This document shows, one piece after another, positions 1 to 64,000 of a stretch of DNA of 64,000 bases; position 1 is the stretch's first letter, and each line of letters opens with the position of its first letter. A model generated the notes under the pieces. It saw only the letters and a program-made list of their open reading frames with translations. It did not search any database and was not told the DNA's origin. This DNA is from Halalkalibacter oceani. Lineage in GTDB: Bacteria; Bacillota; Bacilli; Bacillales; Bacillaceae_D. The stretch spans positions 62,001-126,000 of the forward strand of contig NZ_JAMBOL010000004.1 of the NCBI RefSeq assembly GCF_023715605.1, given 5' to 3'. The position numbers and the translations under genes were made by a program.

Positions 1-892
1 AAATCGCCACAAGACTGACGAGCAGCATCATCGGCCATCTCGTCATATATTCAAGCAGGAAAATAATCGTCATTAGCAGCACGAGCAGCCCGACAAGACG
101 GAGCATTTTCCGGAGATAGTAGGCGGCTGAACCGCTATTTGCAATTGTTGCTTGTTCCGACTCGGGCTCTTCTTTTGGCGTGTAGCGCTGCCATTTTTTA
201 TAATAAAGAGCATATAGAAGATTGCCGACGACTAATTGAATCAGCGCAAAGCTTATCCCGAGCAACATGTAATCGGTAACATTTAGCTCCAAATAATAAA
301 GCACAAGAGCCACTGAGGCAAAATACGGAGACCAGAGAATCACCGTTGAAAACCCGACTAAATAAGCTTTGCCGAGTAACACGGGATGTAATTTCAAATC
401 GTTGACCATATCATGGACAACGCGGATCGAGCCGAGATTTAAAATCGGGCCAAAACAAAACAAAAAAAGCGAGATGCTGGCAAACAGCTTCTTTGAATCA
501 GCGACCATCTTCTGTAAATAATAGTGAATCGCCTGAAAATACCCTCCAAGCTTAAACGGAATGGAGAGCAGGGGAACGAGCAGCACTAATGTTAAAAGCG
601 GCAAGTTCATCAGCACGCCATCGGACATCGAACGAAGATCCTCTCCCCGCATAAAGGCAAGAAAAAAACCGACGGCAAACATCATCGAAGCAAAATAGCG
701 TGGAAACGGGCTTGCCTTTGGCAGACATAGAAAGAAAGCAGCCATTGTCAGCAATGTCATTCCATACTGTAAAACAAGAATCGGCACAAAGAAATGGACA
801 AGATAGAAAAAGCACATGCTCAGCAGCAGCCCTGACTTCAGCGTCAGTGCTCTTGGTGTTACTTGAGATTCTGCTTTCACGTGAGCCTGCAT
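1..892 (-). CDS. Polytopic membrane protein, paralogue family member 1 (3' end cut by window edge)
   Basis: An open frame runs from the ATG at 892 (AAGGTGG about 8 bases upstream) to the window edge, giving 297 residues without a stop. It is almost wholly hydrophobic, with many membrane segments and one charged loop near residues 235-255. Two motifs recur in the proteins at 1147, 13818 and 17924: a small GS/SS-I motif (NLGSIR here) and, about 35-45 residues later, a membrane segment with LWSP (STVILWSPYF here). Lengths of the relatives (456-468 aa) suggest about one third is missing. The architecture resembles large ion-transporter-superfamily permeases, but no substrate can be named. It lies downstream of its paralogue at 1147 in the same direction, with a 254-bp gap, so they may be co-transcribed. 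Confidence 0.75.
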   Translation of the reverse strand, partial: MQAHVKAESQVTPRALTLKSGLLLSMCFFYLVHFFVPILVLQYGMTLLTMAAFFLCLPKASPFPRYFASMMFAVGFFLAFMRGEDLRSMSDGVLMNLPLLTLVLLVPLLSIPFKLGGYFQAIHYYLQKMVADSKKLFASISLFLFCFGPILNLGSIRVVHDMVNDLKLHPVLLGKAYLVGFSTVILWSPYFASVALVLYYLELNVTDYMLLGISFALIQLVVGNLLYALYYKKWQRYTPKEEPESEQATIANSGSAAYYLRKMLRLVGLLVLLMTIIFLLEYMTRWPMMLLVSLVAI

Positions 893-1106
893 ACCTATCG
901 CCACCTTACAATGTCAGAAAGTTAGCACTTCTTTCTTCGTGATCAGAGTCATTATGACCTCCCTTCGTTTGCCTCACCCCCTGCTATGAAACAGGGAATC
1001 TTCGAAAGTAAGCGTTCTCGCGTTCTCCCAACGAACGACAAAAGCCCTCTTTCTATCATACATGAGTGCTTCTCAATGCACAATCTCTCTTCATTCGGCG
1101 ATTCGC

Positions 1107-1135
1107 CCGGAAAGGAGCTGACAGCTCCCCTCCGG
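1107..1135 (-). other. Long hairpin between the two tandem membrane protein genes
   Basis: Just past the stop of the upstream gene the minus strand can fold into a 13-14 bp stem (CCGGA, two G-U pairs, GGAGCTG) with a minimal loop. No T-run follows, so it is not a classic intrinsic terminator. It may be an mRNA-stabilising or processing hairpin. The remainder of 893-1146 shows only the ribosome binding site of the downstream gene. Confidence 0.5.
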
Positions 1136-1146
1136 CCCTGTCGCTT

Positions 1147-2517
1147 TTACAAGAGCAGATACCCGAGCAAGACGCCCATCCCCCCATATACAAGGGCAAA
1201 AGGCAAATTCGCCCATGTTACGCGGTACGGGTTTTGCTTCGTGATCATCGACGTCATTGTGACTGTAACGCCGTATACGCCGACCGCGGCAGTAGGCAGG
1301 GCACCCGTAATCAATACCATTCCGATGCTTAATGGATTCATAATGTCATAGAGCGGCTGCAGCACTTCGACCAGGATGCCGATTGTCGCAATCGGATGAA
1401 CGCCGATCATGCTCAAGACCAAATAAGTGAGCTGAATCAAAATCAGGATCAAGAGCGGATATTCGGAAGCGGCAAAAAACGGCTGTTGAATATAGTGCAA
1501 AAAAGGCGTCTCATTCAGCGCGCTGGAAAAGAACGCCAGCGAGAGGAAAAGCACGACGAAATTTTGCATATGATTCGTCCGTACCTTCCACGTCCGCCAG
1601 CCAATCGTAATAAAGCTGTTCCATCTTTTCAACAAAATCGACCAGATAAAGGAAAAGGGCAGGATGACAAGGGTAACCGATAAAATAAAGTTCAGCTGAA
1701 AGACGTTTCCAATCGTCACGACAGCGACTAAAAAAACCGATAAAGCAAGAAATAATTTGACAATTTGGCCAACAAGCCGCCGTGGTTGCAGAGAGCGGGC
1801 AGCGCCTGTACCGCTCGGCTCATAGCTGATCGACTGATATTTTTTACGGCCCCACAGCCAGTCGGCGAGCAGCACTGTTACCGAACAAATAATCAGCCAC
1901 GGCAAGTAAGTCATGTAGCTGACCCCTGTCGCATCGACGGTGAGCGCGACGATGATCTCCATCGGGCTCCACGCCAATGCGAGAGAGAAGCCGCGTAATG
2001 TCGTCTGGCTGATAAACGTATCGCGCAACTTTTTCTTCGCCTTCGCGAGATTTTCAAGCAGTACCTCCTGCGTTAATGGAATCGAGGATAAATTGACAAA
2101 GGTACATAGCATATATGTAGTGAACGAGCTTCTAACATAAAGCTTGCCGAGACTTGAAACATTTGCCTTCATTACTTCATTCATGCGGCGGTCAAAACGC
2201 CCGGCGTGAACGACACTGTTCATCCATGGCAATACGGTTAAAAAAGCGAGCAGCTGCATCGTCGACGTCATATAAAGCGGGAGATCAAGGATCGGCAGTC
2301 CTGAATAAAAATAAAAAAGCATTCCTATGCTTAAAAAAATACAGCCAAGCGTGCGAAACAGCCTGCTTGCGCCTTTAAAGGATAAAAGCAGCATCGGGAT
2401 CGCCAAGACACCGATGACATAGTCTACTAGCGAGCTGGAAATAAATGTATTACCGACATACAAAATGAGAATAGCAGAATAAAAAATGTACAAATGACGG
2501 AATAGAAATGGAAACAT
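1147..2517 (-). CDS. Polytopic membrane protein, paralogue family member 2
   Basis: This 456-residue protein is built of roughly 11-12 hydrophobic segments with a basic loop near residues 225-250. It shares with the proteins at 1-892, 13818 and 17924 a short SS-I motif (VNLSSIP, about residue 145) followed by a segment with RGFSLALAWSPME (about residue 195). With the 17924 protein it also shares a late IGVHPIATIGI segment. A His-Pro followed by a small-residue re-entrant-like stretch is reminiscent of ion-transporter-superfamily permeases, which is an inference. No N-terminal signal peptide is separate from the first membrane helix. It begins with ATG, and an AAAAGGGGAAGGCC stretch precedes the start. 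Substrate unknown; I do not recognise a named family. Confidence 0.8.
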   Translation of the reverse strand: MFPFLFRHLYIFYSAILILYVGNTFISSSLVDYVIGVLAIPMLLLSFKGASRLFRTLGCIFLSIGMLFYFYSGLPILDLPLYMTSTMQLLAFLTVLPWMNSVVHAGRFDRRMNEVMKANVSSLGKLYVRSSFTTYMLCTFVNLSSIPLTQEVLLENLAKAKKKLRDTFISQTTLRGFSLALAWSPMEIIVALTVDATGVSYMTYLPWLIICSVTVLLADWLWGRKKYQSISYEPSGTGAARSLQPRRLVGQIVKLFLALSVFLVAVVTIGNVFQLNFILSVTLVILPFSFIWSILLKRWNSFITIGWRTWKVRTNHMQNFVVLFLSLAFFSSALNETPFLHYIQQPFFAASEYPLLILILIQLTYLVLSMIGVHPIATIGILVEVLQPLYDIMNPLSIGMVLITGALPTAAVGVYGVTVTMTSMITKQNPYRVTWANLPFALVYGGMGVLLGYLLL

Positions 2518-2688
2518 GGCCTTCCCCTTTTCATTTGTGACGGACGAACTATTTCGCCTCTCTACGGATCATCATTTTTTACTTTACTCCTCTTTTCCCC
2601 CTCTTTCAACTGTTTATTACACGGATTTAAAACCAAAAAGAACCGATTCCCTCTCACCAACCACTCATTTTTGATTGAAATAGGCCAG

Positions 2689-2724
2689 AAAAAAAGCCCG
2701 GATTCGTATTGGAACAAACCCGGG
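2689..2724 (-). terminator. Intrinsic terminator after the acyltransferase gene
   Basis: On the minus strand CCCGG...CCGGG with further pairs forms a stem of about 10 bp and an 8-nt loop, followed directly by seven T. It lies downstream of the acyltransferase stop at 2810. The rest of 2518-2809 holds no recognisable gene. Confidence 0.75.
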
Positions 2725-2809
2725 ATATGAAAAAAGGAAGCAATACTCGTTTAATTTTATCCTAACCACTGTCTATTTATACTTTCAGCTTGTTTCACAT
2801 CGTCTAACA

Positions 2810-3886
2810 TCACAAAATTTTCTCTAGAAATGCAATCTTCTTAATTAAATAACTAAATAAGAAACTTAATATAATACTTAAAATGGTCACAATAAAAAAT
2901 TTTGTTAAAGCTCCAGACGAGATTTCTTCCATAACCCCTTGCAAAGCATAAACTATAAAAATATGAATGATATAAACTGTAAAAACATTTCCCGCCATAA
3001 AAGCAAGTAGTTTCCGACGATTGTTCCAATATTCTCTACCAATTACAAGTATCCCTATTATTAAGCCTACACCAATAAATCCTTCAATGATTGTCCAAAT
3101 AAATAGAGACTGTATACCCGTTAATACATTTACAAATTGCATTAATGCTGCTAAAATCCCTATTACCATCCAGATTACACCTGTACTGATTGAAATATTT
3201 CCCAACCAATTATAACGATATGCAAGAATCCCAAAGGCAAAAAAACTGATATACTGAGGCAAGCGTCCAACTTCCACTGGCATAAAAGGAAAGATACTAA
3301 CCCATTCCCCAACAGGAAACCAAATTCGAATAATAAAATTAGAAAATATTAATAGAATGGAAAACAAAAATAATTCTTTATGGCCTAATGTTTTTTCGAC
3401 TGAAAGTTCATGTTTACTTGGTGTTCTAATTATTACTCGTTTTAACACATAACACACGGAAAAAAAGAATAATAATGAAATAAACCAAAGATGACCGACT
3501 TCAAAATCAAGTTTCCCAATATAATCATAGATCATATATTTCCAAAATGATCCGCTAATCCCATCAACAAAATAAGTAATTGGTCCAAATATTACAATAA
3601 CTACAAAAGTAAACGGAATAACTAAGCGAATGAATCTACTTTTTAAAAAGGAATAAACTCCTCTTTTATCTATGGATGCAGGAATAAAATAAGCAGATAT
3701 TAGAAAGAACAACCCCATAAAAAACGCCCCGTTAACATCAAAGAAAGGCCCTAAAATCATTGATTTCTCAGTGCTTGCAAGTGGCCAATCATCTATAGGT
3801 CCATATGATTGACCTGCGTGATGAGCTACGACTAACAATATTAATGCTACTTTAATATTATCCAGATACACTAATCTTGATTTCAT
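2810..3886 (-). CDS. Acyltransferase 3 family integral membrane protein
   Basis: A 358-residue protein with about ten membrane helices. The N-terminus has the family pattern YLDNIKV followed by VVAHH (the conserved histidine of acyltransferase 3 proteins, about residue 22), and then FFLISAYF near residue 62. Members move acyl groups onto extracytoplasmic carbohydrates or lipids. This one lacks a C-terminal SGNH domain, so it is not a full OatA-type enzyme and its acceptor is unknown. The gene and the two-component system behind it (3969-5943) are much richer in A+T than the flanks, and all point the same way, suggesting joint acquisition. It begins 83 bp after the kinase stop, so it could be the target or last gene of that operon. 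Confidence 0.85.
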   Translation of the reverse strand: MKSRLVYLDNIKVALILLVVAHHAGQSYGPIDDWPLASTEKSMILGPFFDVNGAFFMGLFFLISAYFIPASIDKRGVYSFLKSRFIRLVIPFTFVVIVIFGPITYFVDGISGSFWKYMIYDYIGKLDFEVGHLWFISLLFFFSVCYVLKRVIIRTPSKHELSVEKTLGHKELFLFSILLIFSNFIIRIWFPVGEWVSIFPFMPVEVGRLPQYISFFAFGILAYRYNWLGNISISTGVIWMVIGILAALMQFVNVLTGIQSLFIWTIIEGFIGVGLIIGILVIGREYWNNRRKLLAFMAGNVFTVYIIHIFIVYALQGVMEEISSGALTKFFIVTILSIILSFLFSYLIKKIAFLEKIL

Positions 3887-3968
3887 TTTATTTTACACCC
3901 CAATTGCTATTTATTAATCCAGGTTGAACAAGCAGCATATACTTTAACTGTTTGAAGCAGATATCAGA

Positions 3969-5297
3969 TTACTGAGTCACCATTCTTTTTATAGGCAATT
4001 TAATGATGACTTTCGTTCCTTTTCCTAACCCCTCACTATAAACACTTATCGTTCCAGCATGCTTTTGTACAATATACTGAGCAATGGATAAACCTAATCC
4101 TGTACTCCCGGCAACTCTGCTGCGAGATTTATCTGCCTTGTAAAACCGTTCAAAAATATTCGGAAAGTCTTCTTTTGAAATTCCAATCCCATCATCTTTA
4201 ATCGTTATAACAGCATTGTTTTCTTCTACTTCACTAGTAAATGCTATTTTTCCAGGAGGGGGTGAATATTTAATGCTATTATCTAAAATAATTCTGATAA
4301 CTTGTTTAATAAGAGAAAGATCCCCTTCTACAAGGATTTCCTGTTTCTTTTCAAACATAAATGTATGTCCTGTATTCATTACCACGGAATCTCTTATCAC
4401 TTCTTCAAGTAATTCAGGCAAATTAATCGTTCTTACCTCTAGTATTTGTTGTTCTGACTTAGCAAGAAGCAGAAGTCTCTCAACCAATTTATTCATATAT
4501 GCTGCTTCTTTCTTTATAGAATCTATCGCTTCTTGCCGGACAGTAAAATCTTCTCCACCCCACCTCTCTAATAAATCAGAATAACCCTGAATAACTAATA
4601 AAGGCGTTCGAAGTTCATGGGAGGCATCTGAAACAAAACGATCTTGTCGACGATAGGTGTCCCATACTTTATCCATTAATTCATTAAAAGTTTCCGCTAA
4701 ATCACGTAATTCATCATGAGATGTTTTCACGTCTAATCTGAGATTCAACTTTCCCACTCTAATCGTCTTAACCATCTCTTGAATAGGTCGCAACATATTT
4801 TTAATGGTCCAACCACTAATAATTAAGACAAATATCCCAATAATAATGAATACAAATATTAGAACAAGTATGATTGCCCTAACACTCTCCCACTCTTGTT
4901 CAAGTGATTTTGAAACAGTAATAACAACGTTCTTTCCATTCAGATCAGCGTTAAATTGATTGATGATCTTCATCCCATTAATCTCATTTGTTATTCCGGT
5001 TGTCTCTACTGGATCCATTTCCTTTAGCAATACTGTGATATTCGTATTTGCTGAATAGGATTGAATCTGATCTATTTCTCCTTTAGAAACGATACTTCGA
5101 ATGACTCTTTCATGGTCTTCTAAGATCAATGAAGCCCCCGCAAGCATTATTCTGGAAATGGAAAAAACTAACACAAATCCAATTACAGCAAACAAAATAG
5201 TGAAAAGTCCCAAATTTGTTAACATTGATTTCAGTCCGATAGAAAACTTAAAGCGCTTATTGACCTCTTCCCAGAGATTAATTATCTTTAATGACAT
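3969..5297 (-). CDS. Membrane sensor histidine kinase of the OmpR-partner class
   Basis: About 442 residues: a first membrane helix near residues 28-52, an extracytoplasmic sensor of about 85 residues, a second helix near 142-168, a HAMP linker, a HisKA dimerisation domain with the phospho-accepting His in SHELRTP (about residue 228), and a HATPase domain with N-box DNSIKYSP, G1 DDGIGIS, F-box FERFYKAD and G2 GSTGLGLS. It autophosphorylates and passes phosphate to the regulator encoded just upstream, whose stop it overlaps by 20 bp. I chose the ATG at 5297 because GAGG lies 8 bases before it; a TTG two codons earlier would put that site too close. The sensed signal cannot be read from the sequence. 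The gene is AT-rich like its neighbours. Confidence 0.92.
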   Translation of the reverse strand: MSLKIINLWEEVNKRFKFSIGLKSMLTNLGLFTILFAVIGFVLVFSISRIMLAGASLILEDHERVIRSIVSKGEIDQIQSYSANTNITVLLKEMDPVETTGITNEINGMKIINQFNADLNGKNVVITVSKSLEQEWESVRAIILVLIFVFIIIGIFVLIISGWTIKNMLRPIQEMVKTIRVGKLNLRLDVKTSHDELRDLAETFNELMDKVWDTYRRQDRFVSDASHELRTPLLVIQGYSDLLERWGGEDFTVRQEAIDSIKKEAAYMNKLVERLLLLAKSEQQILEVRTINLPELLEEVIRDSVVMNTGHTFMFEKKQEILVEGDLSLIKQVIRIILDNSIKYSPPPGKIAFTSEVEENNAVITIKDDGIGISKEDFPNIFERFYKADKSRSRVAGSTGLGLSIAQYIVQKHAGTISVYSEGLGKGTKVIIKLPIKRMVTQ

Positions 5298-5943
5298 AGC
5301 CAATTCCTCTAATCGTCTGGATCATCCTCACGTGCATAATAGCTTCCAGCTTTCGTCTTATATTTTTTATGAACACATCTACAATATTGGTATCGCCATA
5401 ATACTCATATCCCCAGACATTCTCTATTATATTCTCACGTGATAAGGCAATATTTCGATTTACTAATAAATAATAAAGCAAGTCATATTCTTTTTTTGTA
5501 AAACCAATTTCTTGATCACTGACCATTACCTGATACGTATCAGGGTTAATGGTCAGTTCACCCCACTGAAGGCTATTATTTATCACTTTTCCTCTTAATA
5601 CGACTCTTATACGAGCAAGTAATTCTTCGATAAAAAAGGGTTTTGTAATATAATCATTTGCTCCACTATCCAATCCTGTAACCTTATCTGACACCTCTCC
5701 CTTTGCAGTCAGCAATATAACAGGAGTTTCTTTCGCCTTCCGAAGTCTACGAAGAACTTCTATCCCACTAATTTTCGGGAGCATCACATCTAAAAGAATT
5801 ACATCAAACCTTTCCCCCAAAGCCCTATTCAATCCGTTTTCTCCATCATTTTCTATAATTAATTCAAATCCTTCATGCTTTAACTCTAGCTCCAAATATC
5901 GAGCTATAGCCGCATCATCCTCAATAAGTAAAATTCGCTCCAC
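5278..5943 (-). CDS. OmpR/PhoB-family response regulator
   Basis: A 221-residue regulator with a receiver domain (acidic pair EDD near residue 8, phospho-acceptor Asp in LLDVMLP about residue 51, Thr in LLTAKG, Lys in ITKPF) and a C-terminal winged-helix DNA-binding domain ending in RGIGYVIKDN. I chose the GTG at 5943 because AAGGAGGG sits five bases upstream; an upstream TTG would place that ribosome site inside the coding region. It is the first gene of the AT-rich operon with the kinase and acyltransferase. A direct repeat about 140 bp upstream (6078-6094) could be its own binding site. Confidence 0.92.
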   Translation of the reverse strand: MERILLIEDDAAIARYLELELKHEGFELIIENDGENGLNRALGERFDVILLDVMLPKISGIEVLRRLRKAKETPVILLTAKGEVSDKVTGLDSGANDYITKPFFIEELLARIRVVLRGKVINNSLQWGELTINPDTYQVMVSDQEIGFTKKEYDLLYYLLVNRNIALSRENIIENVWGYEYYGDTNIVDVFIKNIRRKLEAIMHVRMIQTIRGIGYVIKDN

Positions 5944-6297
5944 TCTAACCCTCCTTCTCAAATTTAGTCATTCAGTATATTATCCAGAAGGTCACTCGCA
6001 TGAATGCCTGATTCAACTGGCTTGATGCATATCATTAGTCTATTATGTAAAAATGAAGCAATGAGGTTACATTTTCTGAAGATCTAATGAAGATTTGCAC
6101 TTTCACTTTTATTTGTAAAATATCCCCTTTTTTCTAAGCTCCGAAATTATTATTTCCGACCTTATTAAATATCGATATAAATTCAAATCTGCTGGCTTTG
6201 CCAAAGGATGGTACTACAGATATACCACTCGACCTATATGTTAATCGGTCAAATAAAAATCTTCAGCTTTGCTCGTGTTTTCCATTTGCAAAAAGAA
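5944..6297. other. AT-rich intergenic stretch upstream of the two-component operon
   Basis: No coding frame with a ribosome site and protein-like composition is visible. The AT-rich composition of the acyltransferase/two-component block continues to about 6.2 kb. The promoter of the operon must lie here, but I cannot place a convincing -35/-10 pair. Confidence 0.5.
6078..6094. promoter_or_regulatory. Direct repeat GAAGAT-N5-GAAGAT, possible response regulator site
   Basis: Two GAAGAT hexamers occur with an 11-bp period, the spacing expected for two OmpR-family monomers on one DNA face. It lies upstream of the regulator gene, so autoregulation is possible. Only position and spacing support this. 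Confidence 0.3.
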
Positions 6298-6340
6298 GAG
6301 CTTGAGACAAAGGTAAAAGACAACCTTTTGTCTCAAGCTC
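6298..6340 (-). terminator. Terminator hairpin with GAGCTTGAGACAAA arms (repeat B end type)
   Basis: GAGCTTGAGACAAA pairs with TTTGTCTCAAGCTC across a short loop. On the minus strand TTCTTTTTG follows, so it can end transcription of nikR. Its arms match the left end of repeat B found at 26.8, 56.3 and 58.1 kb. Confidence 0.65.
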
Positions 6341-6451
6341 GAAGCCACTGCCCTATTCTTCATCGCAGCCTCCTAATCATATATTTCTAACTGAATCCGT
6401 TCACGAAAAAACACTCTGCTGCTTATGATGGAGACTGTCATTCAAAGATGC

Positions 6452-6886
6452 CTAGTCCATAGACTGAAGCGGTGAAACAGTGAACTTTCCGTATTTAACT
6501 CCTTTTAAACTAATAAGCTGATCACTGAAGCTTCGAATGTCCTTCGCCTTTCCTTTGACGACAATAATCTCCAGGCAATTGCTGTGATCAATATGAAAAT
6601 GCGTCGTCGCCAGCACCTGGTCGTGCATTTCATGCTGAATAACGGTTAATTCCTGCAGTAAATCAGACTGATGATGATCGTAAAAAATCAATACACTTCC
6701 GGCGACCATTTGCTCATCATCTTCCCAAGTCTGCTTGACAAGGGCATCCCGGACAAGATCACGAACGGCTTCTGACCGATTTTCGTACCCTTTTTTTTTG
6801 ATCAGCTGATCAAATTTCTGTAGCAGTCCTTCCTCCATTGATACCCCAAAGCGCTTTAACTGTTTATTAGACAAATCGATCGTCAC
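6452..6886 (-). CDS. nikR: NikR-type nickel-responsive transcriptional regulator
   Basis: A 144-residue ribbon-helix-helix repressor. The N-terminal DNA-binding part (residues 9-50) contains the RSEAVRDLVRDAL helix. The C-terminal ACT-like metal domain has the nickel ligand pattern known from E. coli NikR: a His in HDQVL, then THFHIDHSNC supplying His, His and Cys in the square-planar site. NikR represses nickel uptake when nickel is abundant. No nickel transporter or urease gene is in the window, so its targets lie elsewhere or are atypical. The start is uncertain: the GTG at 6886 has its GAGGAG almost abutting, and the TTG four codons downstream is better spaced. It is divergent from the antiporter gene at 7071. 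Confidence 0.88.
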   Translation of the reverse strand: MTIDLSNKQLKRFGVSMEEGLLQKFDQLIKKKGYENRSEAVRDLVRDALVKQTWEDDEQMVAGSVLIFYDHHQSDLLQELTVIQHEMHDQVLATTHFHIDHSNCLEIIVVKGKAKDIRSFSDQLISLKGVKYGKFTVSPLQSMD

Positions 6887-6912
6887 TCCTCACGATGAAT
6901 CGGTGTTGCACA

Positions 6913-6927
6913 ATAGTTCGAAACTAT
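6913..6927. promoter_or_regulatory. Inverted repeat between nikR and the antiporter gene
   Basis: ATAGTT-CGA-AACTAT is a perfect six-base inverted repeat in the shared upstream region of nikR and the antiporter gene. It could be an operator, but it does not match the E. coli NikR half-sites, so the binding protein is unknown. Confidence 0.3.
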
Positions 6928-7070
6928 CTTTCCTATTTTCGCTCCTGTCTTATTATACTAGAATGCGGGCGCCGAGCATAGCGCGATTACGATCTTGCTA
7001 AAAAGGATTGAAGAACAGCAAAGGTGGGAAGATAAAAAGGAATCTCACGTGAATAAAAGAGGTGAAGCCG

Positions 7071-8267
7071 GTGCAATCCTTTCATGTCATCCTGCTACTT
7101 TTTATCGGATATATTGTCTTTACGATTGATAAAAAGAAAGAAGCGTTTCCTGTTCCAGTTGTATTAGTACTGCTTGGTGTATGCCTGTCGTTTATCCCTT
7201 TTTTTCAGTCGATTGAATTAACGAAGGATATGATCTTTGACTGGTTTTTGCCGGCGTTATTATTTATCTCCGCCTATCATTTTCCTTTTTCACAATTTAA
7301 AAAGCGGATCTTGATGATCCTGTCCTTAAGTACGGCCGGTCTGCTTGTGATGGCCTTATTGCTCGCCGCGTCAATCTATCTCTTGGCCCAGCCGTTTGTT
7401 GCGCTTTCCTTTCTTCAAGCGCTCGTCATGGCCAGTATTTTGACACCCTCTGACCCGGTTACGGTCATTTCAATTTTAAAGCAATCAAGCGGGGAAGCCG
7501 ATCTTGCCTATATCGTCGAGGGGGAATCAATGGTAAACGATGGGACAAGCATCGTTTTGTTTACTGTCGTGGCGGGCGTGCTGGCCACCGGCGAGAGCTT
7601 CAGGCTCCTTTCTTTTTTCTCGGAATTTTTTATCGTCTCGGTCGCAGGAGTGCTTATCGGCGCCCTCTTCGGCTGGATGGTTACCAAAGCGGTTCATCTG
7701 ACCCATCATCGCCAATATCAGATTATGCTCAGCATTATTCTCGCTTACGGCAGCTTTTACTGCGCGGAGCATCTCGGCGTTTCAGGTGTGCTCGCCTCCG
7801 TCACTGCCGGGCTCATGCTCTCAAGAACGTTCGAAAAATCCGAGAAAGAGGAGCATTTCCGCCAAAGTCTCGACGGCTTTTGGGATGCAGTTGAACCGAG
7901 TATTTTAGCGCTGCTCTTTCTCGTCATCGGAATTGTCGCGACGAAGTATCTCAGCTTCGAGGACAGTGGACTGATTGTGCTTATCTTTGTCGCCACCTTG
8001 CTTATCCGCTATTTGGTCGTGGCCTGGACGTCTCTTATGAAACGATCATGGCGCCATCAAATGACCCGCCAAAAGAAAGCCGTACTGACGATGGCCGGGA
8101 TTAAAGGAGCGATGTCTGTCGCGCTCCTGCTCTCGCTCGAAGCCGACCTCGGGGGAGAGCATCATCATATCATTTCCCTCACCTTCGGGACGATACTTGT
8201 TTCGCTTTGCCTGCAAAGCATTCTGATCTATCCTTTGACAAAAAGGATCAACAAGCCCAGACGATAG
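7071..8267 (+). CDS. NhaP-type Na+/H+ antiporter (CPA1 family)
   Basis: About 398 residues with 11-12 membrane helices. Family signatures are TPSDPVTV (about residue 130, the aspartate of the ion-binding site), EGESMVNDGTSIVLF (about residue 155, containing the ND pair) and AGIKGAMSVALLLSL (about residue 345). Such proteins expel Na+ or K+ in exchange for protons, which suits a haloalkaliphilic host. I chose the GTG at 7071, with AGAGGTGA seven bases upstream; an earlier GTG at 7062 would overlap that site. There is no long cytoplasmic C-terminal tail as in larger NhaP relatives. It is divergent from nikR and followed by a separate dksA-like gene. Confidence 0.88.
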   Translation: MQSFHVILLLFIGYIVFTIDKKKEAFPVPVVLVLLGVCLSFIPFFQSIELTKDMIFDWFLPALLFISAYHFPFSQFKKRILMILSLSTAGLLVMALLLAASIYLLAQPFVALSFLQALVMASILTPSDPVTVISILKQSSGEADLAYIVEGESMVNDGTSIVLFTVVAGVLATGESFRLLSFFSEFFIVSVAGVLIGALFGWMVTKAVHLTHHRQYQIMLSIILAYGSFYCAEHLGVSGVLASVTAGLMLSRTFEKSEKEEHFRQSLDGFWDAVEPSILALLFLVIGIVATKYLSFEDSGLIVLIFVATLLIRYLVVAWTSLMKRSWRHQMTRQKKAVLTMAGIKGAMSVALLLSLEADLGGEHHHIISLTFGTILVSLCLQSILIYPLTKRINKPRR

Positions 8268-8324
8268 CCGATTCGTTTAAAACGTGAACCGGAGGGGAAG
8301 TAACATTGTATGGAGGTGGTACAA

Positions 8325-8801
8325 GTGAAACTCTCATCACAGCAAATCGAGCAGCTGCGAAGCGAACTGCTTGAGATGAAAGCCGACCTGGAAAAAAAGC
8401 AGCAACAGCATGCGCGTGCCGACAATCAACAGGCGAGCGGAATTGACAATCATCCCGCCGACCGTGCGAGCGAATATGAAGAAGAGGTCATGCAGCAAAC
8501 GTTCCAGCTTGCCGATCAGCAACGGCTGGAGGAAGTGCGCGCCTCTCTCAAACAAATCGAGGATGGAAGCTACGGCATTTGCATCGATACCGGAGAGCCG
8601 ATTCCTTTTGAACGGCTGGCCGCGACCCCTTACGCCAAACGGACGATTGAGGCCCAGCGCGAATTTGACGAGCGCGCTCAGGCTATGACAAATGAACAGG
8701 CCCATGAAGAAACGATGCGCTCCCTCACCGACGCCGAAACGGCCGCGCAAAGAAATTCCAACACGACGGCGCGATTACGTAAGGAGCATGATGCTTTTTA
8801 G
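8325..8801 (+). CDS. DksA/TraR-like protein (YteA type) with degenerate zinc finger
   Basis: About 158 residues. An N-terminal coiled coil rich in Glu, Gln and Lys is followed by GSYGICIDTGEPIPFERL, the DksA/TraR finger core. Only the first of the four zinc cysteines survives: the CxxC partner is Thr and the second pair has become Arg and Glu (YAKRTIEAQ). Zinc binding is therefore unlikely. Bacillus YteA-like relatives carry similar losses; their role is poorly known. I chose the GTG at 8325 because GGAGGTGG lies five bases before it; an ATG at 8310 would bury that site in the coding region. A strong terminator follows. Confidence 0.8.
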   Translation: MKLSSQQIEQLRSELLEMKADLEKKQQQHARADNQQASGIDNHPADRASEYEEEVMQQTFQLADQQRLEEVRASLKQIEDGSYGICIDTGEPIPFERLAATPYAKRTIEAQREFDERAQAMTNEQAHEETMRSLTDAETAAQRNSNTTARLRKEHDAF

Positions 8802-8829
8802 CTGAAGATGCACTGTCGGAATTCCAGCT

Positions 8830-8871
8830 AAAAAAAGACGAATTCTAAGCTTACTAGAATTCGTCTTTTTT
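8830..8871. terminator. Bidirectional intrinsic terminator
   Basis: AAAAAAGACGAATTCTA pairs with TAGAATTCGTCTTTTTT around a short loop, with A/T tracts on both sides. It ends the dksA-like transcript. The remaining bases to 9009 show nothing recognisable. Confidence 0.85.
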
Positions 8872-9009
8872 GTACAAATACATCACTGTCACTCCTTCCT
8901 CCCTGACCGCTCCGACCTGCTTCCCGCTTTTTTCCATTGGTTAAACGTTAGCATCATCCAACACATCTTGCTGTAATTTCTCTTCTCGCTCACCGCATCC
9001 CACCGCTCA

Positions 9010-9018
9010 TGTTATAAT
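9010..9018 (+). promoter_or_regulatory. Extended -10 element upstream of the hemD-like gene
   Basis: TGTTATAAT matches the extended -10 consensus TGnTATAAT and lies 41 bases before the start codon. No good -35 is present, as expected for extended -10 promoters. Confidence 0.45.
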
Positions 9019-9058
9019 GAACAGAGATTAGACAGCTATTGGAGAGGATGGAAAACGG

Positions 9059-9883
9059 ATGGGAAAAGGATTAGCAGGTAAAACAATAGCACTTGCCGCG
9101 TCGCGCAAGGTTGACGAAATGCAGACGTTAATTGAAAAGCAAGGCGGCGTGTGCCGATCTTACCCATTACAGGGGACAGTCTTCCTCGCGGTCGAGGATA
9201 TTGCCCCTGAATGGCGGTCAATTATTAACGGTGCGCCGGATTGGTTTGTGTTCACAACCGGAATTGGCACGGACGCGCTGATTCAGGCAGCCGATGAAAT
9301 TGGTCTGAAAGAAGAATTGCTTGGACTGCTGCAGCGCACCCCCATCGCTTTACGCGGCTACAAAACGCTCGCTGTGTTAAAGAAGCAAGGCATCACGCCG
9401 GAAGTCGTCGACGAGGACGGGACGACCGCTGGACTTATCGCTGCGCTTAAGAAAAAGGAGATTGATTTCAACGGAAAGCATATCGTTGTCCAGCTGCATG
9501 GCATCACGTTGCCCCGCCTGACCGACTATCTCGAACAGCAGGGTGCGAAGGTGACGACGATTCTTCCTTATCAGCATATTGCCCCTGAAGCAAAGGTTGT
9601 TGAGCAGCTTTATCAGGCGCTGCACAGCGGCGAGCTCGATGCGGTTTGCTTCACGACCGCGATCCAAGTACGCGAGTTATTCGATTATGTAAAGCAGACA
9701 GGCGACTATGCCCAGACATTGGCGCTGCTCAAAAGCCGGGTTGTTGCGGTAGCCGTTGGTAAAGTAACAGCCGAAGCGTTAAAAGAGGAAGGTGTCACAC
9801 GGATTGTCACCCCGGAAAAGGAGCGGATGGGGGCGATGATCATCGAATTGGCGAAATATTACAAAGATCCCGCTTTATCATAA
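9059..9883 (+). CDS. Uroporphyrinogen-III synthase family protein (HemD-like)
   Basis: A 274-residue protein with the two-lobed HemD fold pattern: an N-terminal lobe starting GKTIALAASRK, WFVFTTGIGTDALI near residue 62 and VVQLHGI near 143, then a second lobe ending with CFTTAIQVRELF and VAVAVGKVTAEALKEEGV. HemD closes the tetrapyrrole ring in haem and sirohaem synthesis. Other heme genes are not nearby, and Bacilli often carry a second stand-alone HemD-like protein besides the one in the hem operon, so the exact role is uncertain. It has its own promoter-like element and a strong terminator, so it looks monocistronic. Confidence 0.85.
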   Translation: MGKGLAGKTIALAASRKVDEMQTLIEKQGGVCRSYPLQGTVFLAVEDIAPEWRSIINGAPDWFVFTTGIGTDALIQAADEIGLKEELLGLLQRTPIALRGYKTLAVLKKQGITPEVVDEDGTTAGLIAALKKKEIDFNGKHIVVQLHGITLPRLTDYLEQQGAKVTTILPYQHIAPEAKVVEQLYQALHSGELDAVCFTTAIQVRELFDYVKQTGDYAQTLALLKSRVVAVAVGKVTAEALKEEGVTRIVTPEKERMGAMIIELAKYYKDPALS

Positions 9884-9895
9884 GTGTCAGACGTG

Positions 9896-9936
9896 AAAAA
9901 GCCGATATCGAAGAGTCCCGCTTCGGTATCGGCTTT
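9896..9936. terminator. Bidirectional intrinsic terminator between convergent genes
   Basis: AAAGCCGATA...TATCGGCTTT with inner CGAAG/CTTCG pairs lies between the hemD-like gene and the convergent GNAT gene, with A and T tracts on either side. Confidence 0.85.
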
Positions 9937-9944
9937 CCGCTGCC

Positions 9945-10514
9945 CTACTTTTCATCGCAGCTTTCCTGATTTTGATAATAAATATAACAGTTTCGCCATT
10001 CATTGAAATCAAACAAAAACGCTTCGCGCACGCACTCAAGCGTCATCCCGAGGCTTTGAGCGACTTTGACGGATGGCAGGTTCTCCGTATCGATATGGGC
10101 TTCGATCCGATGAAAATGCAGGTGATGAAAAGCGAGCTTTAGCAGCAGCCGCGCACTTTCCTTCGCATACCCGCGCCGCCAAAATTGATTATGAATCGTG
10201 TAGCCAAGCCTTCCCCATTGAAAATGATCCCGCATTAGCGTCGAAAGATCGACGACACCAAGATGGGCCCCGTCACTCCGGCGAAAAACGCCGAACACAT
10301 AAGAAATATCCTGAAAAGCAAGCTGCTGATGCTGGTGGACGATCGCTTGAAACCACTCCCTCGTGCAGCGTGACAGATCAAGCGGCCCTTCATCAAACTT
10401 ATGCTTGGACGGGTGTCTCGTTTGATAATGATAATACCAGTTCTCATAATCGTTGTCTTCATGGAGCCGGATCATAACCTGATCCGATTCAGCTGCTAAG
10501 CGAAGGCGGTTCAA
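9945..10514 (-). CDS. GNAT acetyltransferase, RimJ/RimL-like
   Basis: A 189-residue N-acetyltransferase. It shows the typical order of this subfamily: an N-terminal strand with substrate loop, GVVDLSTLMRDHFQWGRLGYTI (strand beta4 region), FWRRGYAKESARLLLKLAF (acetyl-CoA pyrophosphate loop RRGYA and helix), and HRIEAHIDTENLPSVKVAQSLGM, which is characteristic of RimJ/L-type enzymes. These acetylate the alpha-amino group of ribosomal or other proteins, or small molecules. The substrate cannot be deduced. It starts at TTG with AGAGGGG seven bases upstream. The downstream 10515-10717 stretch holds no supported gene. Confidence 0.85.
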   Translation of the reverse strand: MNRLRLAAESDQVMIRLHEDNDYENWYYHYQTRHPSKHKFDEGPLDLSRCTREWFQAIVHQHQQLAFQDISYVFGVFRRSDGAHLGVVDLSTLMRDHFQWGRLGYTIHNQFWRRGYAKESARLLLKLAFHHLHFHRIEAHIDTENLPSVKVAQSLGMTLECVREAFLFDFNEWRNCYIYYQNQESCDEK

Positions 10515-10717
10515 TACAATCCCCTCTCTTCTTTCCTCTATAATTGATTGTATTACCCGATGCTCACTTTAGACCGCTGAAATGGGAAGAGCGTAAACAT
10601 ACGATTAGGATGACCAGCCCCTGGAATGATGGATACCCTTATTAAATTCATTCCGTTATTTGAAAATGAAAGAGCAGCGCGTAATGGAAAATTCGCTGAA
10701 AGATACGGGACTTAGCG

Positions 10718-10760
10718 AAAAAGGACTGGACAAAAGGTTTTTTCCCTTTTGCCCAGTCCC
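10718..10760 (-). terminator. Terminator hairpin, GACTGG-CAAAAGG family
   Basis: GGACTGG-A-CAAAAGG pairs with CCTTTTG-C-CCAGTCC. On the minus strand TTTTTCG follows, and it lies just past the stop at 10782. It belongs to the window-wide GGCTGGGACAAAAGG hairpin family. Confidence 0.75.
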
Positions 10761-10781
10761 TCTATAGAAGTGATCTTTTAT

Positions 10782-11693
10782 TTACTTCATTAACTCCTCA
10801 AGTAAAGCTTGCGGCACATATGTTTTTCCTTCTTTTAAAACCGGTGCCTGCGCAAGCTCGACTGTTTCGCCGTTGAGCTGATATGCGGCTTCTCCGATCG
10901 TCAGTGCTGCGCTTTTGTCCGCACCGCTGATTTTTACGGTACCGCGCTCCCACTTCACTTCATAGCCGAAGCTTTCGGCGGCCGCCCGTAAAGCGATCAT
11001 CGTCGTGCCGTTTTCAGCATAGCTGTCCTCTTCGATCGGATACCAAACGAGTTCCTCGTCCTCTTCAATCGGATCTAACGCGATGATTTTCGTGGCGGTC
11101 GTTTGTGCAGGCAGACTTTTCGTCTCGATATCATAGAAAACAGCCCATTCCCGTCCGGCTAAATCCGCTTCTTCAATCGCTTCGCCGGCTTTGTTTTCCA
11201 ATACCGTTTCTTCATTAATAAAGACTTGCAGCTTCTTGTCCTCGCTTAAGTAATTCTCATCAAAGCGACCAACCTTTACTTGATCGACTGACTCTTCGTC
11301 AGGAATGATGACGACCTCAGGATAAATGACAGCCGGATAAATCATCAGCATCGGTTTCGTCCGGTCGTAAAAGACATAGAGCTCTGTCCCTTCTTCGATG
11401 CTATCAGTATCAAGACGCTCGCCCGTGTTGCTGCCGATCACTACATCATCCGTTAATGGAAAAATCGTAATTAGCGAATTTTCCTCATTTTCCACCGTGA
11501 TCGTAAGGCCTTCTTCAGTCGTTTCCGTCTCTACAACCTTACCGATCACCGGCTGATAGCGCTCTACCTGGGTGACTTCCTCACCTTCAATAACCTCTGG
11601 AGTCTCCTCAGCGGCGACAGTCGATAGACTTGCCACCGTCGCACCGCTAATGAGCGCAGATGCGGCGATTACTTTCATCATTTTTTTCATCAT
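10782..11693 (-). CDS. Secreted protein with C-terminal copper amine oxidase N-like domain
   Basis: A 303-residue exported protein. The N-terminus (MKKMMK, then a hydrophobic stretch and TVAAEE) is a signal peptide with cleavage near residue 27. The middle is acidic and contains repeated beta-strand-like segments (residues 45-220). The C-terminal 75 residues (MIALRAAAESFGYEVKWE through KTYVPQALLEEL) are the domain named after the copper amine oxidase N-terminus. In Firmicutes it is a surface or stalk module and not an enzyme. Strong acidity (many E and D) fits a protein exposed outside a salt-adapted cell. The role is unknown, probably cell envelope. It is monocistronic, with AGGGAGAG before the ATG and a terminator after it. 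Confidence 0.78.
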   Translation of the reverse strand: MMKKMMKVIAASALISGATVASLSTVAAEETPEVIEGEEVTQVERYQPVIGKVVETETTEEGLTITVENEENSLITIFPLTDDVVIGSNTGERLDTDSIEEGTELYVFYDRTKPMLMIYPAVIYPEVVIIPDEESVDQVKVGRFDENYLSEDKKLQVFINEETVLENKAGEAIEEADLAGREWAVFYDIETKSLPAQTTATKIIALDPIEEDEELVWYPIEEDSYAENGTTMIALRAAAESFGYEVKWERGTVKISGADKSAALTIGEAAYQLNGETVELAQAPVLKEGKTYVPQALLEELMK

Positions 11694-11773
11694 TCATCTC
11701 TCCCTCTTTAAAGCATTTATCTGTGTAACGACAGCACGCTCGGAAAGGTGACAAACTTCCAGAAAAATTTTCT

Positions 11774-12469
11774 TTAACCGGACCGATCTGAGCCGCTCTT
11801 TTCCTCATAAGGCTGAACAATCACAAATCCTTCGCCGGAAAACTCCATCTGAATCGATTCGCCGCTTCCCCGTCCGAGAAAAGTCCGATAGCTGATATCG
11901 GTGCGAAACTCCGGCTTCAGATGACCTGACCAGGCAACGGTCGCATTCGGGTCGGTCACCACCGGTTTCCCCGGCTCAACGAGTAAAGTGAGCGGCTCAT
12001 AATGGGACGTAATCGCCACTCTTCCCTGCCCTTCAAGCGTGACATTAAATAATCCGCCCGAAACGACGCCGGCCATTTTTCGCATCAGGTGAATATCCCA
12101 TCTAACCGAAGGCTCAAAGGCCAATAAGTCATTGCCATTGACCGTAATCGACTCCCCGTTCAAATCGAGCACGGTTACCTTTTTTCCCTGATCCGCCAGG
12201 TAGAGTACGCCGCGTCCAGATGCCTTCATCAACGCTGTACCCTCTCCGGAAAAAGCTTTTTTAAACATTTTCCCGACTCCGTGTTCAAGAATCCCTTCTC
12301 GTTCAAATTTAATCTTGCCGTTGTATGAAATCATCGAACCCGCTTTCGCCCATACATCCCCGGCCAGATTGACTTCAAGAATCCGCTCCGTTTCAAGCTC
12401 GAAATAATCTCGTGCCGCTTCATTTTGCTTTGTCTTTTCGATAAACTCTCTGATTGAATAATCTCTCAT
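11774..12469 (-). CDS. AIM24 family protein
   Basis: About 231 residues of mostly beta structure. It has the AIM24/TrpRNA-binding-attenuator-like double-psi pattern seen in this family: GDVWAKAGSMISYNG near residue 40, GEGTALMKASGRGVLYLAD near 75, and SGGLFNVTLEGQGRVAITSHYEPLTLLV near 140. The yeast founding member acts in mitochondrial organisation; bacterial members have no settled function. I chose the ATG at 12469 because GGGGAG lies eight bases upstream, preferred over a GTG three codons earlier. It is in the same direction as ectD upstream, but a hairpin separates them. Confidence 0.85.
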   Translation of the reverse strand: MRDYSIREFIEKTKQNEAARDYFELETERILEVNLAGDVWAKAGSMISYNGKIKFEREGILEHGVGKMFKKAFSGEGTALMKASGRGVLYLADQGKKVTVLDLNGESITVNGNDLLAFEPSVRWDIHLMRKMAGVVSGGLFNVTLEGQGRVAITSHYEPLTLLVEPGKPVVTDPNATVAWSGHLKPEFRTDISYRTFLGRGSGESIQMEFSGEGFVIVQPYEEKSGSDRSG

Positions 12470-12570
12470 CCCTGTCACTCCCCGTGTTTGCTAAAAAGGT
12501 ATTTTAATCCAAGGATTATTGATTGTCAATTCAGAATTTTCTTCTCGTGCCGCCCGTCAACATAGATTCA

Positions 12571-12595
12571 GGGTGTGCCCGTATTCGGCACACCC
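12571..12595 (-). terminator. Hairpin after ectD
   Basis: GGGTGTGCC and GGCACACCC form a perfect 9-bp stem just downstream of the ectD stop. No T-run follows on the minus strand, so termination may be weak or factor-assisted. Confidence 0.45.
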
Positions 12596-12606
12596 CGTCT
12601 ATCCGC

Positions 12607-13551
12607 TTATTTACTTTCCATTAGAACTTTCGTATTCGCGATTGATTCATCGATTGGCTCAATCGGTTCGATATTCATCCGGTTTGCGAGAAATTCCGGT
12701 CTCGGTTTTCCGCCGGAGAATGGCTCTACCAGTTTATTTTCAATGCTGTTGAAAACGAAGAAGACATTACTTCTTGAGAAAGGCGAAATATTACCGCTGG
12801 AGCCATGCATAATATTACATTCAAAGAAAAGGACGGAACCGGCCGGACCTGTCGCCCGATCAATCTGACCATCAGCCTTGTCAACGAGCCACTTCAGGCT
12901 TTCGTGATCCGGCACGCCGAGCTCCTGTTTCTTGAGCGACTGCTTGTAATTATCATCCGGGGTCGCTCCAGGGCAAGAGACGTACCATTTATGAGAGCCC
13001 GGAATCAGCATCAGCGGTCCGTTAAACTCATGGTTGTCGGTAAGAATAATCGAGCAGCTTACCGCTCTCATATTCGGCATTCCATCTTCCACATGCCAGG
13101 TTTCGAAGTCGGAATGCCAATAAAATTCCTTCCCTTTGAAGCCTGGCTTAAAATTAATACGCGACTGCGTGATATATACTTGGCTTCCAAGCAGCTGCTG
13201 GGCGATGGAAACGAGCTTTTTATTTTTTGACAGCCGTTTAAAAAATTCACTGTTTTTATGAATTTCAAATACGGAGCGTACTTCGTCGCTGTCCGGCTCC
13301 AAGATGACGTCATCGCTCTGTTTCCCTTTATTTTCATTGAGTACCCGCTTTAGTTCCTGCTGTAAAACGTCTATGTCCTCCTTGCTAAATAAATCCTGGA
13401 AAAGGAGATAACCGTTTTCTTCATAGCGCGCCAGCTCTTCTTTGCTTAACGGCCCTCCCATTAAGTTGGAGTTCTTGTGGATGACATCATCTTGTCTCCT
13501 CAAAATGCTTGCCTTCTCCCCGATTCTTGAAGGATACAAATCTGCTACCAT
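12607..13551 (-). CDS. ectD: Ectoine hydroxylase
   Basis: About 314 residues of the Fe(II)/2-oxoglutarate dioxygenase superfamily. The EctD signature FYWHSDFETWHVEDGMP (about residue 145) carries the HxD iron ligands; the distal His is in NIMHGSSGN (about 245) and the 2-oxoglutarate Arg follows in SPFSRSNVF. EctD converts the compatible solute ectoine to 5-hydroxyectoine, used against salt and heat stress. I chose the ATG at 13551 because AAGGAGTG lies eight bases upstream. The ectABC genes are not adjacent, so ectD stands alone here and must rely on ectoine made or imported elsewhere. The 266 bp upstream contain no gene. Confidence 0.95.
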   Translation of the reverse strand: MVADLYPSRIGEKASILRRQDDVIHKNSNLMGGPLSKEELARYEENGYLLFQDLFSKEDIDVLQQELKRVLNENKGKQSDDVILEPDSDEVRSVFEIHKNSEFFKRLSKNKKLVSIAQQLLGSQVYITQSRINFKPGFKGKEFYWHSDFETWHVEDGMPNMRAVSCSIILTDNHEFNGPLMLIPGSHKWYVSCPGATPDDNYKQSLKKQELGVPDHESLKWLVDKADGQIDRATGPAGSVLFFECNIMHGSSGNISPFSRSNVFFVFNSIENKLVEPFSGGKPRPEFLANRMNIEPIEPIDESIANTKVLMESK

Positions 13552-13817
13552 ACCTATCACTCCTTATCAATTTTCAGATGAATTTCGGTAACAGTACATG
13601 CCATTCCCGTTCTATTTAAAAATAAACGTAAGAGATTCTCACTTTCTTTTCAAGCACCGCTCATCAGCGGATCACGAGAGGAACATTTTTATTTGCGCAC
13701 AGACATAAAATAACAAGACGCACCCTCTTCGTGGATGTTCATTTTTTGAATTGCCCTTACTTTCTGAAAGAAATACGGTAAACTAGAGATAATATAGAGA
13801 AAGGTAAGGAGAACATT

Positions 13818-15224
13818 ATGCGCAAACTAGCTTCCATTGGTTTTATAGTATCTTTGTCCTTATTTGCCCTCTTTCATTTTATCGAACTGACTTATTCATC
13901 CGTTTTCATTACAGCTGCCCTTTCCTGTTTCGGCATCTGTTCGCTCCTTTTCACCCTGATTCTTTTGCCTTGGCGGGCGATGCTGCCACCGCTGTTTATG
14001 CTGACGGCGGCGCTTTTGATTATGATCACGAGCGCCGAGGTCCAACCGGCTCTATTTTTCTCCGAAGGGGCAAGGCAAATGCGGGCCCTGCTCGTCATGC
14101 TTCTGCTTATTCCGATGGTCGGCTGGGTGTTGAAGCAAGAAAACTATATCGTGGCTTTAACCGGCTTTTTTCAAAAGCAGCTGCAGACGAGCAAACGATT
14201 TTATTTCGGGATCCTAACGACTACGCAAATAAGTGCTTACTTTCTTTTGTTTGGTTCGATTCCAGTCATGTTTCAGCTTTTGCAAAACATAGTAGGCGCG
14301 AAAAAGGAAGACGACTGGGAAAGCTTCAAAGCCTCGGCTCTGCTAAGAGGCTTCTCGCTCAGCACATTGTGGGTGATCAGCACGCCGAGTCTTGCCTATG
14401 TCGTAACAATTATGAAAGCCGATATCGTTCTGATCGTCATTCAAGGAACGCTGATCGCCCTACTTGGCGTTGTTCTGGCGGTGCTGCTCTTTCATTTTGA
14501 CGAAAAGGCCTATTCACTGAACATAACCGAGGAACTTAAACAGATTTTTTCCGATTATAAGAATGACAAACAGCAAACAGCGCTTGTGCTCGAATTTTGC
14601 GGGCTGTTTCTCTCCTTGCTCGCGGCAATCTTTTTAATGAATTCACTCTTGCCTTTTGATATTTTAACGATATTGCCGATCGTGATTTTCAGCTGGACAC
14701 TGCTCTATTTTCTGCTCAAACGAAAAACGGTTCAGCTTTATAAGGAATTCAGGCAATACTTTTCGCCGGAAAACGGCCTTCCCATGCGGGCGAGAGAGTT
14801 TAGTATTTTCCTTGCGGCCGGCTTTTTCATTTATTCGCTAAACGGCTCAGGCTGGGGCTATGTTGTCGTGGAAGGGGTTTATTCCATTACAAAGCAAGTC
14901 GCCTGGTTAAACCTGCTCTGGTTTCTCCCGTTTACTGTGCCGCTGCTGGCGATGGGCGGGCTTATGCCTTCGACCGTGATGGTGCTTGTCGGCGGTATTT
15001 TGCAGCATATTCCGCTTCCCTATCCGCCTGAATTGATCGTTCTCGCTTTAACGACAGGCAGTGTATTCGCGGTATTATTGTCGCCAATGATCGTACCGGC
15101 GATCGTGCTCAGTGGTGAAAACGGCAGGTCACCTTTAAAAAACAGCCTGTTCAGTCAATGGAAATTCGCGCTCCTTTTTTACATATGCACCCAAGCCTAC
15201 ATCCAGGCTATCGTTTTGTTCTGA
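13818..15224 (+). CDS. Polytopic membrane protein, paralogue family member 3
   Basis: This 468-residue protein has about 11-12 hydrophobic helices. It shares the paired motifs of the family: FGSIPVM (about residue 150) and LLRGFSLSTLWVIS (about residue 175). In this copy the Pro of LWSP is displaced (LWVISTP), which makes it the most divergent of the four. A late segment contains ALTTGSVFAVLLSPMIVP, matching the final SP-containing helix of the 17924 paralogue. The ATG at 13818 has AAGGAG seven bases upstream. It stands alone between ectD (divergent) and a bidirectional terminator. Transport is likely from the fold, substrate unknown. Confidence 0.8.
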   Translation: MRKLASIGFIVSLSLFALFHFIELTYSSVFITAALSCFGICSLLFTLILLPWRAMLPPLFMLTAALLIMITSAEVQPALFFSEGARQMRALLVMLLLIPMVGWVLKQENYIVALTGFFQKQLQTSKRFYFGILTTTQISAYFLLFGSIPVMFQLLQNIVGAKKEDDWESFKASALLRGFSLSTLWVISTPSLAYVVTIMKADIVLIVIQGTLIALLGVVLAVLLFHFDEKAYSLNITEELKQIFSDYKNDKQQTALVLEFCGLFLSLLAAIFLMNSLLPFDILTILPIVIFSWTLLYFLLKRKTVQLYKEFRQYFSPENGLPMRAREFSIFLAAGFFIYSLNGSGWGYVVVEGVYSITKQVAWLNLLWFLPFTVPLLAMGGLMPSTVMVLVGGILQHIPLPYPPELIVLALTTGSVFAVLLSPMIVPAIVLSGENGRSPLKNSLFSQWKFALLFYICTQAYIQAIVLF

Positions 15225-15257
15225 ACGAGGAGACAATGCCCGATTACAACGAGACAG

Positions 15258-15300
15258 AAAAAAGCCCAAACCGCTGCTGCTTTCTCCGGTTTGGGCTTTA
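15258..15300. terminator. Bidirectional intrinsic terminator
   Basis: AAAAAAGCCCAAACCG pairs with CGGTTTGGGCTTTA. It lies between the membrane protein gene and the convergent DUF2203 gene. Confidence 0.85.
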
Positions 15301-15330
15301 TGTTCAATTCGCTTTTCTTTCTATAGGAAA

Positions 15331-15732
15331 CTACGATTCGAGCGGTTTTCGACCGGCATATCCTTCATCGAGTCCATGGTAGTGACTAATTTCTTTTTCC
15401 CCTTGCTTCCAGCATAGAAGCACTTCTTTCTCTCCTATAAAAGCCGGAAAATCAACTAAGCCGCGATCAACATCTTTTAGCTGCGCTCCCGATGCTTGAA
15501 TATTTTGAAGATGAAGCCTAAACTGCATATCAATAAACTCAAGCTTGCTTTCCAATAAGAAGGTGCTCTCCGTCTCCGTCTGAAGCTTTTTGTAGCGGGC
15601 GCTTTTCAGTCGCTGTAAAGTTGTAGACATCTCATGTGCCTGTTTTTGCAGCTTCTGGAGTTCATGGAGTTCCTGTTCGAGTGTCGGCAGCCATTCGTTC
15701 GCTTCCTCAACGGTAAAATAAATTTTTGCCAT
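15331..15732 (-). CDS. DUF2203 family protein
   Basis: A 133-residue protein starting MAKIYFTVEEANEWLP, the standard opening of DUF2203 proteins. A long amphipathic helical region (residues 10-90, with heptad-like Leu, Gln and Lys) is followed by the conserved tail GLVDFPAFIGEKEVLLCWK and YHGLDEGYAGRKPL. The same small protein occurs in many Bacilli and in actinobacteria, and its function is not established. It begins at ATG with GGAGGTGA upstream and is monocistronic, ending at the bidirectional terminator. Confidence 0.85.
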   Translation of the reverse strand: MAKIYFTVEEANEWLPTLEQELHELQKLQKQAHEMSTTLQRLKSARYKKLQTETESTFLLESKLEFIDMQFRLHLQNIQASGAQLKDVDRGLVDFPAFIGEKEVLLCWKQGEKEISHYHGLDEGYAGRKPLES

Positions 15733-15889
15733 TTCTTCACCTCCACCTCTATTTTATAGCAAAACAGCCGCTGAAGAAAAGGAATCGGCTTCAGTTCCCC
15801 TTTTGCAGCTCTTCCAGTCTTCCGGCTTTATCGATTCGTGCTAGATTTAGGCGCTAAACTGCAAGACAGCCTATTTTTTAACAATTGTA

Positions 15890-15918
15890 TTGACAGTCTA
15901 ATCGTACTAGTGTACTAT
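15890..15918 (+). promoter_or_regulatory. SigA-type promoter of the YtrA-like ABC operon
   Basis: TTGACA (15890-15895), a 17-bp spacer and TACTAT (15913-15918) make a near-consensus SigA promoter, 45 bases before the first start codon. Confidence 0.85.
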
Positions 15919-15933
15919 CTAATTAATACACTA
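15908..15933. promoter_or_regulatory. Inverted-repeat operator overlapping the -10 box (probable YtrA-like site)
   Basis: TAGTGTA and TACACTA are perfect inverted repeats separated by 12 bp. The left arm covers the -10 box and the right arm the start-site region. YtrA-subfamily GntR repressors bind sites of this AGTGTA/TACACT kind, and the operon encodes such a regulator (16777), so autorepression is likely. Confidence 0.75.
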
Positions 15934-15962
15934 ATACATTATGACAATGGAGGTTTTACAAT

Positions 15963-16772
15963 ATGACTGCCTGGTGGAATTTAACGAAAAAGGAACTGCG
16001 TCTAGGATTACCGGCCTTTCTGCTCCCGCTTATTGCGTACGCCCTTCTCGCAAGTATTATGTTTTATATCGGCTCACGTCAGAATATGAACTGGGAGATG
16101 GTCATGATCATTTCAGTCGTCGCGATTGTGCTCCATTTGTTTTATCTCGTTTATTACTTCTATTACAGCCTGCAAGCTGAGCGAAAACGGATGCACCTCT
16201 GGCTTCATAATCCACTGCCCGGCTATGGGTTACTGAGCGCTAAGCTGACAGCAGGGCTGATTTCGATGGTCGGTTCCCTGCTTATCATCGGCGCGGTTAC
16301 CGCTCTTACCTATTTTTTTGCCGGAACATTTGACGACCTGTTCCCCGCCCTGGTTTTAGGCGATGTCCTCAACCTTGGGATCATTGGCGGCGTTCATCTG
16401 TTTTTACTTGCGCTTAATTTTGCGATTTATTTCTTGTTTTTCTGGATGATTTTCCTTTTAATCAGCCGTTATATCGGGAGCTTTTTCAGTATTATTTTGA
16501 CGTTTATTCTCTTTATTTGTTTCGTCAGCGGCTGGGCCTGGCTATCAGAAACACCGTTTTTCCGCTTTTTGTCCGAATGGGGAGAAATTAATCTCTTGCA
16601 AGTCGCGCAACGTTTCCATTTCTCGGCTGATGCATCGGAAGGAATTCAATTCTTCCTGACTAACGAAGGAGCCGGCAGTATTTATCTCGGTACGTACGTC
16701 AGTGAAGCGCTCGTTGCGATTGTTTTATTCGCCGCCTCCTGCTGGCTGCTTGACCGCAAAGTGGAGGTGTAA
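15963..16772 (+). CDS. ABC transporter permease subunit (YtrC/YtrD-like)
   Basis: A 269-residue membrane protein with six hydrophobic helices and little outside the membrane. The N-terminus WWNLTKKELRLGLPAF is the cytoplasmic amphipathic start typical of ABC-2-type permeases, and RKRMHLWLHNPLPGYGLLSAKL resembles the coupling region of this class. With the ATPase at 17157 it would form an export or sensing ABC complex. YtrABCDEF-type systems in Bacilli respond to cell wall antibiotics, which is a family-level inference. It is the first gene of a three-gene operon behind a clear promoter and operator. The start has GGAGG nine bases upstream and the next gene follows after four bases. Confidence 0.85.
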   Translation: MTAWWNLTKKELRLGLPAFLLPLIAYALLASIMFYIGSRQNMNWEMVMIISVVAIVLHLFYLVYYFYYSLQAERKRMHLWLHNPLPGYGLLSAKLTAGLISMVGSLLIIGAVTALTYFFAGTFDDLFPALVLGDVLNLGIIGGVHLFLLALNFAIYFLFFWMIFLLISRYIGSFFSIILTFILFICFVSGWAWLSETPFFRFLSEWGEINLLQVAQRFHFSADASEGIQFFLTNEGAGSIYLGTYVSEALVAIVLFAASCWLLDRKVEV

Positions 16773-16776
16773 ACTG

Positions 16777-17160
16777 ATGACTGATTTGTTTCAATCCTCA
16801 CAGCCGATTTATACGCAATTGGCGGATCGGATCAAACGACAAATTCTCAGAGGCGAATTAGCGCCGGGAGATAAGCTGCCGTCTGTCCGGGAAATGGGCA
16901 TACAAGCAAACGTTAATCCAAATACTGTGAGCCGCACCTATCGCGAACTGGAAGGGATGAGCATTGTGGAAACAAGACGTGGACAGGGAACATTTGTGAC
17001 AGAGGACGAAAACGTTCTGACAGAGATGAGAGAAGAACTGAAGGAACGGGAAATTTCCCAGTTTGTCAAAGGGATGCAGGAGATGGGCTATTCCTATACG
17101 GAAATTGAGAATGGGTTGCATACGTTTCTACACGGGGAAAATGGAGGAATGAACCAATGA
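16777..17160 (+). CDS. GntR-family repressor, YtrA subfamily
   Basis: A 127-residue regulator. The N-terminal winged helix (PIYTQLADRIKRQILRGEL, LPSVREMGIQANVNPNTVSR, VETRRGQGTFV) is canonical GntR. Only about 45 residues of helix follow, with no ligand-binding domain, which is the YtrA subfamily layout. It sits between the permease and the ATPase, overlapping the latter by ATGA at 17157-17160. The TAGTGTA...TACACTA site in the promoter is its likely target. The ATG at 16777 has GGAGGTG seven bases upstream. Confidence 0.92.
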   Translation: MTDLFQSSQPIYTQLADRIKRQILRGELAPGDKLPSVREMGIQANVNPNTVSRTYRELEGMSIVETRRGQGTFVTEDENVLTEMREELKEREISQFVKGMQEMGYSYTEIENGLHTFLHGENGGMNQ

Positions 17161-17846
17161 TTATCTTTAAAAATGTCACGAAAAAATTCATGACAAAGAC
17201 GGCGCTGGACGGGATTGATCTTACATTGACACGGGGAAAAATAATCGGGCTCGTCGGGGAAAATGGAAGTGGAAAATCAACGACGTTAAAGCTGATCGCC
17301 GGCTTAACCCAGCCATCAAGCGGACAAATTATGATTAACGGAAAAAAGGGAAGCCGGACTATTGCAAAGGAGGTTTCTTATTTGTCGGAGCTTGATGAAT
17401 ATTATGGCTTTTACAACGTCGGTCAGACGATCGATTTCCATGCGACACAGTTCCCCGACTTCAACCTGGAAAAAGCCGAAGAAATTCGCACGTTTATGAA
17501 TTTGGAGAGGGACGCGAAGCTGAAGCATCTGTCAAAAGGAAACCGCGGCCGCCTGAAAATCGTTCTTTCCCTGGCGCGTGAAGTTCCGGTCGTCCTGATG
17601 GATGAGCCGCTTTCCGGGCTGGATCCGATGGTCAGGGATTCCATTGTCAAAGGATTAATTTCTTTTATTGATCTTGAAAGACAGCTCCTGTTGATCACGA
17701 CGCATGAAATTAAAGAAATCGAAATGCTGCTCGATGAAGTCATCGCGATTAAAGACGGCGCGATTGTCGGTCATCACAATGTTGAAAAGCTGCGCGACGA
17801 ACGGAATCAAGGCATCGTCGAGTGGATGACGGACTTATATCAATAA
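17157..17846 (+). CDS. ABC transporter ATP-binding protein (YtrB-like)
   Basis: A 229-residue ATPase. Walker A is GENGSGKST (about residue 36), the signature region is HLSKGNRGRLKIVLSLA (about residue 125, a variant of LSGGQ with SKGN), Walker B is VVLMDEPLSGLDP (about 147) and the switch His lies in LLITTHEIKEIE. It powers the permease at 15963. Translation is coupled to the GntR gene through an ATGA overlap. A GGCAC...GTGCC hairpin without a T-run follows at about 17856-17882 and may end the operon. Confidence 0.92.
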   Translation: MIIFKNVTKKFMTKTALDGIDLTLTRGKIIGLVGENGSGKSTTLKLIAGLTQPSSGQIMINGKKGSRTIAKEVSYLSELDEYYGFYNVGQTIDFHATQFPDFNLEKAEEIRTFMNLERDAKLKHLSKGNRGRLKIVLSLAREVPVVLMDEPLSGLDPMVRDSIVKGLISFIDLERQLLLITTHEIKEIEMLLDEVIAIKDGAIVGHHNVEKLRDERNQGIVEWMTDLYQ

Positions 17847-17923
17847 CGACGAATTGGCACACCTTTGCTTTCGGTGCGTGCCCCCACGCTGCAAAAGCGT
17901 TATAATAGGGGGAGGGAAAGGAG

Positions 17924-19306
17924 ATGGTTAACACGAACCTTCATCCATTCACGAAAGCATTAGGTGTGCTTTGTTACGTCACATCGATTCTTTATCTCGT
18001 TGAGCATTTTTATCATCATCACCTTTTTGTCCTGACGTACAGCATACTTGGGGCCTTTCTGCTCGTCTGCGCTTTCTTTTTCTTATCAATGGTCAGCAGG
18101 CTGATCGTTGCCCTTTTGCTCATCGCGGGAACTATCTGCTTTTATGTAGAACAAATCGAAATCGGGGAAGTCATTAGCGGCTTCGGGGAAAATATAAATC
18201 TTCTGTCGCTCTTTCTGCTCATCCCGATTATTGGTACCTTTATGTCTTCGGCCGGTTATTTATCGGCCTTGAAAAAAGCCGTTCAGGAACGAGAGCAGCG
18301 CAGCGGCCAGCACCCTTACCGACTCAGCTTTCTATTGACGGCAACGATCGGGATTATTTTAAACTTCGGCTCCATGGCAATTGTGAAACGGATTGCCGAA
18401 GAAAGCTTCTCCAGCTATCGCGATCAAAAGCTGACTTTGACGATCATGCGCGCTTTTGCTTTTTGCATGTTGTGGTCACCGTATTTCGTCAATGTCGGGC
18501 TTATTCTCGTTTTGTTTGATCTGTCGTGGATCGAAATCGGTGGCTACGGTCTGTTGCTGGCGGCGCTTTATTTACTCGTCTGCGTCTTCATGTTTTCTCG
18601 TATTTCGTTTCCGGATGATCCGCTGATCGAGCGTCAGCCTGTCAAGCGGACAGCGGCTTCAACGCCTTCGCTGACGCCGTTTTTCTTTTTTTGTGGAACA
18701 TTGGTCGGCTTATCGTTTTTCCTTGAATTTTTGTGGCATGTCAACATGATCATCATCGTTTGCCTGCTCTCGATTGTACTGCCGCTAATTTGGTCGCTGG
18801 CGACAAAAACGTTGCAAACATTTACGCAGGATCTATCGGTTCAAGTTCAGCATTCATTCTTCCAATTAAAAAACGAGATTGCTATCTTTATTAGTGCGGG
18901 CTTTTTTGGAAAGGCAATGGCCAGTACAGAAATCGGCGCTTATATTTCATCCTGGTTATTTCAAGCTTCCTTTGGCTCGGTCTATATACTTAGCTATTTA
19001 CTTGTACTGTTGACGATCTTCCTGGCACAAATCGGCATTCACCCGGTGATTATCGTAATCGGCATTGGTAGCGCGCTCTCTCCAGAAAACTTTGGCGTCA
19101 GCGCCCACTATTTAGCACTGCTTTTGCTCGTCGCCTGGTCGATGGCTACCCAGCTCTCCCCTTTTTCCGGACAGATGCTGATGGCGGCTAAGCTGATGAA
19201 TCAACCGGCGAAAACGATCATGAGGCAAAATGTCGCCTATGTCGCCGTGCTGACCGTCGTCCTCGTGACAGCGGTATACAGCTTATATTTGCTTCATTTC
19301 ATTTAA
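17924..19306 (+). CDS. Polytopic membrane protein, paralogue family member 4
   Basis: A 460-residue membrane protein with about 12 helices and a His-rich opening (EHFYHHH near residue 27). Family motifs are NFGSMAIVKR (about residue 147) and IMRAFAFCMLWSPYFVNVGL (about 180). Late in the protein IGIHPVIIVIGIG and ATQLSPFSGQMLMAAKLM resemble paralogue 2 and the re-entrant hairpins of ion-transporter-superfamily permeases. The LWSPYF hexamer is identical to that of the truncated paralogue at 1-892. GGAGGG lies seven bases before the ATG. It is followed after 18 bp by the MmcB-like gene, so the two may be co-transcribed by position only. Confidence 0.8.
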   Translation: MVNTNLHPFTKALGVLCYVTSILYLVEHFYHHHLFVLTYSILGAFLLVCAFFFLSMVSRLIVALLLIAGTICFYVEQIEIGEVISGFGENINLLSLFLLIPIIGTFMSSAGYLSALKKAVQEREQRSGQHPYRLSFLLTATIGIILNFGSMAIVKRIAEESFSSYRDQKLTLTIMRAFAFCMLWSPYFVNVGLILVLFDLSWIEIGGYGLLLAALYLLVCVFMFSRISFPDDPLIERQPVKRTAASTPSLTPFFFFCGTLVGLSFFLEFLWHVNMIIIVCLLSIVLPLIWSLATKTLQTFTQDLSVQVQHSFFQLKNEIAIFISAGFFGKAMASTEIGAYISSWLFQASFGSVYILSYLLVLLTIFLAQIGIHPVIIVIGIGSALSPENFGVSAHYLALLLLVAWSMATQLSPFSGQMLMAAKLMNQPAKTIMRQNVAYVAVLTVVLVTAVYSLYLLHFI

Positions 19307-19324
19307 CAAGAGAGGACATCATCT

Positions 19325-20023
19325 ATGGAAAGTACGTTACATAAGCATTTAAAAAAACTGTCGTTGTACTGGCTAAAAGCAAAAATGACTGATTTATGCG
19401 CCAATGAAGTGAAATTATTCGTGCGCCGCAAGAAAATCCAGGCCGATGCGCTAGGGATCAATCTGAAGCGGCAGGAAGCAAGAATTATTGAAGTGAAGTC
19501 CTCCCGCTCTGATTTCCTGCGCGATGAGGTACTCCATTCCTCGTACGGCTATCATGCTGTTTCTGATTATACGTATATCATGACACCGGAGGACCTGCTT
19601 ACTGTCGAGGAGCTGCCGGCCCGCTATGGGCTGCTTGAGGTTGATGACTATGACAATATCACCGTCAAAAAGAAGCCAACGAAAAACCCGAAACGGATCA
19701 TGACGCTGGAAACGCTGCTAAAGCGCACCGGTCGCGCCGCCACAAATGCGGTTCTTTTTCAGGAGCTGTCAAAGGAAACGAAAGATGTGACCGGCGGGAA
19801 ATTTGCCAGCAATGCCGCAGCTTCCCTCATTCATGCGACCTGTCCGGTGTGTAAAAAACGTCACAAATACCTTGTCGGTACAAAGCAGGAAGAAGTGGAG
19901 TGCCAGACGGCTTCATGCAGGCAAGCGATTCCGTTGGATAAAGCCCGGGTTCATATCATTACGAAGTACAACGAAGACTTTTATGAGGAATTGTCAGCGT
20001 TAATCAAGGAGGATAAAGGATGA
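19325..20023 (+). CDS. MmcB-like DNA repair nuclease-fold protein with zinc ribbon
   Basis: A 232-residue protein. The first half fits the MmcB/PD-(D/E)XK fold: a D in QADALGINLKR and EVK in RIIEVKSSRSDF (about residue 58) form the nuclease-like core, then YTYIMTPEDLL and RYGLLEVD. The second half ends in a four-Cys zinc-ribbon-like module (CPVC, later C...C in VECQTASC). MmcB supports DNA damage tolerance in Caulobacter; the Bacilli relatives are uncharacterised. The stop overlaps the next start by ATGA, so the 89-residue protein is probably translationally coupled and may be a partner. Other repair genes (ExoA, Ku, LigD) lie within 6 kb. Confidence 0.78.
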   Translation: MESTLHKHLKKLSLYWLKAKMTDLCANEVKLFVRRKKIQADALGINLKRQEARIIEVKSSRSDFLRDEVLHSSYGYHAVSDYTYIMTPEDLLTVEELPARYGLLEVDDYDNITVKKKPTKNPKRIMTLETLLKRTGRAATNAVLFQELSKETKDVTGGKFASNAAASLIHATCPVCKKRHKYLVGTKQEEVECQTASCRQAIPLDKARVHIITKYNEDFYEELSALIKEDKG

Positions 20024-20289
20024 AACAACATTTTCTATTTGATGAGCAAATGATGATTCTCGTCTTTGCTCAATGGTGCATCAATCATGAGCTCGATCCG
20101 CGCGCCCTTTATCAGCGGGCTTTCCCGGGCCAGGGCATTCCGCCATCCCTGGAGCAGGCACTCTCCTTGACTGTCCCGAAGGAAGAAGCCGGCGAAATCG
20201 CCGATGACACCGTATTAGGGGTCCTTTCCCTTTATGACCAGCCGGAGCTTGCTGAAGTAGTCCGTGACGAAATCGCAAAACAGGCGTAA
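20020..20289 (+). CDS. Small protein of unknown function, coupled to the MmcB-like gene
   Basis: An 89-residue acidic protein with no Pfam-level feature I recognise. It begins with a helical part (DEQMMILVFAQWCINH), has a proline-rich middle (FPGQGIPPSLEQAL) and ends in another helix. Its ATG overlaps the previous stop (ATGA at 20020-20023) and GGAGG lies just upstream, so it is very likely real and translated together with the nuclease-like protein. A terminator follows. Confidence 0.75.
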   Translation: MKQHFLFDEQMMILVFAQWCINHELDPRALYQRAFPGQGIPPSLEQALSLTVPKEEAGEIADDTVLGVLSLYDQPELAEVVRDEIAKQA

Positions 20290-20305
20290 TTTCTCAAAAG
20301 AGCTT

Positions 20306-20348
20306 AGAGGCTGGACAAAGGGAATTGACAACCTTTTGTCCAGCCTCT
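20306..20348. terminator. Terminator hairpin, GAGGCTGGACAAA family
   Basis: AGAGGCTGGACAAA pairs with TTTGTCCAGCCTCTT. It lies between the convergent 20020 and 20392 genes and belongs to the window-wide hairpin family. Confidence 0.75.
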
Positions 20349-20391
20349 TGACAGATCGGCCCAATCAATCGGCGCGCATTTTTATTCATTC

Positions 20392-21150
20392 TTAATATGG
20401 TCTTCTAGCTTCCCAGTATGGCGGCTGGTCATAATGGCGGTACAACCTCATCTCATCTTCTCTCGTCAACGGCGTTTCTTCAAAATAATCCGGCGCCGCT
20501 TCAATTCGTTCCTTGTCGACATTGACCGTAATCGTCCGGTCACGCCAATTGATTTCCGAAATCCAGTCGGTGGAGACGAGCACCAATTCCTTTGACAGAA
20601 AGCCGCCGACATCGACTTCAAGATAACGAATGTTCCATGTGTCGCTTTCCAGCAGGAAGTCAGACACTCTGCCAACCTCGCCATTTATCGCATGCACTCT
20701 GTAATTTCGTACATCGTTGACACTTTGCAGATGGCTTTCCTCACGCGTCTCAAGATCAACTGCCGCTCTTTCATGCGGCTCAACGGCTTCCTCACCGAAC
20801 AACGATCGCCTAGGCTGCGTCAGCGGAGCAGCGCCCCAGCCATAATATTGGCCGAGCTCTCTTTCATACTGTCTTGAAATCGGCTCCTTCTCATCCGGCT
20901 TCGGGCTGTCCTTAATCTGCTCTTTCGTCGCATTGACCGAAATCGATTCATCCGCAATATGAACATCTGTAAACGCCTCTGGACTTAACAGTACCTTCCC
21001 TCCAAAAAACCAAGTCCGCGTATCCCCGATGAAGTAACGAACCACAAAGGATTCATCGTCAAAATAAAAATCATCAATCGAACCAATGTCGCCGTCTGTT
21101 GCTCTCATTGTAAACCGCTTCAGATTTTTCGCTTTTAAGATCAACTTCAT
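20392..21150 (-). CDS. Double PRC-barrel domain protein
   Basis: A 252-residue cytoplasmic protein made of two PRC-barrel modules. The first (residues 1-75) includes DGDIGSIDDFYFDD and VVRYFIGDTRTW. The second (about 145-225) includes NGEVGRVSDFLLESDTWNIRYLEVD and the strand ITVNVDKERIEAAP. The acidic linker between them is variable. PRC barrels bind RNA or proteins (RimM, photosynthetic reaction centre H subunit), and stand-alone double-barrel proteins in Bacilli are of unknown role, often stress-related. AAGGAGGCG directly precedes the ATG at 21150 with short spacing; a TTG two codons later would be better spaced. Confidence 0.85.
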   Translation of the reverse strand: MKLILKAKNLKRFTMRATDGDIGSIDDFYFDDESFVVRYFIGDTRTWFFGGKVLLSPEAFTDVHIADESISVNATKEQIKDSPKPDEKEPISRQYERELGQYYGWGAAPLTQPRRSLFGEEAVEPHERAAVDLETREESHLQSVNDVRNYRVHAINGEVGRVSDFLLESDTWNIRYLEVDVGGFLSKELVLVSTDWISEINWRDRTITVNVDKERIEAAPDYFEETPLTREDEMRLYRHYDQPPYWEARRPY

Positions 21151-21315
21151 CGCCTCCTTTTTTGTAATTGTTTATGTTGTACCCGCCTGATCAGCTCGTA
21201 AACCTCTTTTGACGATTGCCGGAAAAGATAGCTAAAAAGACATACTCGCTTCGCAAAGAAAATAATCTATAAAAGGAAGCGCTCATTACAATGACAAACA
21301 GTAGGAGAGAAGACG

Positions 21316-21948
21316 ATGATCGATCCAGCAAACCGGGAGAAGGAATTGCCTCAAATCAGTGTCATTGGAGAAGCAGAACTGACTGTGGTGCCAGATCAAG
21401 CCGTTGTGACGCTCGGCGTAACAACAGAGACGCTCGAGCTACGTCAAGGCCAGAGTGAAAATTCGGCAGCAATGACCGCTATTCTCGATGAAGTAAGAAG
21501 ACTGGGTATCGGGGAGGACCAGATTGAAACCGCGCTTTATCAAATTGACAGCAGGTACCATTATGAAGACGGGGTCAGCACGTTTGCCGGATATGAGATC
21601 ACCCATCTGTTTCAAATTACGATCGAGGAAATCAATATGGTCGGCACAATTGTCGATGCGGCGGTGGAAAAAGGCGCAAATACGGTGAGAACGATTCAAT
21701 TCACCTTGCAGCGGGCGGATATCTACCGGCAGCAAGCCCTTCAGCTCGCTGTTGAAAATGGGATCAGCAGCGCGCAGGCCATTGCGACAACGCTTGGCAT
21801 CTTGCTGCCGCCCTATCCAAGCAAGGTTGAGCAACAGCCGACTTCGCCGGATTTCCCTTCCCCTCGACTGTTGAGCGCCAGCGCCGCCACTCCAATCCAG
21901 CCAGGGCAGCTGACGATCCGCGCCCACGTTCTTGTCGCCTATGAATGA
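21316..21948 (+). CDS. SIMPL (DUF541) domain protein
   Basis: A 210-residue protein fitting the SIMPL/DUF541 family: the opening PQISVIGEAELTVVPDQAVVTLGV, the middle RRLGIGEDQIETALYQI and YEITHLFQITIEEINMVGTIVD, and the closing QLTIRAHVLVAYE. Relatives such as BP26 and YggE form ring-shaped oligomers at the envelope and are linked to oxidative stress resistance. This copy has no signal peptide or membrane anchor, so it appears cytoplasmic, as do several Bacillus homologues. GGAGAGAAG precedes the ATG. It is flanked by oppositely oriented genes, so it is monocistronic. Confidence 0.85.
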   Translation: MIDPANREKELPQISVIGEAELTVVPDQAVVTLGVTTETLELRQGQSENSAAMTAILDEVRRLGIGEDQIETALYQIDSRYHYEDGVSTFAGYEITHLFQITIEEINMVGTIVDAAVEKGANTVRTIQFTLQRADIYRQQALQLAVENGISSAQAIATTLGILLPPYPSKVEQQPTSPDFPSPRLLSASAATPIQPGQLTIRAHVLVAYE

Positions 21949-22081
21949 AAGGAGTGACAAGAAGGTTATTCTTCCCTTTCGCCAGGCGAACCTCTACAGT
22001 AACCCCTTCATTCAGAGGGAATTCCAGGATAGCTGACGAAGCAGCGCCACTCCTTCGGAACTTCCCTTCTTCCACTCTATT

Positions 22082-22843
22082 TTATCTTCCAAGATCAACC
22101 GTTAGCCGGATCGGGCAGTGATCGCTGCCGAGCACGTCAGAATCAATTCCGGCTTCTACTAACGCCGAACGGAGCCGCTCTGAAGCGAGAAAATAATCAA
22201 TCCGCCAGCCGATGTTGCGCTCCCGTACTTTGCTCATATAGGACCACCACGTGTAAGCCCCTTCTTTCTCGGGATAAAAATAACGATAGGTATCAATAAA
22301 TCCGGCGTCAAGCAAGCGCGACAGCTTTTCGCGTTCCTCGATCGTAAAGCCTGAATTGTTACGGTTTGCCCGCGCGTTCTTCAAATCAATTTCCGTGTGA
22401 GCAACATTCATATCACCGGTTAGAATGACCGGCTTTGCTTGATCAAGCCTTGTCACATACGAAAACAGCGCGTCCTCCCATTCAAGGCGCTCCCGTAAAC
22501 GGGATAAGTCTCTTTTCGCGTTCACGGTGTACACATTGACGAGGTAAAAGCGGTCGAATTCCAACGTGAGCACCCGTCCTTCATCTGCCGCGATTTCTCC
22601 TTCAAATCCGTAATGAACCGCTAATGGCTCCTTTTTCGTGAAAACAGCGGTTCCCGAGTAGCCTTTGCGTTGAGCGGAATGAAAAAATTGTTGATAGCCG
22701 GGCAGCTCTAATTCAAGCTGACCTTCCTGCAATTTTGTTTCTTGGATGCAGAAAATATCGGCATCCACCGCTTGAAAATAAGTAAGAAATCCTTTTTTTA
22801 CACAGGCTCGCAAGCCATTGACGTTCCAGGACACTAGTTTCAT
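22082..22843 (-). CDS. exoA: Exodeoxyribonuclease III / AP endonuclease
   Basis: A 253-residue member of the Xth family. Catalytic signatures are WNVNGLRA (residue 6), IQETKLQ with the metal-binding Glu (about 34), GDMNVAHTEIDL (about 147) and GSDHCPI with the catalytic Asp-His (about 243). It cleaves DNA 5' to abasic sites and removes 3' blocking groups in base excision repair. The length matches B. subtilis ExoA (252 aa). It starts at ATG and is directly upstream of a repair group with Ku and LigD, though Ku is separated from it by a terminator. Confidence 0.95.
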   Translation of the reverse strand: MKLVSWNVNGLRACVKKGFLTYFQAVDADIFCIQETKLQEGQLELELPGYQQFFHSAQRKGYSGTAVFTKKEPLAVHYGFEGEIAADEGRVLTLEFDRFYLVNVYTVNAKRDLSRLRERLEWEDALFSYVTRLDQAKPVILTGDMNVAHTEIDLKNARANRNNSGFTIEEREKLSRLLDAGFIDTYRYFYPEKEGAYTWWSYMSKVRERNIGWRIDYFLASERLRSALVEAGIDSDVLGSDHCPIRLTVDLGR

Positions 22844-22940
22844 TCATGTACCTCTCTTCTCTTGCAGTCTACGTTGAAAATGATAGAGTGAAGGCTACTG
22901 CCTGTCAAGAACGAGACCTTCCCCGCTTCCGATCAAGAAA

Positions 22941-22989
22941 AGCAAAAACTCCAGCGCCCCGACTACATGTTGGGCTGCTGGAGTTTTGC
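22941..22989 (-). terminator. Intrinsic terminator of ku
   Basis: GGCAAAACTCCAGC pairs with GCTGGAGTTTTTGC, with an inner GCCC/GGGC extension, immediately after the ku stop. The T-rich side lies on the minus strand. Confidence 0.75.
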
Positions 22990-22999
22990 CAAAGACGGC

Positions 23000-23830
23000 T
23001 CAGGCATTCTTTTTTGCTTTCGTTGCCGGCTTTTTGCGCGCGGCCGGCTTTTTCTTTTTCGTCTTGTCGATCGACGCCTGAAGGGCTGACATTAAATCGG
23101 TTACATTCGAGGCCGGCGCCTCCTGCTCCTTCGGATGAACCGTTTGCTTGCCCGTTCGCTTCTCTTCAATTAATTCCATCAAGGCTGTGCGATAATCGTC
23201 CTTGTATTTTGTCGGATCAAAGCTTGTTGTTAGCTGATCAATCAAAAGCAGCGCCGTATCGACTTCCTTTTTAGATAGTTCCTGGTCACTCGGCGTATTC
23301 GGCACGTCTTCCACTTTGCGCACTTCATCCGGAAAATGAATCGTTTCCATCAGCAACGTGTTTTTATAAACACGGACGACCGCGAGCTGCTCCTTTGAGC
23401 GGATAATGATTTTGGCAACACCGATCTTGCCGGATTTCAGCAACGCTTCACGAAGCAGCGCATATGCTTTTGCGCCGCCATCTCCCGGTGCGATAAAATA
23501 ACTGCGCTCAAAATAAATCGGATCAATTTCTTCAAGCTGGACGAAATCAATAATTTCGACCGCTTTTGCTTCATTTTCTTTTTTCAGCTTTTCCAAATCT
23601 TCCTCATCAAGGATGACGAATTTGTTTTTTTCATATTCGTATGCTTTGACAATATCTTCATTTTTCACTTCCTGCTGGCAGCCTGGACATATTTTCTGAT
23701 ATTGAATCGGCGTGTGGCATTCCTTATGAAGCTGCCTCAGCTTAATATCCTTATTTTCCGTTGCCGCGTGCAGCTTAATCGGAATGTTGACAAGCCCGAA
23801 GCTGATACTGCCCTTCCAAACTGTGTGCAT
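23000..23830 (-). CDS. ku: Ku protein of bacterial non-homologous end joining
   Basis: About 276 residues. It begins HTVWKGSISFGLVNIPIKL, the invariant Ku core opening. A Cys-containing segment (HKECHTPIQYQKICPGCQQEV), the beta-barrel DNA-encircling core and a Lys-rich C-terminal tail (KKKKPAARKKPATKAKK) follow, the last typical of bacterial Ku. It binds DNA ends and recruits LigD. I chose the ATG at 23830, since an earlier in-frame GTG overlaps the AGAAGGTG ribosome site. It is divergent from ligD with about 110 bp between, the usual arrangement in Bacilli, where the pair is active in spores. Confidence 0.95.
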   Translation of the reverse strand: MHTVWKGSISFGLVNIPIKLHAATENKDIKLRQLHKECHTPIQYQKICPGCQQEVKNEDIVKAYEYEKNKFVILDEEDLEKLKKENEAKAVEIIDFVQLEEIDPIYFERSYFIAPGDGGAKAYALLREALLKSGKIGVAKIIIRSKEQLAVVRVYKNTLLMETIHFPDEVRKVEDVPNTPSDQELSKKEVDTALLLIDQLTTSFDPTKYKDDYRTALMELIEEKRTGKQTVHPKEQEAPASNVTDLMSALQASIDKTKKKKPAARKKPATKAKKNA

Positions 23831-23943
23831 CAAAGACACCTTCTTTTTTCTTTATAATGTGCTTGCTTTTGCCGGCAATTATGTATGAAGTGAAATCGAA
23901 ACTAACATCCTAACGAGGAAATCATTTTCAAGGAGGATGGACG

Positions 23944-25785
23944 ATGGATAAGCCAATGCTGCTAACAGCGGCTTCTGAGCCGCCCGTTGGCAAAGGCTGG
24001 CTTTATGAGCCTAAATACGACGGCTTCCGCTGTCTACTTTACTGGTCTAGCGACAAACCGCTTCTTGTCAGCCGCAACGGCAAAGAGCTGAACGGTCAAT
24101 TCCCTGAGATCATCCAATTTTGCTCTGATCACCAGCAGGAGATTGAGCCGTTTCTTCCGCTGCTACTCGACGGTGAGCTTGTCCATTTGCTTAACGCCTT
24201 TAAAAGCTATTTTTCCGCTGTACAGCTTAGAGGACGGATGAAAAATGCAGATCGTATTTCAGCTCATGCCGCGGCTTTTCCGTGTCACTATCTCGGCTTT
24301 GACCTGTTGCAGCTCAAAGGTGACAGCCTGATCGATCTGCCGCTCGCCAAGCGCAAGAAGCAGCTGAACCAGCTCTTTAATAAGCTCGGCTGGTCACGGC
24401 AAATCGATCCTTATTCGGCGCAAAAGCTCCAGCTGATCGAGGAAACAGCGGATCTGTCCCGGCTCTCAGCGGCGATCGATCTTCATAACGGCGAAGGGAT
24501 CGTCGCCAAACAGGCTACGAGTACCTGGAAGCCGGCAGCACGGACACGTCAATGGCAAAAGAGCAAGAACTGGCGCCTTGTTCCCGTGATCGTTACGAAA
24601 TATGACGAAGCCAACGGCTATTTCTATGGCAGCGTCTTTAAGGAATCAGAACTCCTTGATATTGTCATTTTCAAGCATGGTTTAGCAGAGACGGAATGGC
24701 AGACGTTAGTCTCGCTCTTTCAAAAAAACGGGACTAGGAACGGATCGCTCTACAGGATGCCACCGGCAATCTGTGCCGCGATTGCCTGTATTGACTTTGA
24801 TGGCAAGCAGCTGCGAGAACCTCATTTTCATTCTTTTTTGCTTGCGCAGGAGCCTGAGCAGTGCACGAGCAACGAAGCTGAAAAAGCGCTCCGCCCGCCG
24901 CCGGCCTCGGTTGCCGTTACCCATCCCGACAAGCCGATCTGGCCTGCTTTAAACATTCATAAGGATGACTATTTAACGGAGCTGCTGCATCTCGGCGATT
25001 ATCTTTTGCCGTTTCTTCATGACCGGCATTTAACCGTTATCCGTTACCCGCACGGCGCCGATGATGAACGTTTTTTCCAAAAAAACTGTCCTGACTATGC
25101 ACCGGAATTCGTTCAGACTGACCTGCACCATAACATTCGCTACATTCTCTGCAATGATGTCGAAACATTGCTTTGGCTTGGCAATCAGCTTGCGCTGGAA
25201 TTCCATATTCCATTTGAACCGTTCCATTCCGCGTATCCGTCGGAAATTGTTTTTGATCTTGATCCCCCGTCGGTGTCAGAATTTCCTCTTGCTGTCGAGG
25301 CGGCCTTGCGACTGAAAGCGATATTCGATCAATTTCAGCTGCAATCCTTTGTCAAAACGTCGGGTGGAAAGGGATTACAGGTTTATCTTCCACTGCCAGA
25401 GGAAACCTATTCTTATGAGGACACTCGACGGTTTACCGAATTCGTAAGTGCGTTTCTTTGTGAACAGGAGCCGGATTGGTTTACGACGGAGCGCCTGAAA
25501 AAGAAGCGCGGCCGCAAATTATATGTCGACTATTTGCAGCACGATAAGGAAAAAACAATCATCGCGCCTTTTTCGCCAAGAGGAAATACCGACGGACGGA
25601 TAGCGACTCCGCTTGACTGGAGCGAGGTTAATGCTCGGCTTGATCCGGCATCTTTTACAATCGCCACGATTCGGGCACGGCTGCTTGCAAACGGAAATCC
25701 GTTTCGTTTTTTTCAGCAGGCAAAAGCCAATCAGCCGCTGGACTTACTTCTTGAGCAGCTGACAAGTCTCACCTCCGTCAAATAA
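23944..25785 (+). CDS. ligD: LigD: ATP-dependent DNA ligase / polymerase for NHEJ
   Basis: A 613-residue two-domain enzyme in LIG-POL order. The N-terminal ligase carries the adenylation lysine in KYDGFRCL (about residue 24), LLDGELV (about 75) and EGIVAKQA (about 180). The C-terminal primase-polymerase domain (from about residue 320) has HPDKPIWP, the catalytic DLDPP (about 438) and VKTSGGKGLQVYLPL. No 3'-phosphoesterase domain is present, as in B. subtilis LigD. It processes and seals double-strand breaks held by Ku. AAGGAGGATGGACG precedes the ATG. Codon use matches the neighbours. Confidence 0.96.
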   Translation: MDKPMLLTAASEPPVGKGWLYEPKYDGFRCLLYWSSDKPLLVSRNGKELNGQFPEIIQFCSDHQQEIEPFLPLLLDGELVHLLNAFKSYFSAVQLRGRMKNADRISAHAAAFPCHYLGFDLLQLKGDSLIDLPLAKRKKQLNQLFNKLGWSRQIDPYSAQKLQLIEETADLSRLSAAIDLHNGEGIVAKQATSTWKPAARTRQWQKSKNWRLVPVIVTKYDEANGYFYGSVFKESELLDIVIFKHGLAETEWQTLVSLFQKNGTRNGSLYRMPPAICAAIACIDFDGKQLREPHFHSFLLAQEPEQCTSNEAEKALRPPPASVAVTHPDKPIWPALNIHKDDYLTELLHLGDYLLPFLHDRHLTVIRYPHGADDERFFQKNCPDYAPEFVQTDLHHNIRYILCNDVETLLWLGNQLALEFHIPFEPFHSAYPSEIVFDLDPPSVSEFPLAVEAALRLKAIFDQFQLQSFVKTSGGKGLQVYLPLPEETYSYEDTRRFTEFVSAFLCEQEPDWFTTERLKKKRGRKLYVDYLQHDKEKTIIAPFSPRGNTDGRIATPLDWSEVNARLDPASFTIATIRARLLANGNPFRFFQQAKANQPLDLLLEQLTSLTSVK

Positions 25786-25835
25786 GTCTTGACCAAGGGC
25801 ATACTAAACAAACGGATAGAAAAGGGAGGAATACG

Positions 25836-26705
25836 ATGGGTCTGTTTACACGAAGCAAGAAAACCGCTTTCGCGACAAGCGAATACGACCGTCTCGAGCT
25901 AGTGATTATGTGTCAGCCTCAGTACATGACCATTCGCGATATCATCAATGAAACGCAAAAGAAATTTAAAAATGAAGGCATTCATATTTTGAAAGCGATG
26001 GAGCAGCATGAGCAGTTCGTCAATACATTGCGCGCTCATCATATTGATGTCGTTCTGCTGCCGGCGAACGAGCAATTTCCGGAACAGGTTTTCACACGGG
26101 ATATCGGCTTTACACTTGGCCAGACGATTTTCGTTGCAGAAATGGCACATGACATCCGTCAAGGAGAGGAGAATTATTTAAAGGAATGGCTGAAGCAGGA
26201 AAAAATCTCCTACTACAATTTGATAGGCGATAAAATCGAAGGCGGCGATATTATTATCGACCGCGATACGATTTACATCGGTTTAAGCAACCGCACCAAT
26301 CAAAAAGCAATCGACCATTTGCAGCAATTATTGTCCCAGTTTGAGGTTATCACCGTTCCATTTCATGAGAAGTTTTTACATCTCGACTGTGTCTTTAACG
26401 TGCTTTCTCCTAAAGAAGCACTCTTTTATCCAGATGCGTTTAACAAAAAGGAAAGGGATTATCTGGAAACCCGCTATGAACTGATTGAAGTCACAAAGGA
26501 CGAGCAGTTTACCCTCGGTACGAATGTCCTTTCAATCGGCGATAAAAAGGTTCTTTCCTTACCCGTCAACCAACAGGTCAACAAGCAGCTGCAGCAGCGC
26601 GGATATGAAGTAATTGAAGTTGATATTACTGAAATCATTAAATCAGGCGGCTCCTTTCGCTGCTGCACGCTGCCCGTCATTCGTGAAGAACCGAAAGAGC
26701 TATAG
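25836..26705 (+). CDS. DDAH/arginine deiminase-superfamily hydrolase (YkgA-like)
   Basis: A 289-residue amidinotransferase-fold protein. The opening LELVIMCQPQYM, EQVFTRDIGFTLGQTIFVAEM (about residue 87) and GDKIEGGDIIIDRDTIYIG place it with dimethylarginine dimethylaminohydrolases. The catalytic His is in HLDCVFNVLS (about 187) and the nucleophile Cys is one of the CC pair in SGGSFRCCTLPV (about 277). Members hydrolyse arginine derivatives to citrulline plus amine, but the Bacilli YkgA-like group is uncharacterised. AAGGGAGG precedes the ATG. The stop codon lies inside an 11-bp inverted repeat. Confidence 0.85.
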   Translation: MGLFTRSKKTAFATSEYDRLELVIMCQPQYMTIRDIINETQKKFKNEGIHILKAMEQHEQFVNTLRAHHIDVVLLPANEQFPEQVFTRDIGFTLGQTIFVAEMAHDIRQGEENYLKEWLKQEKISYYNLIGDKIEGGDIIIDRDTIYIGLSNRTNQKAIDHLQQLLSQFEVITVPFHEKFLHLDCVFNVLSPKEALFYPDAFNKKERDYLETRYELIEVTKDEQFTLGTNVLSIGDKKVLSLPVNQQVNKQLQQRGYEVIEVDITEIIKSGGSFRCCTLPVIREEPKEL

Positions 26706-26737
26706 ACACTAGGTAGTTTTCCTTTTGTCTATAGCTC
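26697..26737 (+). terminator. Inverted repeat containing the stop codon of the DDAH-like gene
   Basis: GAGCTATAGAC pairs with GTCTATAGCTC over a T-rich loop of about 19 nt. The TAG of the left arm is the stop codon of the gene. No T-run follows directly; the next hairpin at 26745 may complete termination. Confidence 0.55.
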
Positions 26738-26744
26738 GAAGGAA

Positions 26745-26790
26745 GAGGCTGGGGCAAAAGGCTGTTTTTTTACCTTTTTCCCAGCCGCTC
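26745..26790. terminator. Terminator hairpin, GGCTGGGGCAAAAGG family
   Basis: GAGGCTGGGGCAAAAGG pairs with CCTTTTTCCCAGCC around a T-rich loop. It forms one end of repeat B and lies downstream of the DDAH-like gene. Confidence 0.7.
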
Positions 26791-26910
26791 TAAGCAATGA
26801 GCGGAACCGCCACGATCTTTTAAAGCCCGTTGTGAGTGGGTTTCTCACAACGGGCTTGTGGCGTGTGAAGCCATTGCCAGTAGGTCCAAAGCTAGTTTTG
26901 TCTCAAGCTC
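26745..26910 (-). repeat. Repeat B, uninterrupted copy (166 bp)
   Basis: Read on the minus strand, it begins GAGCTTGAGACAAAACTAGC, continues with a block containing TTCACACGCCACAAGCC, a perfect 14-bp stem (26823-26836 with 26844-26857, loop of 7) and a TTCCGCTCATTGCTTAGAG block. It ends in a GGCTGGG...CCCAGCC terminator-like hairpin (26745-26790). The two ends are imperfect inverted repeats (GAGCTTGAGACAAAA and GAGGCTGGGGCAAAA). The same sequence occurs at 58108-58460, where repeat A is inserted, and in truncated form at 56348. No clear target duplication was found. Confidence 0.8.
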
Positions 26911-26957
26911 GTTTTCGTATGGAGCGTAGCCGTTGCCTGATTTGCTACGAGTGGGTT
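26911..26957 (-). repeat. Decayed internal fragment of repeat A
   Basis: Reversed, this stretch matches the middle of the 173-bp repeat A (GAGCGTAGCCGTTGCCTGATTT, then GCTACGAGTGGGTT), with an internal deletion of about 10 bp. It has neither end of the element. Confidence 0.65.
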
Positions 26958-26972
26958 CTAGACCACTTCTTT

Positions 26973-28760
26973 TTACAGCTCGGCGAATTGATTGACCAAA
27001 TCACCAAAGACTGCAAGAGCATCTTCAATCGTATCCGGCTTCGTTAAATCAACGCCGGTGTCTTTCAGTAATTCAAGCGGCGGCTTGGAGCTGCCGCTTT
27101 TTAAAAATTGCAGATAGCTGGTCTTTGTTGCCGCATCGCCCTGCAGCAGCCGTTCGGCGATCGCATTGGCCGCCGCATACCCCGTAGCATATTTGTACAC
27201 ATAAAACGGACGGTAAAAATGGGGAATCCGCGTCCAGCCGAATTTCACTTCTTCATCACATTCAAGCGCACTGCCGTTATACGTTCGATAAAGCTCTTCA
27301 TACATCTCATTGAACGCATCAGCGTGAAGCGGCTCTCCCTTCTCGGCCTTCTCATGCGTCAGCTTTTCAAATTCAGCAAACATCACCTGCGTGAAAAATG
27401 TCCCTTTAAAGCTGTCGATGAAATGGTTCAGCAAATATTTTTTTCGGTTAGCCTCTTTGCTTTCCGCCAGTAAATAGCGAATCAGTAACATTTCATTGAC
27501 GGTCGAAGCGACTTCGGCGACAAAAATCGAATAGCCCGCACTAATTTGCGGCTGATGCCGGCTTGAATACCAGGAGTGCATCGCATGCCCCGATTCATGC
27601 GTTAACGTAAACAGGCTGTCAAGATCATCGCGGTGATTCAGCAACACATACGGATGGACACCGTAAATCCCGATGTTGTATGCTCCTGAGCGTTTTCCCG
27701 GCGTTTCGCGAACATCAAAATAACGCTTTTCCTTAAAGCTTCGCAACGTCTGCTGGTAATCGGCGCCAAGTGGCTCAAGGCTGTCGATCATCGTGTCAAA
27801 GGCCTCATCAAACGATATCTCTTCCTTCACGCCGGGAACGAGCGGAACCGAAAGATCGTATGGTTTTAACTGCTCGACTTCAAGCAGCTTTTTCCGCAGC
27901 CGGATATACTCATGCATCGGCTCAATATTCGCTTTCGTCGTTTCAATTAACGTCTCATACACTTCTTTCGGGACTTCGTCTGAAAATAACCCTTTTTCAA
28001 GCGCGGAGGGATAGTGACGCATCCTTGAAATCGTTACATTGTTTTTAATCGCCGCTGACAGCGTCGAGGCAATCGTGTTTTTCATCTGTTTATACGGCTT
28101 ATAATAGGCCTGATACGCTTCTGCACGCTTTTCTCTATCCTCATCTTCCATCCGCTTTGCATACATCCCTCTTGTTAACGGGACTTTCTCGCCATTTTCG
28201 TCGGTTACCTCTCCAAATACGATGTCAGCATTGTTGATCATGCCAAATGTGTGACTCGGCACCTGCAGGGCTTCCCCAAGCTGGGAAAGCGTTTCTTCTT
28301 TTTCTTCACTCAAAATATGCTTTTTATAGCGATAGCTGTCATACAAATCTTCTTCAAAATAAGCTAACTCTTTCTTCTCCGCGATATATTGCTTTAGCGT
28401 TTCCGGCTTCAGCTCGAGTAAAAACGGCATAAAGAACGACTTTGCCGCTCCTAAGGAAACCGCGAGCTTTTTGGCGCGGTCAAGCAAAGATTGGCTGGTG
28501 GTTACCCGCGTATCAATATCAGCCTGCAGCATCGCATAGACGTATACCTTTTTAAAGTCGTAATCGATTTCTTCCGAGAGGACGAGAAACGCATGCAAGC
28601 TGTCAGCATCAGCCAGCCGTCCATTATATTGGGCGAGCTTCTCAATCTTACTCTCCAGCACCTTATAGGTTTCCTCCCATTCCGCCGCCGTCGGAAAAAT
28701 ATCGGAAAGATTCCATTTTTCATGTTCCGGCACGTCTTTCCTTGACGAATAGCTCTTCAT
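26973..28760 (-). CDS. pepF: Oligoendopeptidase F (M3 family metallopeptidase)
   Basis: About 595 residues. The zinc site HESGH lies in LTHESGHAMHSWYS (about residue 385), with the third ligand Glu in the following helix (FVAEVASTVNEMLL). VPEHEKWNLSDIFPT near the N-terminus and the closing YKYATGYAAANAIAERLL are standard for PepF/M3B. It degrades cytoplasmic peptides of roughly 7-17 residues. I chose the second of two adjacent ATGs (28760), six bases after GGGGG. An open frame continues upstream to 29000 but only by reading into repeat A, so that extension is spurious. Expected size for PepF is about 600 residues. Confidence 0.93.
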   Translation of the reverse strand: MKSYSSRKDVPEHEKWNLSDIFPTAAEWEETYKVLESKIEKLAQYNGRLADADSLHAFLVLSEEIDYDFKKVYVYAMLQADIDTRVTTSQSLLDRAKKLAVSLGAAKSFFMPFLLELKPETLKQYIAEKKELAYFEEDLYDSYRYKKHILSEEKEETLSQLGEALQVPSHTFGMINNADIVFGEVTDENGEKVPLTRGMYAKRMEDEDREKRAEAYQAYYKPYKQMKNTIASTLSAAIKNNVTISRMRHYPSALEKGLFSDEVPKEVYETLIETTKANIEPMHEYIRLRKKLLEVEQLKPYDLSVPLVPGVKEEISFDEAFDTMIDSLEPLGADYQQTLRSFKEKRYFDVRETPGKRSGAYNIGIYGVHPYVLLNHRDDLDSLFTLTHESGHAMHSWYSSRHQPQISAGYSIFVAEVASTVNEMLLIRYLLAESKEANRKKYLLNHFIDSFKGTFFTQVMFAEFEKLTHEKAEKGEPLHADAFNEMYEELYRTYNGSALECDEEVKFGWTRIPHFYRPFYVYKYATGYAAANAIAERLLQGDAATKTSYLQFLKSGSSKPPLELLKDTGVDLTKPDTIEDALAVFGDLVNQFAEL

Positions 28761-28861
28761 CATTAGCCCCCTTTTCCATTGCTTGCTTCTATGTATATTG
28801 TAGCTAAAGTATACTGATACATCGCCGGCAGTGCAATCATGACGTTCCTGCTTTTCCCAAT

Positions 28862-28893
28862 AAAAAAACCTGAGGAGCATAATCCGCCTCAGG
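28862..28893 (-). terminator. Intrinsic terminator of the 71-residue protein gene
   Basis: On the minus strand CCTGAGG...CCTCAGG is followed by seven T. Repeat A is inserted immediately upstream of it, separating the terminator from the gene's stop codon. Confidence 0.85.
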
Positions 28894-28899
28894 GAAAGG

Positions 28900-29072
28900 A
28901 GGCCACTGAAAAACCTCTTTTTCCGTAACTCGAAGAAGAGTAATGGCTCCACACGTTGCGCGCCTTGCTGCGAGAAGATCAATCGTAGCAAGGCTTTCAA
29001 AATCAGGCAACGGCTACGCTCATTACGAAAAAGCTGTTGAAAAAGTGAAAATCGTACTTTTTCAGCAGCTTC
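28900..29072 (+). mobile_element. Repeat A: 173-bp MITE-like element, complete copy 1
   Basis: The element starts AGGCCACTGAAAAACC and ends CTTTTTCAGCAGCTTC. It is flanked on both sides by AGGGAAAGG (28891-28899 and 29073-29081), a perfect 9-bp target duplication. The ends are imperfect inverted repeats of about 14 bp that share CTGAAAAA. The last 45 bp fold into a hairpin. It encodes no protein. A second copy of identical length is at 58193. Lacking a transposase, it would be mobilised in trans by an IS with 9-bp duplications; the family cannot be assigned here. Confidence 0.9.
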
Positions 29073-29089
29073 AGGGAAAGGAAGCTGTT

Positions 29090-29305
29090 TTATTCCTGAA
29101 ATTCTTTAAACGGTTCTCTTCTTACTTCTTGATCCTCACCATGAACCTCATCGATTTCACCATCAATCGTGCCTTCCACGTACGCATCCAGCACCTGTTC
29201 ATGCGTCATCGCCAAGCCTCGGTCGACCGACTGTTCGCTTTGTTCATCACCTGACTGATACTGATTGGTCGCTACTTGATTGGCTTGCTTTTGCTTTTCA
29301 TTCAT
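29090..29305 (-). CDS. Small acidic protein, possibly DUF4025/YozQ-like
   Basis: A 71-residue, very hydrophilic protein rich in Gln, Glu and Asp, with no hydrophobic core. The centre RGLAMTHEQVLDAYVEGTIDGEID resembles the DUF4025 (YozQ) small proteins of Bacilli, a family of unknown function. AAGGAGGGATGG lies before the ATG. Its terminator at 28862 is separated from the stop by the inserted repeat A, so the transcript now runs through the element. Confidence 0.7.
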   Translation of the reverse strand: MNEKQKQANQVATNQYQSGDEQSEQSVDRGLAMTHEQVLDAYVEGTIDGEIDEVHGEDQEVRREPFKEFQE

Positions 29306-29450
29306 TTTCCATCCCTCCTTTTCCTTTAGTGTCTATCCTCCTTTTGAAAGCATAAGCGGTAAAATTGTCCAGCTGCTTTGCGAAATTCATGTACATACTC
29401 CACTGTTTGCCCAGGAAACAATAGAAAGGACTACGGAGAGGATGAAGTCT

Positions 29451-30818
29451 ATGGCACATTCAAAGCAAGACAGCGAAAAGCCGCTGCAATGGTGGCAGCT
29501 GTCATTATTGGGAGTCGCTTGTACGATCGGAACCGGCTTTTTTCTCGGTTCAAGCATCGCGATTACGATGGCCGGGCCTTCGGTGCTGCTCGTCTATATC
29601 ATCGCGGCTTTCGGAACATATTTCGTATTTGAGGCTTTGGCGAAGATGACCATTTACGACCCGCAAAAAGGCTCTTTTCGTTCGTATGCAAAAAAAGCAT
29701 ACGGGCGCTGGGCCGGCTTCAGCAGCGGCTGGGTTTACTGGGCCTCGGAAATGCTCATTATCGGCAGCCAGATGACCGCTTTGTCCATTTTCTCCCAGCT
29801 ATGGTTTCCTGATCTTCCTTTATGGCTGTTAGCCAGCATCTATGCCGCTCTCGGCCTGCTCGTCATTATCGCCGGCAGTAAAAGCTTTGACCGAACGGAA
29901 AATTTGCTGGCGGTGTTGAAAATTTCGGCGATTTTCATGTTTATCATTCTGGCGTCCCTGGCCTTGTTTGGCCTGATCGGAACAGACCCGGATGGCACCC
30001 ATATCCCGCGGACGGTAGAAGACGTTTTCCCACACGGCTTAAAAGGGCTGCTGCCGGCCTCCATCTACGGATTTTACGGCTTTGGCGGGATTGAAATTAT
30101 GGGGCTTCTCGCTGTGCGGTTAAAACAAATGAAGGACGCGCCGAAATCAGGAAAAGTGATGCTGCTCACGCTCGGACTAATTTATGTATTCTCGATCGGC
30201 CTGGCCTTGATTATGGTGGCGCAAGCGGATTTTTCGCATGAAGAAAGCCCGTTTGTGACTGCTTTGACCGCTTATGCGATCCCTTATGTGAACCATGTGT
30301 TCAACGGTGTTTTTATTATCGCCGGCTTCTCAACGATGGTCGCCTCGATGTTCGCTGTCATTCGGATTCTCGTGACATTGGCCGAAGACCAGGATGCGCC
30401 GCGATTATTCGCAAAAAAGATCCATCATAAATGGGAGCTGCCTGCCATCCTGCTGACAACGCTCGGCATTATTGTATCGATCGTGCTGTCGATCTTCATG
30501 CCGGATCAAATGTATGAATATGTCACGACCGCCGCCGGCTTGATGCTGCTTTATAATTGGATCTTTATCCTCGGCTCGTACGGCCGTCTGCTCAACTTAA
30601 CGAAAAAAGAGCAGATTAAGCGGCTGATCGGCTTTCTCTTTATTCTTTTGGGAGTGATCGGCACCGTTTTCCACGCCACAAGCCGGCCCGGCTTTTTTGT
30701 CAGCTTGCTCTTTCTGTTTTTAATTGCCATTGTCACGCTTATTATGAATCATCTGTGGAAGAAAAAAGGTGACGGCAACAAGCCATCACTGACCCTTTTT
30801 ACAAAAACAACACGCTAA
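29451..30818 (+). CDS. Amino acid permease (APC superfamily)
   Basis: About 455 residues with 12 membrane helices. The first helix has the APC substrate motif in ACTIGTGFFLGSS (about residue 28), followed by FVFEALAKM and SGWVYWASEML, typical of the AAT/YbxG-like branch. It imports an amino acid with protons or sodium. The substrate is not deducible. I chose the ATG at 29451, with GGAGAGG nine bases upstream; longer in-frame reading begins in the 71-residue gene's upstream region and lacks a ribosome site. It converges with the LysE gene, overlapping by 20 bp at the stops. Confidence 0.88.
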   Translation: MAHSKQDSEKPLQWWQLSLLGVACTIGTGFFLGSSIAITMAGPSVLLVYIIAAFGTYFVFEALAKMTIYDPQKGSFRSYAKKAYGRWAGFSSGWVYWASEMLIIGSQMTALSIFSQLWFPDLPLWLLASIYAALGLLVIIAGSKSFDRTENLLAVLKISAIFMFIILASLALFGLIGTDPDGTHIPRTVEDVFPHGLKGLLPASIYGFYGFGGIEIMGLLAVRLKQMKDAPKSGKVMLLTLGLIYVFSIGLALIMVAQADFSHEESPFVTALTAYAIPYVNHVFNGVFIIAGFSTMVASMFAVIRILVTLAEDQDAPRLFAKKIHHKWELPAILLTTLGIIVSIVLSIFMPDQMYEYVTTAAGLMLLYNWIFILGSYGRLLNLTKKEQIKRLIGFLFILLGVIGTVFHATSRPGFFVSLLFLFLIAIVTLIMNHLWKKKGDGNKPSLTLFTKTTR

Positions 30819-31428
30819 ACGCATGCATGCCGAAATAAAGCCCAAACCCGATTAAAGAGAGACCTGATAAGACAGAAATCGCAACGAGAAGCCTCGTCGT
30901 AAGGAAGCGTCGCAATGTGCTCGCCAGTCCGGCCATCGTCACATCCCAGACGACAATTCCGGCAAAAATCGCCGCACTGTACAGCCACACTTGCCCAGGC
31001 TCTGCTTGCGTCAGCGTTTTCGCTAAAATCGAACCAAAAATGCCGAGCCAAAACAGAATGGTCAGCGGGTTGAACAGCGACATGAAAAAGCCGGAAAAAA
31101 AGGAAGCGGAATAAGACTGTTTAGCTGATCGTGAAGCTGTCAGGCCGACATTCTTCGCGCCCATTAAGCTTTCAATTCCTGTGTAGACGAGAACGAAAAA
31201 ACCGAACAGCCATAAAAAGGTTTGCACAAAAGGCAGTTCAATCAAATGAACGACGCCGAAAAAAACGAGCAGCATATAAATGCCATCTGCGACGGTCGCT
31301 CCGAGGCCGACTAGCCAGGCGTGGAGAAAACCGCTTTTAATGCCCCTGTCCAGCTGGGCAGCATTGACAGGGCCGATTGGAGCCGCCAATGACAGCCCTA
31401 ATAACACATAACCAAGAAGAATACTCAT
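30799..31428 (-). CDS. LysE/ArgO-family amino acid exporter
   Basis: About 209 residues with six helices. The opening GLSLAAPIGPVNAAQLDRGI is the LysE family signature, FMSLFNPLTILFWLGIFG (about residue 120) the second conserved NP motif, and GIESLMGAK lies between. Family members export basic or other amino acids and act as overflow valves. I chose the ATG at 31428 because GAGGAGGGG lies four bases upstream. It faces an amino acid permease tail to tail, so import and export are encoded side by side. Confidence 0.88.
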   Translation of the reverse strand: MSILLGYVLLGLSLAAPIGPVNAAQLDRGIKSGFLHAWLVGLGATVADGIYMLLVFFGVVHLIELPFVQTFLWLFGFFVLVYTGIESLMGAKNVGLTASRSAKQSYSASFFSGFFMSLFNPLTILFWLGIFGSILAKTLTQAEPGQVWLYSAAIFAGIVVWDVTMAGLASTLRRFLTTRLLVAISVLSGLSLIGFGLYFGMHAFSVLFL

Positions 31429-31533
31429 TTGCCCCTCCTCATCCAAAAACCAATGTACTAGCCTGATGCTTGTACCATTGTATTCAGGTGAGGGGCTCGT
31501 TAATACCTAAGAAAAACAGATGGCGCTCTTGAT

Positions 31534-31580
31534 CAAGAAAAAGATGTGCCGTCGAGAAATCTTGGCACATCTTTTTCTTG
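31534..31580 (-). terminator. Strong intrinsic terminator of the yjcZ-like gene
   Basis: CAAGAAAAAGATGTGCC pairs perfectly with GGCACATCTTTTTCTTG (17 bp, loop 13) and includes a T-run. It lies 70 bp after the yjcZ-like stop. Confidence 0.85.
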
Positions 31581-31653
31581 CATGTACTAAGTTGCTGCAA
31601 CGCCGACAATCTGCTAAGAGCGGATGACGTGCAGCGAAATGTCAGCTTTCGGC

Positions 31654-31779
31654 TTAGTATCCAAAGCCTCCGCCGAAACCACCGCCGCACCAACATGCGC
31701 CGACGATAATTAACAAAATAAAAAGCACGACAATTAAAGCAAATCCTCCGCCATATCCATATCCTGCTTCTGCACCCAT
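31654..31779 (-). CDS. YjcZ family sporulation miniprotein
   Basis: A 41-residue frame too short for most callers. It opens [18 protein letters not shown], runs through one membrane helix ([16 protein letters not shown]) and ends in a Cys/Gly/aromatic tail ([13 protein letters not shown]). This is the YjcZ/TIGR01732 pattern of tiny sporulation-associated membrane proteins in Bacilli. AAGGAGTGATATAA precedes the ATG, and a strong terminator follows. It supports a spore-forming host. The Cys pair in the tail is typical of the family. Confidence 0.88.
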
Positions 31780-31900
31780 TTATATCACTCCTTCTTGAAA
31801 GTAGGATGAAGCATCATCCTCACGATTCATCGTATGCAGGTGCACAAAAAACGTTTGGGCGCTTGTGAAAATAAGTAAATTGGCCATGCCTGCTGTCGCG

Positions 31901-33559
31901 TTATTCGAAAAAACGGATGATCGCAAGCAGGACGACGGCGGAAACAACTGACGTTATCAATTGCTTTATATAGAGAGCGGATGCTGCTTTCCAACGCAAT
32001 TCCTTCGCTATTGTCCAGATCGTCACTAAGCAGGACGACAGCGTTGAAGCGATATACACAAGCAGAAAAACAGTGCCAGGAGCAAGGGCTGACATGAACG
32101 TACCGCCTCCTTCATTAAATAACAGGATCCCATCCTTTCTGATCATTGAAAAAACGATCCCGGCAGCCGCTTCCGCAGGGGCCCCGATCAGCTGGACGAG
32201 AGGCGCGGCGGCCCTCGTTAAGATTGCCAGAATCCCCACGTACTCGAACAGTGAAGCAATCAGGCATATGAAAAAAAAGATCGGCATAGCCTGAGTGAGA
32301 AATTGAAGGAAGACACCTTTTACGCGGAAGGCTACGCGTGCGGTCGATGGCCACTGTAAAAATGTTTTCCGTGCCTGAAAATAACGAAGCCATTTCTTTT
32401 CTTTGATCGGATACCACAGACGGTTATGAATGGCGGCAACGAAAGTCAACGTGAGCATGTACGGCAGGAAAAGCCACGGCAGTCCGGCGACGTGAAAAAC
32501 GGACAACGTCGCTCCGATTTGATAGCTGCAGGCCGAACCGAATGAGATCAGCGATACACATGACGTTCTCGTAGTCAGGATGCAGCTTCTCGTTTGCTGA
32601 ACAGCGACAACATTACAGCCAAAGCCGGAAATAAACGGAACGAGATCCTGACCGTTCAAACCGATTTTGCTCATCAGCGGATCAAGTGTATCGACGATCC
32701 GGTCTTTTAACCCAGAGTCATCAGCAACCGCGCTGGCAATGGAAATAAACAGGACAACAGGAAACGCCCAGACGAAGGAATAAATTCCTAATGTAAAAAG
32801 CCCGTAACTTCCTGTTAAGACGGCCTGAAACAAATCGGGAAAATTCGCTGTCCACAGCTCAAGCGGTTCGATTATCCGGTAAAGCAATGGTTCGAGCACG
32901 CTTGAAAGGCGATAAGCAAGCATCACCGGTAGGGCAAATAAGAGAAACATCATGATCAGCGCAAGCGGAATACCGCAAACGGGATGATCAAACCATAATG
33001 GTTTAGGATCAACTTCTTTGTGACGGACTTGAGCCATTTCCTCCCACATCGTTTGCGTAATTCGTTTTGTTTTTTTCAACTGATTGATGATGGTCGAACG
33101 GCTTCGCTCATCATGACGTCTTGCATCAACCATAATTAGTGGCCAGTCGCCAGCCCTTGCATGAGCTTGAAGAGCTGTCAAAAAAGCCGGCTCCATTTTA
33201 TCGGCAAACGTAACAAGGACAGTCGCTTCCACGCCGTTCTTTGGGATGAGCGAAGCTAACTGTCTGATTTCTTCACTAAAATGGGTGCCTCTAACGACAA
33301 ACAGCAAATGAGCTGCGCGCTCCAGCTCGATTCTCGCAGCACAGAACGCTTCACTATCCTTCCTGCGCAATCCTGGTGTATCAACAAATACGGCCGACCC
33401 ACTATGCCGTTCTTTAACAAAGATCGTTGACCCCTTTGCATTTAATTCCCTTCCCGCGCGCTGATTCGTTAGGCAGGCAAACACGCTCGTTTTGCCAACG
33501 GATTCCAGGCCGACCAAAACAATCCGTTCCTTAGCGACAGTCAACTCCTTAGCATTCAC
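31901..33559 (-). CDS. FeoB-like GTPase/permease in a Zur-type zinc operon
   Basis: A 552-residue protein. The N-terminal G domain has GLESVGKTS (P-loop, about residue 17) and VDTPG (G3, about 59), but the G4 base-recognition motif is degenerate (TFADKM). From residue 190 about eight helices follow with FeoB Gate signatures: PFISGFGCNVVAVQQTRSC (about 305) and GSACSYQIG (about 340), the latter in place of the usual SCSARLPV. FeoB imports Fe(II). Here the partner genes are a ZnuA-like lipoprotein and a CzcO-like flavoprotein behind Zur-like boxes, and neither FeoA nor ZnuBC is present. Zinc import is therefore my inference. GTG start with GAGG six bases upstream, overlapping the previous gene by 11 bp. 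Confidence 0.85.
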   Translation of the reverse strand: MNAKELTVAKERIVLVGLESVGKTSVFACLTNQRAGRELNAKGSTIFVKERHSGSAVFVDTPGLRRKDSEAFCAARIELERAAHLLFVVRGTHFSEEIRQLASLIPKNGVEATVLVTFADKMEPAFLTALQAHARAGDWPLIMVDARRHDERSRSTIINQLKKTKRITQTMWEEMAQVRHKEVDPKPLWFDHPVCGIPLALIMMFLLFALPVMLAYRLSSVLEPLLYRIIEPLELWTANFPDLFQAVLTGSYGLFTLGIYSFVWAFPVVLFISIASAVADDSGLKDRIVDTLDPLMSKIGLNGQDLVPFISGFGCNVVAVQQTRSCILTTRTSCVSLISFGSACSYQIGATLSVFHVAGLPWLFLPYMLTLTFVAAIHNRLWYPIKEKKWLRYFQARKTFLQWPSTARVAFRVKGVFLQFLTQAMPIFFFICLIASLFEYVGILAILTRAAAPLVQLIGAPAEAAAGIVFSMIRKDGILLFNEGGGTFMSALAPGTVFLLVYIASTLSSCLVTIWTIAKELRWKAASALYIKQLITSVVSAVVLLAIIRFFE

Positions 33560-34667
33560 AATTAACCTCGCAGCACGCTAAATCCTCAAGCAGCATTTGG
33601 TTATTTTCATACTCTGCAAGTACCTCTTCCTTCATGTCATAGCCCCATCTTGTAAACAGCTGCTTGACGACCGCCGCATACCGTGCCCGAAATTTGTAAA
33701 TGAAGCAAAATACGGCGGAACGGTGCTGAACACTCGGACCTATTAAAAAGAGTCCTTCCGTTACCGTAGATTCATCAGCCTCCTCCGTTACGAGCGGCTT
33801 GCCATTTTCCTGCCATTCAAACAGCGAAGCAATTTGCGTCGCTCCTGAAGCAAATCCTGTCGCTAAAATAGGCTGTCCCGTTGTTTGCAGCACCTCGCCA
33901 TTATCAAGCTCGACATCGTAGCCTGCATGATGTTGCGCGATTTTGGTTACTTTTCTGTTCTCCTTAAAAGAGACCCGTCCTGATTGAATCGCAACCTCCA
34001 TTCTTTCATATGTGTACGGAGAAAGGGTCAAGCTCGGATCAGCGACCTTGTCATTCATTGACGTTTCCGTAACAACGGTTACTTGACTACCATTTCGGGC
34101 AAGATGAAAAGCGGCATCTGCGCCACTTTCCCCGCCGCCAACAACAACATAGTGAGCTTTCGCCAGCGCTTCATAGGAATCAACGTGCCCTACATGAAGC
34201 CCATGATGAGCTCCTTCTATTCCCGTTGCCCGAGGAAACTGAAATTCGCCGGTCGCCCAGAACAGCGCTTCACACGTCCATGTATCAGAATCAGTTTCGA
34301 CAGTAAACAAGCGGCCTTTTTTTGAAACAGCGGTCACCATCGTCTTTTCTTTCACCTTCAAGTCGAAGTGATCAGCAAGCAATTCAAGATAGTCGGCATA
34401 TTCATCCCCATTTAGATGCTCTTTCCGAAAGGTATAAGCGGGCGATGTACCCGGAGTGACTGCGTTCAGGTCGAGGGCACCAAAGCCTTGTCCCGTAAAT
34501 GAAGGGGTAATAAATCTCATTTCCCTCGGCCATCTTCTAAACGTAGAGCCGATTTCATCACCTTCTAACATGAGATAAGAGGTAAATCCCAGCTTTTTCA
34601 GGAGAATGGCAAGGCCAATCCCGGCAGGTCCGGCCCCAACGATGATGATTTTCTGATGGTGAATCAT
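33549..34667 (-). CDS. FAD/NAD(P)-dependent oxidoreductase (CzcO-like) with Cys-rich C-terminus
   Basis: About 372 residues. It opens HQKIIIVGAGPAGIGLAILLK, an FAD-binding Rossmann fold; a second dinucleotide motif VVVGGGESGADAAFHLA (NAD(P)H) is near residue 175, and ILATGFASG is the late ATG motif. This is the COG2072 group named after CzcO, a flavoprotein linked to cation transport genes. The last residues, CCEVNCEC, form a Cys cluster suited to metal binding or a redox relay. I chose the ATG at 34667 with TGGAGG upstream. It sits between the zinc-binding lipoprotein and the FeoB-like permease genes, and the operator upstream suggests expression under zinc shortage. What it oxidises is unknown. 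Confidence 0.85.
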   Translation of the reverse strand: MIHHQKIIIVGAGPAGIGLAILLKKLGFTSYLMLEGDEIGSTFRRWPREMRFITPSFTGQGFGALDLNAVTPGTSPAYTFRKEHLNGDEYADYLELLADHFDLKVKEKTMVTAVSKKGRLFTVETDSDTWTCEALFWATGEFQFPRATGIEGAHHGLHVGHVDSYEALAKAHYVVVGGGESGADAAFHLARNGSQVTVVTETSMNDKVADPSLTLSPYTYERMEVAIQSGRVSFKENRKVTKIAQHHAGYDVELDNGEVLQTTGQPILATGFASGATQIASLFEWQENGKPLVTEEADESTVTEGLFLIGPSVQHRSAVFCFIYKFRARYAAVVKQLFTRWGYDMKEEVLAEYENNQMLLEDLACCEVNCEC

Positions 34668-34688
34668 TTTGTAAAACCTCCATAAAAG

Positions 34689-34727
34689 GAATGAGCAGTG
34701 CTGATTTGAACAGCCTTGCTCATTCCT
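34689..34727 (-). terminator. Intra-operon attenuating hairpin between znuA-like and flavoprotein genes
   Basis: AGGAATGAGCA pairs with TGCTCATTCCT, with an inner GCTG/CAGC stem, then TTTT on the minus strand. It lies between the lipoprotein stop (34745) and the ribosome site of the flavoprotein gene. It probably lowers expression of the two downstream genes relative to the lipoprotein. Confidence 0.75.
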
Positions 34728-34744
34728 CATTTTTTATCGCGCGA

Positions 34745-36193
34745 TTACTCAGCCTTTAACACCGTACGCAATGTTTCAATGTTTTCTTCCATAAGCGAAA
34801 AATAATCCGCGCCGGCTTCTACATTTTCCGTTGTTAATGCTTCAAGCGGGTGAAGATAAAGTGACTCCGCTTCTAAATAATCCTGAACGGTTTGCGCCAC
34901 CGCCGGAGAAATATTCGGCTCAAACAAAACATATTCAAGCCCCAGCTCCTCTGCCTGCTCAATCGTTTCAATCAGCTGCTGCTGTGTAGGCTCATTTGTC
35001 GGAGAAAGCCCGGCAATCCCGATTTGCTTGATGCCATAACGCGCTTCCCAATAGCCGTATCCGGCATGAGAAACGATAAACGTATCAATTTGCGCATTTG
35101 CAGCAACTTCTTGAAATTGTTGGTCGAGCTCTTCAAATTGCCCGCGAAGCTCTTCAAAGTTCGCTTCAAAGTACTCTTCCTGCTCAGGCATTAGCTCAAC
35201 GAGTAAATGTTTAATTTGCTCAGCCATCTCGATGGAAAGAACCGGATCAAGCCAGACATGCGGATCATGATCGCCATGAACATGTCCGTGATCATCATGC
35301 TCATGACCGTGGTCGTGCTCTTCCCCATGCTCATGATCGTGATCATCATGATGATCATGAATGGCAATTGCAATAGGCTCACTTTGCGCCACGACCTCAT
35401 GATCGTCACCGAAAAGCTTTACTTGAATCAACTGCCCATCTTCCGCTACTCCTTCGTACGTGTTCGTTCCATTGTCAGGTACCACTTCCCACGCATCGTC
35501 ACTCTCTGGATCTTCACCTGGCGCCAGTGTATACCAATGCCAATGATCGTGACCACTTTCCTCAATTTCATGGGCGGTTAAATGAACATGATCGCCTGTA
35601 TGATAATGGTCTTTTACCCCTTCAATGCGCATAGTGCCACTCTCGACTTCCCCATCGTCGTGATTATGCTCATGCGCGTGCTCCTCTTCTGCACCATGGT
35701 CATGGTCGTGCTCCTCTTCTACACCGTGCTCATGGTCATGGTCGTCCTCATGTTCATGCGCATGTCCGTCCTCTTCCCCGTGTCCGTGATCATGATCATG
35801 ATGATGGTTATCTTCGATTAACTCAACACCTGCACTCGCTTCGAGAACCGCTACTCCTTCATTTGCGACAGCCTCGACAATCCGGTCGGCAAAAGCCTCA
35901 ATCCCTGCGCCATTGTAAATAAAGGCATCTGCTTCGGCGACGGCAACCATTTCATTAGGGGTAGGCTCGTATGTATGGGCGTCGGCGCCGACCGGTACGA
36001 TATTTGTCACCTCAACGAAATCCCCGCCAATTTTCTTCGTCCAATCCTCCAACGGAAAAATCGAGGTCATGATCGTCAGCTGTTCCTCTGTTTCTTGACT
36101 TTCTTCCACTTCATCCGCAGTATCTGTCTCTGTGTTTGAGCACGCATTTAATAAAAGCAATGCCGTTGCTGCTACCATGAAAAACTTTTTCAA
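34745..36193 (-). CDS. ZnuA-type zinc-binding lipoprotein with enlarged His-rich insertion
   Basis: A 482-residue solute-binding lipoprotein (lipobox LNAC at residue 18). Metal ligands of the cluster A-I fold are visible: His in GADAHTYEP (about 77), HVWLDP (about 312), SHAGYGYW (about 376) and an acidic ligand near VLFEPNISP (about 435). Ordinary ZnuA proteins are about 310 residues. The extra length is two His/Asp/Glu-rich stretches (about 131-180 and 277-308) around an extra beta domain of about 90 residues that is itself rich in His near its start (DHYHTGDHVHLTAHE). It would scavenge zinc outside the membrane. The TTG start has GAGGGG eight bases upstream. No znuB or znuC is nearby. Confidence 0.9.
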   Translation of the reverse strand: MKKFFMVAATALLLLNACSNTETDTADEVEESQETEEQLTIMTSIFPLEDWTKKIGGDFVEVTNIVPVGADAHTYEPTPNEMVAVAEADAFIYNGAGIEAFADRIVEAVANEGVAVLEASAGVELIEDNHHHDHDHGHGEEDGHAHEHEDDHDHEHGVEEEHDHDHGAEEEHAHEHNHDDGEVESGTMRIEGVKDHYHTGDHVHLTAHEIEESGHDHWHWYTLAPGEDPESDDAWEVVPDNGTNTYEGVAEDGQLIQVKLFGDDHEVVAQSEPIAIAIHDHHDDHDHEHGEEHDHGHEHDDHGHVHGDHDPHVWLDPVLSIEMAEQIKHLLVELMPEQEEYFEANFEELRGQFEELDQQFQEVAANAQIDTFIVSHAGYGYWEARYGIKQIGIAGLSPTNEPTQQQLIETIEQAEELGLEYVLFEPNISPAVAQTVQDYLEAESLYLHPLEALTTENVEAGADYFSLMEENIETLRTVLKAE

Positions 36194-36212
36194 CCTAAAA
36201 ACCCCTCTCTTT

Positions 36213-36232
36213 TTTCGAAAGCATTACGATTT
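36213..36232. promoter_or_regulatory. Possible half Zur site close to the znuA-like start
   Basis: On the minus strand AAATCGTAATG matches the left half of the Bacillus Zur box, but the right half is poor. It lies 20-40 bp before the start codon. Confidence 0.35.
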
Positions 36233-36298
36233 ACAACTCAAAAAAATTTCTTACTCTATCTCATTCAATTCTGCCAAGTATTTCTTCACCCCATCTCT

Positions 36299-36321
36299 TA
36301 AAACGTAATTATTACGAATTA
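36299..36321. promoter_or_regulatory. Zur-like operator upstream of the znuA-like operon
   Basis: CGTAAT-T-ATTACG is a perfect inverted repeat inside an A/T context. It matches the core of the known B. subtilis Zur box (AAATCGTAATNATTACGATTT), including its spacing. It lies about 110 bp upstream of the lipoprotein start. Confidence 0.8.
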
Positions 36322-36397
36322 TATCAGCTACTCCGCCTACTGACAACTATAAACTCTGGAAATGCCTGTTAAAAACAGGGCCGGCTTCCTGCTTGAT

Positions 36398-36928
36398 TTA
36401 TTGATCGCGATAGATCGCACTTCCCGTCGCTCCTGTTTGCCCAAGGTACTTTCCTTTGTACGGATCTGCTTGCCCGTTTACTTCGGCAATGACGATTTGA
36501 CAAATTCTCCGGCCGACAGACAGCTTAATCGGGAGTTCGCTCGCATTGAAAAGCTCCAGGGTGATCTGCCCGGAAAATCCCGGATCAACCCAGCCGGCAT
36601 TTTGAATAAACAGCCCGAGACGGCCAATTGAACTTCTTCCTTCGACAAAGGCCGTTAAATAAGGAGGAAGTGTTATTGTTTCGATCGTTGTTGCTAAAAT
36701 AAACGAGTGAGCCGGGAGTATGAGTGTTCCATTATCCGCTGTGATTTCGCGATAGGAAATCGGTGTGTCCAACGTAATCAGGCTTTCTTTATGCCCGTCA
36801 ATTGTCAGAAAATGATCGCTCAGCCTTAAATCAATCGAAGCAGGCTGAATTTGCTTATCATTGATTGGCGCAATCGTTATTTCATTTTGCTTGATTTTTT
36901 CAAAAATTGATTTACCGGTTAAAATCAC
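36398..36928 (-). CDS. dcd: dCTP deaminase-family protein in the Zur-type operon
   Basis: About 176 residues with dCTP deaminase/dUTPase trimer motifs: [10 protein letters not shown] (about residue 28), [11 protein letters not shown] (about 75), [20 protein letters not shown] (about 96) with the catalytic Glu equivalent, and the tail [14 protein letters not shown]. It deaminates dCTP to dUTP on the way to dTMP and needs magnesium, not zinc. I chose the GTG at 36928 (start VILTGK, as in other Dcd proteins); an ATG at 36967 lacks a ribosome site. It follows the COG0523 GTPase by 14 bp, so it shares that gene's Zur-like operator. A substitute for the zinc-dependent dCMP deaminase route is my inference. 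Confidence 0.85.
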
Positions 36929-36942
36929 CTTTGTCCCTACTT

Positions 36943-38145
36943 TCAGCTTGGCCTTTGGACATTCCATTGAAATGGATCATCGAGCGTTTGCCAATCCTGC
37001 ATCATTTCCGTATCTGTTAATAAACAATCGTCCAATTCTTTAGTTACTGTTTCTTTGTCCAGTTCTGTGCCGATCAACACCAGCTTCGTATGCCGATCAC
37101 CATATTGATCGTTCCACTCCTGCAGAAGATCAGGATTATCTTTTAAAATTTGCTGTTGCTCATGAAGTGGTAAACCGGCGACCCAATAAGAGATGGGCTC
37201 GACTGAGACAGATGGCCCGGCCTGCGACATAAGCAGTGCCAAATTATTTCTGCTCGCGCACCAGACGATTCCTTTCGCTCTGACCACATTATCCGGCATG
37301 GATTGAAGCCAATTGTAAAAACGCATCGTGTGAAAAGGCTCCCGCCGGTAATAGACGAAAGAAGAGATTCCGTACTCTTCTGTTTCCGGAGTATGCTCGG
37401 CATGTCCTGCTGTCAACTCGCGAATCCATCCTGCCGAACTGCTTGCTTCTTCAAAATTAAACAGCTTCGTATCCAATATTTCCATCGGATCGACTTCGGC
37501 CTTAACAGAGCGAATGATTTTCGCTTTTGGTTGCAATGTTTTCAACACGACTTCCAATTTCTCCAGTTCCTCTTCCGATACAAGATCACACTTATTCAAA
37601 ATAAGCACATCGCAAAATTCGATCTGATCGATCAGCAAATCGGCAATTTCTCGTGCATCATCCTCTCCAAGTGCTTCCTTACGATCAAGCAAGCTGTCCC
37701 CTGAGCGAAAATCATGCCAAAAACGATTTGCATCGACGACCGTAACCATTGTATCCAACCGGCAAAATTTTGTTAAATCAATGTTAAGCTCTTCATCAAT
37801 ATACGAGAATGTTTGCGCCACCGGGATCGGTTCACTAATCCCCGTCGATTCAATGACGATGTAATCAATATTTCCTGCTTTTGCTAACTTCTCCACTTCA
37901 ATTAATAAATCTTCTCTTAACGTACAGCAAATGCATCCATTCGACATTTCGACTAATTTTTCTTCTGTTCGCGACAGCTCTCCACCTTGCTTCACTAATT
38001 CAGCATCGATGTTTACCTCACTCATATCATTGACGATGACCGCTACCTTCAACCCTTGCCGGTTTTTTAGAATATGATTTAGTAAAGTTGTTTTCCCAGA
38101 GCCAAGATAGCCGCTTAATACCGTTACGGGAATCACTGTTTTCAT
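36943..38145 (-). CDS. COG0523 (CobW/YciC-like) metallochaperone GTPase
   Basis: About 400 residues. Walker A is [15 protein letters not shown] (about residue 10), the diagnostic metal-binding CxCC is in [13 protein letters not shown] (about 68), Walker B/switch [10 protein letters not shown] follows, and the base motif is NKCDLV. The C-terminal CobW_C domain starts near residue 275. In Bacilli, the YciC/ZagA type delivers zinc to client enzymes when zinc is scarce. I chose the ATG at 38145 with GAGGAGG upstream. A Zur-like box lies directly before the gene, and the dcd gene follows in the same operon. Confidence 0.92.
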
Positions 38146-38158
38146 CTTATCCTCCTCA

Positions 38159-38181
38159 TAAATCGTAATCATTACTATTTA
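38159..38181. promoter_or_regulatory. Zur-like operator upstream of the COG0523-dcd operon
   Basis: AAATCGTAATCATTACTATTT matches the B. subtilis Zur box AAATCGTAATNATTACGATTT at all but one specified position. It lies 14-36 bp before the start codon. Confidence 0.88.
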
Positions 38182-38343
38182 TATAATAGAGAACGAGTGA
38201 TAGATTGTCAATCTGTGAATGAGAAACGATGCAAAAACGCTCTTCGACCTCGCTACCGGGATCGGGGCATTTTTTTTCTAGTGAGAAAGAGGAGGGATGC
38301 TTGATGATAAATAGAGAGAGCTATTCAAGACGGAAAGCAACGA
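38182..38343. other. Intergenic stretch without recognised feature
   Basis: Apart from the promoter region next to the Zur box, I see no gene or strong structure. A GGAGGG with a short ATG frame near 38290 stops after five codons. Confidence 0.4.
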
Positions 38344-38422
38344 GTTGCGCGCCTTGCTTACGCCTACGCTCATGGCAAAAAAGCTGCTGAAAAAGTGAAA
38401 ATCGTCCTTTTTCAGCAGCTTC
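38344..38422 (+). repeat. Truncated copy of repeat A with intact right end
   Basis: GAGTTGCGCGCCTTGCT matches the middle of repeat A. About 40 bp are then missing before CTACGCTCAT...AAAAGCTGCTGAAAAAGTG and the full terminal hairpin. The left end is absent. The hairpin lies just past the stop of the oxidoreductase gene (38447) and can serve as its terminator. Confidence 0.75.
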
Positions 38423-38446
38423 AACCAGAGGGATTTTAGCCAATCC

Positions 38447-39442
38447 CTATTCCGTTATTTTCAGCGCGATTTTTCCAAATTGCTCGGCGTCTTCCATTCT
38501 TTTCAATGCTTCTATTCCTTGCGATAATGGAAAAACCTGATCGATCACCGGCTTTATTTGATATCTTTTAATAAAATGAAGCATTTCTTTAAACTCATCT
38601 CGGCTTCCCATCGTCGTCCCGAGCATCGTAAATTGTCCGTAAAAAAAGCTGCGAATGTCAAGCTTGACCTCATCGCCGGCCGAGGCGCCAAACGTTACGA
38701 GTGTCCCGCCTTTGCGTAATTGACCGAGTGATTTATTGAAAGTGGCCGCCCCGACTGTTTCAATTACGATATCTGCTTTCTCTCCATTCAGCTCAGCATT
38801 CCAGTCATGTTCACTGGCAATCGCCACGTCCGCGCCAAGTTCGAGCGCTTTTTCCCGCTTTGCCTGCGAGCGCGACGTCACAATGACACGCGCTCCAATC
38901 GCTTTCGCGAATAACAAAAGAAAAGTAACAGCGCCGCTGCCGACCCCAGGCAGCAAAATCGTATCCTTCGGCTTGGCATGCGCTCTCGTAATCAGCGCCC
39001 TGTAGGCAGTAAGCGCCGCAAGAGACAGCACGCCTGCTTCCTCCCATGATAAGTGCTCCGGCTTTTTTTCCACATTGAACGCGGAAATAACAATAGATTC
39101 CGCGAAAGTCCCGTGATCAGGCAAGCCGACGATTTCGAATCCGTCCGGCGGCGCGGCACTTTTTGTGACCCAGCCGAGGCTCGGGTTAATAATGACTTCG
39201 TCGCCAGCCGCAACATCCGTCACGCCTTCTCCAACTTCTTCTATAATTCCGGCGCCATCCGAACCGATGATCAGACCCGGCGCCTCTTCCGGATGGCGTT
39301 CCAGCACGAAAAGATCCCGGTGATTAAGACCGGCATAAAGCAGTTTCACCTTTACTTCCCCTGCTGCCGGCTTCACTTCCTCGATCTCCTGATAGGCAAG
39401 CCCGGCCAACCCTCTTTTCCCTTGATGAACCAATGCTTTCAT
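38447..39442 (-). CDS. Quinone oxidoreductase-like zinc-type alcohol dehydrogenase superfamily protein
   Basis: About 331 residues of the MDR superfamily. The catalytic-domain opening AGLNHRDLFVL and SDGAGIIEEVGEGV (about residue 70) are typical. The nucleotide-binding motif is GVGSGAVTFLLLFAKAIGARV (about 168). The catalytic-zinc Cys is replaced (NHRD instead of CGTD), and the structural Cys quartet is absent, so it is a zinc-free quinone-reductase-like NADPH enzyme similar to B. subtilis YogA. The substrate is unknown. I chose the ATG at 39442, after AAAGGG. It is convergent to no gene; a repeat-A hairpin follows. Confidence 0.85.
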   Translation of the reverse strand: MKALVHQGKRGLAGLAYQEIEEVKPAAGEVKVKLLYAGLNHRDLFVLERHPEEAPGLIIGSDGAGIIEEVGEGVTDVAAGDEVIINPSLGWVTKSAAPPDGFEIVGLPDHGTFAESIVISAFNVEKKPEHLSWEEAGVLSLAALTAYRALITRAHAKPKDTILLPGVGSGAVTFLLLFAKAIGARVIVTSRSQAKREKALELGADVAIASEHDWNAELNGEKADIVIETVGAATFNKSLGQLRKGGTLVTFGASAGDEVKLDIRSFFYGQFTMLGTTMGSRDEFKEMLHFIKRYQIKPVIDQVFPLSQGIEALKRMEDAEQFGKIALKITE

Positions 39443-39459
39443 CCGTTCCACGCCCTTTA

Positions 39460-40104
39460 CTATGGAATATTATGTTCAATGAATTGATAAATAAAGATGG
39501 AAATGGTTAATAATGCTCCGCTTACTAAATATCCGCCGATGACGTCACTCGGATAATGGACCCCTAAATAAATCCGGCTGAACCCCATCAACAGAATGAT
39601 GCTGGCGGCCGCCCCTACGAGAAAACGGCGCGATTTCCGCTTTTTCAGATGACGCCAAAGTAAAAACGTTACCGCTCCATAAAGCGTAAAAGCCGCCATC
39701 GCATGGGCGCTCGGATAGCTGAATCCTGTCTCTTCAATCATCTCAATGATCGACGGCCGCTCCCGTTCAAAATACGACTTTAAAAGCACATTCAGCGTGA
39801 CCGAGCACAAAGAAACAGCAACGAAAAAAATGACGTCACGCTTTTTCTTCGTAAATAGGTACAGAATAAGTAGCATGACTGCTGAAAGAACGACAACCGG
39901 GATCGTTGAACCGATAAAGCTGAGCGCGATCAGCATAGCTGTTAAAAATGGATGCTCAAGCATTGAAACCCGCTGGATCAACGCTTCATCAAGAGCGAGT
40001 GTTGCGCCCGTGACAACCCCATAGGTCAGAAATAGAAAAAGCATGAGCAAAACGCCGCTGCAACGTAAAAGGAATGTCGATGATTTATGCTGCAATATTG
40101 TCAC
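39460..40104 (-). CDS. PAP2-superfamily membrane phosphatase
   Basis: A 214-residue protein with six helices and the three phosphatase motifs: KSYFERERP (about residue 112), PSAHAM (about 131) and SRIYLGVHYPSDV (about 177, catalytic His). Such enzymes remove phosphate from phosphatidylglycerol phosphate, undecaprenyl pyrophosphate or phosphatidate. Which one cannot be told from sequence. The final IPQ-less tail ends at the membrane. It is followed within 20 bp by the oxidoreductase gene in the same direction, so the pair could be one transcript. Confidence 0.88.
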   Translation of the reverse strand: MTILQHKSSTFLLRCSGVLLMLFLFLTYGVVTGATLALDEALIQRVSMLEHPFLTAMLIALSFIGSTIPVVVLSAVMLLILYLFTKKKRDVIFFVAVSLCSVTLNVLLKSYFERERPSIIEMIEETGFSYPSAHAMAAFTLYGAVTFLLWRHLKKRKSRRFLVGAAASIILLMGFSRIYLGVHYPSDVIGGYLVSGALLTISIFIYQFIEHNIP

Positions 40105-40287
40105 ACCTACTTGTGAGAGATTATGATAGTTGGATAAGTTTACCTCTTATTTTAGCGTTTTCTATCATTCAATTCAATCGGTTTGTTTTTTACGACAGCT
40201 CTCAGATTGCGTAACCTTGTCTATTCTTTCTTGCCCCGTTTTCGTATACTGAAACTACTAATTCTTTTGAAAAAGGGAGCTGATCGG

Positions 40288-40896
40288 ATGATGATTGATG
40301 GACTTGTATTGGCAGGCGGGCAATCGTCCCGCTATGGGAAGGCGAAAATGTTTGAACAATACAACGGAAAAGCATTTTATCAGCATAGCATCACCGCATT
40401 ATCAGAAGGCGGCTGCCGTTCTGTCTACATCGTGACAAACAGCGGGCTCGCTCCTTCTTTTTCTTCTGCCGATGCTGCGATTCTTGTTGAGGAAACAGCC
40501 CACCAGGGGCCGCTCGCTGCCCTGGCCTTTGCGATGGAACAGCTTCCCAGAACGGATTGGTTCTTTGTGCTTGCAGCTGATATTCCCTTTGTACGCGCTT
40601 CTTTGGTCGCCGACTTGATAAAAGAAATTGATTCCGCAAACCAAATCATCATCCCCGAGAGCGGAACGCGCCTTCAGCCATTGCTCGCTCTCTATCACCG
40701 CGACTGTCTCTCGATGATAAAACAGTTGCTTGCCAAAGGTTATCGGAGCTTTAAGCCTTTGTTACGGGAAGCGAGGCTGAAACGAGTTGCCTTCGCGGGC
40801 AATCAGGCAGATTTTATGAATATCAACTATCCGGAGGACCTCCGCGAGGCAAAGCGCCTTCTGTCCGACTTAAATGGCAAGGAAAAAATTGAGTAA
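40288..40896 (+). CDS. mobA: Molybdenum cofactor guanylyltransferase
   Basis: About 202 residues with a nucleotidyltransferase fold: LVLAGGQSSRYGKAKM (about residue 6, the GTP-binding loop; the usual GGxSxRMGxxK is slightly altered), GPLAALAFAMEQL (about 75), VLAADIPFV (about 95) and the closing NINYPEDL. It attaches GMP to molybdopterin to make the bis-MGD cofactor. No other molybdenum genes are adjacent, so a different small-molecule nucleotidyltransferase is a secondary possibility. I chose the first of two tandem ATGs at 40288, after GGGAGC. Confidence 0.82.
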   Translation: MMIDGLVLAGGQSSRYGKAKMFEQYNGKAFYQHSITALSEGGCRSVYIVTNSGLAPSFSSADAAILVEETAHQGPLAALAFAMEQLPRTDWFFVLAADIPFVRASLVADLIKEIDSANQIIIPESGTRLQPLLALYHRDCLSMIKQLLAKGYRSFKPLLREARLKRVAFAGNQADFMNINYPEDLREAKRLLSDLNGKEKIE

Positions 40897-40951
40897 AGAC
40901 CTCGCTCTCAGGGAATAGGATGAAAAATATCCCCTTGAAAGGAAGCTGTGA

Positions 40952-41854
40952 ATGGACAGGAAAAAAGCGTTGCTCGTCTATAATGCGCAGGCGGGACAAG
41001 CGAAAATCAACGACATTTTAAAAGATATTACGGACGTACTTGCTGCGGAATATCGGGAGCTGACGATGGTGCAAACCTTTCAGAAAGGCGACGGTGAGCG
41101 GATTTGCAGAGAGCGCGCCAGTGATTATGACCAGCTCTTTATTGTCGGAGGAGACGGAACGGTGCACGAATGTATCAACGGCTTAATGGACGTTACAAAA
41201 CCGCCTGTTGTCGGAATTTTCCCTGCCGGTACTTGCAATGATTTCTCCCGTACTCTCGGGATTCCGCAAACGATTGCCGAAGCAGCTGAAGTGATCAAAG
41301 CCGGTCAAACGCTGACATGTGACATCGGAAGCTGCAACAAGCGGTATTTCACGAATTTTGTCGGACTCGGCTTAATTACGACCGTCTCGGAAGAAACAAA
41401 TTCTACGTTGAAAAATTCAGTCGGTAAGCTGAGCTATTTTATTAGCGCGCTTCAATCGTTAAAAAAAGCCGAACCCTTTTCCTTTGCTTTGCAAACAGCC
41501 GAAAAAGTGGAACGAAGCGGGGAAGCGGTGATGATTCTGGCGATGAATGGCTATTCGTTAGGCACAGCCAATTTCCACCTTCCTGACTCCAAGCTCGATG
41601 ACAGCTTAATGGAGCTCTATATCATTCAGGAATCGGGACTGAAACTACTGAAAAATATGTATTACAAAACATTCACCGCAGATTGGACGAAAGAAGCGGA
41701 AGGAATCGAGCTGATTCGCACCTCCTCCTTTTCCTTGACGACTGCGGAGAAAATGGAGATTGATATGGACGGTGAAATTTATCAGACATCCCCGGCTGCA
41801 GTCGCCCTGCTCCCGCGGAAGCTGACATTTTTCATGAACAAGCTGACAGAATGA
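40952..41854 (+). CDS. Diacylglycerol kinase-family lipid kinase (YtlR/BmrU-like)
   Basis: A 300-residue kinase of the DAGK catalytic family. LLVYNAQAGQAKI is the first strand motif, LFIVGGDGTVHECINGL (about residue 68) the signature GGDGT, and GIFPAGTCNDFSRTLGI (about 90) the nucleotide loop. The C-terminal beta sandwich contains FVGLGLITTVSEET. It phosphorylates diacylglycerol or a related lipid at the inner membrane face. It is probably not the essential DgkB, given the short length and divergence, but this is uncertain. AAAGGAAG precedes the ATG. Confidence 0.87.
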   Translation: MDRKKALLVYNAQAGQAKINDILKDITDVLAAEYRELTMVQTFQKGDGERICRERASDYDQLFIVGGDGTVHECINGLMDVTKPPVVGIFPAGTCNDFSRTLGIPQTIAEAAEVIKAGQTLTCDIGSCNKRYFTNFVGLGLITTVSEETNSTLKNSVGKLSYFISALQSLKKAEPFSFALQTAEKVERSGEAVMILAMNGYSLGTANFHLPDSKLDDSLMELYIIQESGLKLLKNMYYKTFTADWTKEAEGIELIRTSSFSLTTAEKMEIDMDGEIYQTSPAAVALLPRKLTFFMNKLTE

Positions 41855-41923
41855 TGCATAATTTTTGACCTTTGGAAAATCCTAATACTTGTTCATAAAT
41901 CTAACTTGAATGGAGTGACCAGG

Positions 41924-42352
41924 ATGCCAAATCTAGATCAGCTCATGTCAAAAAATGTTGTTTCAGTCACCGGAGATCAAACGATCCAGGAAGCAGCGGC
42001 CTTAATGAAACAATACAATATCGGTTCTGTTCCTGTAGTGGAAAATGGTCAGCTGCAAGGAGTGATCACCGACCGCGATATTACGTTGCGTTCTACAGCG
42101 GAAGGCAATGCAACAAATGTGCCGGTGCGCGAATGTATGTCAACAAACTTAACCGTTGCCTCTCCTTCGATGGATGCGCATGAAGCCTCGGCTTTAATGG
42201 CTCAGCATCAAATTCGCCGTCTTCCTGTCGTCGATAACGGCCAATTAGTCGGTATGGTCGCGCTGGGAGACCTGGCAACAGAAGCGATTTATCAAAATGA
42301 AGCCGGCGAAGCGCTGTCGAATATTTCTGAGCATACTTCTCCTGAGCAGTAA
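41924..42352 (+). CDS. CBS-domain pair protein
   Basis: About 142 residues forming a single Bateman module: CBS1 (MSKNVVSVTGDQTIQEAAAL to GVITDRDITLR) and CBS2 (ECMSTNLTVASPSMDAHEA to LVGMVALGDLATEA). The GVITDRDI and VALGDLA stretches are the adenosine-nucleotide binding loops. Similar small Bacillus proteins (YhcV-like) have no fixed role and may sense ATP/AMP or c-di-AMP. I chose the ATG at 41924 with GGAGTGACC upstream. A bidirectional terminator follows. Confidence 0.88.
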   Translation: MPNLDQLMSKNVVSVTGDQTIQEAAALMKQYNIGSVPVVENGQLQGVITDRDITLRSTAEGNATNVPVRECMSTNLTVASPSMDAHEASALMAQHQIRRLPVVDNGQLVGMVALGDLATEAIYQNEAGEALSNISEHTSPEQ

Positions 42353-42403
42353 GACGATCCTACTGGAGCAATCCTGTGGAGAGGAAATTTTGCACATAGC
42401 TAT

Positions 42404-42441
42404 AAAGCAAGCAGGGAAACAGATTCTTTCCTGCTTGCTTT
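42404..42441. terminator. Bidirectional intrinsic terminator
   Basis: AAAGCAAGCAGG pairs with CCTGCTTGCTTT. It lies between the CBS gene and the convergent L,D-transpeptidase gene. Confidence 0.85.
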
Positions 42442-42476
42442 ATGCTAGTCAGCCCTTCAACTTTTCGCCCATTATG

Positions 42477-42974
42477 CTATGGCCTGATCAAAACCTTTGT
42501 TCCGATTGGAATCATTTGGGACAGTTCAATCACATCCTCGTTGAACATCCGAATACAGCCTTTTGACACGGCTTTCCCGATTGAAGAAGGATCGTTAGTG
42601 CCGTGAATACCGTAATGTTTTTTCGATAATGACATCCACATCGCTCCAAAGGGACCTCCCGGATTCGGCGCTTTATTAATAATGACATAATCTCCCGTCG
42701 GCGTTTCATTCAGCATTCTGCCAACCGCAATCGGATAGGTTTTAACCTCAGCACCATGCTGAAATAAGGTCAGTGTTCTGTTTAACAACGAGACTGAAAT
42801 AGAATAAGGCAATTGATCAGGGGCGGGCAACCCCGGAATAACGAGCGTCTGACCGACATATAGCGTATTTGGATCAGCAAGCTGATTTGCCTGCAGGAGG
42901 GTATTGAAGGCAATACGGTAATCCTCCGCAATCGAAAAAAGCGTTTCCCCCGGTTTGACAATATGCTTGTGCAT
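42477..42974 (-). CDS. LysM-YkuD L,D-transpeptidase
   Basis: About 165 residues. An N-terminal LysM repeat ([15 protein letters not shown] to [11 protein letters not shown]) binds peptidoglycan. The YkuD catalytic domain follows, with [20 protein letters not shown] (about residue 125), which carries the catalytic His and Cys. It makes 3-3 cross-links in peptidoglycan and is B. subtilis YkuD-like in size (164 aa), including the absence of a signal peptide as in the spore enzyme. I chose the ATG at 42974, nine bases after AAGGTGG; the earlier ATG overlaps that site. Confidence 0.93.
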
Positions 42975-43019
42975 GTAGGTCATCCCACCTTCCTCGCCTT
43001 TGGAATTACCATATGCACA

Positions 43020-44375
43020 TCAGTCCATTTTATGCTTACTCCCGTGTAAAGGAAGACTGACAGAAAATGTACTTCCCTGGTTGAGCCTGCTCTCCACGGT
43101 GATCTCTCCCCCCATTTCTTCTACTAGCCCTTTCGTCAAAGCAAGGCCCATCCCCTGCCCTTCTTTCTCATCATGATCAGCGCGGCCGGTAAGATGAAAG
43201 ATGTCTTCCAGTTTCTCCTCGGCAATGCCAAAACCACTATCTGTGATCATCAGCCGAAACTGATCCTCTTTTCGTTCCGTCTGAATCGTTAATGTTCCAT
43301 TCTTCTTATTAAACTTAATCCCATTTGTCAGCAGGTTCAGCAGGATCTGCATGAATTTCGTCCGGTCGACCTGTAAAAACAGCTCATGCTCTTCGTCCAT
43401 TTGCCGTATGATTTCAATATTTTTTTCCAACGCGAACGGATAGACAAACATGATACTGTCATCAATCACCTGAAAAACATTCACCTTCTCCCTCTTTTGA
43501 AGCTGTCCTGTTTTCCCTCTTTTCCTGCTCATCGCATTGAGTAGAAAAAGCATATGCTTTCCGGATTTGATAATTTTCTCGAGACGTTCCTGCTGCTTCC
43601 GATTGTTACGATCGGCTTCAAGCTGCATCAGTTGAGCATAACCGAGAATGCTGTTTAGCGGGATTTTTAATTCATGTGCCAATTGAACGGACAAGAGCGA
43701 CGCGTATTCAAACTCTTTCTCAAAAGCCGCCCTCGCCTTTGCCAACGTCAGCGCTTTGTGCTGCTGGATGCTCTTGCCGATAAACAAAAAGCTTCCTTCC
43801 CCTTTCCCTTTTAAGCAATAAACCGTAAAAAAGATCTCATATGTATCCCCTTGCCTGTTTTGTAAAGTGAGCACCGCTTCCGCCCATTGATGTTTCTGAC
43901 TTTCGTCTATCAGTGCGCTCGCTTTCTCACGCGATGAAGGAGCAACAAAAGCCGCTAATGTATGACTGGTGAGTCGCTTAATCGGAACGGCTGAAAAAGT
44001 AAGAAGGACGCGATTGGCCATCAGAATCGTTTCATTCTCATCACAAACAAAAATCCAAAATGAATCATCCTGTTCACCAGAGTTCTCCCGCTTTTTCCGC
44101 GACTGGTCCGTCTGTGGCGCTTTCCCATTCAGCCAATAGCCAAGCAGAAGCATCACGCCGGCGAGCAACGCATACTGAAAAACAAAACCCGTGTACAGAG
44201 CCGGTGATGTGGACAACGATCGTGCCAGACCTGAGAACGCAAAGGCGCCAAGTAAAACAATGATGACGATATAGACGAGTACATCCACCCTGTTCCACTT
44301 TTTGAACCCCTGATATAAATAGCCCAGTAACCACGCGAAACTAACTAAAATAAGCACAAAAAAAATCTCGTTCAT
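43020..44375 (-). CDS. Membrane histidine kinase with PAS-like sensor
   Basis: A 451-residue kinase. Three membrane helices lie in the first 85 residues with almost no extracellular loop. A PAS-like domain covers about 105-205 (FVCDENETILMANRVLL). The HisKA box LAHELKIPLNSILGYAQLM (phospho-His about 236) differs from the usual SHELRTP. The ATPase domain has NLLTNGIKFN, DSGFGIAEEK and GQGMGLALTKG. Such sensors respond to membrane or intracellular cues. The gene lies 12 bp after the receiver-like gene at 44388, itself followed upstream by the LytTR regulator gene, so they may form one signalling unit. Confidence 0.88.
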   Translation of the reverse strand: MNEIFFVLILVSFAWLLGYLYQGFKKWNRVDVLVYIVIIVLLGAFAFSGLARSLSTSPALYTGFVFQYALLAGVMLLLGYWLNGKAPQTDQSRKKRENSGEQDDSFWIFVCDENETILMANRVLLTFSAVPIKRLTSHTLAAFVAPSSREKASALIDESQKHQWAEAVLTLQNRQGDTYEIFFTVYCLKGKGEGSFLFIGKSIQQHKALTLAKARAAFEKEFEYASLLSVQLAHELKIPLNSILGYAQLMQLEADRNNRKQQERLEKIIKSGKHMLFLLNAMSRKRGKTGQLQKREKVNVFQVIDDSIMFVYPFALEKNIEIIRQMDEEHELFLQVDRTKFMQILLNLLTNGIKFNKKNGTLTIQTERKEDQFRLMITDSGFGIAEEKLEDIFHLTGRADHDEKEGQGMGLALTKGLVEEMGGEITVESRLNQGSTFSVSLPLHGSKHKMD

Positions 44376-44387
44376 CTCTTCTCACTT

Positions 44388-44795
44388 TCATGAAAAATAT
44401 CCGTTTTTTTGCGTTATTCGCTCTTTTAGACAGTGGTATACGACTTCTCGAAGCAGATGAATATCAAGAGGCTTGTCGACAAAATCAACATGTGGAAAAT
44501 CACGTAATTGTTCGCGGATATTCAAGTTTTGAAAAGCGGTGCAAATCGTAAAAGGCAGACAAAGTTGCTTATGCACCTTTGAAAACGTATGGACGCTTTC
44601 ATGATTAATAAAATCATAAATTAACAGTTCAACCGGTTTGCTTTTCAGTTTCGTTATGACCTGTTCATGACTTTCAACGACATCCAGGTTTGTAAATCCC
44701 CAATCTCTCAACACGGTTTCAAACAGGAGCTTATAACCGTTGTACTCCTGATAGATTAAAATCGTTTTCGTATATAGTGCTTCTTCCGTTATCAC
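44388..44795 (-). CDS. Receiver-like protein with incomplete acidic pocket
   Basis: About 135 residues with a CheY-like alternation of strands and helices. A phospho-acceptor-like Asp is in LLIYDFINH and the conserved Lys in VDFVDKPLDIH. The N-terminal acidic pair, needed for Mg2+, is missing (IYQEYN replaces the usual DD), so phosphorylation is doubtful. No output domain follows. It may act as a pseudo-receiver or adaptor for the kinase encoded immediately downstream. I chose the GTG at 44795, preceded by AAGGGAG and AAGGA; an open frame extends upstream without a ribosome site. Confidence 0.7.
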   Translation of the reverse strand: MITEEALYTKTILIYQEYNGYKLLFETVLRDWGFTNLDVVESHEQVITKLKSKPVELLIYDFINHESVHTFSKVHKQLCLPFTICTAFQNLNIREQLRDFPHVDFVDKPLDIHLLREVVYHCLKERITQKNGYFS

Positions 44796-44996
44796 CCAGT
44801 CCTTAACTCCCTTTTTGACTAAAATGCGTATGTTGAAAATTTTACCTTTTCGGACCCTTTCCTGTCTAATAGATACAGCACCCAAGTAGTCCGTTTTATG
44901 TACCCCATACGAAAACAAAGGAAGTAGTTAGTAAGTGATTGAACCCTTTCACAACCTTTCAGGAAACAAAGGGTGAGACAAGACTGACCATGACCA

Positions 44997-45037
44997 AGGG
45001 GCTGGGCAAAAGGTGAAAAACAACCTTTGTCCCGTTC
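44997..45037 (-). terminator. Terminator hairpin, GGGCAAAAGG family (imperfect)
   Basis: GGGCTGGGCAAAAGG and CCTTTGTCCCGTTCCC pair with a few mismatches. It lies just past the LytTR regulator stop (45047), between it and the receiver-like gene. Confidence 0.6.
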
Positions 45038-45046
45038 CCTGCAACG

Positions 45047-45766
45047 TTAGCGAAGTAATTTTTGATGAGTCGTATGAATCCGGTGCTTTGAGATGTGAGC
45101 CGCTTTATCATAATCGAGAAAATAGGCTAAGTACGTTCTTCCTGAGGATTCGATATGCGAGATTTTATTTATATTGATAATATAGGAACGATGAGATTGA
45201 TAAAAGGAGGAAGTAAGCTTTTTTTCCAGTGAATCCAATGTCTCCAATGTGACATAGGTTTTGTCTTTCGTATGAACAAGTGCTTCTTTGCCATTTTTTT
45301 CAATAAATAAAATGTCGTTAATAGGAACATAATAAGTCAGCTTTTTATTTTTTATAATCATTCGCTGTGAATCATTTCTATTGTTATTGGCCAACTCTTT
45401 CCTCTCTCTTACTTTTGCCAGTGCTTTATACAGACGTCCGGCCTCGACCGGCTTCACAATATAATCCGTCGCAGAAATCGTAAACGCTTCCACCGCGTAA
45501 TCATCATAGCCTGTAATAAAAATAAATCTCAGCTGCGGAACGTATTCAAGACAAATCTTTATTGCTTCCATCCCATTAAGCTTCGGCATCCGAATATCGA
45601 TCAAAACGGCGTCCACATCTCTATGAGATAAAACCTGTTCCACTACTTCTTTTCCATCAACTGCTTCTGCTACAACCGTAACATCAGGCAAATGATTGAT
45701 AAACTCAATAAGGATTTCGCGTGAATCCGCATGATCATCAGCTACAATTACCTTTAAATTCTCCAT
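45047..45766 (-). CDS. LytTR-family response regulator
   Basis: About 239 residues. The receiver has ADDHADSRE, LIDIRMPKLNG (Asp about residue 58) and YIVKPVEAG (Lys about 107). The output is a LytTR DNA-binding domain: NDILFIEKNGKEALVHTKDK, FYQSHRSYIININKI, and SSGRTYLAYF. LytTR regulators bind direct repeats and often control cell wall, transport or autolysis genes. I chose the ATG at 45766 after AGAAGGGG. It is divergent from the GAF kinase gene at 45942 with 175 bp between, so the two likely form a kinase/regulator pair. Confidence 0.92.
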   Translation of the reverse strand: MENLKVIVADDHADSREILIEFINHLPDVTVVAEAVDGKEVVEQVLSHRDVDAVLIDIRMPKLNGMEAIKICLEYVPQLRFIFITGYDDYAVEAFTISATDYIVKPVEAGRLYKALAKVRERKELANNNRNDSQRMIIKNKKLTYYVPINDILFIEKNGKEALVHTKDKTYVTLETLDSLEKKLTSSFYQSHRSYIININKISHIESSGRTYLAYFLDYDKAAHISKHRIHTTHQKLLR

Positions 45767-45941
45767 CTTACCCCTTCTTTTCATTATATTTCTCAGAAGA
45801 CTGCCATGATGAAACAGGTTAACCAGTTTACTACTGTGCTTATAGCCTTTACTCTCAATAATGTAACATTACTGGTAGAAAAAACAACTATGATCCTTAA
45901 TATTTATATTGTAGAATAGGGGCACAATGGAGGTGGACTCA

Positions 45942-47570
45942 ATGATGATGCCCCCTACGACACTTTCCCCGCTCCACTCTGAACACGTATACATGATCGT
46001 CGATCACAATTGGCAGATTACGGATCTCAGTCCATCGGAAACCAGATTTAGCAGCACTGCCCTCAAAAAAGCGACGATCGGAGACAGCTTCTGGGATACC
46101 CTTCCCCCGGCTTTTTCAGAACAATTGCAGAAAAAGCTTTGGACCGTTGCTCAAAGAAAGCAGCCGTTCCACTTTGTTGAAAAGCTGGAGGACGAAAAGA
46201 GCTTGCTTCATGTTGAAATGTCCTTCTGTATAAATCATACTATTATTCTGTTAAAAGATAAAACATGTGAGATTGAAATAGAAGAAGCGTTAGACGCCCA
46301 TATTAAGGAATTGACCGTGCTCACGGAAACGAGTCATGATTTAATTTTGCAGGAAAAACCACAGCAGCTGTTCGATACGTTATTTGCGCACCTTTCCCGT
46401 TATTTAGACCTTGATGTTTATTTTAATTACCGATACAGCGAGAGCGGAAAAGAGCTTCATTTAATGAATTATACCGGTATTTCCGCCGATATCGCCGCCC
46501 GACTTCATTCCCTTCAGCTTGGAGAAGCGATCTGTGGGAAAGTGGCAGCGGACAAGCAAAAGCGGATAGCCGAACATATCATAACAAACGACGATCCAAG
46601 TACAAAACTGATTCGCTCGCTCGGCATAAAAGCCTATGTCTGTCATCCGCTCATTTCGAATAATCGTCTGCTCGGCACTCTTTCGTTCGGCTCAAAGCGG
46701 CGCTCGACATTTACCGAAAGTGAGCTGCTGCTGATTGATAAAGTGTGCAGACAGGTTGCAGCAATGATGGAACGGCTTTTTTTCATAATCGAGCTGAAAG
46801 AAAAAAACAATGAGCTTGTCAGCAGTAACGAACTGTTGCTTCAAGCGAAGCAGGAAGCTGAGAAAGCGCACAAAGCGAAGACTGATTTTCTCTCGATGAT
46901 GAGCCATGAACTGCGCACTCCATTGAACTCCATTCTTGGCTTTTCACAAATTTTGTTACTCGACAAAAAACAGGAGCTGACAGAACACCAGGTTACGAGC
47001 CTTACAAAGATTGTTCATGCCAGTCGACACTTACTCACTTTAATTAACCAGATTTTAGAGCTTGTCCGGATCGAAGCGGGAAAACCGGCGATGACGCTTG
47101 AAAAAATAAGCGCCCATGAAGCCGTCACAAGCTGTATCAAGTTACTAGCACCATTTGCCGAAAGCAAGTATATCCTTATCCATCATTACGCTACGGCAAA
47201 ACAGGTTCCCGCCATCAAAGCAGATAAAATAAGGTTTAATCAGGTCATTCTTAACCTGCTTTCAAATGCGATTAAATACAATTATGAAGAGGGACAGGTG
47301 AGCATCAGCTATTCAGTTCAATCCGATCATCTCACAATTACGATTGCTGATACTGGTTTTGGACTTTCACAGGAAGATCAGGCGCAGATGTTTAAGGCGT
47401 TTTACCGTTCTCCGGCGCATGCTTCTCATGTTGAAGGCTCCGGAATCGGACTCACACTCGTTCAACAATTGCTGACTGAGATGGGAGGTTCGATCAGCTT
47501 TCAAACGGCTGACGGAATCGGCAGTAAATTTTCGGTCAAAATCCCTCTTTATCGGCCGGAAAAAGAATAA
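45942..47570 (+). CDS. Cytoplasmic PAS-GAF histidine kinase
   Basis: About 542 residues with no membrane helix. An N-terminal PAS-like region (VDHNWQITDLSP) is followed by a GAF domain (about 130-285, FDTLFAHLSRYLDLDVYFNY to LLGTLSFGSKRR), a coiled coil, a HisKA box SHELRTPLNSILGFSQIL (about 325) and an ATPase domain with NLLSNAIKYN, DTGFGLSQED and GSGIGLTLVQQ. GAF domains sense small molecules, redox or light; no chromophore Cys is evident. I chose the ATG at 45942, after GGAGGTGG; two further ATGs follow directly. Divergent from the LytTR regulator gene. Confidence 0.9.
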   Translation: MMMPPTTLSPLHSEHVYMIVDHNWQITDLSPSETRFSSTALKKATIGDSFWDTLPPAFSEQLQKKLWTVAQRKQPFHFVEKLEDEKSLLHVEMSFCINHTIILLKDKTCEIEIEEALDAHIKELTVLTETSHDLILQEKPQQLFDTLFAHLSRYLDLDVYFNYRYSESGKELHLMNYTGISADIAARLHSLQLGEAICGKVAADKQKRIAEHIITNDDPSTKLIRSLGIKAYVCHPLISNNRLLGTLSFGSKRRSTFTESELLLIDKVCRQVAAMMERLFFIIELKEKNNELVSSNELLLQAKQEAEKAHKAKTDFLSMMSHELRTPLNSILGFSQILLLDKKQELTEHQVTSLTKIVHASRHLLTLINQILELVRIEAGKPAMTLEKISAHEAVTSCIKLLAPFAESKYILIHHYATAKQVPAIKADKIRFNQVILNLLSNAIKYNYEEGQVSISYSVQSDHLTITIADTGFGLSQEDQAQMFKAFYRSPAHASHVEGSGIGLTLVQQLLTEMGGSISFQTADGIGSKFSVKIPLYRPEKE

Positions 47571-47573
47571 AAA

Positions 47574-47616
47574 GAGGCTGCTGAAAAAGTGAACATCGTC
47601 CTTTTTCAGCAGCTTC
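47574..47616. terminator. Solo terminal hairpin of repeat A, acting as terminator
   Basis: GCTGCTGAAAAAG pairs perfectly with CTTTTTCAGCAGC. It lies between the convergent kinase and ypcP genes. The sequence equals the right end of repeat A, without the rest of the element. Confidence 0.8.
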
Positions 47617-47626
47617 TTCCATCTCG

Positions 47627-48496
47627 CTAGCCGGTAATAAGCCGCTCGAGATTTTTCAGCTCCAACTCAGCGAATTTTGCCCGCATTCGTTCATGATCAA
47701 TTTGATAAAGGGCATCCTCCAAGGAGCAGTCCACCTCAACTTGACAATGGATTTGGGCCAGTTTGCGGCAAAGGTGAAGCATCTCCTTCTCTTCCTGGAT
47801 TTTACGTTGCTGAGCCGGCGTTAACGCCTCGACGTTGGCCAGCACACCTTCAATAGATTGATAGGTTTGCAGCAGCTTCAGTGCTGTTTTTTCCCCAATT
47901 CCTTTTACTCCGGGATAGTTATCGCTGCTATCACCCATAAATGCTTTTAAATCGACCATCTGATGGGGGTGGATCGCTTTTTCCGCGAAAAAACTTTCTC
48001 GATTATAAACCTGATAATGGCCAATCCCTTTTTTTAACAAAATCACCGAAATGTTGTCTGCGATTAATTGCAGAATATCCTGATCGCCGGTTAAAATCAT
48101 GACTTCCGCCTCTTCCGCGTACTTTTGCGCCAATGTGCCGATGCAATCATCTGCTTCATAATTCGGCAGGCCGACGTTCGGAATCGAAAGCTCTTCAACT
48201 ACTTCTTTTGCTAAATCAAACTGCGGAATAAGCTCAACCGGCGGCTCGCCCCGGTTCGCTTTATAAGCAGGGTAAATGTCATTGCGGAAGGTTTGACTGC
48301 CCATATCCCAGCAGCAAATCACATGGGTCGGTTCAAATCTGTTCGTCGCCGAGAACAAATGCTTGACAAAGCCGTGAATCGCATTCGTCGGTATCCCCTT
48401 GCTGTTTACCATATAATAGCCGCTCATCGCCGTGGCATAAAAAGAACGGAACAGTAACGCCATTCCGTCGACGAGCATCACTTTTTTATTCGTCAA
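47627..48496 (-). CDS. ypcP: 5'-3' exonuclease/flap endonuclease (YpcP-like)
   Basis: A 289-residue PolA-type 5'-nuclease without polymerase. Metal-site motifs: MLVDGMALLFRSFYA, NYEADDCIGTLA (about residue 115), ILTGDQDILQLI (about 138) and FMGDSSDNYPGVKGIGEKTA (about 185, the helix-hairpin-helix). It removes RNA primers and flaps; in B. subtilis YpcP is a second flap nuclease besides PolA. The start is TTG with AAGGAGGGAAG upstream. An extended -10 (48526-48534) precedes it. Confidence 0.93.
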   Translation of the reverse strand: MTNKKVMLVDGMALLFRSFYATAMSGYYMVNSKGIPTNAIHGFVKHLFSATNRFEPTHVICCWDMGSQTFRNDIYPAYKANRGEPPVELIPQFDLAKEVVEELSIPNVGLPNYEADDCIGTLAQKYAEEAEVMILTGDQDILQLIADNISVILLKKGIGHYQVYNRESFFAEKAIHPHQMVDLKAFMGDSSDNYPGVKGIGEKTALKLLQTYQSIEGVLANVEALTPAQQRKIQEEKEMLHLCRKLAQIHCQVEVDCSLEDALYQIDHERMRAKFAELELKNLERLITG

Positions 48497-48525
48497 TTGC
48501 TTCCCTCCTTGCTCAAGTACCCTCT

Positions 48526-48534
48526 ATTATACCA
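48526..48534 (-). promoter_or_regulatory. Extended -10 element of ypcP
   Basis: On the minus strand TGGTATAAT matches TGnTATAAT, 30-38 bp before the TTG start. Confidence 0.5.
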
Positions 48535-48535
48535 C

Positions 48536-48574
48536 AAAAGCCCGGGGAGCGATTTACGCTCCTCTCTCCGGGCT
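48536..48574 (-). terminator. Intrinsic terminator of the alcohol dehydrogenase gene
   Basis: AGCCCGG...CCGGGCT with inner GGAGCG/CGCTCC pairs, then TTTT on the minus strand. Confidence 0.75.
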
Positions 48575-48593
48575 GGCTGGCCGGCAAAGCGAT

Positions 48594-49727
48594 CTAAGGC
48601 TTCAACACAACCTTCAGACAATCATCGGTCCGGTTATTAAATTTCTCATAGCCTTCCGCGGCCCGTTCAAGCGGGAGGGAATGGGTAATGATCGAGGAAG
48701 GGTTGAGCTGGTTTTTCGTAATCAGGTTGTAAATGTCCGGCATAAAATGACGGGCCGGTGCCTGTCCCATTTTCAGCGTAATGTTTCTTGTGAAAAATGG
48801 ACCTAAGGGGAACATGTTATACAGTCCGCCATAAACGCCGGTAATTTGGACCGTTCCGCCTTTGCGGACTGCTTTTGTCGATATTTGGATCGGACCGAGT
48901 GTTCCCCCTTGCAGCTTCATCTTCTGTTCAATGAATTCCAGCGGTGACTTCTTGCCATCCATTCCGACACAGTCGATGACAACATCCGCGCCGCCTTTCG
49001 TCGTTTCCTTTAACACTTCCCCCATGTCTTCATGCTTCGTAAAATCAAAAACCTCGACCTTGTTGACTTTTCTGGCGAACTCAAGCCGGTACGGAATATA
49101 ATCGACTGCAATTACCCGCTTTGCTCCTTGAAGCCAGGCAAACTGCTGGGCAAACATCCCGACCGGCCCGCAGCCTAATACGATTACCGTGTCTCCTTTT
49201 TTCACGCCGGCATTGACGACGCTCCAGTAGGCCGTCGGCAGGACATCGGATAAAAACAACAACTGCTCATCTTCAAGCTCACAATCATCTGGTACACGGA
49301 AAGGCGTAAAATTGCCAAACGGCACCCGTAAATATTCAGCCTGCCCGCCTGGATGATTGCCGAATTTTTCGGAATAACCAAAATAACCGCCAGAATCATA
49401 ATGAGGATTGGCATTATCACATTGGCTCTCCAGCTTATGATCGCAATAGATACAGCGTCCGCACGCAACAGTAAACGGAATGACGACCCGGTCCCCTTTT
49501 TTGACACTTGTTACCGCGGGGCCCACCTCTTCAACGATTCCCATTGGCTCATGGCCGATCACATATCCGATCGGCAGCGGGAAGTTTCCCTGGTATAAGT
49601 GAAGATCGGAGCCGCATATTGCCGTCGAAGTAATTTTGACAATGACATCTTCCGGGTCTTGAATATCGGGTGTTTTCACTTCTTTTACTTGCACGACATA
49701 TTTTCCTTGATACGTGACGGCTTTCAT
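48594..49727 (-). CDS. Zinc-dependent alcohol dehydrogenase (formaldehyde dehydrogenase-like, COG1063)
   Basis: A 377-residue medium-chain dehydrogenase with both zinc sites. Catalytic zinc: Cys in AICGSDLHLY (about residue 38) and GHE (about 59). Structural zinc: CGRCIYCDHKLESQC (about 89-103). The NAD motif is VLGCGPVGMFAQQFA (about 185), with an Asp in AVDYIPYR for NAD specificity. The long insert after the structural zinc (YFGYSEKFGNHPGGQAEYLRV) and length match glutathione-independent formaldehyde dehydrogenase-like enzymes common in Bacilli. The natural substrate is not certain. Confidence 0.9.
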   Translation of the reverse strand: MKAVTYQGKYVVQVKEVKTPDIQDPEDVIVKITSTAICGSDLHLYQGNFPLPIGYVIGHEPMGIVEEVGPAVTSVKKGDRVVIPFTVACGRCIYCDHKLESQCDNANPHYDSGGYFGYSEKFGNHPGGQAEYLRVPFGNFTPFRVPDDCELEDEQLLFLSDVLPTAYWSVVNAGVKKGDTVIVLGCGPVGMFAQQFAWLQGAKRVIAVDYIPYRLEFARKVNKVEVFDFTKHEDMGEVLKETTKGGADVVIDCVGMDGKKSPLEFIEQKMKLQGGTLGPIQISTKAVRKGGTVQITGVYGGLYNMFPLGPFFTRNITLKMGQAPARHFMPDIYNLITKNQLNPSSIITHSLPLERAAEGYEKFNNRTDDCLKVVLKP

Positions 49728-49797
49728 ATCATCATCCCTTACTCATTTGTTTTTTGTTAGTATCTTGAGAAAGGGATCAGAATATACGTGCCTGTTT

Positions 49798-50511
49798 TTA
49801 CTGTAAATTCTCAACTTCAACCTGAAGAACGGTTTTCAACGATTTTAAAGCGTAAAAGACATCGGTCGTGTACGTTTTTTTATCGGTGACAATTAAGCAA
49901 TTGATGACGATATCATTCACTTCCTCTTTGACTTTGACCCGCCTGATCCCAAAACCGAGATGTTTCATATCTTTCAGCAGCTCAGTCAAGTCCGTCTCTT
50001 TTTCAACGTATAATTTCGCGCGGATTTCAATTTCGTGCAGCTTCTTTGGCCCAATCCATTCAAACAGATCAGGAATAATTCGGACACCAAGAAACATAAA
50101 AATAAGACCAAGAATTCCCTCGGTATAAAAACCGACACCAAACGTAATCCCGAGACCGGCTGAAGCAAGAACAAGAGCAGCGGTTGTCAAGCCGGAAATC
50201 GCATCATTATTTCTTCTTAAGATCACTCCCGCACCAAGAAAACCGATCCCGCTGATCACATAGGACGGAATTCGGCCAGGGTCCATCGGGCGCGAATAGG
50301 CTTCCGAAAACAAAAAAGCTGACTCATAAGAGACAATCGTCAGCAGACAGGCCGTCACGGAGACAATTAAACAAGTCTTCAAGCCAAGCGGCTTTCCTTT
50401 CAGCTCTCGTTCCAGCCCAATAATAAGACCGCCTAATGCGGCAAGACTGATTTTCAATAATAAATCGTATTTCATCATTTCGGCTATGATGACTTCAACA
50501 ATATCCTCCAT
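49798..50511 (-). CDS. MgtC/SapB-family membrane protein
   Basis: A 237-residue protein. Five N-terminal helices carry the MgtC signature: LAALGGLIIGLERELKGKP (about residue 22), SYVISGIGFLGAGVILRR (about 82) with GLTTAALVLASAGLGI (about 106). The C-terminal cytosolic ACT-like domain is residues 150-235. MgtC-type proteins modulate ATP synthase or magnesium homeostasis; the Bacillus homologues are less studied. GGAGGTTGCGGG precedes the ATG. No magnesium leader or riboswitch is evident in the short upstream region. Confidence 0.9.
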   Translation of the reverse strand: MEDIVEVIIAEMMKYDLLLKISLAALGGLIIGLERELKGKPLGLKTCLIVSVTACLLTIVSYESAFLFSEAYSRPMDPGRIPSYVISGIGFLGAGVILRRNNDAISGLTTAALVLASAGLGITFGVGFYTEGILGLIFMFLGVRIIPDLFEWIGPKKLHEIEIRAKLYVEKETDLTELLKDMKHLGFGIRRVKVKEEVNDIVINCLIVTDKKTYTTDVFYALKSLKTVLQVEVENLQ

Positions 50512-50621
50512 CCCGCAACCTCCTTTCCCGTTCTATACCCGTAAAGGCGCCTTTTCATTCCTTCTCTCTTTCTTAGCATATAGCCGTTCGCCGTCATTTA
50601 TGATTTTGCTGAAAACAAGTA

Positions 50622-50662
50622 TAAAAAAGTTGTTCAAACGGTACATTAACCATTTGAACAAC
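50622..50662 (-). terminator. Intrinsic terminator of the HAD gene
   Basis: GTTGTTCAAA.GGT pairs with ACC.TTTGAACAAC and is followed by TTTTTT on the minus strand. Confidence 0.85.
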
Positions 50663-50684
50663 CTGTACTTTATTATTGAGCCTG

Positions 50685-51470
50685 TCACGCTTGCTCCAAA
50701 ATCGGGTAAAGCTCCTCCAAATGCTTGATTTCATAATCAGGAATGACATCATCACTTTTTGGCTTGTCGTGGCGGTTAATCCAGACAGACTTCATCCCGG
50801 CCCGTGAAGCACCGAGGATATCGGTCATTAAATTATCGCCGACCATCATTGCTTCGTCCTTTTCGATCCCCATTTTTTCCAGGGCGTGTGTGAAAATGGA
50901 CGGATCTGGCTTGCCTTTGCCGAATGCACCGGATATGACAATATGATCAAAGTAAGGGACAAGCTCGGGGGTGATCGCAAGCTTCGTCTGCTGAAGGTCA
51001 GGAGAACCATTCGTGAGCAACAACAGTCGGTAATCCTTCTTCAGCTTGTCCAATACTTGAAACGACTCTTCGTAGACATAAGGGTGCTTGCGGCGCTCTT
51101 GCGGAAACCGTTCAGCCAGTTCATAGCCGAGTGCTTCATCCTCAATGCCAAGCGCTTTTAAGCCATTTGTCCAAGCGTCCTTACGATAGCCGGGTACGAC
51201 CTCTTTCATCTTTTTGAAGTTTTCATCCTCGTCAAGAAAATTCCCCCATAATCCTTCAAACGGGTTGATTCCGATCATTTGCGTAAAGGAATAGGTTTCG
51301 TAGGAAGCATACAGCTTTCTCGCCTCTTCTCTCACCGCTTTCTCAAGTGCCTTCGGATCAATGTCGTACTTCTCGGCCGCCACTTGACATGTCGCGTCAA
51401 ATGCAGACTGCACGCTTTTTTGATCCCAAAGCAGGGTGTCATCCAAATCAAAGAAAATCGCTTTAATCAT
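50685..51470 (-). CDS. HAD-superfamily hydrolase (YfnB/YjjG-like)
   Basis: A 261-residue phosphatase. Motif I is [11 protein letters not shown] (catalytic Asp pair, residues 8-10), motif [12 protein letters not shown] (Thr/Ser about 152), the motif III Lys is in [13 protein letters not shown] (about 187) and motif IV is [13 protein letters not shown] (about 215). The helical cap between residues 18 and 95 places it in the C1 group. It probably hydrolyses a nucleotide monophosphate or sugar phosphate. Monocistronic, with a terminator after it. Confidence 0.9.
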
Positions 51471-51513
51471 TGCCTATTGCCTCCGTCTCTAGCTTTGCTT
51501 CTACCTTACTCTT

Positions 51514-53523
51514 TTATTCTATCATGTTCTTCGCCTCGACAGTAGGCAAATCCGGCATTTCAGCATCCAATCCTTCCATCTTCATCTGCACACCGTTCGG
51601 CAAAATCGCTCTGATTGCCGACTGAAGCTCCTGCTGCTGGCAGAGCTCAGGTGAAAGGATCGTAACCACTCCCTGATCGTGATGAGTGCGAATCAAACGG
51701 CCGATGCCTTGGCGTAAACGCAATAGCATATAAGGCAGATCAACCTCCGCGTAAGGGTTCCGCGCACGGTGTCGTTTTGCTGTAAATACCGGATCAGCCG
51801 GGGGAAAAGGCAAGGACCAAATGATAACATTTGATAATGAAGGTCCCGGAATATCGAGTCCTTCCCATAGGCTGACGGCACAAAGAACCGTCTGAACATC
51901 AGCTTGGAAGAGCGAAATCAGCCGGCTGATTTCCTGCTCCCCTTCAAAGAGGAACGGCCACTTTTGCAGACGCGGCTCGCTTTTGACCGCCAGCTTAAAC
52001 CGTTGCAATTCCTCGTGGTTCGTAAACAGCAGCAAGGCGCTGCCATCTGTCTTTTCAAGCAGGTTGACAGCATACTCAAGCTTTGCTTCCCACACGTCCT
52101 CGGTAAACAATCGCGGCGTAAACAGCTTCATTTGCGCAGCATAATCAAATGGCGAGTCGACAGAAAACGATACGTACTCTTCAATCCCGAGACTGCTCGC
52201 AATATAGTCAAAAGAACCGTCGACAGAAAGTGTCGCAGAGGAAAAGATGAAAGGAATATTCTTTGAGAAAACCTGTTCCTTCAACACTTCTTCCACCATT
52301 TCCGGCATGATCACAAGCGTTACCAGTCCATCCTCACGCTCCACCCAGGAAATCACATTTTCCTGCTGCAAATAGAGCGTCAGCGCATGCTTGATCGTTT
52401 CCAGATGCTCCTCGACAATCCGCAGCTGATAGTCATCAATCGTAAACAGCTCACTCTCGAACACCATTTCTTCTTCAAGCTGGCCGATATAGCTGACAAG
52501 CCGTTGCAGCTCAGTTAGCACTGCAGCCGTTTTCAGCTCATGGCGCACTGTCCCGGGCACAGGACGGGCGTGCTGCTCGATCAGCTGTGAGACATACAAG
52601 CTTTGTGAAAGCAATTCTTCAATTAAAACGGCAAATGGTTCACGCACATCATTTTGCAAGAGCCTTGTTAACAGCTCTTCTAAACTGTTATGCCGATATT
52701 TATAGGTGAGCGCGTTTTGCGCGGCAACTTCCAATAAATGGCCTTCATCAAAGACGACCGAACTCGCTTCAGGTAGAAAAGGCAGCTGTCCTTCCCGTTT
52801 TCGCGCTTCATACGTCCAAACATGCTCCATATAAAAATCATGGGAGCAAATAATCAGATCAGTCGCCTGACGGTAATCCTCACGCGAAAGCGTCTGACCA
52901 CAGCGATGACGTTTTTTGCAGACAAAGCAATCTTGAAAAGTGTCCCAATTGATTCTGCTCCACGCTTCATCATCCAGTTCAGGATATTGTTTGCGATCGC
53001 CATAAGGCGTAAAGGCCTGCATCGTTTGATTCGTGTGAACAAAGGAAGGAAGCCGATCGTAAACCATATCATAGTGGTCCGGATAGTCCTCTCTTGACCG
53101 TTCTGCTTCGAGCTTTTCAAGGCAAAGATACTGCTCCCTCGATTTAGCAAGCCGGACATCAATGGAGAGGCCGAGCAAATTTGACAGCTTATCAATGTCT
53201 CCGTCTTTTTTGACAAGCTGTTCAATCAGGGATTCATCCGCACAGGCAATGATTGCCGGCTTTCTCATATAGCGGGCATAACAGATCGCATAAAGCAGAT
53301 AGACAATCGTTTTGCCGGTGCCGACTCCCGCCTCGGCAAACATCACTTTCTTCTCACGAAAGGCCTTTTCCAGTTGAAACGCCATAAAAATTTGTTCGTC
53401 CCGAAGCTCCATTCCGGCTTCAGGCAACAAATCATAAAAGACATCCCCAATCCATTCATTCAATTTCTCAAAAAAAGATTCATGTAATTCATATGCGAAA
53501 GGTAATTGTTGACTTGCTTTCAA
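51514..53523 (-). CDS. DinG-family ATP-dependent helicase with Fe-S cysteines (YpvA-like)
   Basis: About 669 residues, an XPD/DinG-type superfamily 2 helicase. Walker A is EAGVGTGKTIVYL (about residue 60). Fe-S ligands appear as YLCLEK and the group CFVCKKRHRC (about 185). The DEAH box is FDEGHLLEV (about 260), motif IV LLLFTNHEEL (about 510) and motif VI RLRQGIGRLIRTH (about 615). It unwinds DNA in repair. The TTG at 53523 has ACGGAGG five bases upstream; the open frame upstream of it lacks a ribosome site. No exonuclease domain is fused, as in YpvA. Confidence 0.9.
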   Translation of the reverse strand: MKASQQLPFAYELHESFFEKLNEWIGDVFYDLLPEAGMELRDEQIFMAFQLEKAFREKKVMFAEAGVGTGKTIVYLLYAICYARYMRKPAIIACADESLIEQLVKKDGDIDKLSNLLGLSIDVRLAKSREQYLCLEKLEAERSREDYPDHYDMVYDRLPSFVHTNQTMQAFTPYGDRKQYPELDDEAWSRINWDTFQDCFVCKKRHRCGQTLSREDYRQATDLIICSHDFYMEHVWTYEARKREGQLPFLPEASSVVFDEGHLLEVAAQNALTYKYRHNSLEELLTRLLQNDVREPFAVLIEELLSQSLYVSQLIEQHARPVPGTVRHELKTAAVLTELQRLVSYIGQLEEEMVFESELFTIDDYQLRIVEEHLETIKHALTLYLQQENVISWVEREDGLVTLVIMPEMVEEVLKEQVFSKNIPFIFSSATLSVDGSFDYIASSLGIEEYVSFSVDSPFDYAAQMKLFTPRLFTEDVWEAKLEYAVNLLEKTDGSALLLFTNHEELQRFKLAVKSEPRLQKWPFLFEGEQEISRLISLFQADVQTVLCAVSLWEGLDIPGPSLSNVIIWSLPFPPADPVFTAKRHRARNPYAEVDLPYMLLRLRQGIGRLIRTHHDQGVVTILSPELCQQQELQSAIRAILPNGVQMKMEGLDAEMPDLPTVEAKNMIE

Positions 53524-53614
53524 AGGTAGACCTCCGTCGTTTAATATCGTAGGCATTGACGTTTCATTATCGCAAATAGCAAGAAGAACTGTCAATCTTC
53601 AACACGTAAAACAA

Positions 53615-53652
53615 AGCTGCCTCAAAAGGAAGTATCCTTTATGAGACAGCCT
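53615..53652 (-). terminator. Terminator hairpin after ilvE (GCTGTCTCA-AAAGGA type)
   Basis: AAGGCTGTCTCA pairs with TGAGGCAGCTT plus an inner AAGGA/TCCTT stem, then TTTT on the minus strand. Confidence 0.75.
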
Positions 53653-53660
53653 TGAAACAA

Positions 53661-54731
53661 CTATTTAATTTCCGTTGTCCAATTGAACGGATCATCCAGC
53701 CTCCCTGTTTGAATGCCTGTCAGTGTATCATACAGCTTCTTTGACAATGGGCCGGTCTGGCGGTCATTGATCACCATTTTCCGCCCGTCCCAATTCAATT
53801 CGCCGACTGGCGAAATAACCGCAGCTGTACCCGTTCCAAAGGCTTCCTCCAGCTGTCCAGCTTCGTACGCCTGATAAATCTCTTCCATCGAAATCCGGCG
53901 TTCACTGACATTCATCCCCCAGCTCTTAAGCAGTTCAAGGATCGACATTCGGGTAATGCCTTCAAGAATACTGCCGTTCAACGCCGGAGTTACCACTTCT
54001 CCGTTTATTTTAAAGAAAACATTCATGCTTCCGACTTCTTCAATGTACTTCTTCTCGACTCCATCAAGCCATAGCACCTGGGATTGCCCCATTTCCGTCG
54101 CCCGTTCCTGCGCCTTATAGGCCGCTGAATAATTTCCCGCTGTCTTCGCCGTTCCCGTTCCGCCGCGGACAGCGCGCGTATAGCTGTTTTCGACATAAAT
54201 CCCTACAGGATGGATGCCTTCAGCGTAATAGGAGCCGACCGGCGAGAGAATGACCATAAAGGTATACGCCTTAGACGGCGCGACACTCAAGTTCGGCTCA
54301 GTCGCGAAGATAAATGGTCGAATATAAAGCGATGTCCCCTCAGCTGTTGGAATCCAGTCCTTCTCAAGCTTTAAAAACTCCTTCAAATAGCCAAGCACTT
54401 TCTCTTCATCAATAGCCGGGATGCTCAGCCGGTCACTTGAACGGTTTAAGCGCTGCAGATTCTTTTCAGGTCGGAACAATAAAATACGCTCATCTTCCGT
54501 ACGGTAAGCCTTTAAGCCTTCAAATACGGATTGACCATAGTGAAACACCATTGCCGCAGGATCAAGGGAAATCGGCTCATACGGCACGATACGCGGGTTA
54601 ATCCAGCCCTCGCCTTCCAAATAATCCATCATGAGCATATGATCGGAAAACTGCTTTCCAAATACTAGATTTCCAGCATCGGGCTTCGCTTTACGCTTCG
54701 TTGATTTGATAATTTCCAGCCTGTCTGTCAT
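53661..54731 (-). CDS. ilvE: Branched-chain amino acid aminotransferase
   Basis: A 356-residue fold-type IV PLP enzyme. The opening FGKQFSDHMLMMDY and GWINPRIVPY are typical of class II IlvE. YGQSVFEGLKAYR (about residue 74) is the PLP loop, the Lys is in GTAKTAGNYSAAYKAQ (about 200), and LDGVEKKYIEEVGSMNVFF and SILEGITRMSIL bind the cofactor phosphate. It interconverts Leu, Ile and Val with their keto acids. AAAGGAGAGGG precedes the ATG. There is no T-box-like leader in the 170 bp upstream that I can recognise. Confidence 0.95.
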   Translation of the reverse strand: MTDRLEIIKSTKRKAKPDAGNLVFGKQFSDHMLMMDYLEGEGWINPRIVPYEPISLDPAAMVFHYGQSVFEGLKAYRTEDERILLFRPEKNLQRLNRSSDRLSIPAIDEEKVLGYLKEFLKLEKDWIPTAEGTSLYIRPFIFATEPNLSVAPSKAYTFMVILSPVGSYYAEGIHPVGIYVENSYTRAVRGGTGTAKTAGNYSAAYKAQERATEMGQSQVLWLDGVEKKYIEEVGSMNVFFKINGEVVTPALNGSILEGITRMSILELLKSWGMNVSERRISMEEIYQAYEAGQLEEAFGTGTAAVISPVGELNWDGRKMVINDRQTGPLSKKLYDTLTGIQTGRLDDPFNWTTEIK

Positions 54732-54900
54732 AGTCCCTCTCCTTTACTACCAATAGAAATTAGCATGTCCTCTTTTATCGTACCACTTTTCGCTAAAAAA
54801 TGGGAGCGCCAAACAAGTAAACCAGCCTATACGCTCTCGAACCTAGCTCAATAAGATGAACAGACAGGTTTTAAAAAAGCTCTTAGGAGGGAGTTACGAT

Positions 54901-55683
54901 ATGTCAGAACATTTCCGACAAATATTTCTTGGGCTTATCATCGCTTTCTTCGCTGGTTTTAGCCTTTTTTTCCTGGTGAGTAAAGATGGGCCAGATCCGG
55001 AGCCACCAAATGAGGAAACTCCGGTACCTGATTCTCCACTTTGGGGGGTTGATTCCGTCAATATTGCCAATGAGGATTTCATGAACTGTATCACCGGCAG
55101 TTTTGGAGATCCTGCGGTTTTTGGCCGTTATATGGTGGACAAAGAAGGTGTGTCCCATGGCTTAACGAGCGAAGAGATTGAATATTTGCACGCCAACGAC
55201 ATCGCGATTTTGCCGATCTACAATCATTTTGAAGATGCGACAACCTATGAGGCCGGCGTCGCTGAAGCAGAGCAGGCGATCGCCTTTGCAAATGATTATC
55301 AAATTCCGGAAGGCGTGGCGCTGTTTGCCGATATCGAGCCGATCTATCCGGTCGACCACCAGTTTATTCTTGGATGGCATGACACGATCTCCGCTTCTCC
55401 CTATCAATCTGGAATTTATGGTGTTTTCTCAGCTGACAGTGAGCTGACCGCAGCATTCCAGCAGGCTGTCGCGGAAAACGAAGAAATCCTGGCGGAAACC
55501 GTCATCTGGAGCAACCAGCCTCAGGTCGGGATTACAACAGAAGCCACGGCTCCTGAAGAATTTGCCATGGAAGGTCCTGAAGGCGGGCTCTTGTACGCTT
55601 GGCAATACGGACTTGATGCCGAAGTTTGTAACATCGACACCAACTTATTTCAACCGGAGATCCTTGATTATCTTTGGAGATAA
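54901..55683 (+). CDS. Membrane-anchored DUF1906-like (GH25-like) protein
   Basis: About 260 residues. One N-terminal helix (FLGLIIAFFAGFSLFFLV) anchors it, then a proline-rich linker, then a TIM-barrel-like domain beginning WGVDSVNI and containing FGRYMVDKEG, IAILPIYNHFED, GVALFADIEP (acidic strand end, about residue 145) and LYAWQYG (about 235). This is the DUF1906/Rv2525c-like fold related to glycoside hydrolase 25, mostly without proven activity. The opening Cys is absent, so it is not a lipoprotein. I chose the ATG at 54901, with AGGAGGGAG upstream. Wall-related function is an inference. Confidence 0.75.
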   Translation: MSEHFRQIFLGLIIAFFAGFSLFFLVSKDGPDPEPPNEETPVPDSPLWGVDSVNIANEDFMNCITGSFGDPAVFGRYMVDKEGVSHGLTSEEIEYLHANDIAILPIYNHFEDATTYEAGVAEAEQAIAFANDYQIPEGVALFADIEPIYPVDHQFILGWHDTISASPYQSGIYGVFSADSELTAAFQQAVAENEEILAETVIWSNQPQVGITTEATAPEEFAMEGPEGGLLYAWQYGLDAEVCNIDTNLFQPEILDYLWR

Positions 55684-55703
55684 TAGAATGTAGAAAGATG
55701 CAG

Positions 55704-55747
55704 GGGGCTGAGGCAAAAGGTTGTTTTTTTAATCTTTTGCCCAGCCC
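55704..55747. terminator. Terminator hairpin, GGGCTGAGGCAAAAG family
   Basis: GGGCTGAGGCAAAAG pairs with CTTTTGCCCAGCCC around a T-rich loop. It lies between the DUF1906-like gene and the convergent 55771 gene. Confidence 0.75.
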
Positions 55748-55770
55748 TTCTGACCATTTGGCCGTTTCGG

Positions 55771-56148
55771 CTATCTGGCGGTTACTGTACGGGACCGTTG
55801 TGCCTTTTGTTTGCTCAGTTCTTCTTTAAAGGCGATCCATTGCGCTTCTGGCAGCTGTCTCGCTTTTGTCTCCAATACCTCGCACAATAAAGTCTTATTT
55901 TTGTAAAACTCCGGTTTGCCCGCATTGTAATAATGTTTGACGGCCTCTTCTTCCTTTAAAAACGCTTTTCCGAGCTGCAGGAGAACGGTAACCGGCAAAT
56001 CAGCGACTGACACGCTCTCGCTGTATCGTTGTCCGCCGCTTTGCTGCAATGCTTTTTTCAACGCTTTTTGGCGAATTCTTTTTTTCTTTGATTTTACTGT
56101 CAGACTGGCAATCACCGCTGCTTTCCTGTCCGCGTCAATCCGATTCAT
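55771..56148 (-). CDS. Small basic protein of unknown function
   Basis: A 125-residue Lys/Arg/Gln-rich, helical and soluble protein. Its sequence has VKSKKKRIRQKALKKALQQ near the N-terminus and EFYKNKTLLCEVLETKA in the second half. I recognise no family. AGGAGTGTTGGG lies before the ATG and a terminator follows, and composition is protein-like, so it is probably real. Confidence 0.6.
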   Translation of the reverse strand: MNRIDADRKAAVIASLTVKSKKKRIRQKALKKALQQSGGQRYSESVSVADLPVTVLLQLGKAFLKEEEAVKHYYNAGKPEFYKNKTLLCEVLETKARQLPEAQWIAFKEELSKQKAQRSRTVTAR

Positions 56149-56347
56149 ATCCCAACACTCCTCTTTCTATGTATTTATCATTGCAAGAAACGGCACGGCT
56201 TGTCCGTTTCTTGTTCTATCATCCTCCCTATTCTATCAAATAAAATCGTTATTTTTAGCAATACGGGTGATCTTCCTATAATTGCATAAATTCCGACATC
56301 GTTTCCATCCGGCAGTCGACAGTCTTCTTCCTTGCACCAAAAAAACA

Positions 56348-56408
56348 GAGCTTGAGACAAAACTAGCTTTGGACCTACTGGAAATGGCTTCACACGCCAC
56401 AAGCCGTT
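56348..56408 (+). repeat. Truncated copy of repeat B (left part)
   Basis: GAGCTTGAGACAAAACTAGC and the following block up to CACGCCACAAGCC match the start of repeat B at 58108 and the reversed 26.8-kb copy. It ends three bases from the stop codon of the small gene at 56411, so the truncation point abuts a gene. Confidence 0.75.
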
Positions 56409-56410
56409 CG

Positions 56411-56545
56411 TTATTCTTTATCCTTTTTCCGATCAATCGTTCCGTCCTTTCCGGTATTCTCGACCTGCTCCTTCGTTTGGTCAAGCCCTTTCTGACCTTG
56501 CTGTTCCGGCTGTTTTTTCTGTTTTTCCTCATGTTGCTTTGTCAT
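56411..56545 (-). CDS. 44-residue hydrophilic protein
   Basis: A short frame, MTKQHEEKQKKQPEQQGQ continuing to KKDKE at the end. It is extremely rich in Lys, Glu and Gln, with no hydrophobic residues to speak of, resembling small stress or spore-associated hydrophilic peptides. GGAGGGAAAGAAC precedes the ATG at good distance, which is the main support. Its stop codon abuts the truncated repeat B copy. Function unknown. Confidence 0.65.
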   Translation of the reverse strand: MTKQHEEKQKKQPEQQGQKGLDQTKEQVENTGKDGTIDRKKDKE

Positions 56546-56686
56546 GTTCTTTCCCTCCTTTATACAGAGGTATCATACCCGTCTCGGCAAAAGAGCTAAC
56601 CTCTTTTTTCATCAGACACCATTTCCGCGCTTTCCACATAGACTATCGTACAAATGTCCAGCTGGCATCCTAAAGGAGTGATAACA

Positions 56687-58081
56687 ATGGCAGAGCTCAC
56701 AGCCTCTCATTGGATCTATTTGATCGGAACCTGTTTGATCATTTTGACAATGCTCTTTAGACAGAATGTTGTTGTGCCGGCGATTGTGATGACTTTCTTA
56801 GTTGGTTGGATTTATACCGGATCATTCGCCAGCGGACTGCAGACGATTTTTCAATCGAGCTTAACAGCGGCTGGTGAATTGTTTAATATTTTTTTAATTA
56901 TAACGATTATGACCGCTTTGCTTCATTCGCTGAAATCGCTCGGCTCTGACCGCCAGATGATTACCCCGTTTCAGCGCGTCATGAAAAATGGTCATCTTTC
57001 ATTCTGGATATTGGCTTTCGTCACTTATTCCCTGTCGTTATTTTTCTGGCCGACCCCGGCCGTTCCCCTGATTGCCGCCTTATTAATCCCCGTGGCGATC
57101 AGAGCCGGACTTCCGCCGATCGGCGCAGCAATTGCCATGTCGTTGGCCGGTCAGGGAATGGCGCTGTCATCCGACTACATGATTCAGATTGCTCCTATGC
57201 TGAGCGCAACCGCCGCAGGAATTTCCGTTGAATCGGTTGCCGATAGAGCACTTGTTTTATCATTCATTACCGGGGGCGTCGCTCTGCTTTTAGCCTATTT
57301 TTTCTTGCGGAAGCATATTCAGCTTCCAGATAACAGTCATCGGCAAACGAGTGAAACGGCGCAGGAGGCGACTGCCGCGAAGCGATTGGCATTTGCGATT
57401 TTAGTACCGGTGACCTTCCTGCTGATTATCGCCTATATGATTATCTCAAAGTTTTCAACGGCGCTTCCCGCGATGGAAGGCGGGGCGGGGGCTGCGTTAA
57501 TCGGCGGCTCGGCTCTTCTATTGCTGATTGCCGCCACCGCAAGCATGAAGCTGAAGACCGCCTTGCAAAAAAGCAGCGACTATCTTGTCGACGGCTTCGT
57601 CTTTGCATTTAAAGCAATGGGCCCGGTCATTCCGATTGCCGGCTTCTTCTTTCTCGGCAGCGGCGAATTTTCAGCGCGGATCTTCCCTATCGCCGAAGGA
57701 GGCGAAGCGCCTTCTTTTCTGTTCGACCTAGTTCAGGCCGGACAGCAGGCCATCCCGGAAAGCAGTTTCCTCGCCGGGTTCGGTATTTTGCTCATTGGGA
57801 TGATTACCGGGCTTGATGGTTCAGGCTTCTCGGGCCTGCCGCTTGTGGGAGCGTTATCCGGGGCATTAAGTGAGAGTGTCGGCGTCGATGCAGCCACATT
57901 AGCTGCGATCGGCCAAATGGGATCAATCTGGGTCGGCGGCGGTACATTAATTGCCTGGTCATCGCTCGTCGCCGTTGCCGGCTTTGCCAAGGTACCGGTC
58001 ATGGAATTAGTGCGCAAAAGCTTTCTTCCCGTTATTCTTGGTCTCCTCATTTCGACCTTTCTTGCGCTGATCATCTTTTAA
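56687..58081 (+). CDS. Ion-transporter-superfamily-like permease
   Basis: About 464 residues with 12 or more helices. Inverted-repeat-like features include SLAGQGMALSSDYMIQ (about residue 170) and MITGLDGSGFSGLPLVGALSG (about 380), Gly/Ser-rich re-entrant-like loops as seen in GntP/CitM-type carriers. The loop at 225-245 is charged. It is not a member of the four-gene paralogue family. A substrate such as an organic acid is possible but not shown. AAAGGAGTG lies seven bases before the ATG at 56687. It runs into repeat B. Confidence 0.78.
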   Translation: MAELTASHWIYLIGTCLIILTMLFRQNVVVPAIVMTFLVGWIYTGSFASGLQTIFQSSLTAAGELFNIFLIITIMTALLHSLKSLGSDRQMITPFQRVMKNGHLSFWILAFVTYSLSLFFWPTPAVPLIAALLIPVAIRAGLPPIGAAIAMSLAGQGMALSSDYMIQIAPMLSATAAGISVESVADRALVLSFITGGVALLLAYFFLRKHIQLPDNSHRQTSETAQEATAAKRLAFAILVPVTFLLIIAYMIISKFSTALPAMEGGAGAALIGGSALLLLIAATASMKLKTALQKSSDYLVDGFVFAFKAMGPVIPIAGFFFLGSGEFSARIFPIAEGGEAPSFLFDLVQAGQQAIPESSFLAGFGILLIGMITGLDGSGFSGLPLVGALSGALSESVGVDAATLAAIGQMGSIWVGGGTLIAWSSLVAVAGFAKVPVMELVRKSFLPVILGLLISTFLALIIF

Positions 58082-58107
58082 AAGCATACCCGCCATGATC
58101 TGTTAAA

Positions 58108-58460
58108 GAGCTTGAGACAAAACTAGCTTTGGACCTACTGGCGGCAATGACTTCACACGCCACAAGCCCGTTGTGAGAACCCACTCACAACGAGGCCACT
58201 GAAAAACCTCTTTTTCCGTAACTCGAAGAAGAGTAATGGCTCCGCGCGTTGCGCGCCTTACTACGAAAAACCCACTCGTAGCAAGGCTTTCAAAATCAGG
58301 CAACGGCTACGCTCATTACGAAAAAGCTGCTGAAAAAGTACGATTTTCACTTTTTCAGCAGCTTCCTCACAACGGGCTTTAAAGGATCGTGGCGATTCCG
58401 CTCATTGCTTAGAGAGACTGGGAAAAAGGTAAAAAAAACAACCTTTTGTCCCAGCCTTGT
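58108..58460 (+). repeat. Repeat B, copy interrupted by repeat A
   Basis: The left part (58108-58192) and right part (58366-58460) match, in order, the uninterrupted copy at 26745-26910 read on the opposite strand. Between them lies repeat A plus one extra copy of CTCACAACG. The distal end is the GACTGGGAAAAAGG...CCTTTTGTCCCAGCC hairpin (58415-58457), which can serve as a terminator for the permease gene or, reversed, for ywbE. Confidence 0.88.
58193..58365 (+). mobile_element. Repeat A: 173-bp MITE-like element, complete copy 2, nested in repeat B
   Basis: It has the same length and ends as the 28900 copy and is flanked by CTCACAACG on both sides (58184-58192 and 58366-58374), a perfect 9-bp duplication. 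The empty site is preserved in the 26.8-kb repeat B, which has CTCACAACG once. Relative to copy 1 the loop of the terminal hairpin is inverted. An internal hairpin (CTACGA...TCGTAG) carries AAAACCCAC in its loop. Confidence 0.93.
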
Positions 58461-58507
58461 AGCGTTAATTTGTTTTGTCTTCAGTGCTTTTAAAGTTTGA
58501 CCGGCTC

Positions 58508-58720
58508 TTATTGCTCTTCCTTACTTGAAAGAATCGCTTTCACCCGTCCAACCTGACCATCTTCAAGTCTGACTTTGATCCCATGCGGATGTGTGGCGGA
58601 GTTCGTTAATATATCCTTGACGGTACCTCTCGTCGTTTTACCTGTGCGCTGATCCTTTTTTAAGACGATGTCGACTTCAATTCCAGCTTTAATATCGCTT
58701 CTCCTTGTACCTGATTGCAC
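58508..58720 (-). CDS. ywbE: YwbE family protein (DUF2196)
   Basis: A 70-residue protein: RSDIKAGIEVDIVLKKDQ, RTGKTTRGTVKDILT, and HPHGIKVRLEDGQVGRVK are the full YwbE signature. It is a small beta-barrel conserved in Bacilli and some proteobacteria, probably nucleic-acid binding, function unproven. The GTG start has AGGAGGTGG eight bases upstream. It lies 15 bp after the copA stop in the same direction, so it may be read from the copper operon. Confidence 0.9.
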   Translation of the reverse strand: MQSGTRRSDIKAGIEVDIVLKKDQRTGKTTRGTVKDILTNSATHPHGIKVRLEDGQVGRVKAILSSKEEQ

Positions 58721-58735
58721 GCTCTTTCCACCTCC

Positions 58736-61168
58736 TCATTGATTTTTCGCCAACGGCTGCAGCTTCACCTTTTGAAGACGCAAAGCATTCAAAACAACGG
58801 AAACCGAGCTGAACGCCATCGCCGCTCCTGCTACCCACGGTGCGAGCAGCCCGATAGCGGCAATCGGAATCCCAATCGAATTGTAAAGAAAGGCAAAGAA
58901 TAGATTCTGCTTAATATTTCTCAACGTTTTCTTACTTAATAGGATCGCATCAACGACGCTCGACAGGTCACCGCGCATCAGCGTAATATCAGCAGCCTCA
59001 ATCGCAATATCTGTCCCCGTACCGACGGCCATTCCGACATCGGCAACCGCCAGTGCCGGCGCGTCATTTAATCCGTCACCAACCATGGCGACTACCTTGC
59101 CCTGCTGCTTCAGCTCGTCCACGACCGCGCTTTTTTCCTCCGGCAGCACTTCGGCTCTGACCTCTTTTATACCGACTTGCTTGGCAATCGCTTTTGCCGT
59201 CCGCTCATTATCTCCTGTCAGCATAATGACTTCAAGTCCGAGCTGCTGCATTTGCTCGATCGCTTGTTTGGAAGACGGCTTAATTGAATCAGCAACAGCC
59301 ACAAGGCCACGATAGTGCCCGTTAACGGCGATCAGCATCACCGTCTTTCCTTCGGCCTCCAAGGCCGCAATTGTTTCTTCTGCAGCGACATAGTCAATCT
59401 CCTGCTCGTTTAACAATTTCTTTGTCCCGACATAAAGCTCATGCTCTTCCACCTTTGCCTTAATACCATGGCCCGGTATCGCTTCAAAGGCGTCCGGGTT
59501 TGCAAGCGTGAGCTGAAGCTCTTCCGCGTGGTTTACAACCGCCTGAGCCAGCGGATGCTCAGAATTTTTTTCTGCCGATGCGGCGAGCCGGAGAAGCTCT
59601 TGTTCATGTTCTACTGCGATGACATCTGTTACAGACGGTTCACCTTTTGTAATCGTACCGGTTTTATCAAGGACTATGGTTTGAATCAAATGCGCGGATT
59701 CCAAATGCTCTCCACCCTTGAATAAGACGCCAAGCTCCGCCGCTCTCCCGGAACCAGCCATAATCGAGGTCGGCGTCGCCAGTCCAAGGGCGCATGGGCA
59801 GGCAATGACGAGAATCGCAATCGTCGGCAGCAGAGACGCCCCGACTTGACCAGGCGTAACAAGGAAATACCAAATGAAAAACGTCAACACCGCAATGCCG
59901 ACAACGATTGGAACGAAAATACCGGACACTTTATCCGCAAGCCGCTGGATATTCGCTTTTGATCCTTGCGCTTCCTCGACAATTTTCACAATTTGAGCAA
60001 GGGCCGTATCCGTGCCGACCTTTGTCGCTTCCATCGTCAGTGAACCATTTTTATTCACAGTCGATCCAATAAGCACGTCTCCCCGCTCCTTCTCAACCGG
60101 GACACTTTCACCAGTTAACATTGATTCATCAACAGCGGATTGGCCTTGTAGCACAATGCCGTCGACCGGAATTTTTTCCCCTGGCTTGATCAAAAGCAGA
60201 TCGCCGACTTTCACCTGTTCAAGCGGAATCGTTTCTGCTTTTCCGGCTTTCAGCACGGTTGCTTCCTTTACTTGTAATTGCAGCAGCTGCTCAATTGCTT
60301 TACTCGTCTTCCCTTTCGCCCGTGCTTCAAACCATTTCCCAAGGACGATTAACGTAATAATAACCGCAGACGTTTCAAAATATAACTCCGCCATCATCAT
60401 TCCTGCCCGGCTTGCCTCATAGGCAGAAAACAAGCTGTAAAAATAAGCAGCGGAAGTTCCTAAAGCGACTAACACATCCATATTGGCGCTTTTATCCCGC
60501 AGAGCGCGATAGGCTCCTTGATAAAAAGGCGCGCCGATAATAAATTGAACAGGCGTCGCCAAAGCGAGCTGTACCCACGGATTCATCAGAAAATCAGGGA
60601 TCCACAGAAAAGACAGAAAGTGAAAATGTGTGACCATCGACCAAACGAGCGGAAGTGTCAAAATAGCGGAAGCGAAAAACCTGACAAGCTGCTTGTTCAT
60701 TTCCGCTTGCTTTTTTTCCGCGTGACCAGACGATTTCGTTTTCTCTTCAAGATGATAACCAATCCGCTCGACCGCCGCTTCCATCTCCTGTGGAGAAATC
60801 ACCGTCGGCATATAAGTTACACGCGCCTGTTCTAACGCGAGATTGACAGATGCGCTATCGACTCCGGGCAGGCTCGATAGCTTCTTCTCGACTCTCGTCG
60901 CACAAGCGGCGCAGGTCATGCCTTCTACAATAAAGTCACTTTGCTCCTTTCTTACGTCATAGCCGAGCTTCGCAATTCGCTCACTGACCTGATCAATCGT
61001 AATTTTTTCAGGAGAAAAGAGAACTGTCGCTTTTTCTGTCGCTAAATTAACCTGTGCCTCGTGCACGCCATCAAGCTTGTTAATTCCTTTTTCAATTCGC
61101 GATGCGCAGGCGGCACAAGTCATTCCGGCAATCGACAATGTTATTTTTTGTTCTTCATCCATCTTCAT
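58736..61168 (-). CDS. copA: Copper-exporting P1B-type ATPase
   Basis: An 810-residue pump. Two N-terminal heavy-metal domains carry MTCAACAS and MTCAACAT. The actuator has TGES, membrane metal site CPC is in [12 protein letters not shown] (about residue 460), the phosphorylation site is DKTGTITKG (about 505), the nucleotide domain has SEHPLA, and the hinge [10 protein letters not shown] (about 700). It exports Cu(I) from the cytoplasm. The gene follows copZ, with a terminator-like hairpin between, so CopZ can be made in excess. Start ATG at 61168 with GGGGGTAAGG upstream. Confidence 0.97.
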
Positions 61169-61202
61169 TTTCCTTACCCCCGTATAGTATATAAAATGAA
61201 TG

Positions 61203-61237
61203 AAATAAAGGCTGCGCAGATAAAGGAAAGCGCAACC
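61203..61237 (-). terminator. Intra-operon hairpin between copZ and copA
   Basis: On the minus strand GGTTGCGC pairs with GCGCAGCC (one G-U) and TTTATTTC follows. It would allow partial termination after copZ. Confidence 0.55.
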
Positions 61238-61266
61238 TCGAAGCTACAGGTGGAACGAGCCGTTGA

Positions 61267-61482
61267 TTATGAAGAAGAAACGACGTCATAGCCCTGCTCT
61301 TCAATTTCCTTTTCGATCGAGCTTCGATCTAACGTCGCTTCATTATAAGACACGCTTGCCGTCCCTTTAGCGAGATCGACTTGAACGCTTTCCACCCCTG
61401 ACAGTTTACCGACACTGTTTTCGATTGCTGCGACACAATGCTGACACGACATACCTTCTACTTTAATCTCAATCATCTTCAC
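61267..61482 (-). CDS. copZ: Copper chaperone CopZ
   Basis: A 71-residue single heavy-metal-associated domain with MSCQHCVAAIEN (metal-binding CxxC, about residue 12) and GVESVQVDLAKG, ending GYDVVSS. It carries Cu(I) to CopA. It is preceded by its own promoter with a CsoR-like operator (61505-61533) and followed by copA. Confidence 0.95.
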   Translation of the reverse strand: MKMIEIKVEGMSCQHCVAAIENSVGKLSGVESVQVDLAKGTASVSYNEATLDRSSIEKEIEEQGYDVVSSS

Positions 61483-61504
61483 AACTCATCACTCCTTTAT
61501 CATT

Positions 61505-61533
61505 ACAATACCATAGTAGGGTATAGTTGACAA
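61505..61533 (-). promoter_or_regulatory. copZA promoter with CsoR-like operator in the spacer
   Basis: On the minus strand TTGTCA, a 17-bp spacer and TATTGT form a promoter. The palindrome ATACCCTACTATGGTAT (61508-61524) fills the spacer. It shares TACCCTAC and TATGGTA with the known B. subtilis CsoR operator, which likewise controls copZA. Confidence 0.8.
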
Positions 61534-61535
61534 CG

Positions 61536-61832
61536 CTAAATTTTCGTCAGCCTTTCCACAACTTCCATTAGTTCTGAAATCGCCTCATCGCCATTTCCCT
61601 TCTGGATCGCATCCTTGACACAGTGCCGCGTGTGATCCTCCATCAAATGAAGACTGACCTTTTTCATCGCTGCTTGAATCGCTGAAATTTGGATGAGAAT
61701 ATCGACACAATAGCGATCATTTTCAATCATGTTTTGAATGCCGCGTACTTGCCCTTCGATCCGCTTCAGGCGATTTACTAGTTGTTCTTTTTCCTTATCA
61801 TGACGATGGTCGACCTTTTTTACGTGATCCAT
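61536..61832 (-). CDS. csoR: Copper-sensing repressor CsoR
   Basis: A 98-residue four-helix regulator. The copper ligands follow the C-H-C pattern: Cys in RYCVDIL (about residue 42), then His and Cys in HTRHCV (about 67-71). LKRIEGQVRGIQNMIE is the DNA-contacting helix of the family. It releases DNA on binding Cu(I), turning on copZA. AAGGGGGCAGGTT precedes the ATG. It is transcribed in the same direction as copZ with a promoter in between. Confidence 0.95.
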   Translation of the reverse strand: MDHVKKVDHRHDKEKEQLVNRLKRIEGQVRGIQNMIENDRYCVDILIQISAIQAAMKKVSLHLMEDHTRHCVKDAIQKGNGDEAISELMEVVERLTKI

Positions 61833-61921
61833 AACCTGCCCCCTTGTACATTACTAAGGTATCCTATTTTACCTCCAGTATACTATCTCTTCCAGCAAAA
61901 GCAAAGCGTTTCGCACAGGAT

Positions 61922-61965
61922 GAGCTGGAGACAAAAGGGGTAGCTAACCGCTTTTGTCTCAGCTC
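61922..61965. terminator. Terminator hairpin, GAGCTGGAGACAAAAG family
   Basis: GAGCTGGAGACAAAAG pairs with CTTTTGTCTCAGCTC. It lies between the serine protease stop (62046, minus) and the csoR upstream region, so it can end the protease transcript. Confidence 0.65.
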
Positions 61966-62045
61966 GAAGCAAGCGCAGAACGGAGCCAGTGCCGATGTTT
62001 TTTCTGCTCAACTTCGACTTCTGTCCCACCTTGCCGCGTTTTCGG

Positions 62046-62855
62046 TTAGAATAGAATCTCCTCAAGGTCAGGAAGCGCATGGAAAACTTCTTCAACGGGA
62101 ATCGCCAGTCCGTAGCGTTCTTCCCCACTCCACAGTCCCGGTACTGAACGGGCGTAGACGACGCCGACCACTTCCCCCTCTGCCGATAAAACAGGACTTC
62201 CACTATGTCCGGGGAAAATGGAATTGGAAATTCTCATCGTCTGATAGGCGCTCTGATTCTCGATAATCTCCCCACGATTGACGATTTGCGTCTGTGTAAG
62301 CGGATTGCCAATCACAAAAATCTCTTCCTCCGCAACGGCGGAATTCTCACGGAGAGGCAGGAAAGGCAATTGTTCGCCGTCCACCTTCAGCAAAGCGACA
62401 TCGACCTCCTCCACCGCATCAACCACTTCAGCATGGTAAATCTCGCCATTCGGGAATGTCACCGCCAACGGCTGCCTGTTTTCAATGACATGATGATTCG
62501 TCAGCAAATAGCCGTCGGGGGTAATCGCAAAGCCAGTTCCTCTGTTGCCCTGGCCTTGAATCGTCACGACCGCCTCCATATACGCTTCGACATCTTCTTC
62601 CTGAATGACCTGCTCAGACGTCCGGGCCAGTTCGAGCGCATCGCGGGAAAAATAAGCGAATAAACTGCTCACTCCTTGCAGGAGCAGCAACCCTGCTATA
62701 ATAAAGACGCCAAGGCGGATCAAACGTTTCTTTTTAACGCGCTGCGCCTGATCCTCTTCGCTCTCCTCTTCCTCTGCTAAAAAATCCTCAAGAGACGGCT
62801 CCTCGTACTCTTCTTCTTGCTGCTCGTTCTCATTGTGTTCGTTATGTTCCTTCAT
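62046..62855 (-). CDS. Membrane-anchored trypsin-like serine protease (no PDZ)
   Basis: A 269-residue protein. The N-terminal 40 residues are strikingly acidic (EEEESEED runs), then KKKRLIRLG and one helix anchor it, with the protease domain outside. The catalytic triad is His in LLTNHHVIEN (about residue 118), Asp in EEVDVALLKV (about 149) and Ser in PGHSGSPVLS (about 217). It resembles HtrA/DegP-type enzymes but lacks the PDZ domain found in them. It would process or clear secreted proteins. AAGGGGGAGCCG precedes the ATG. Confidence 0.87.
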   Translation of the reverse strand: MKEHNEHNENEQQEEEYEEPSLEDFLAEEEESEEDQAQRVKKKRLIRLGVFIIAGLLLLQGVSSLFAYFSRDALELARTSEQVIQEEDVEAYMEAVVTIQGQGNRGTGFAITPDGYLLTNHHVIENRQPLAVTFPNGEIYHAEVVDAVEEVDVALLKVDGEQLPFLPLRENSAVAEEEIFVIGNPLTQTQIVNRGEIIENQSAYQTMRISNSIFPGHSGSPVLSAEGEVVGVVYARSVPGLWSGEERYGLAIPVEEVFHALPDLEEILF

Positions 62856-63000
62856 CGGCTCCCCCTTACGCTATTGCATTGTCTGATGATGACAACCTTT
62901 GCTTTAGCAAACGAATATGAGTCAATTCATTGGTTGTTTCCTAAAGCTTGGATTATACTTATTATAAATCATCCAGCAGTGAGGATTAAAGGAGGAGCAC

Positions 63001-63348
63001 ATGGAACTGATTTCACTTGACGAGGTACAAGCCTACCTCAATCAATTTGCCCGGCGGGAGATTTACCTTCATTTAGAAACGACAAATGGAGCGTATGCCT
63101 CACATCATGATGAAAATTTCTTTTCAGCAAGCGCGTATATTCGCAATGCTCTAATTGAATATGAACATGGAAAAATTATTGGGACCGGTCCGTATCGCGT
63201 CGGTCTTAAGCTGAAGATCGGCTGGGTTTATGCAGAAGGGCTTACGCATTACGAGCTTGACGAAAAAGGAAGGCTGCTCTTGGCCGGCCATGGCTTTGAC
63301 GGCAAGCTTGCAGTTGCATTGGAACTTAGTGAACAGCCATTTGAATAA
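63001..63348 (+). CDS. yojF: YojF family protein, partner of BshB2
   Basis: A 115-residue small protein (DUF1806). VQAYLNQFARREIYLHLETTNGAYA opens it, KIIGTGPYRVGLKLKIGWVYAEGLTHYEL follows, and GFDGKLAVALELS ends it. In B. subtilis yojF sits directly before bshB2 (yojG), as here with 15 bp between. Its role in bacillithiol synthesis is not defined. AAGGAGGAGCAC lies before the ATG. Confidence 0.93.
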   Translation: MELISLDEVQAYLNQFARREIYLHLETTNGAYASHHDENFFSASAYIRNALIEYEHGKIIGTGPYRVGLKLKIGWVYAEGLTHYELDEKGRLLLAGHGFDGKLAVALELSEQPFE

Positions 63349-63363
63349 GAGGAGTGTCCGCTC

Positions 63364-64000
63364 ATGAAGAAAGAAAAACATGTTTTAGTTATATTCCCTC
63401 ATCCCGATGATGAAGCGTTCGGCGTTTCTGGAACGATTTCGATGCATAGGGCAAAGGGTACCCCGGTGACCTATGCCTGCCTAACGCTCGGTGAAATGGG
63501 GCGCAACCTTGGCAACCCGCCTTTTGCAACACGGGAATCTTTACCGGAAATTAGGCGTAAAGAGCTCGTAAAAGCCGCTGAAGCGATGGGCATCGAAGAT
63601 TTACGAATGATGGGCTTCAGGGATAAGACGATTGAATTTGAGGATGATGATAAGATGACCGCTTTAGTGTCTGACCTTCTGGAGGAAATCAAGCCATCCC
63701 TCGTCATTTCCTTTTATCCGGGCTACTCTGTCCATCCTGATCATGAAGCAACCGCCCGCGCTGTCGTCCGCGCGATGAGCAAGCTCAATAAGGAGGAAAG
63801 ACCGCCATTATACGCGATCGCATTTTCCAATCATCATGAAGAAGAAATCGGGCCGCCTGATGTGTTAATTGATGTCAGCGAATTTGCCGAACAGAAAAAA
63901 GCGGCGATGTACGCTCATCTTTCACAAACCGCGTGGATGCTTCCGGAAATGGAGCAAAAATGGGCCAACGGTGATGAGGATGCCTGGAAATGGCTGACGA
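63364..64000 (+). CDS. bshB2: Bacillithiol biosynthesis deacetylase BshB2 (3' end cut by window edge)
   Basis: 212 residues visible, close to the 221 of B. subtilis BshB2. The zinc site is HPDDEAFG (about residue 13) and HPDHEATARAVV (about 123), both typical of the LmbE/PIG-L deacetylases; CLTLGEMGRNLGNPP is the substrate loop. It deacetylates GlcNAc-malate to GlcN-malate in bacillithiol synthesis. GAGGAGTG lies nine bases before the ATG. It marks the host as a bacillithiol-making Firmicute. Confidence 0.95.
   Translation, partial: MKKEKHVLVIFPHPDDEAFGVSGTISMHRAKGTPVTYACLTLGEMGRNLGNPPFATRESLPEIRRKELVKAAEAMGIEDLRMMGFRDKTIEFEDDDKMTALVSDLLEEIKPSLVISFYPGYSVHPDHEATARAVVRAMSKLNKEERPPLYAIAFSNHHEEEIGPPDVLIDVSEFAEQKKAAMYAHLSQTAWMLPEMEQKWANGDEDAWKWLT

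Follow-up and report, generated by a model that had tools for sequence, protein, structure and literature searches.

The window, the whole 64,000-nucleotide stretch of DNA analysed here, carries at 58108-58458 a short repeat, B, which is interrupted by the MITE A. On inspection, A was found to be flanked on both sides by CTCACAAC(G), and the order of the parts, all on the plus strand, is GAGCTTGAGACAAAACTAGC...GAACCCACTCACAAC / GAGGCC...GCAGCTTC / CTCACAACGGGCTTT...CCAGCCTT. The left part of B (58108-58191) ends with the first copy of CTCACAAC (58184-58191). A itself is 174 bp long (58192-58365), and its terminal repeats, GAGGCCACTGAAAAA and, from the opposite side, GAAGCTGCTGAAAAAG, are imperfect. 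The second copy of CTCACAAC (58366-58373) opens the right part of B (58366-58458), which contains the end hairpin. These boundaries were drawn from sequence and alignment, and for A also from a family search. An uninterrupted B was identified from the sequence on the minus strand at 26745-26910; here CCCACTCACAACGGGC is continuous, and an A-like core fragment directly adjoins this B, reaching to about 26956.

The window contains three more features of A type, all on the plus strand and placed with the help of synteny with a congener (G008). A further copy of A lies at 28899-29072 between two copies of AGGGAAAG (28891-28898 and 29073-29080). A right-end hairpin of A type with a remnant of A occupies 38381-38421, and a mini hairpin made of fused A-type ends occupies 47574-47617, with a diverged B-like element at the counterpart in G008. 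Elsewhere, an A in G008 (L192, C53) has as its counterpart in the own genome (L070, G000:C33) a mini hairpin with fused ends; internal deletion of A seems to give rise to such mini forms. At 20300-20347, 10723-10759 and 55706-55769, a B-type end hairpin stands alone between genes, the remainder of B being absent, and the G008 orthologues of these three carry B- or A-like elements that are different or more complete, as if one terminator were being exchanged for another. The syntenic comparison also revealed that the region 2630-6451 measures about 3.8 kb here and about 0.8 kb in G008, and that a His-rich coding repeat at 35655-35779 exceeds its G008 counterpart by about 110 bases. Within the window, no Rfam family reached the threshold.

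The sequence-only reading of this locus had proposed that A inserted into B with a 9-bp target duplication. We carried out the pairwise alignment with the 26.8-kb copy, and the flanks of A join into B when 182 bp are removed, leaving 157 of 170 columns identical. When deletion lengths of 170-191 were compared, the top alignment was obtained with exactly 182 bp; the score rose from -90 for the undeleted sequence to 271, and all start positions from 58184 to 58193 are equivalent. This demonstrates, at the level of sequence, that A inserted into a pre-existing B and duplicated 8 (or 9) bp. The insertion and its short duplication are thereby borne out, and it is the length that needs revision. CTCACAACG does occur twice around A (58184-58192 and 58366-58374). 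Since the end repeat of A starts with G on both sides, the preferred reading of the duplication is the 8-bp CTCACAAC; by symmetry the final G of the left CTCACAACG is part of A, and the G after the duplication is also present in B. At 27 sites outside composites, the same parsing gave 8 bp at 21 sites and 9 bp at the other 6.

The two loci had also been described as a before-and-after pair. The 26.8-kb copy is indeed a B without A, but it is a paralogue and not the same site before insertion. The G008 orthologue of the 58.1-kb locus has neither the window's A nor its B; it holds a short A-type-ended element that lies in a diverged core hairpin, points the other way and is flanked by TTGACAAC. 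True orthologous pairs were found at two other loci. The 28.9-kb A, with AGGGAAAG on both sides here, corresponds to an empty site in G008 with AGGGAAAA present once. By flank comparison, a B elsewhere in the own genome (L039, G000:C29:75856-76019) is orthologous to the composite L182/L099 in G008:C67, the flanks being 93-94% identical over 3.1 kb. This B is intact in the own genome, and its G008 counterpart consists of B plus A, inserted at the same base as in the window. Between the duplicated copies at L182, CTCACAAC and ATCACAAC, there is a difference of 1 base. The G008 orthologues of the composites L011 and L003 gave no clean empty site. The claim that B is older than A holds for the 58.1-kb copy; it does not extend to the families, as both are multicopy and A is present in 11 of the 13 genomes of the genus (own included), and it is further limited because A seems to have entered B repeatedly at one base.

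The own genome (G000) is a 4.47-Mb draft in 124 contigs. At least 78 stretches in it match A (the best 40 of 154 candidates were scored), many of them the end hairpin read backwards within the same copies, and at least 43 match B (the best 40 of 260 candidates were scored). With so many copies, the arrangement at 58.1 kb is no coincidence. The family A comprises elements of 174 bp in at least 40 places, with imperfect terminal inverted repeats and no transposase gene. A duplication is present at 34 of the 46 A copies with both ends, in unrelated flanks; in 12 of the 46 none was seen. For B, a target duplication of at least 6 bp was present in 0 of the 25 two-ended copies, and one copy has 4 bp. 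The flanks of B are A-rich on the left and T-rich on the right. When an inverted repeat was sought at the B target, neither a site-specific dyad (960 of 5000 re-pairings scored as high) nor a clean empty site was found. The literature search, for which subscription papers lay mostly outside reach, returned no description of either family. L215, L223 and L266 are MITE-sized elements (160-266 bp) from other genomes, one example being Salisediminibacterium halotolerans; they have A-type ends and duplications of 8-9 bp. The loop of A's right-end hairpin is flipped between L001-L003 and L015 (GTACGATTTTCAC versus GTGAAAATCGTAC), as if inverted within the palindrome. Contig C55 of the own genome carries a CRISPR-like array (L063, about 1880-2373) with repeats like ATTTCAATCCACGCACTCACAAAGAGTGCGAT and unique spacers.

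Candidate mobilizing enzymes were identified for both families. Among the 36 transposase loci examined in the genus, L136 in genome G005 is the sole B-ended one. Its ends are GGGGCTGGGACAAAA and GAGGCTGGGACAAAACTAGCTTT, the second of which shares GACAAAACTAGCTTT with the left end of B; GAGGCTGGGACAAAA is present at one end and differs by 1 base at the other, and ACTAGCTTT is shared as well. The protein of L136 (524 aa) scores 416 bits on NF033551, the IS1182 family profile, against a cut-off of 270. B therefore has its ends in common with an autonomous IS. For A, a scan of all genomes for its ends placed an IS1182-type transposase inside the end at 2 of the 80 loci listed. The A-type-ended locus L292, from a Muribaculaceae metagenome bin, encodes an IS1182-type transposase of 273.5 bits. 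Used as a query, this protein matched in 108 of the 299 genomes of the order, and the matches led to elements of 1.69-1.93 kb with A-type ends. Nine of the 11 IS loci re-examined have paired ends, and all 9 have exact 8-9 bp duplications. The left 15 bases of A, GAGGCCACTGAAAAA, are found at both ends of five IS and as variants in four more, and the four transposases of A-type-ended IS that were checked all exceed the NF033551 cut-off (280-370 bits). A shares with these autonomous elements its ends and a duplication length of 8-9 bp.

A partner IS for A was not found in the own genome, where NF033551 gave 4 matches, all under the cut-off, and an end-pattern search yielded 20 loci, none with such a partner; a draft may hide repeats. 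In the genus, the PF01609 and PF00872 searches, from whose longer match list the 36 loci were examined, gave no A-ended transposase, and an end-pattern search that excluded most MITE interiors gave no A enzyme. The enzyme of A is consequently inferred from more distant genomes. IS256 was set aside as a mover of A because its profile matched 4 of the 13 genomes of the genus, as against 11 of 13 for A. Because the ends, together with subterminal bases or duplications, are common to intact IS1182 elements, A and B are both assigned to MITEs of the IS1182 type with different ends; they are genome-wide and non-coding. B would have been spread by an IS1182 element with GAGGCTGGGACAAAA ends, leaving no duplication.

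Despite their different ends, the two families have a homologous core in common. A profile of the B core matched the interiors of 12 out of 12 A copies from five genomes, mostly over the whole core length, with E values from 1e-11 (G004) to 0.17; the G000 copies were the weakest. As a control, 1 of 600 block-shuffled sequences was listed (E 4.9). Two hybrids were found: L210 in the own genome has an A-type core within B ends, and L197 in G008 has most of an A within B ends. The hybrids and the shared core thus show the core in combination with either type of end.

The position of A within B is recurrent, at several unrelated loci. Among 64 A copies from G000 and G008, 10 lie at the base and in the orientation seen in the window, within a B or a core relative. 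Seven are two-sided (L001, L002, L003, L011, L181, L182 and L184); the host of L181 is a core relative, and L184 has a deletion to its right. Three are one-sided (L025, L027 and L211). Counted outside these 10 are L200, which lies in the opposite arm of a diverged core hairpin with the duplication GTTGTGAG, L030, which resembles a mirror-image event accompanied by a deletion, and further copies with flanks like B at other positions, among them L006, L009, L183 and L188.

A target matrix was built from 27 duplicated A sites, with six composites and the orthologue L205 removed; L183, L188 and L208, which lie in B-type end hairpins, were retained. The left flanks follow the consensus AAAAA-n-CCC and the right flanks GGGG-n-TTTT, with T in 23 of 27 at right +9 (p=4e-10), A in 20 of 27 at left -6 and G in 18 of 27 at right +4. 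The maximum of the matrix in B falls on the hotspot octamer, read on the other strand, with a score of 9.3 that 0.04% of window positions attain; read on the observed strand, the octamer scores 6.5 and ranks fifth of 508. In 26 of 30 solo B copies, the top-scoring site coincides with the hotspot to within one base; 2 of the 30 are without CTCACAAC. An A-type transposase would thus prefer AAAAA-n-CCC-(8-9 bp)-GGGG-n-TTTT. The B core contains AAACCC-A-CTCACAAC-GGG-C-TTT, and since this matches the inferred preference, an intact B would be a ready landing site.

The reading we favor, with a probability of about 0.78, is that A and B are non-autonomous MITE families that use different IS1182-family transposases and carry a homologous core between different ends, and that A has landed in B repeatedly. 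A very different account would make A and B modules of one mosaic repeat that is shuffled by recombination and is no transposon at all. The homologous core, the hybrids L210 and L197 and the fragments of both families side by side at 26.9 kb would all fit, but we consider this highly improbable in view of the duplications at A copies in unrelated flanks and of the end repeats common to intact IS elements. The empty orthologous sites also contradict it for A, although for B no clean empty site was found. Closer to the favored reading is a single entry of A into B, after which the composite spread as a unit or by gene conversion among B copies. Most composites do share base and orientation, L181 and L027 are by flank comparison one orthologous composite, and the A sequences of L001-L003 are identical at 173-174 of 175 positions. 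Yet the seven composites are ungrouped in a tree of A, and a single clade of composite A is rejected by the AU test (p=0.0039; 58 of 64 rows, the short L197, L198, L200, L201, L210 and L211 being dropped). Similarity among the B hosts of L001-L003 is 84.8-89.9%, which does not exceed that of solo pairs (mean 89.8, sd 3.6), and at L039/L182 only one of two orthologous B copies contains A. In L001-L003, identity in the B arms is 80-83 of 85-88 positions on the left and only 71-77 of 89-94 on the right, the low right-arm identity partly reflecting a truncated B right end in L002. The near identity of the left arms of L002 and L003 (83/85) counts against our preferred explanation. So do the failure to find an A-ended transposase in the own genome or at the genus loci examined, the fifth rank of the hotspot on the observed strand, the well-matching but unoccupied site in the A core, the positions of L200 and L030, and the 12 of 46 A copies in which no duplication was seen. 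We regard a single entry as distinctly unlikely, and gene conversion with very short tracts may be an alternative source of composites. As the trees reject one composite clade, A probably entered B repeatedly, and independent entries are the simplest reading of the composites.

Repeated landing on one spot probably occurs because the spot fits the target preferred by A's enzyme. The rival view is that the shape of the B core hairpin is the target and not its bases, as reported for IS1272 in the accessible part of that work (PMC5678879), where inverted repeats are targeted. The hotspot does lie within the 3' arm of a strong hairpin, L200 and L030 are also in core hairpins, and several A-type-ended IS are located in dyads. 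Against this, the local fold at the 27 sites was compared with that of nearby controls and proved no stronger (Wilcoxon p=0.86), 4 of the 27 falling in the top tenth; nor does complementarity between matched flanks exceed that between re-paired flanks (5.81 versus 5.87). Neither a general hairpin preference nor site-specific palindromes are supported by these tests, and we find targeting by shape unlikely. An extension of the favored reading, possible but tentative, would make A and B sister MITEs that have one core in common and whose IS1182 ends can be exchanged, as in the hybrids. The core would contain the site favored by the A-type transposase, B would serve as a landing pad for its relative, and A would spare its own core. 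For the site in the A core, the matrix gives 11.9 in the 58-kb copy, where it is exceeded by a site near the right end (13.0), and 5.8-6.2 in the 28.9-kb copy. Despite the matching score, A was found inside the A core in 0 of 64 copies; 3 of the 64 have other A-like flanks. Such sparing of an equally well-matching site hints at target immunity acting in trans to a non-autonomous element.

B may have a further role. In most of 30 copies its right end folds into a hairpin, and paired changes occur there (for example CTGTGAC/GTCACAG); its right flank is T-rich. With crude ORF calls, the neighbors of 30 B copies are convergent in 13 cases and divergent in 3; for 22 solo A copies the numbers are 5 and 6, with no such bias. 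A terminator consensus scan lists none inside 58108-58458. It is plausible that B sits at, and acts as, transcription terminators.

From sequence alone, the orthologous pairs and a repeatedly hit hotspot provide a target rule for an IS1182-type transposase that can be tested. Two end types on a shared core, with hybrids between them, illustrate how a small mobile repeat can switch its mobilizing enzyme. As far as its accessible text goes, the IS1272 paper (PMC5678879) explains targeting by structure, whereas a base consensus gives the better fit for the sites studied here.

Precedents exist both for nested mobile repeats and for IS hotspots within repeats, and the comparisons that follow refer to the accessible portions of the papers cited. 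The present families resemble the IS1182 family and IS1272 (PMC5678879) in the transposase family of their partners, in end type and in intergenic placement. B is also like IS1272 in leaving no duplication; the IS1272 model additionally permits a path in which the loop alone is duplicated (PMC5678879). Unlike IS1272, A and B code for nothing, and A makes 8-9 bp duplications at sites that fit a base consensus better than a hairpin rule (PMC5678879). SMR-A, which is found in PATEs of Haloquadratum walsbyi (PMC3119063), is like A a transposase-free repeat that prefers another mobile repeat. The SMRs differ in being unrelated families with unrelated ends, and they are said to make no duplication and to be without a known enzyme (PMC3119063). 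REP sequences (PMC1525189) are, like B, repeated extragenic palindromes that serve as an insertion hotspot, but there the guest is a full IS, whereas A and B are both MITEs and have a core in common. The pneumococcal BOX, RUP and SPRITE repeats (PMC3049150) are likewise short and structured, some nested in one another; no recurrent single-base hotspot is reported in the accessible part of that account. Set beside these systems, the insertion of one MITE into another described here, at a target that recurs and can largely be predicted, is known in kind and unusually well documented at the level of sequence.
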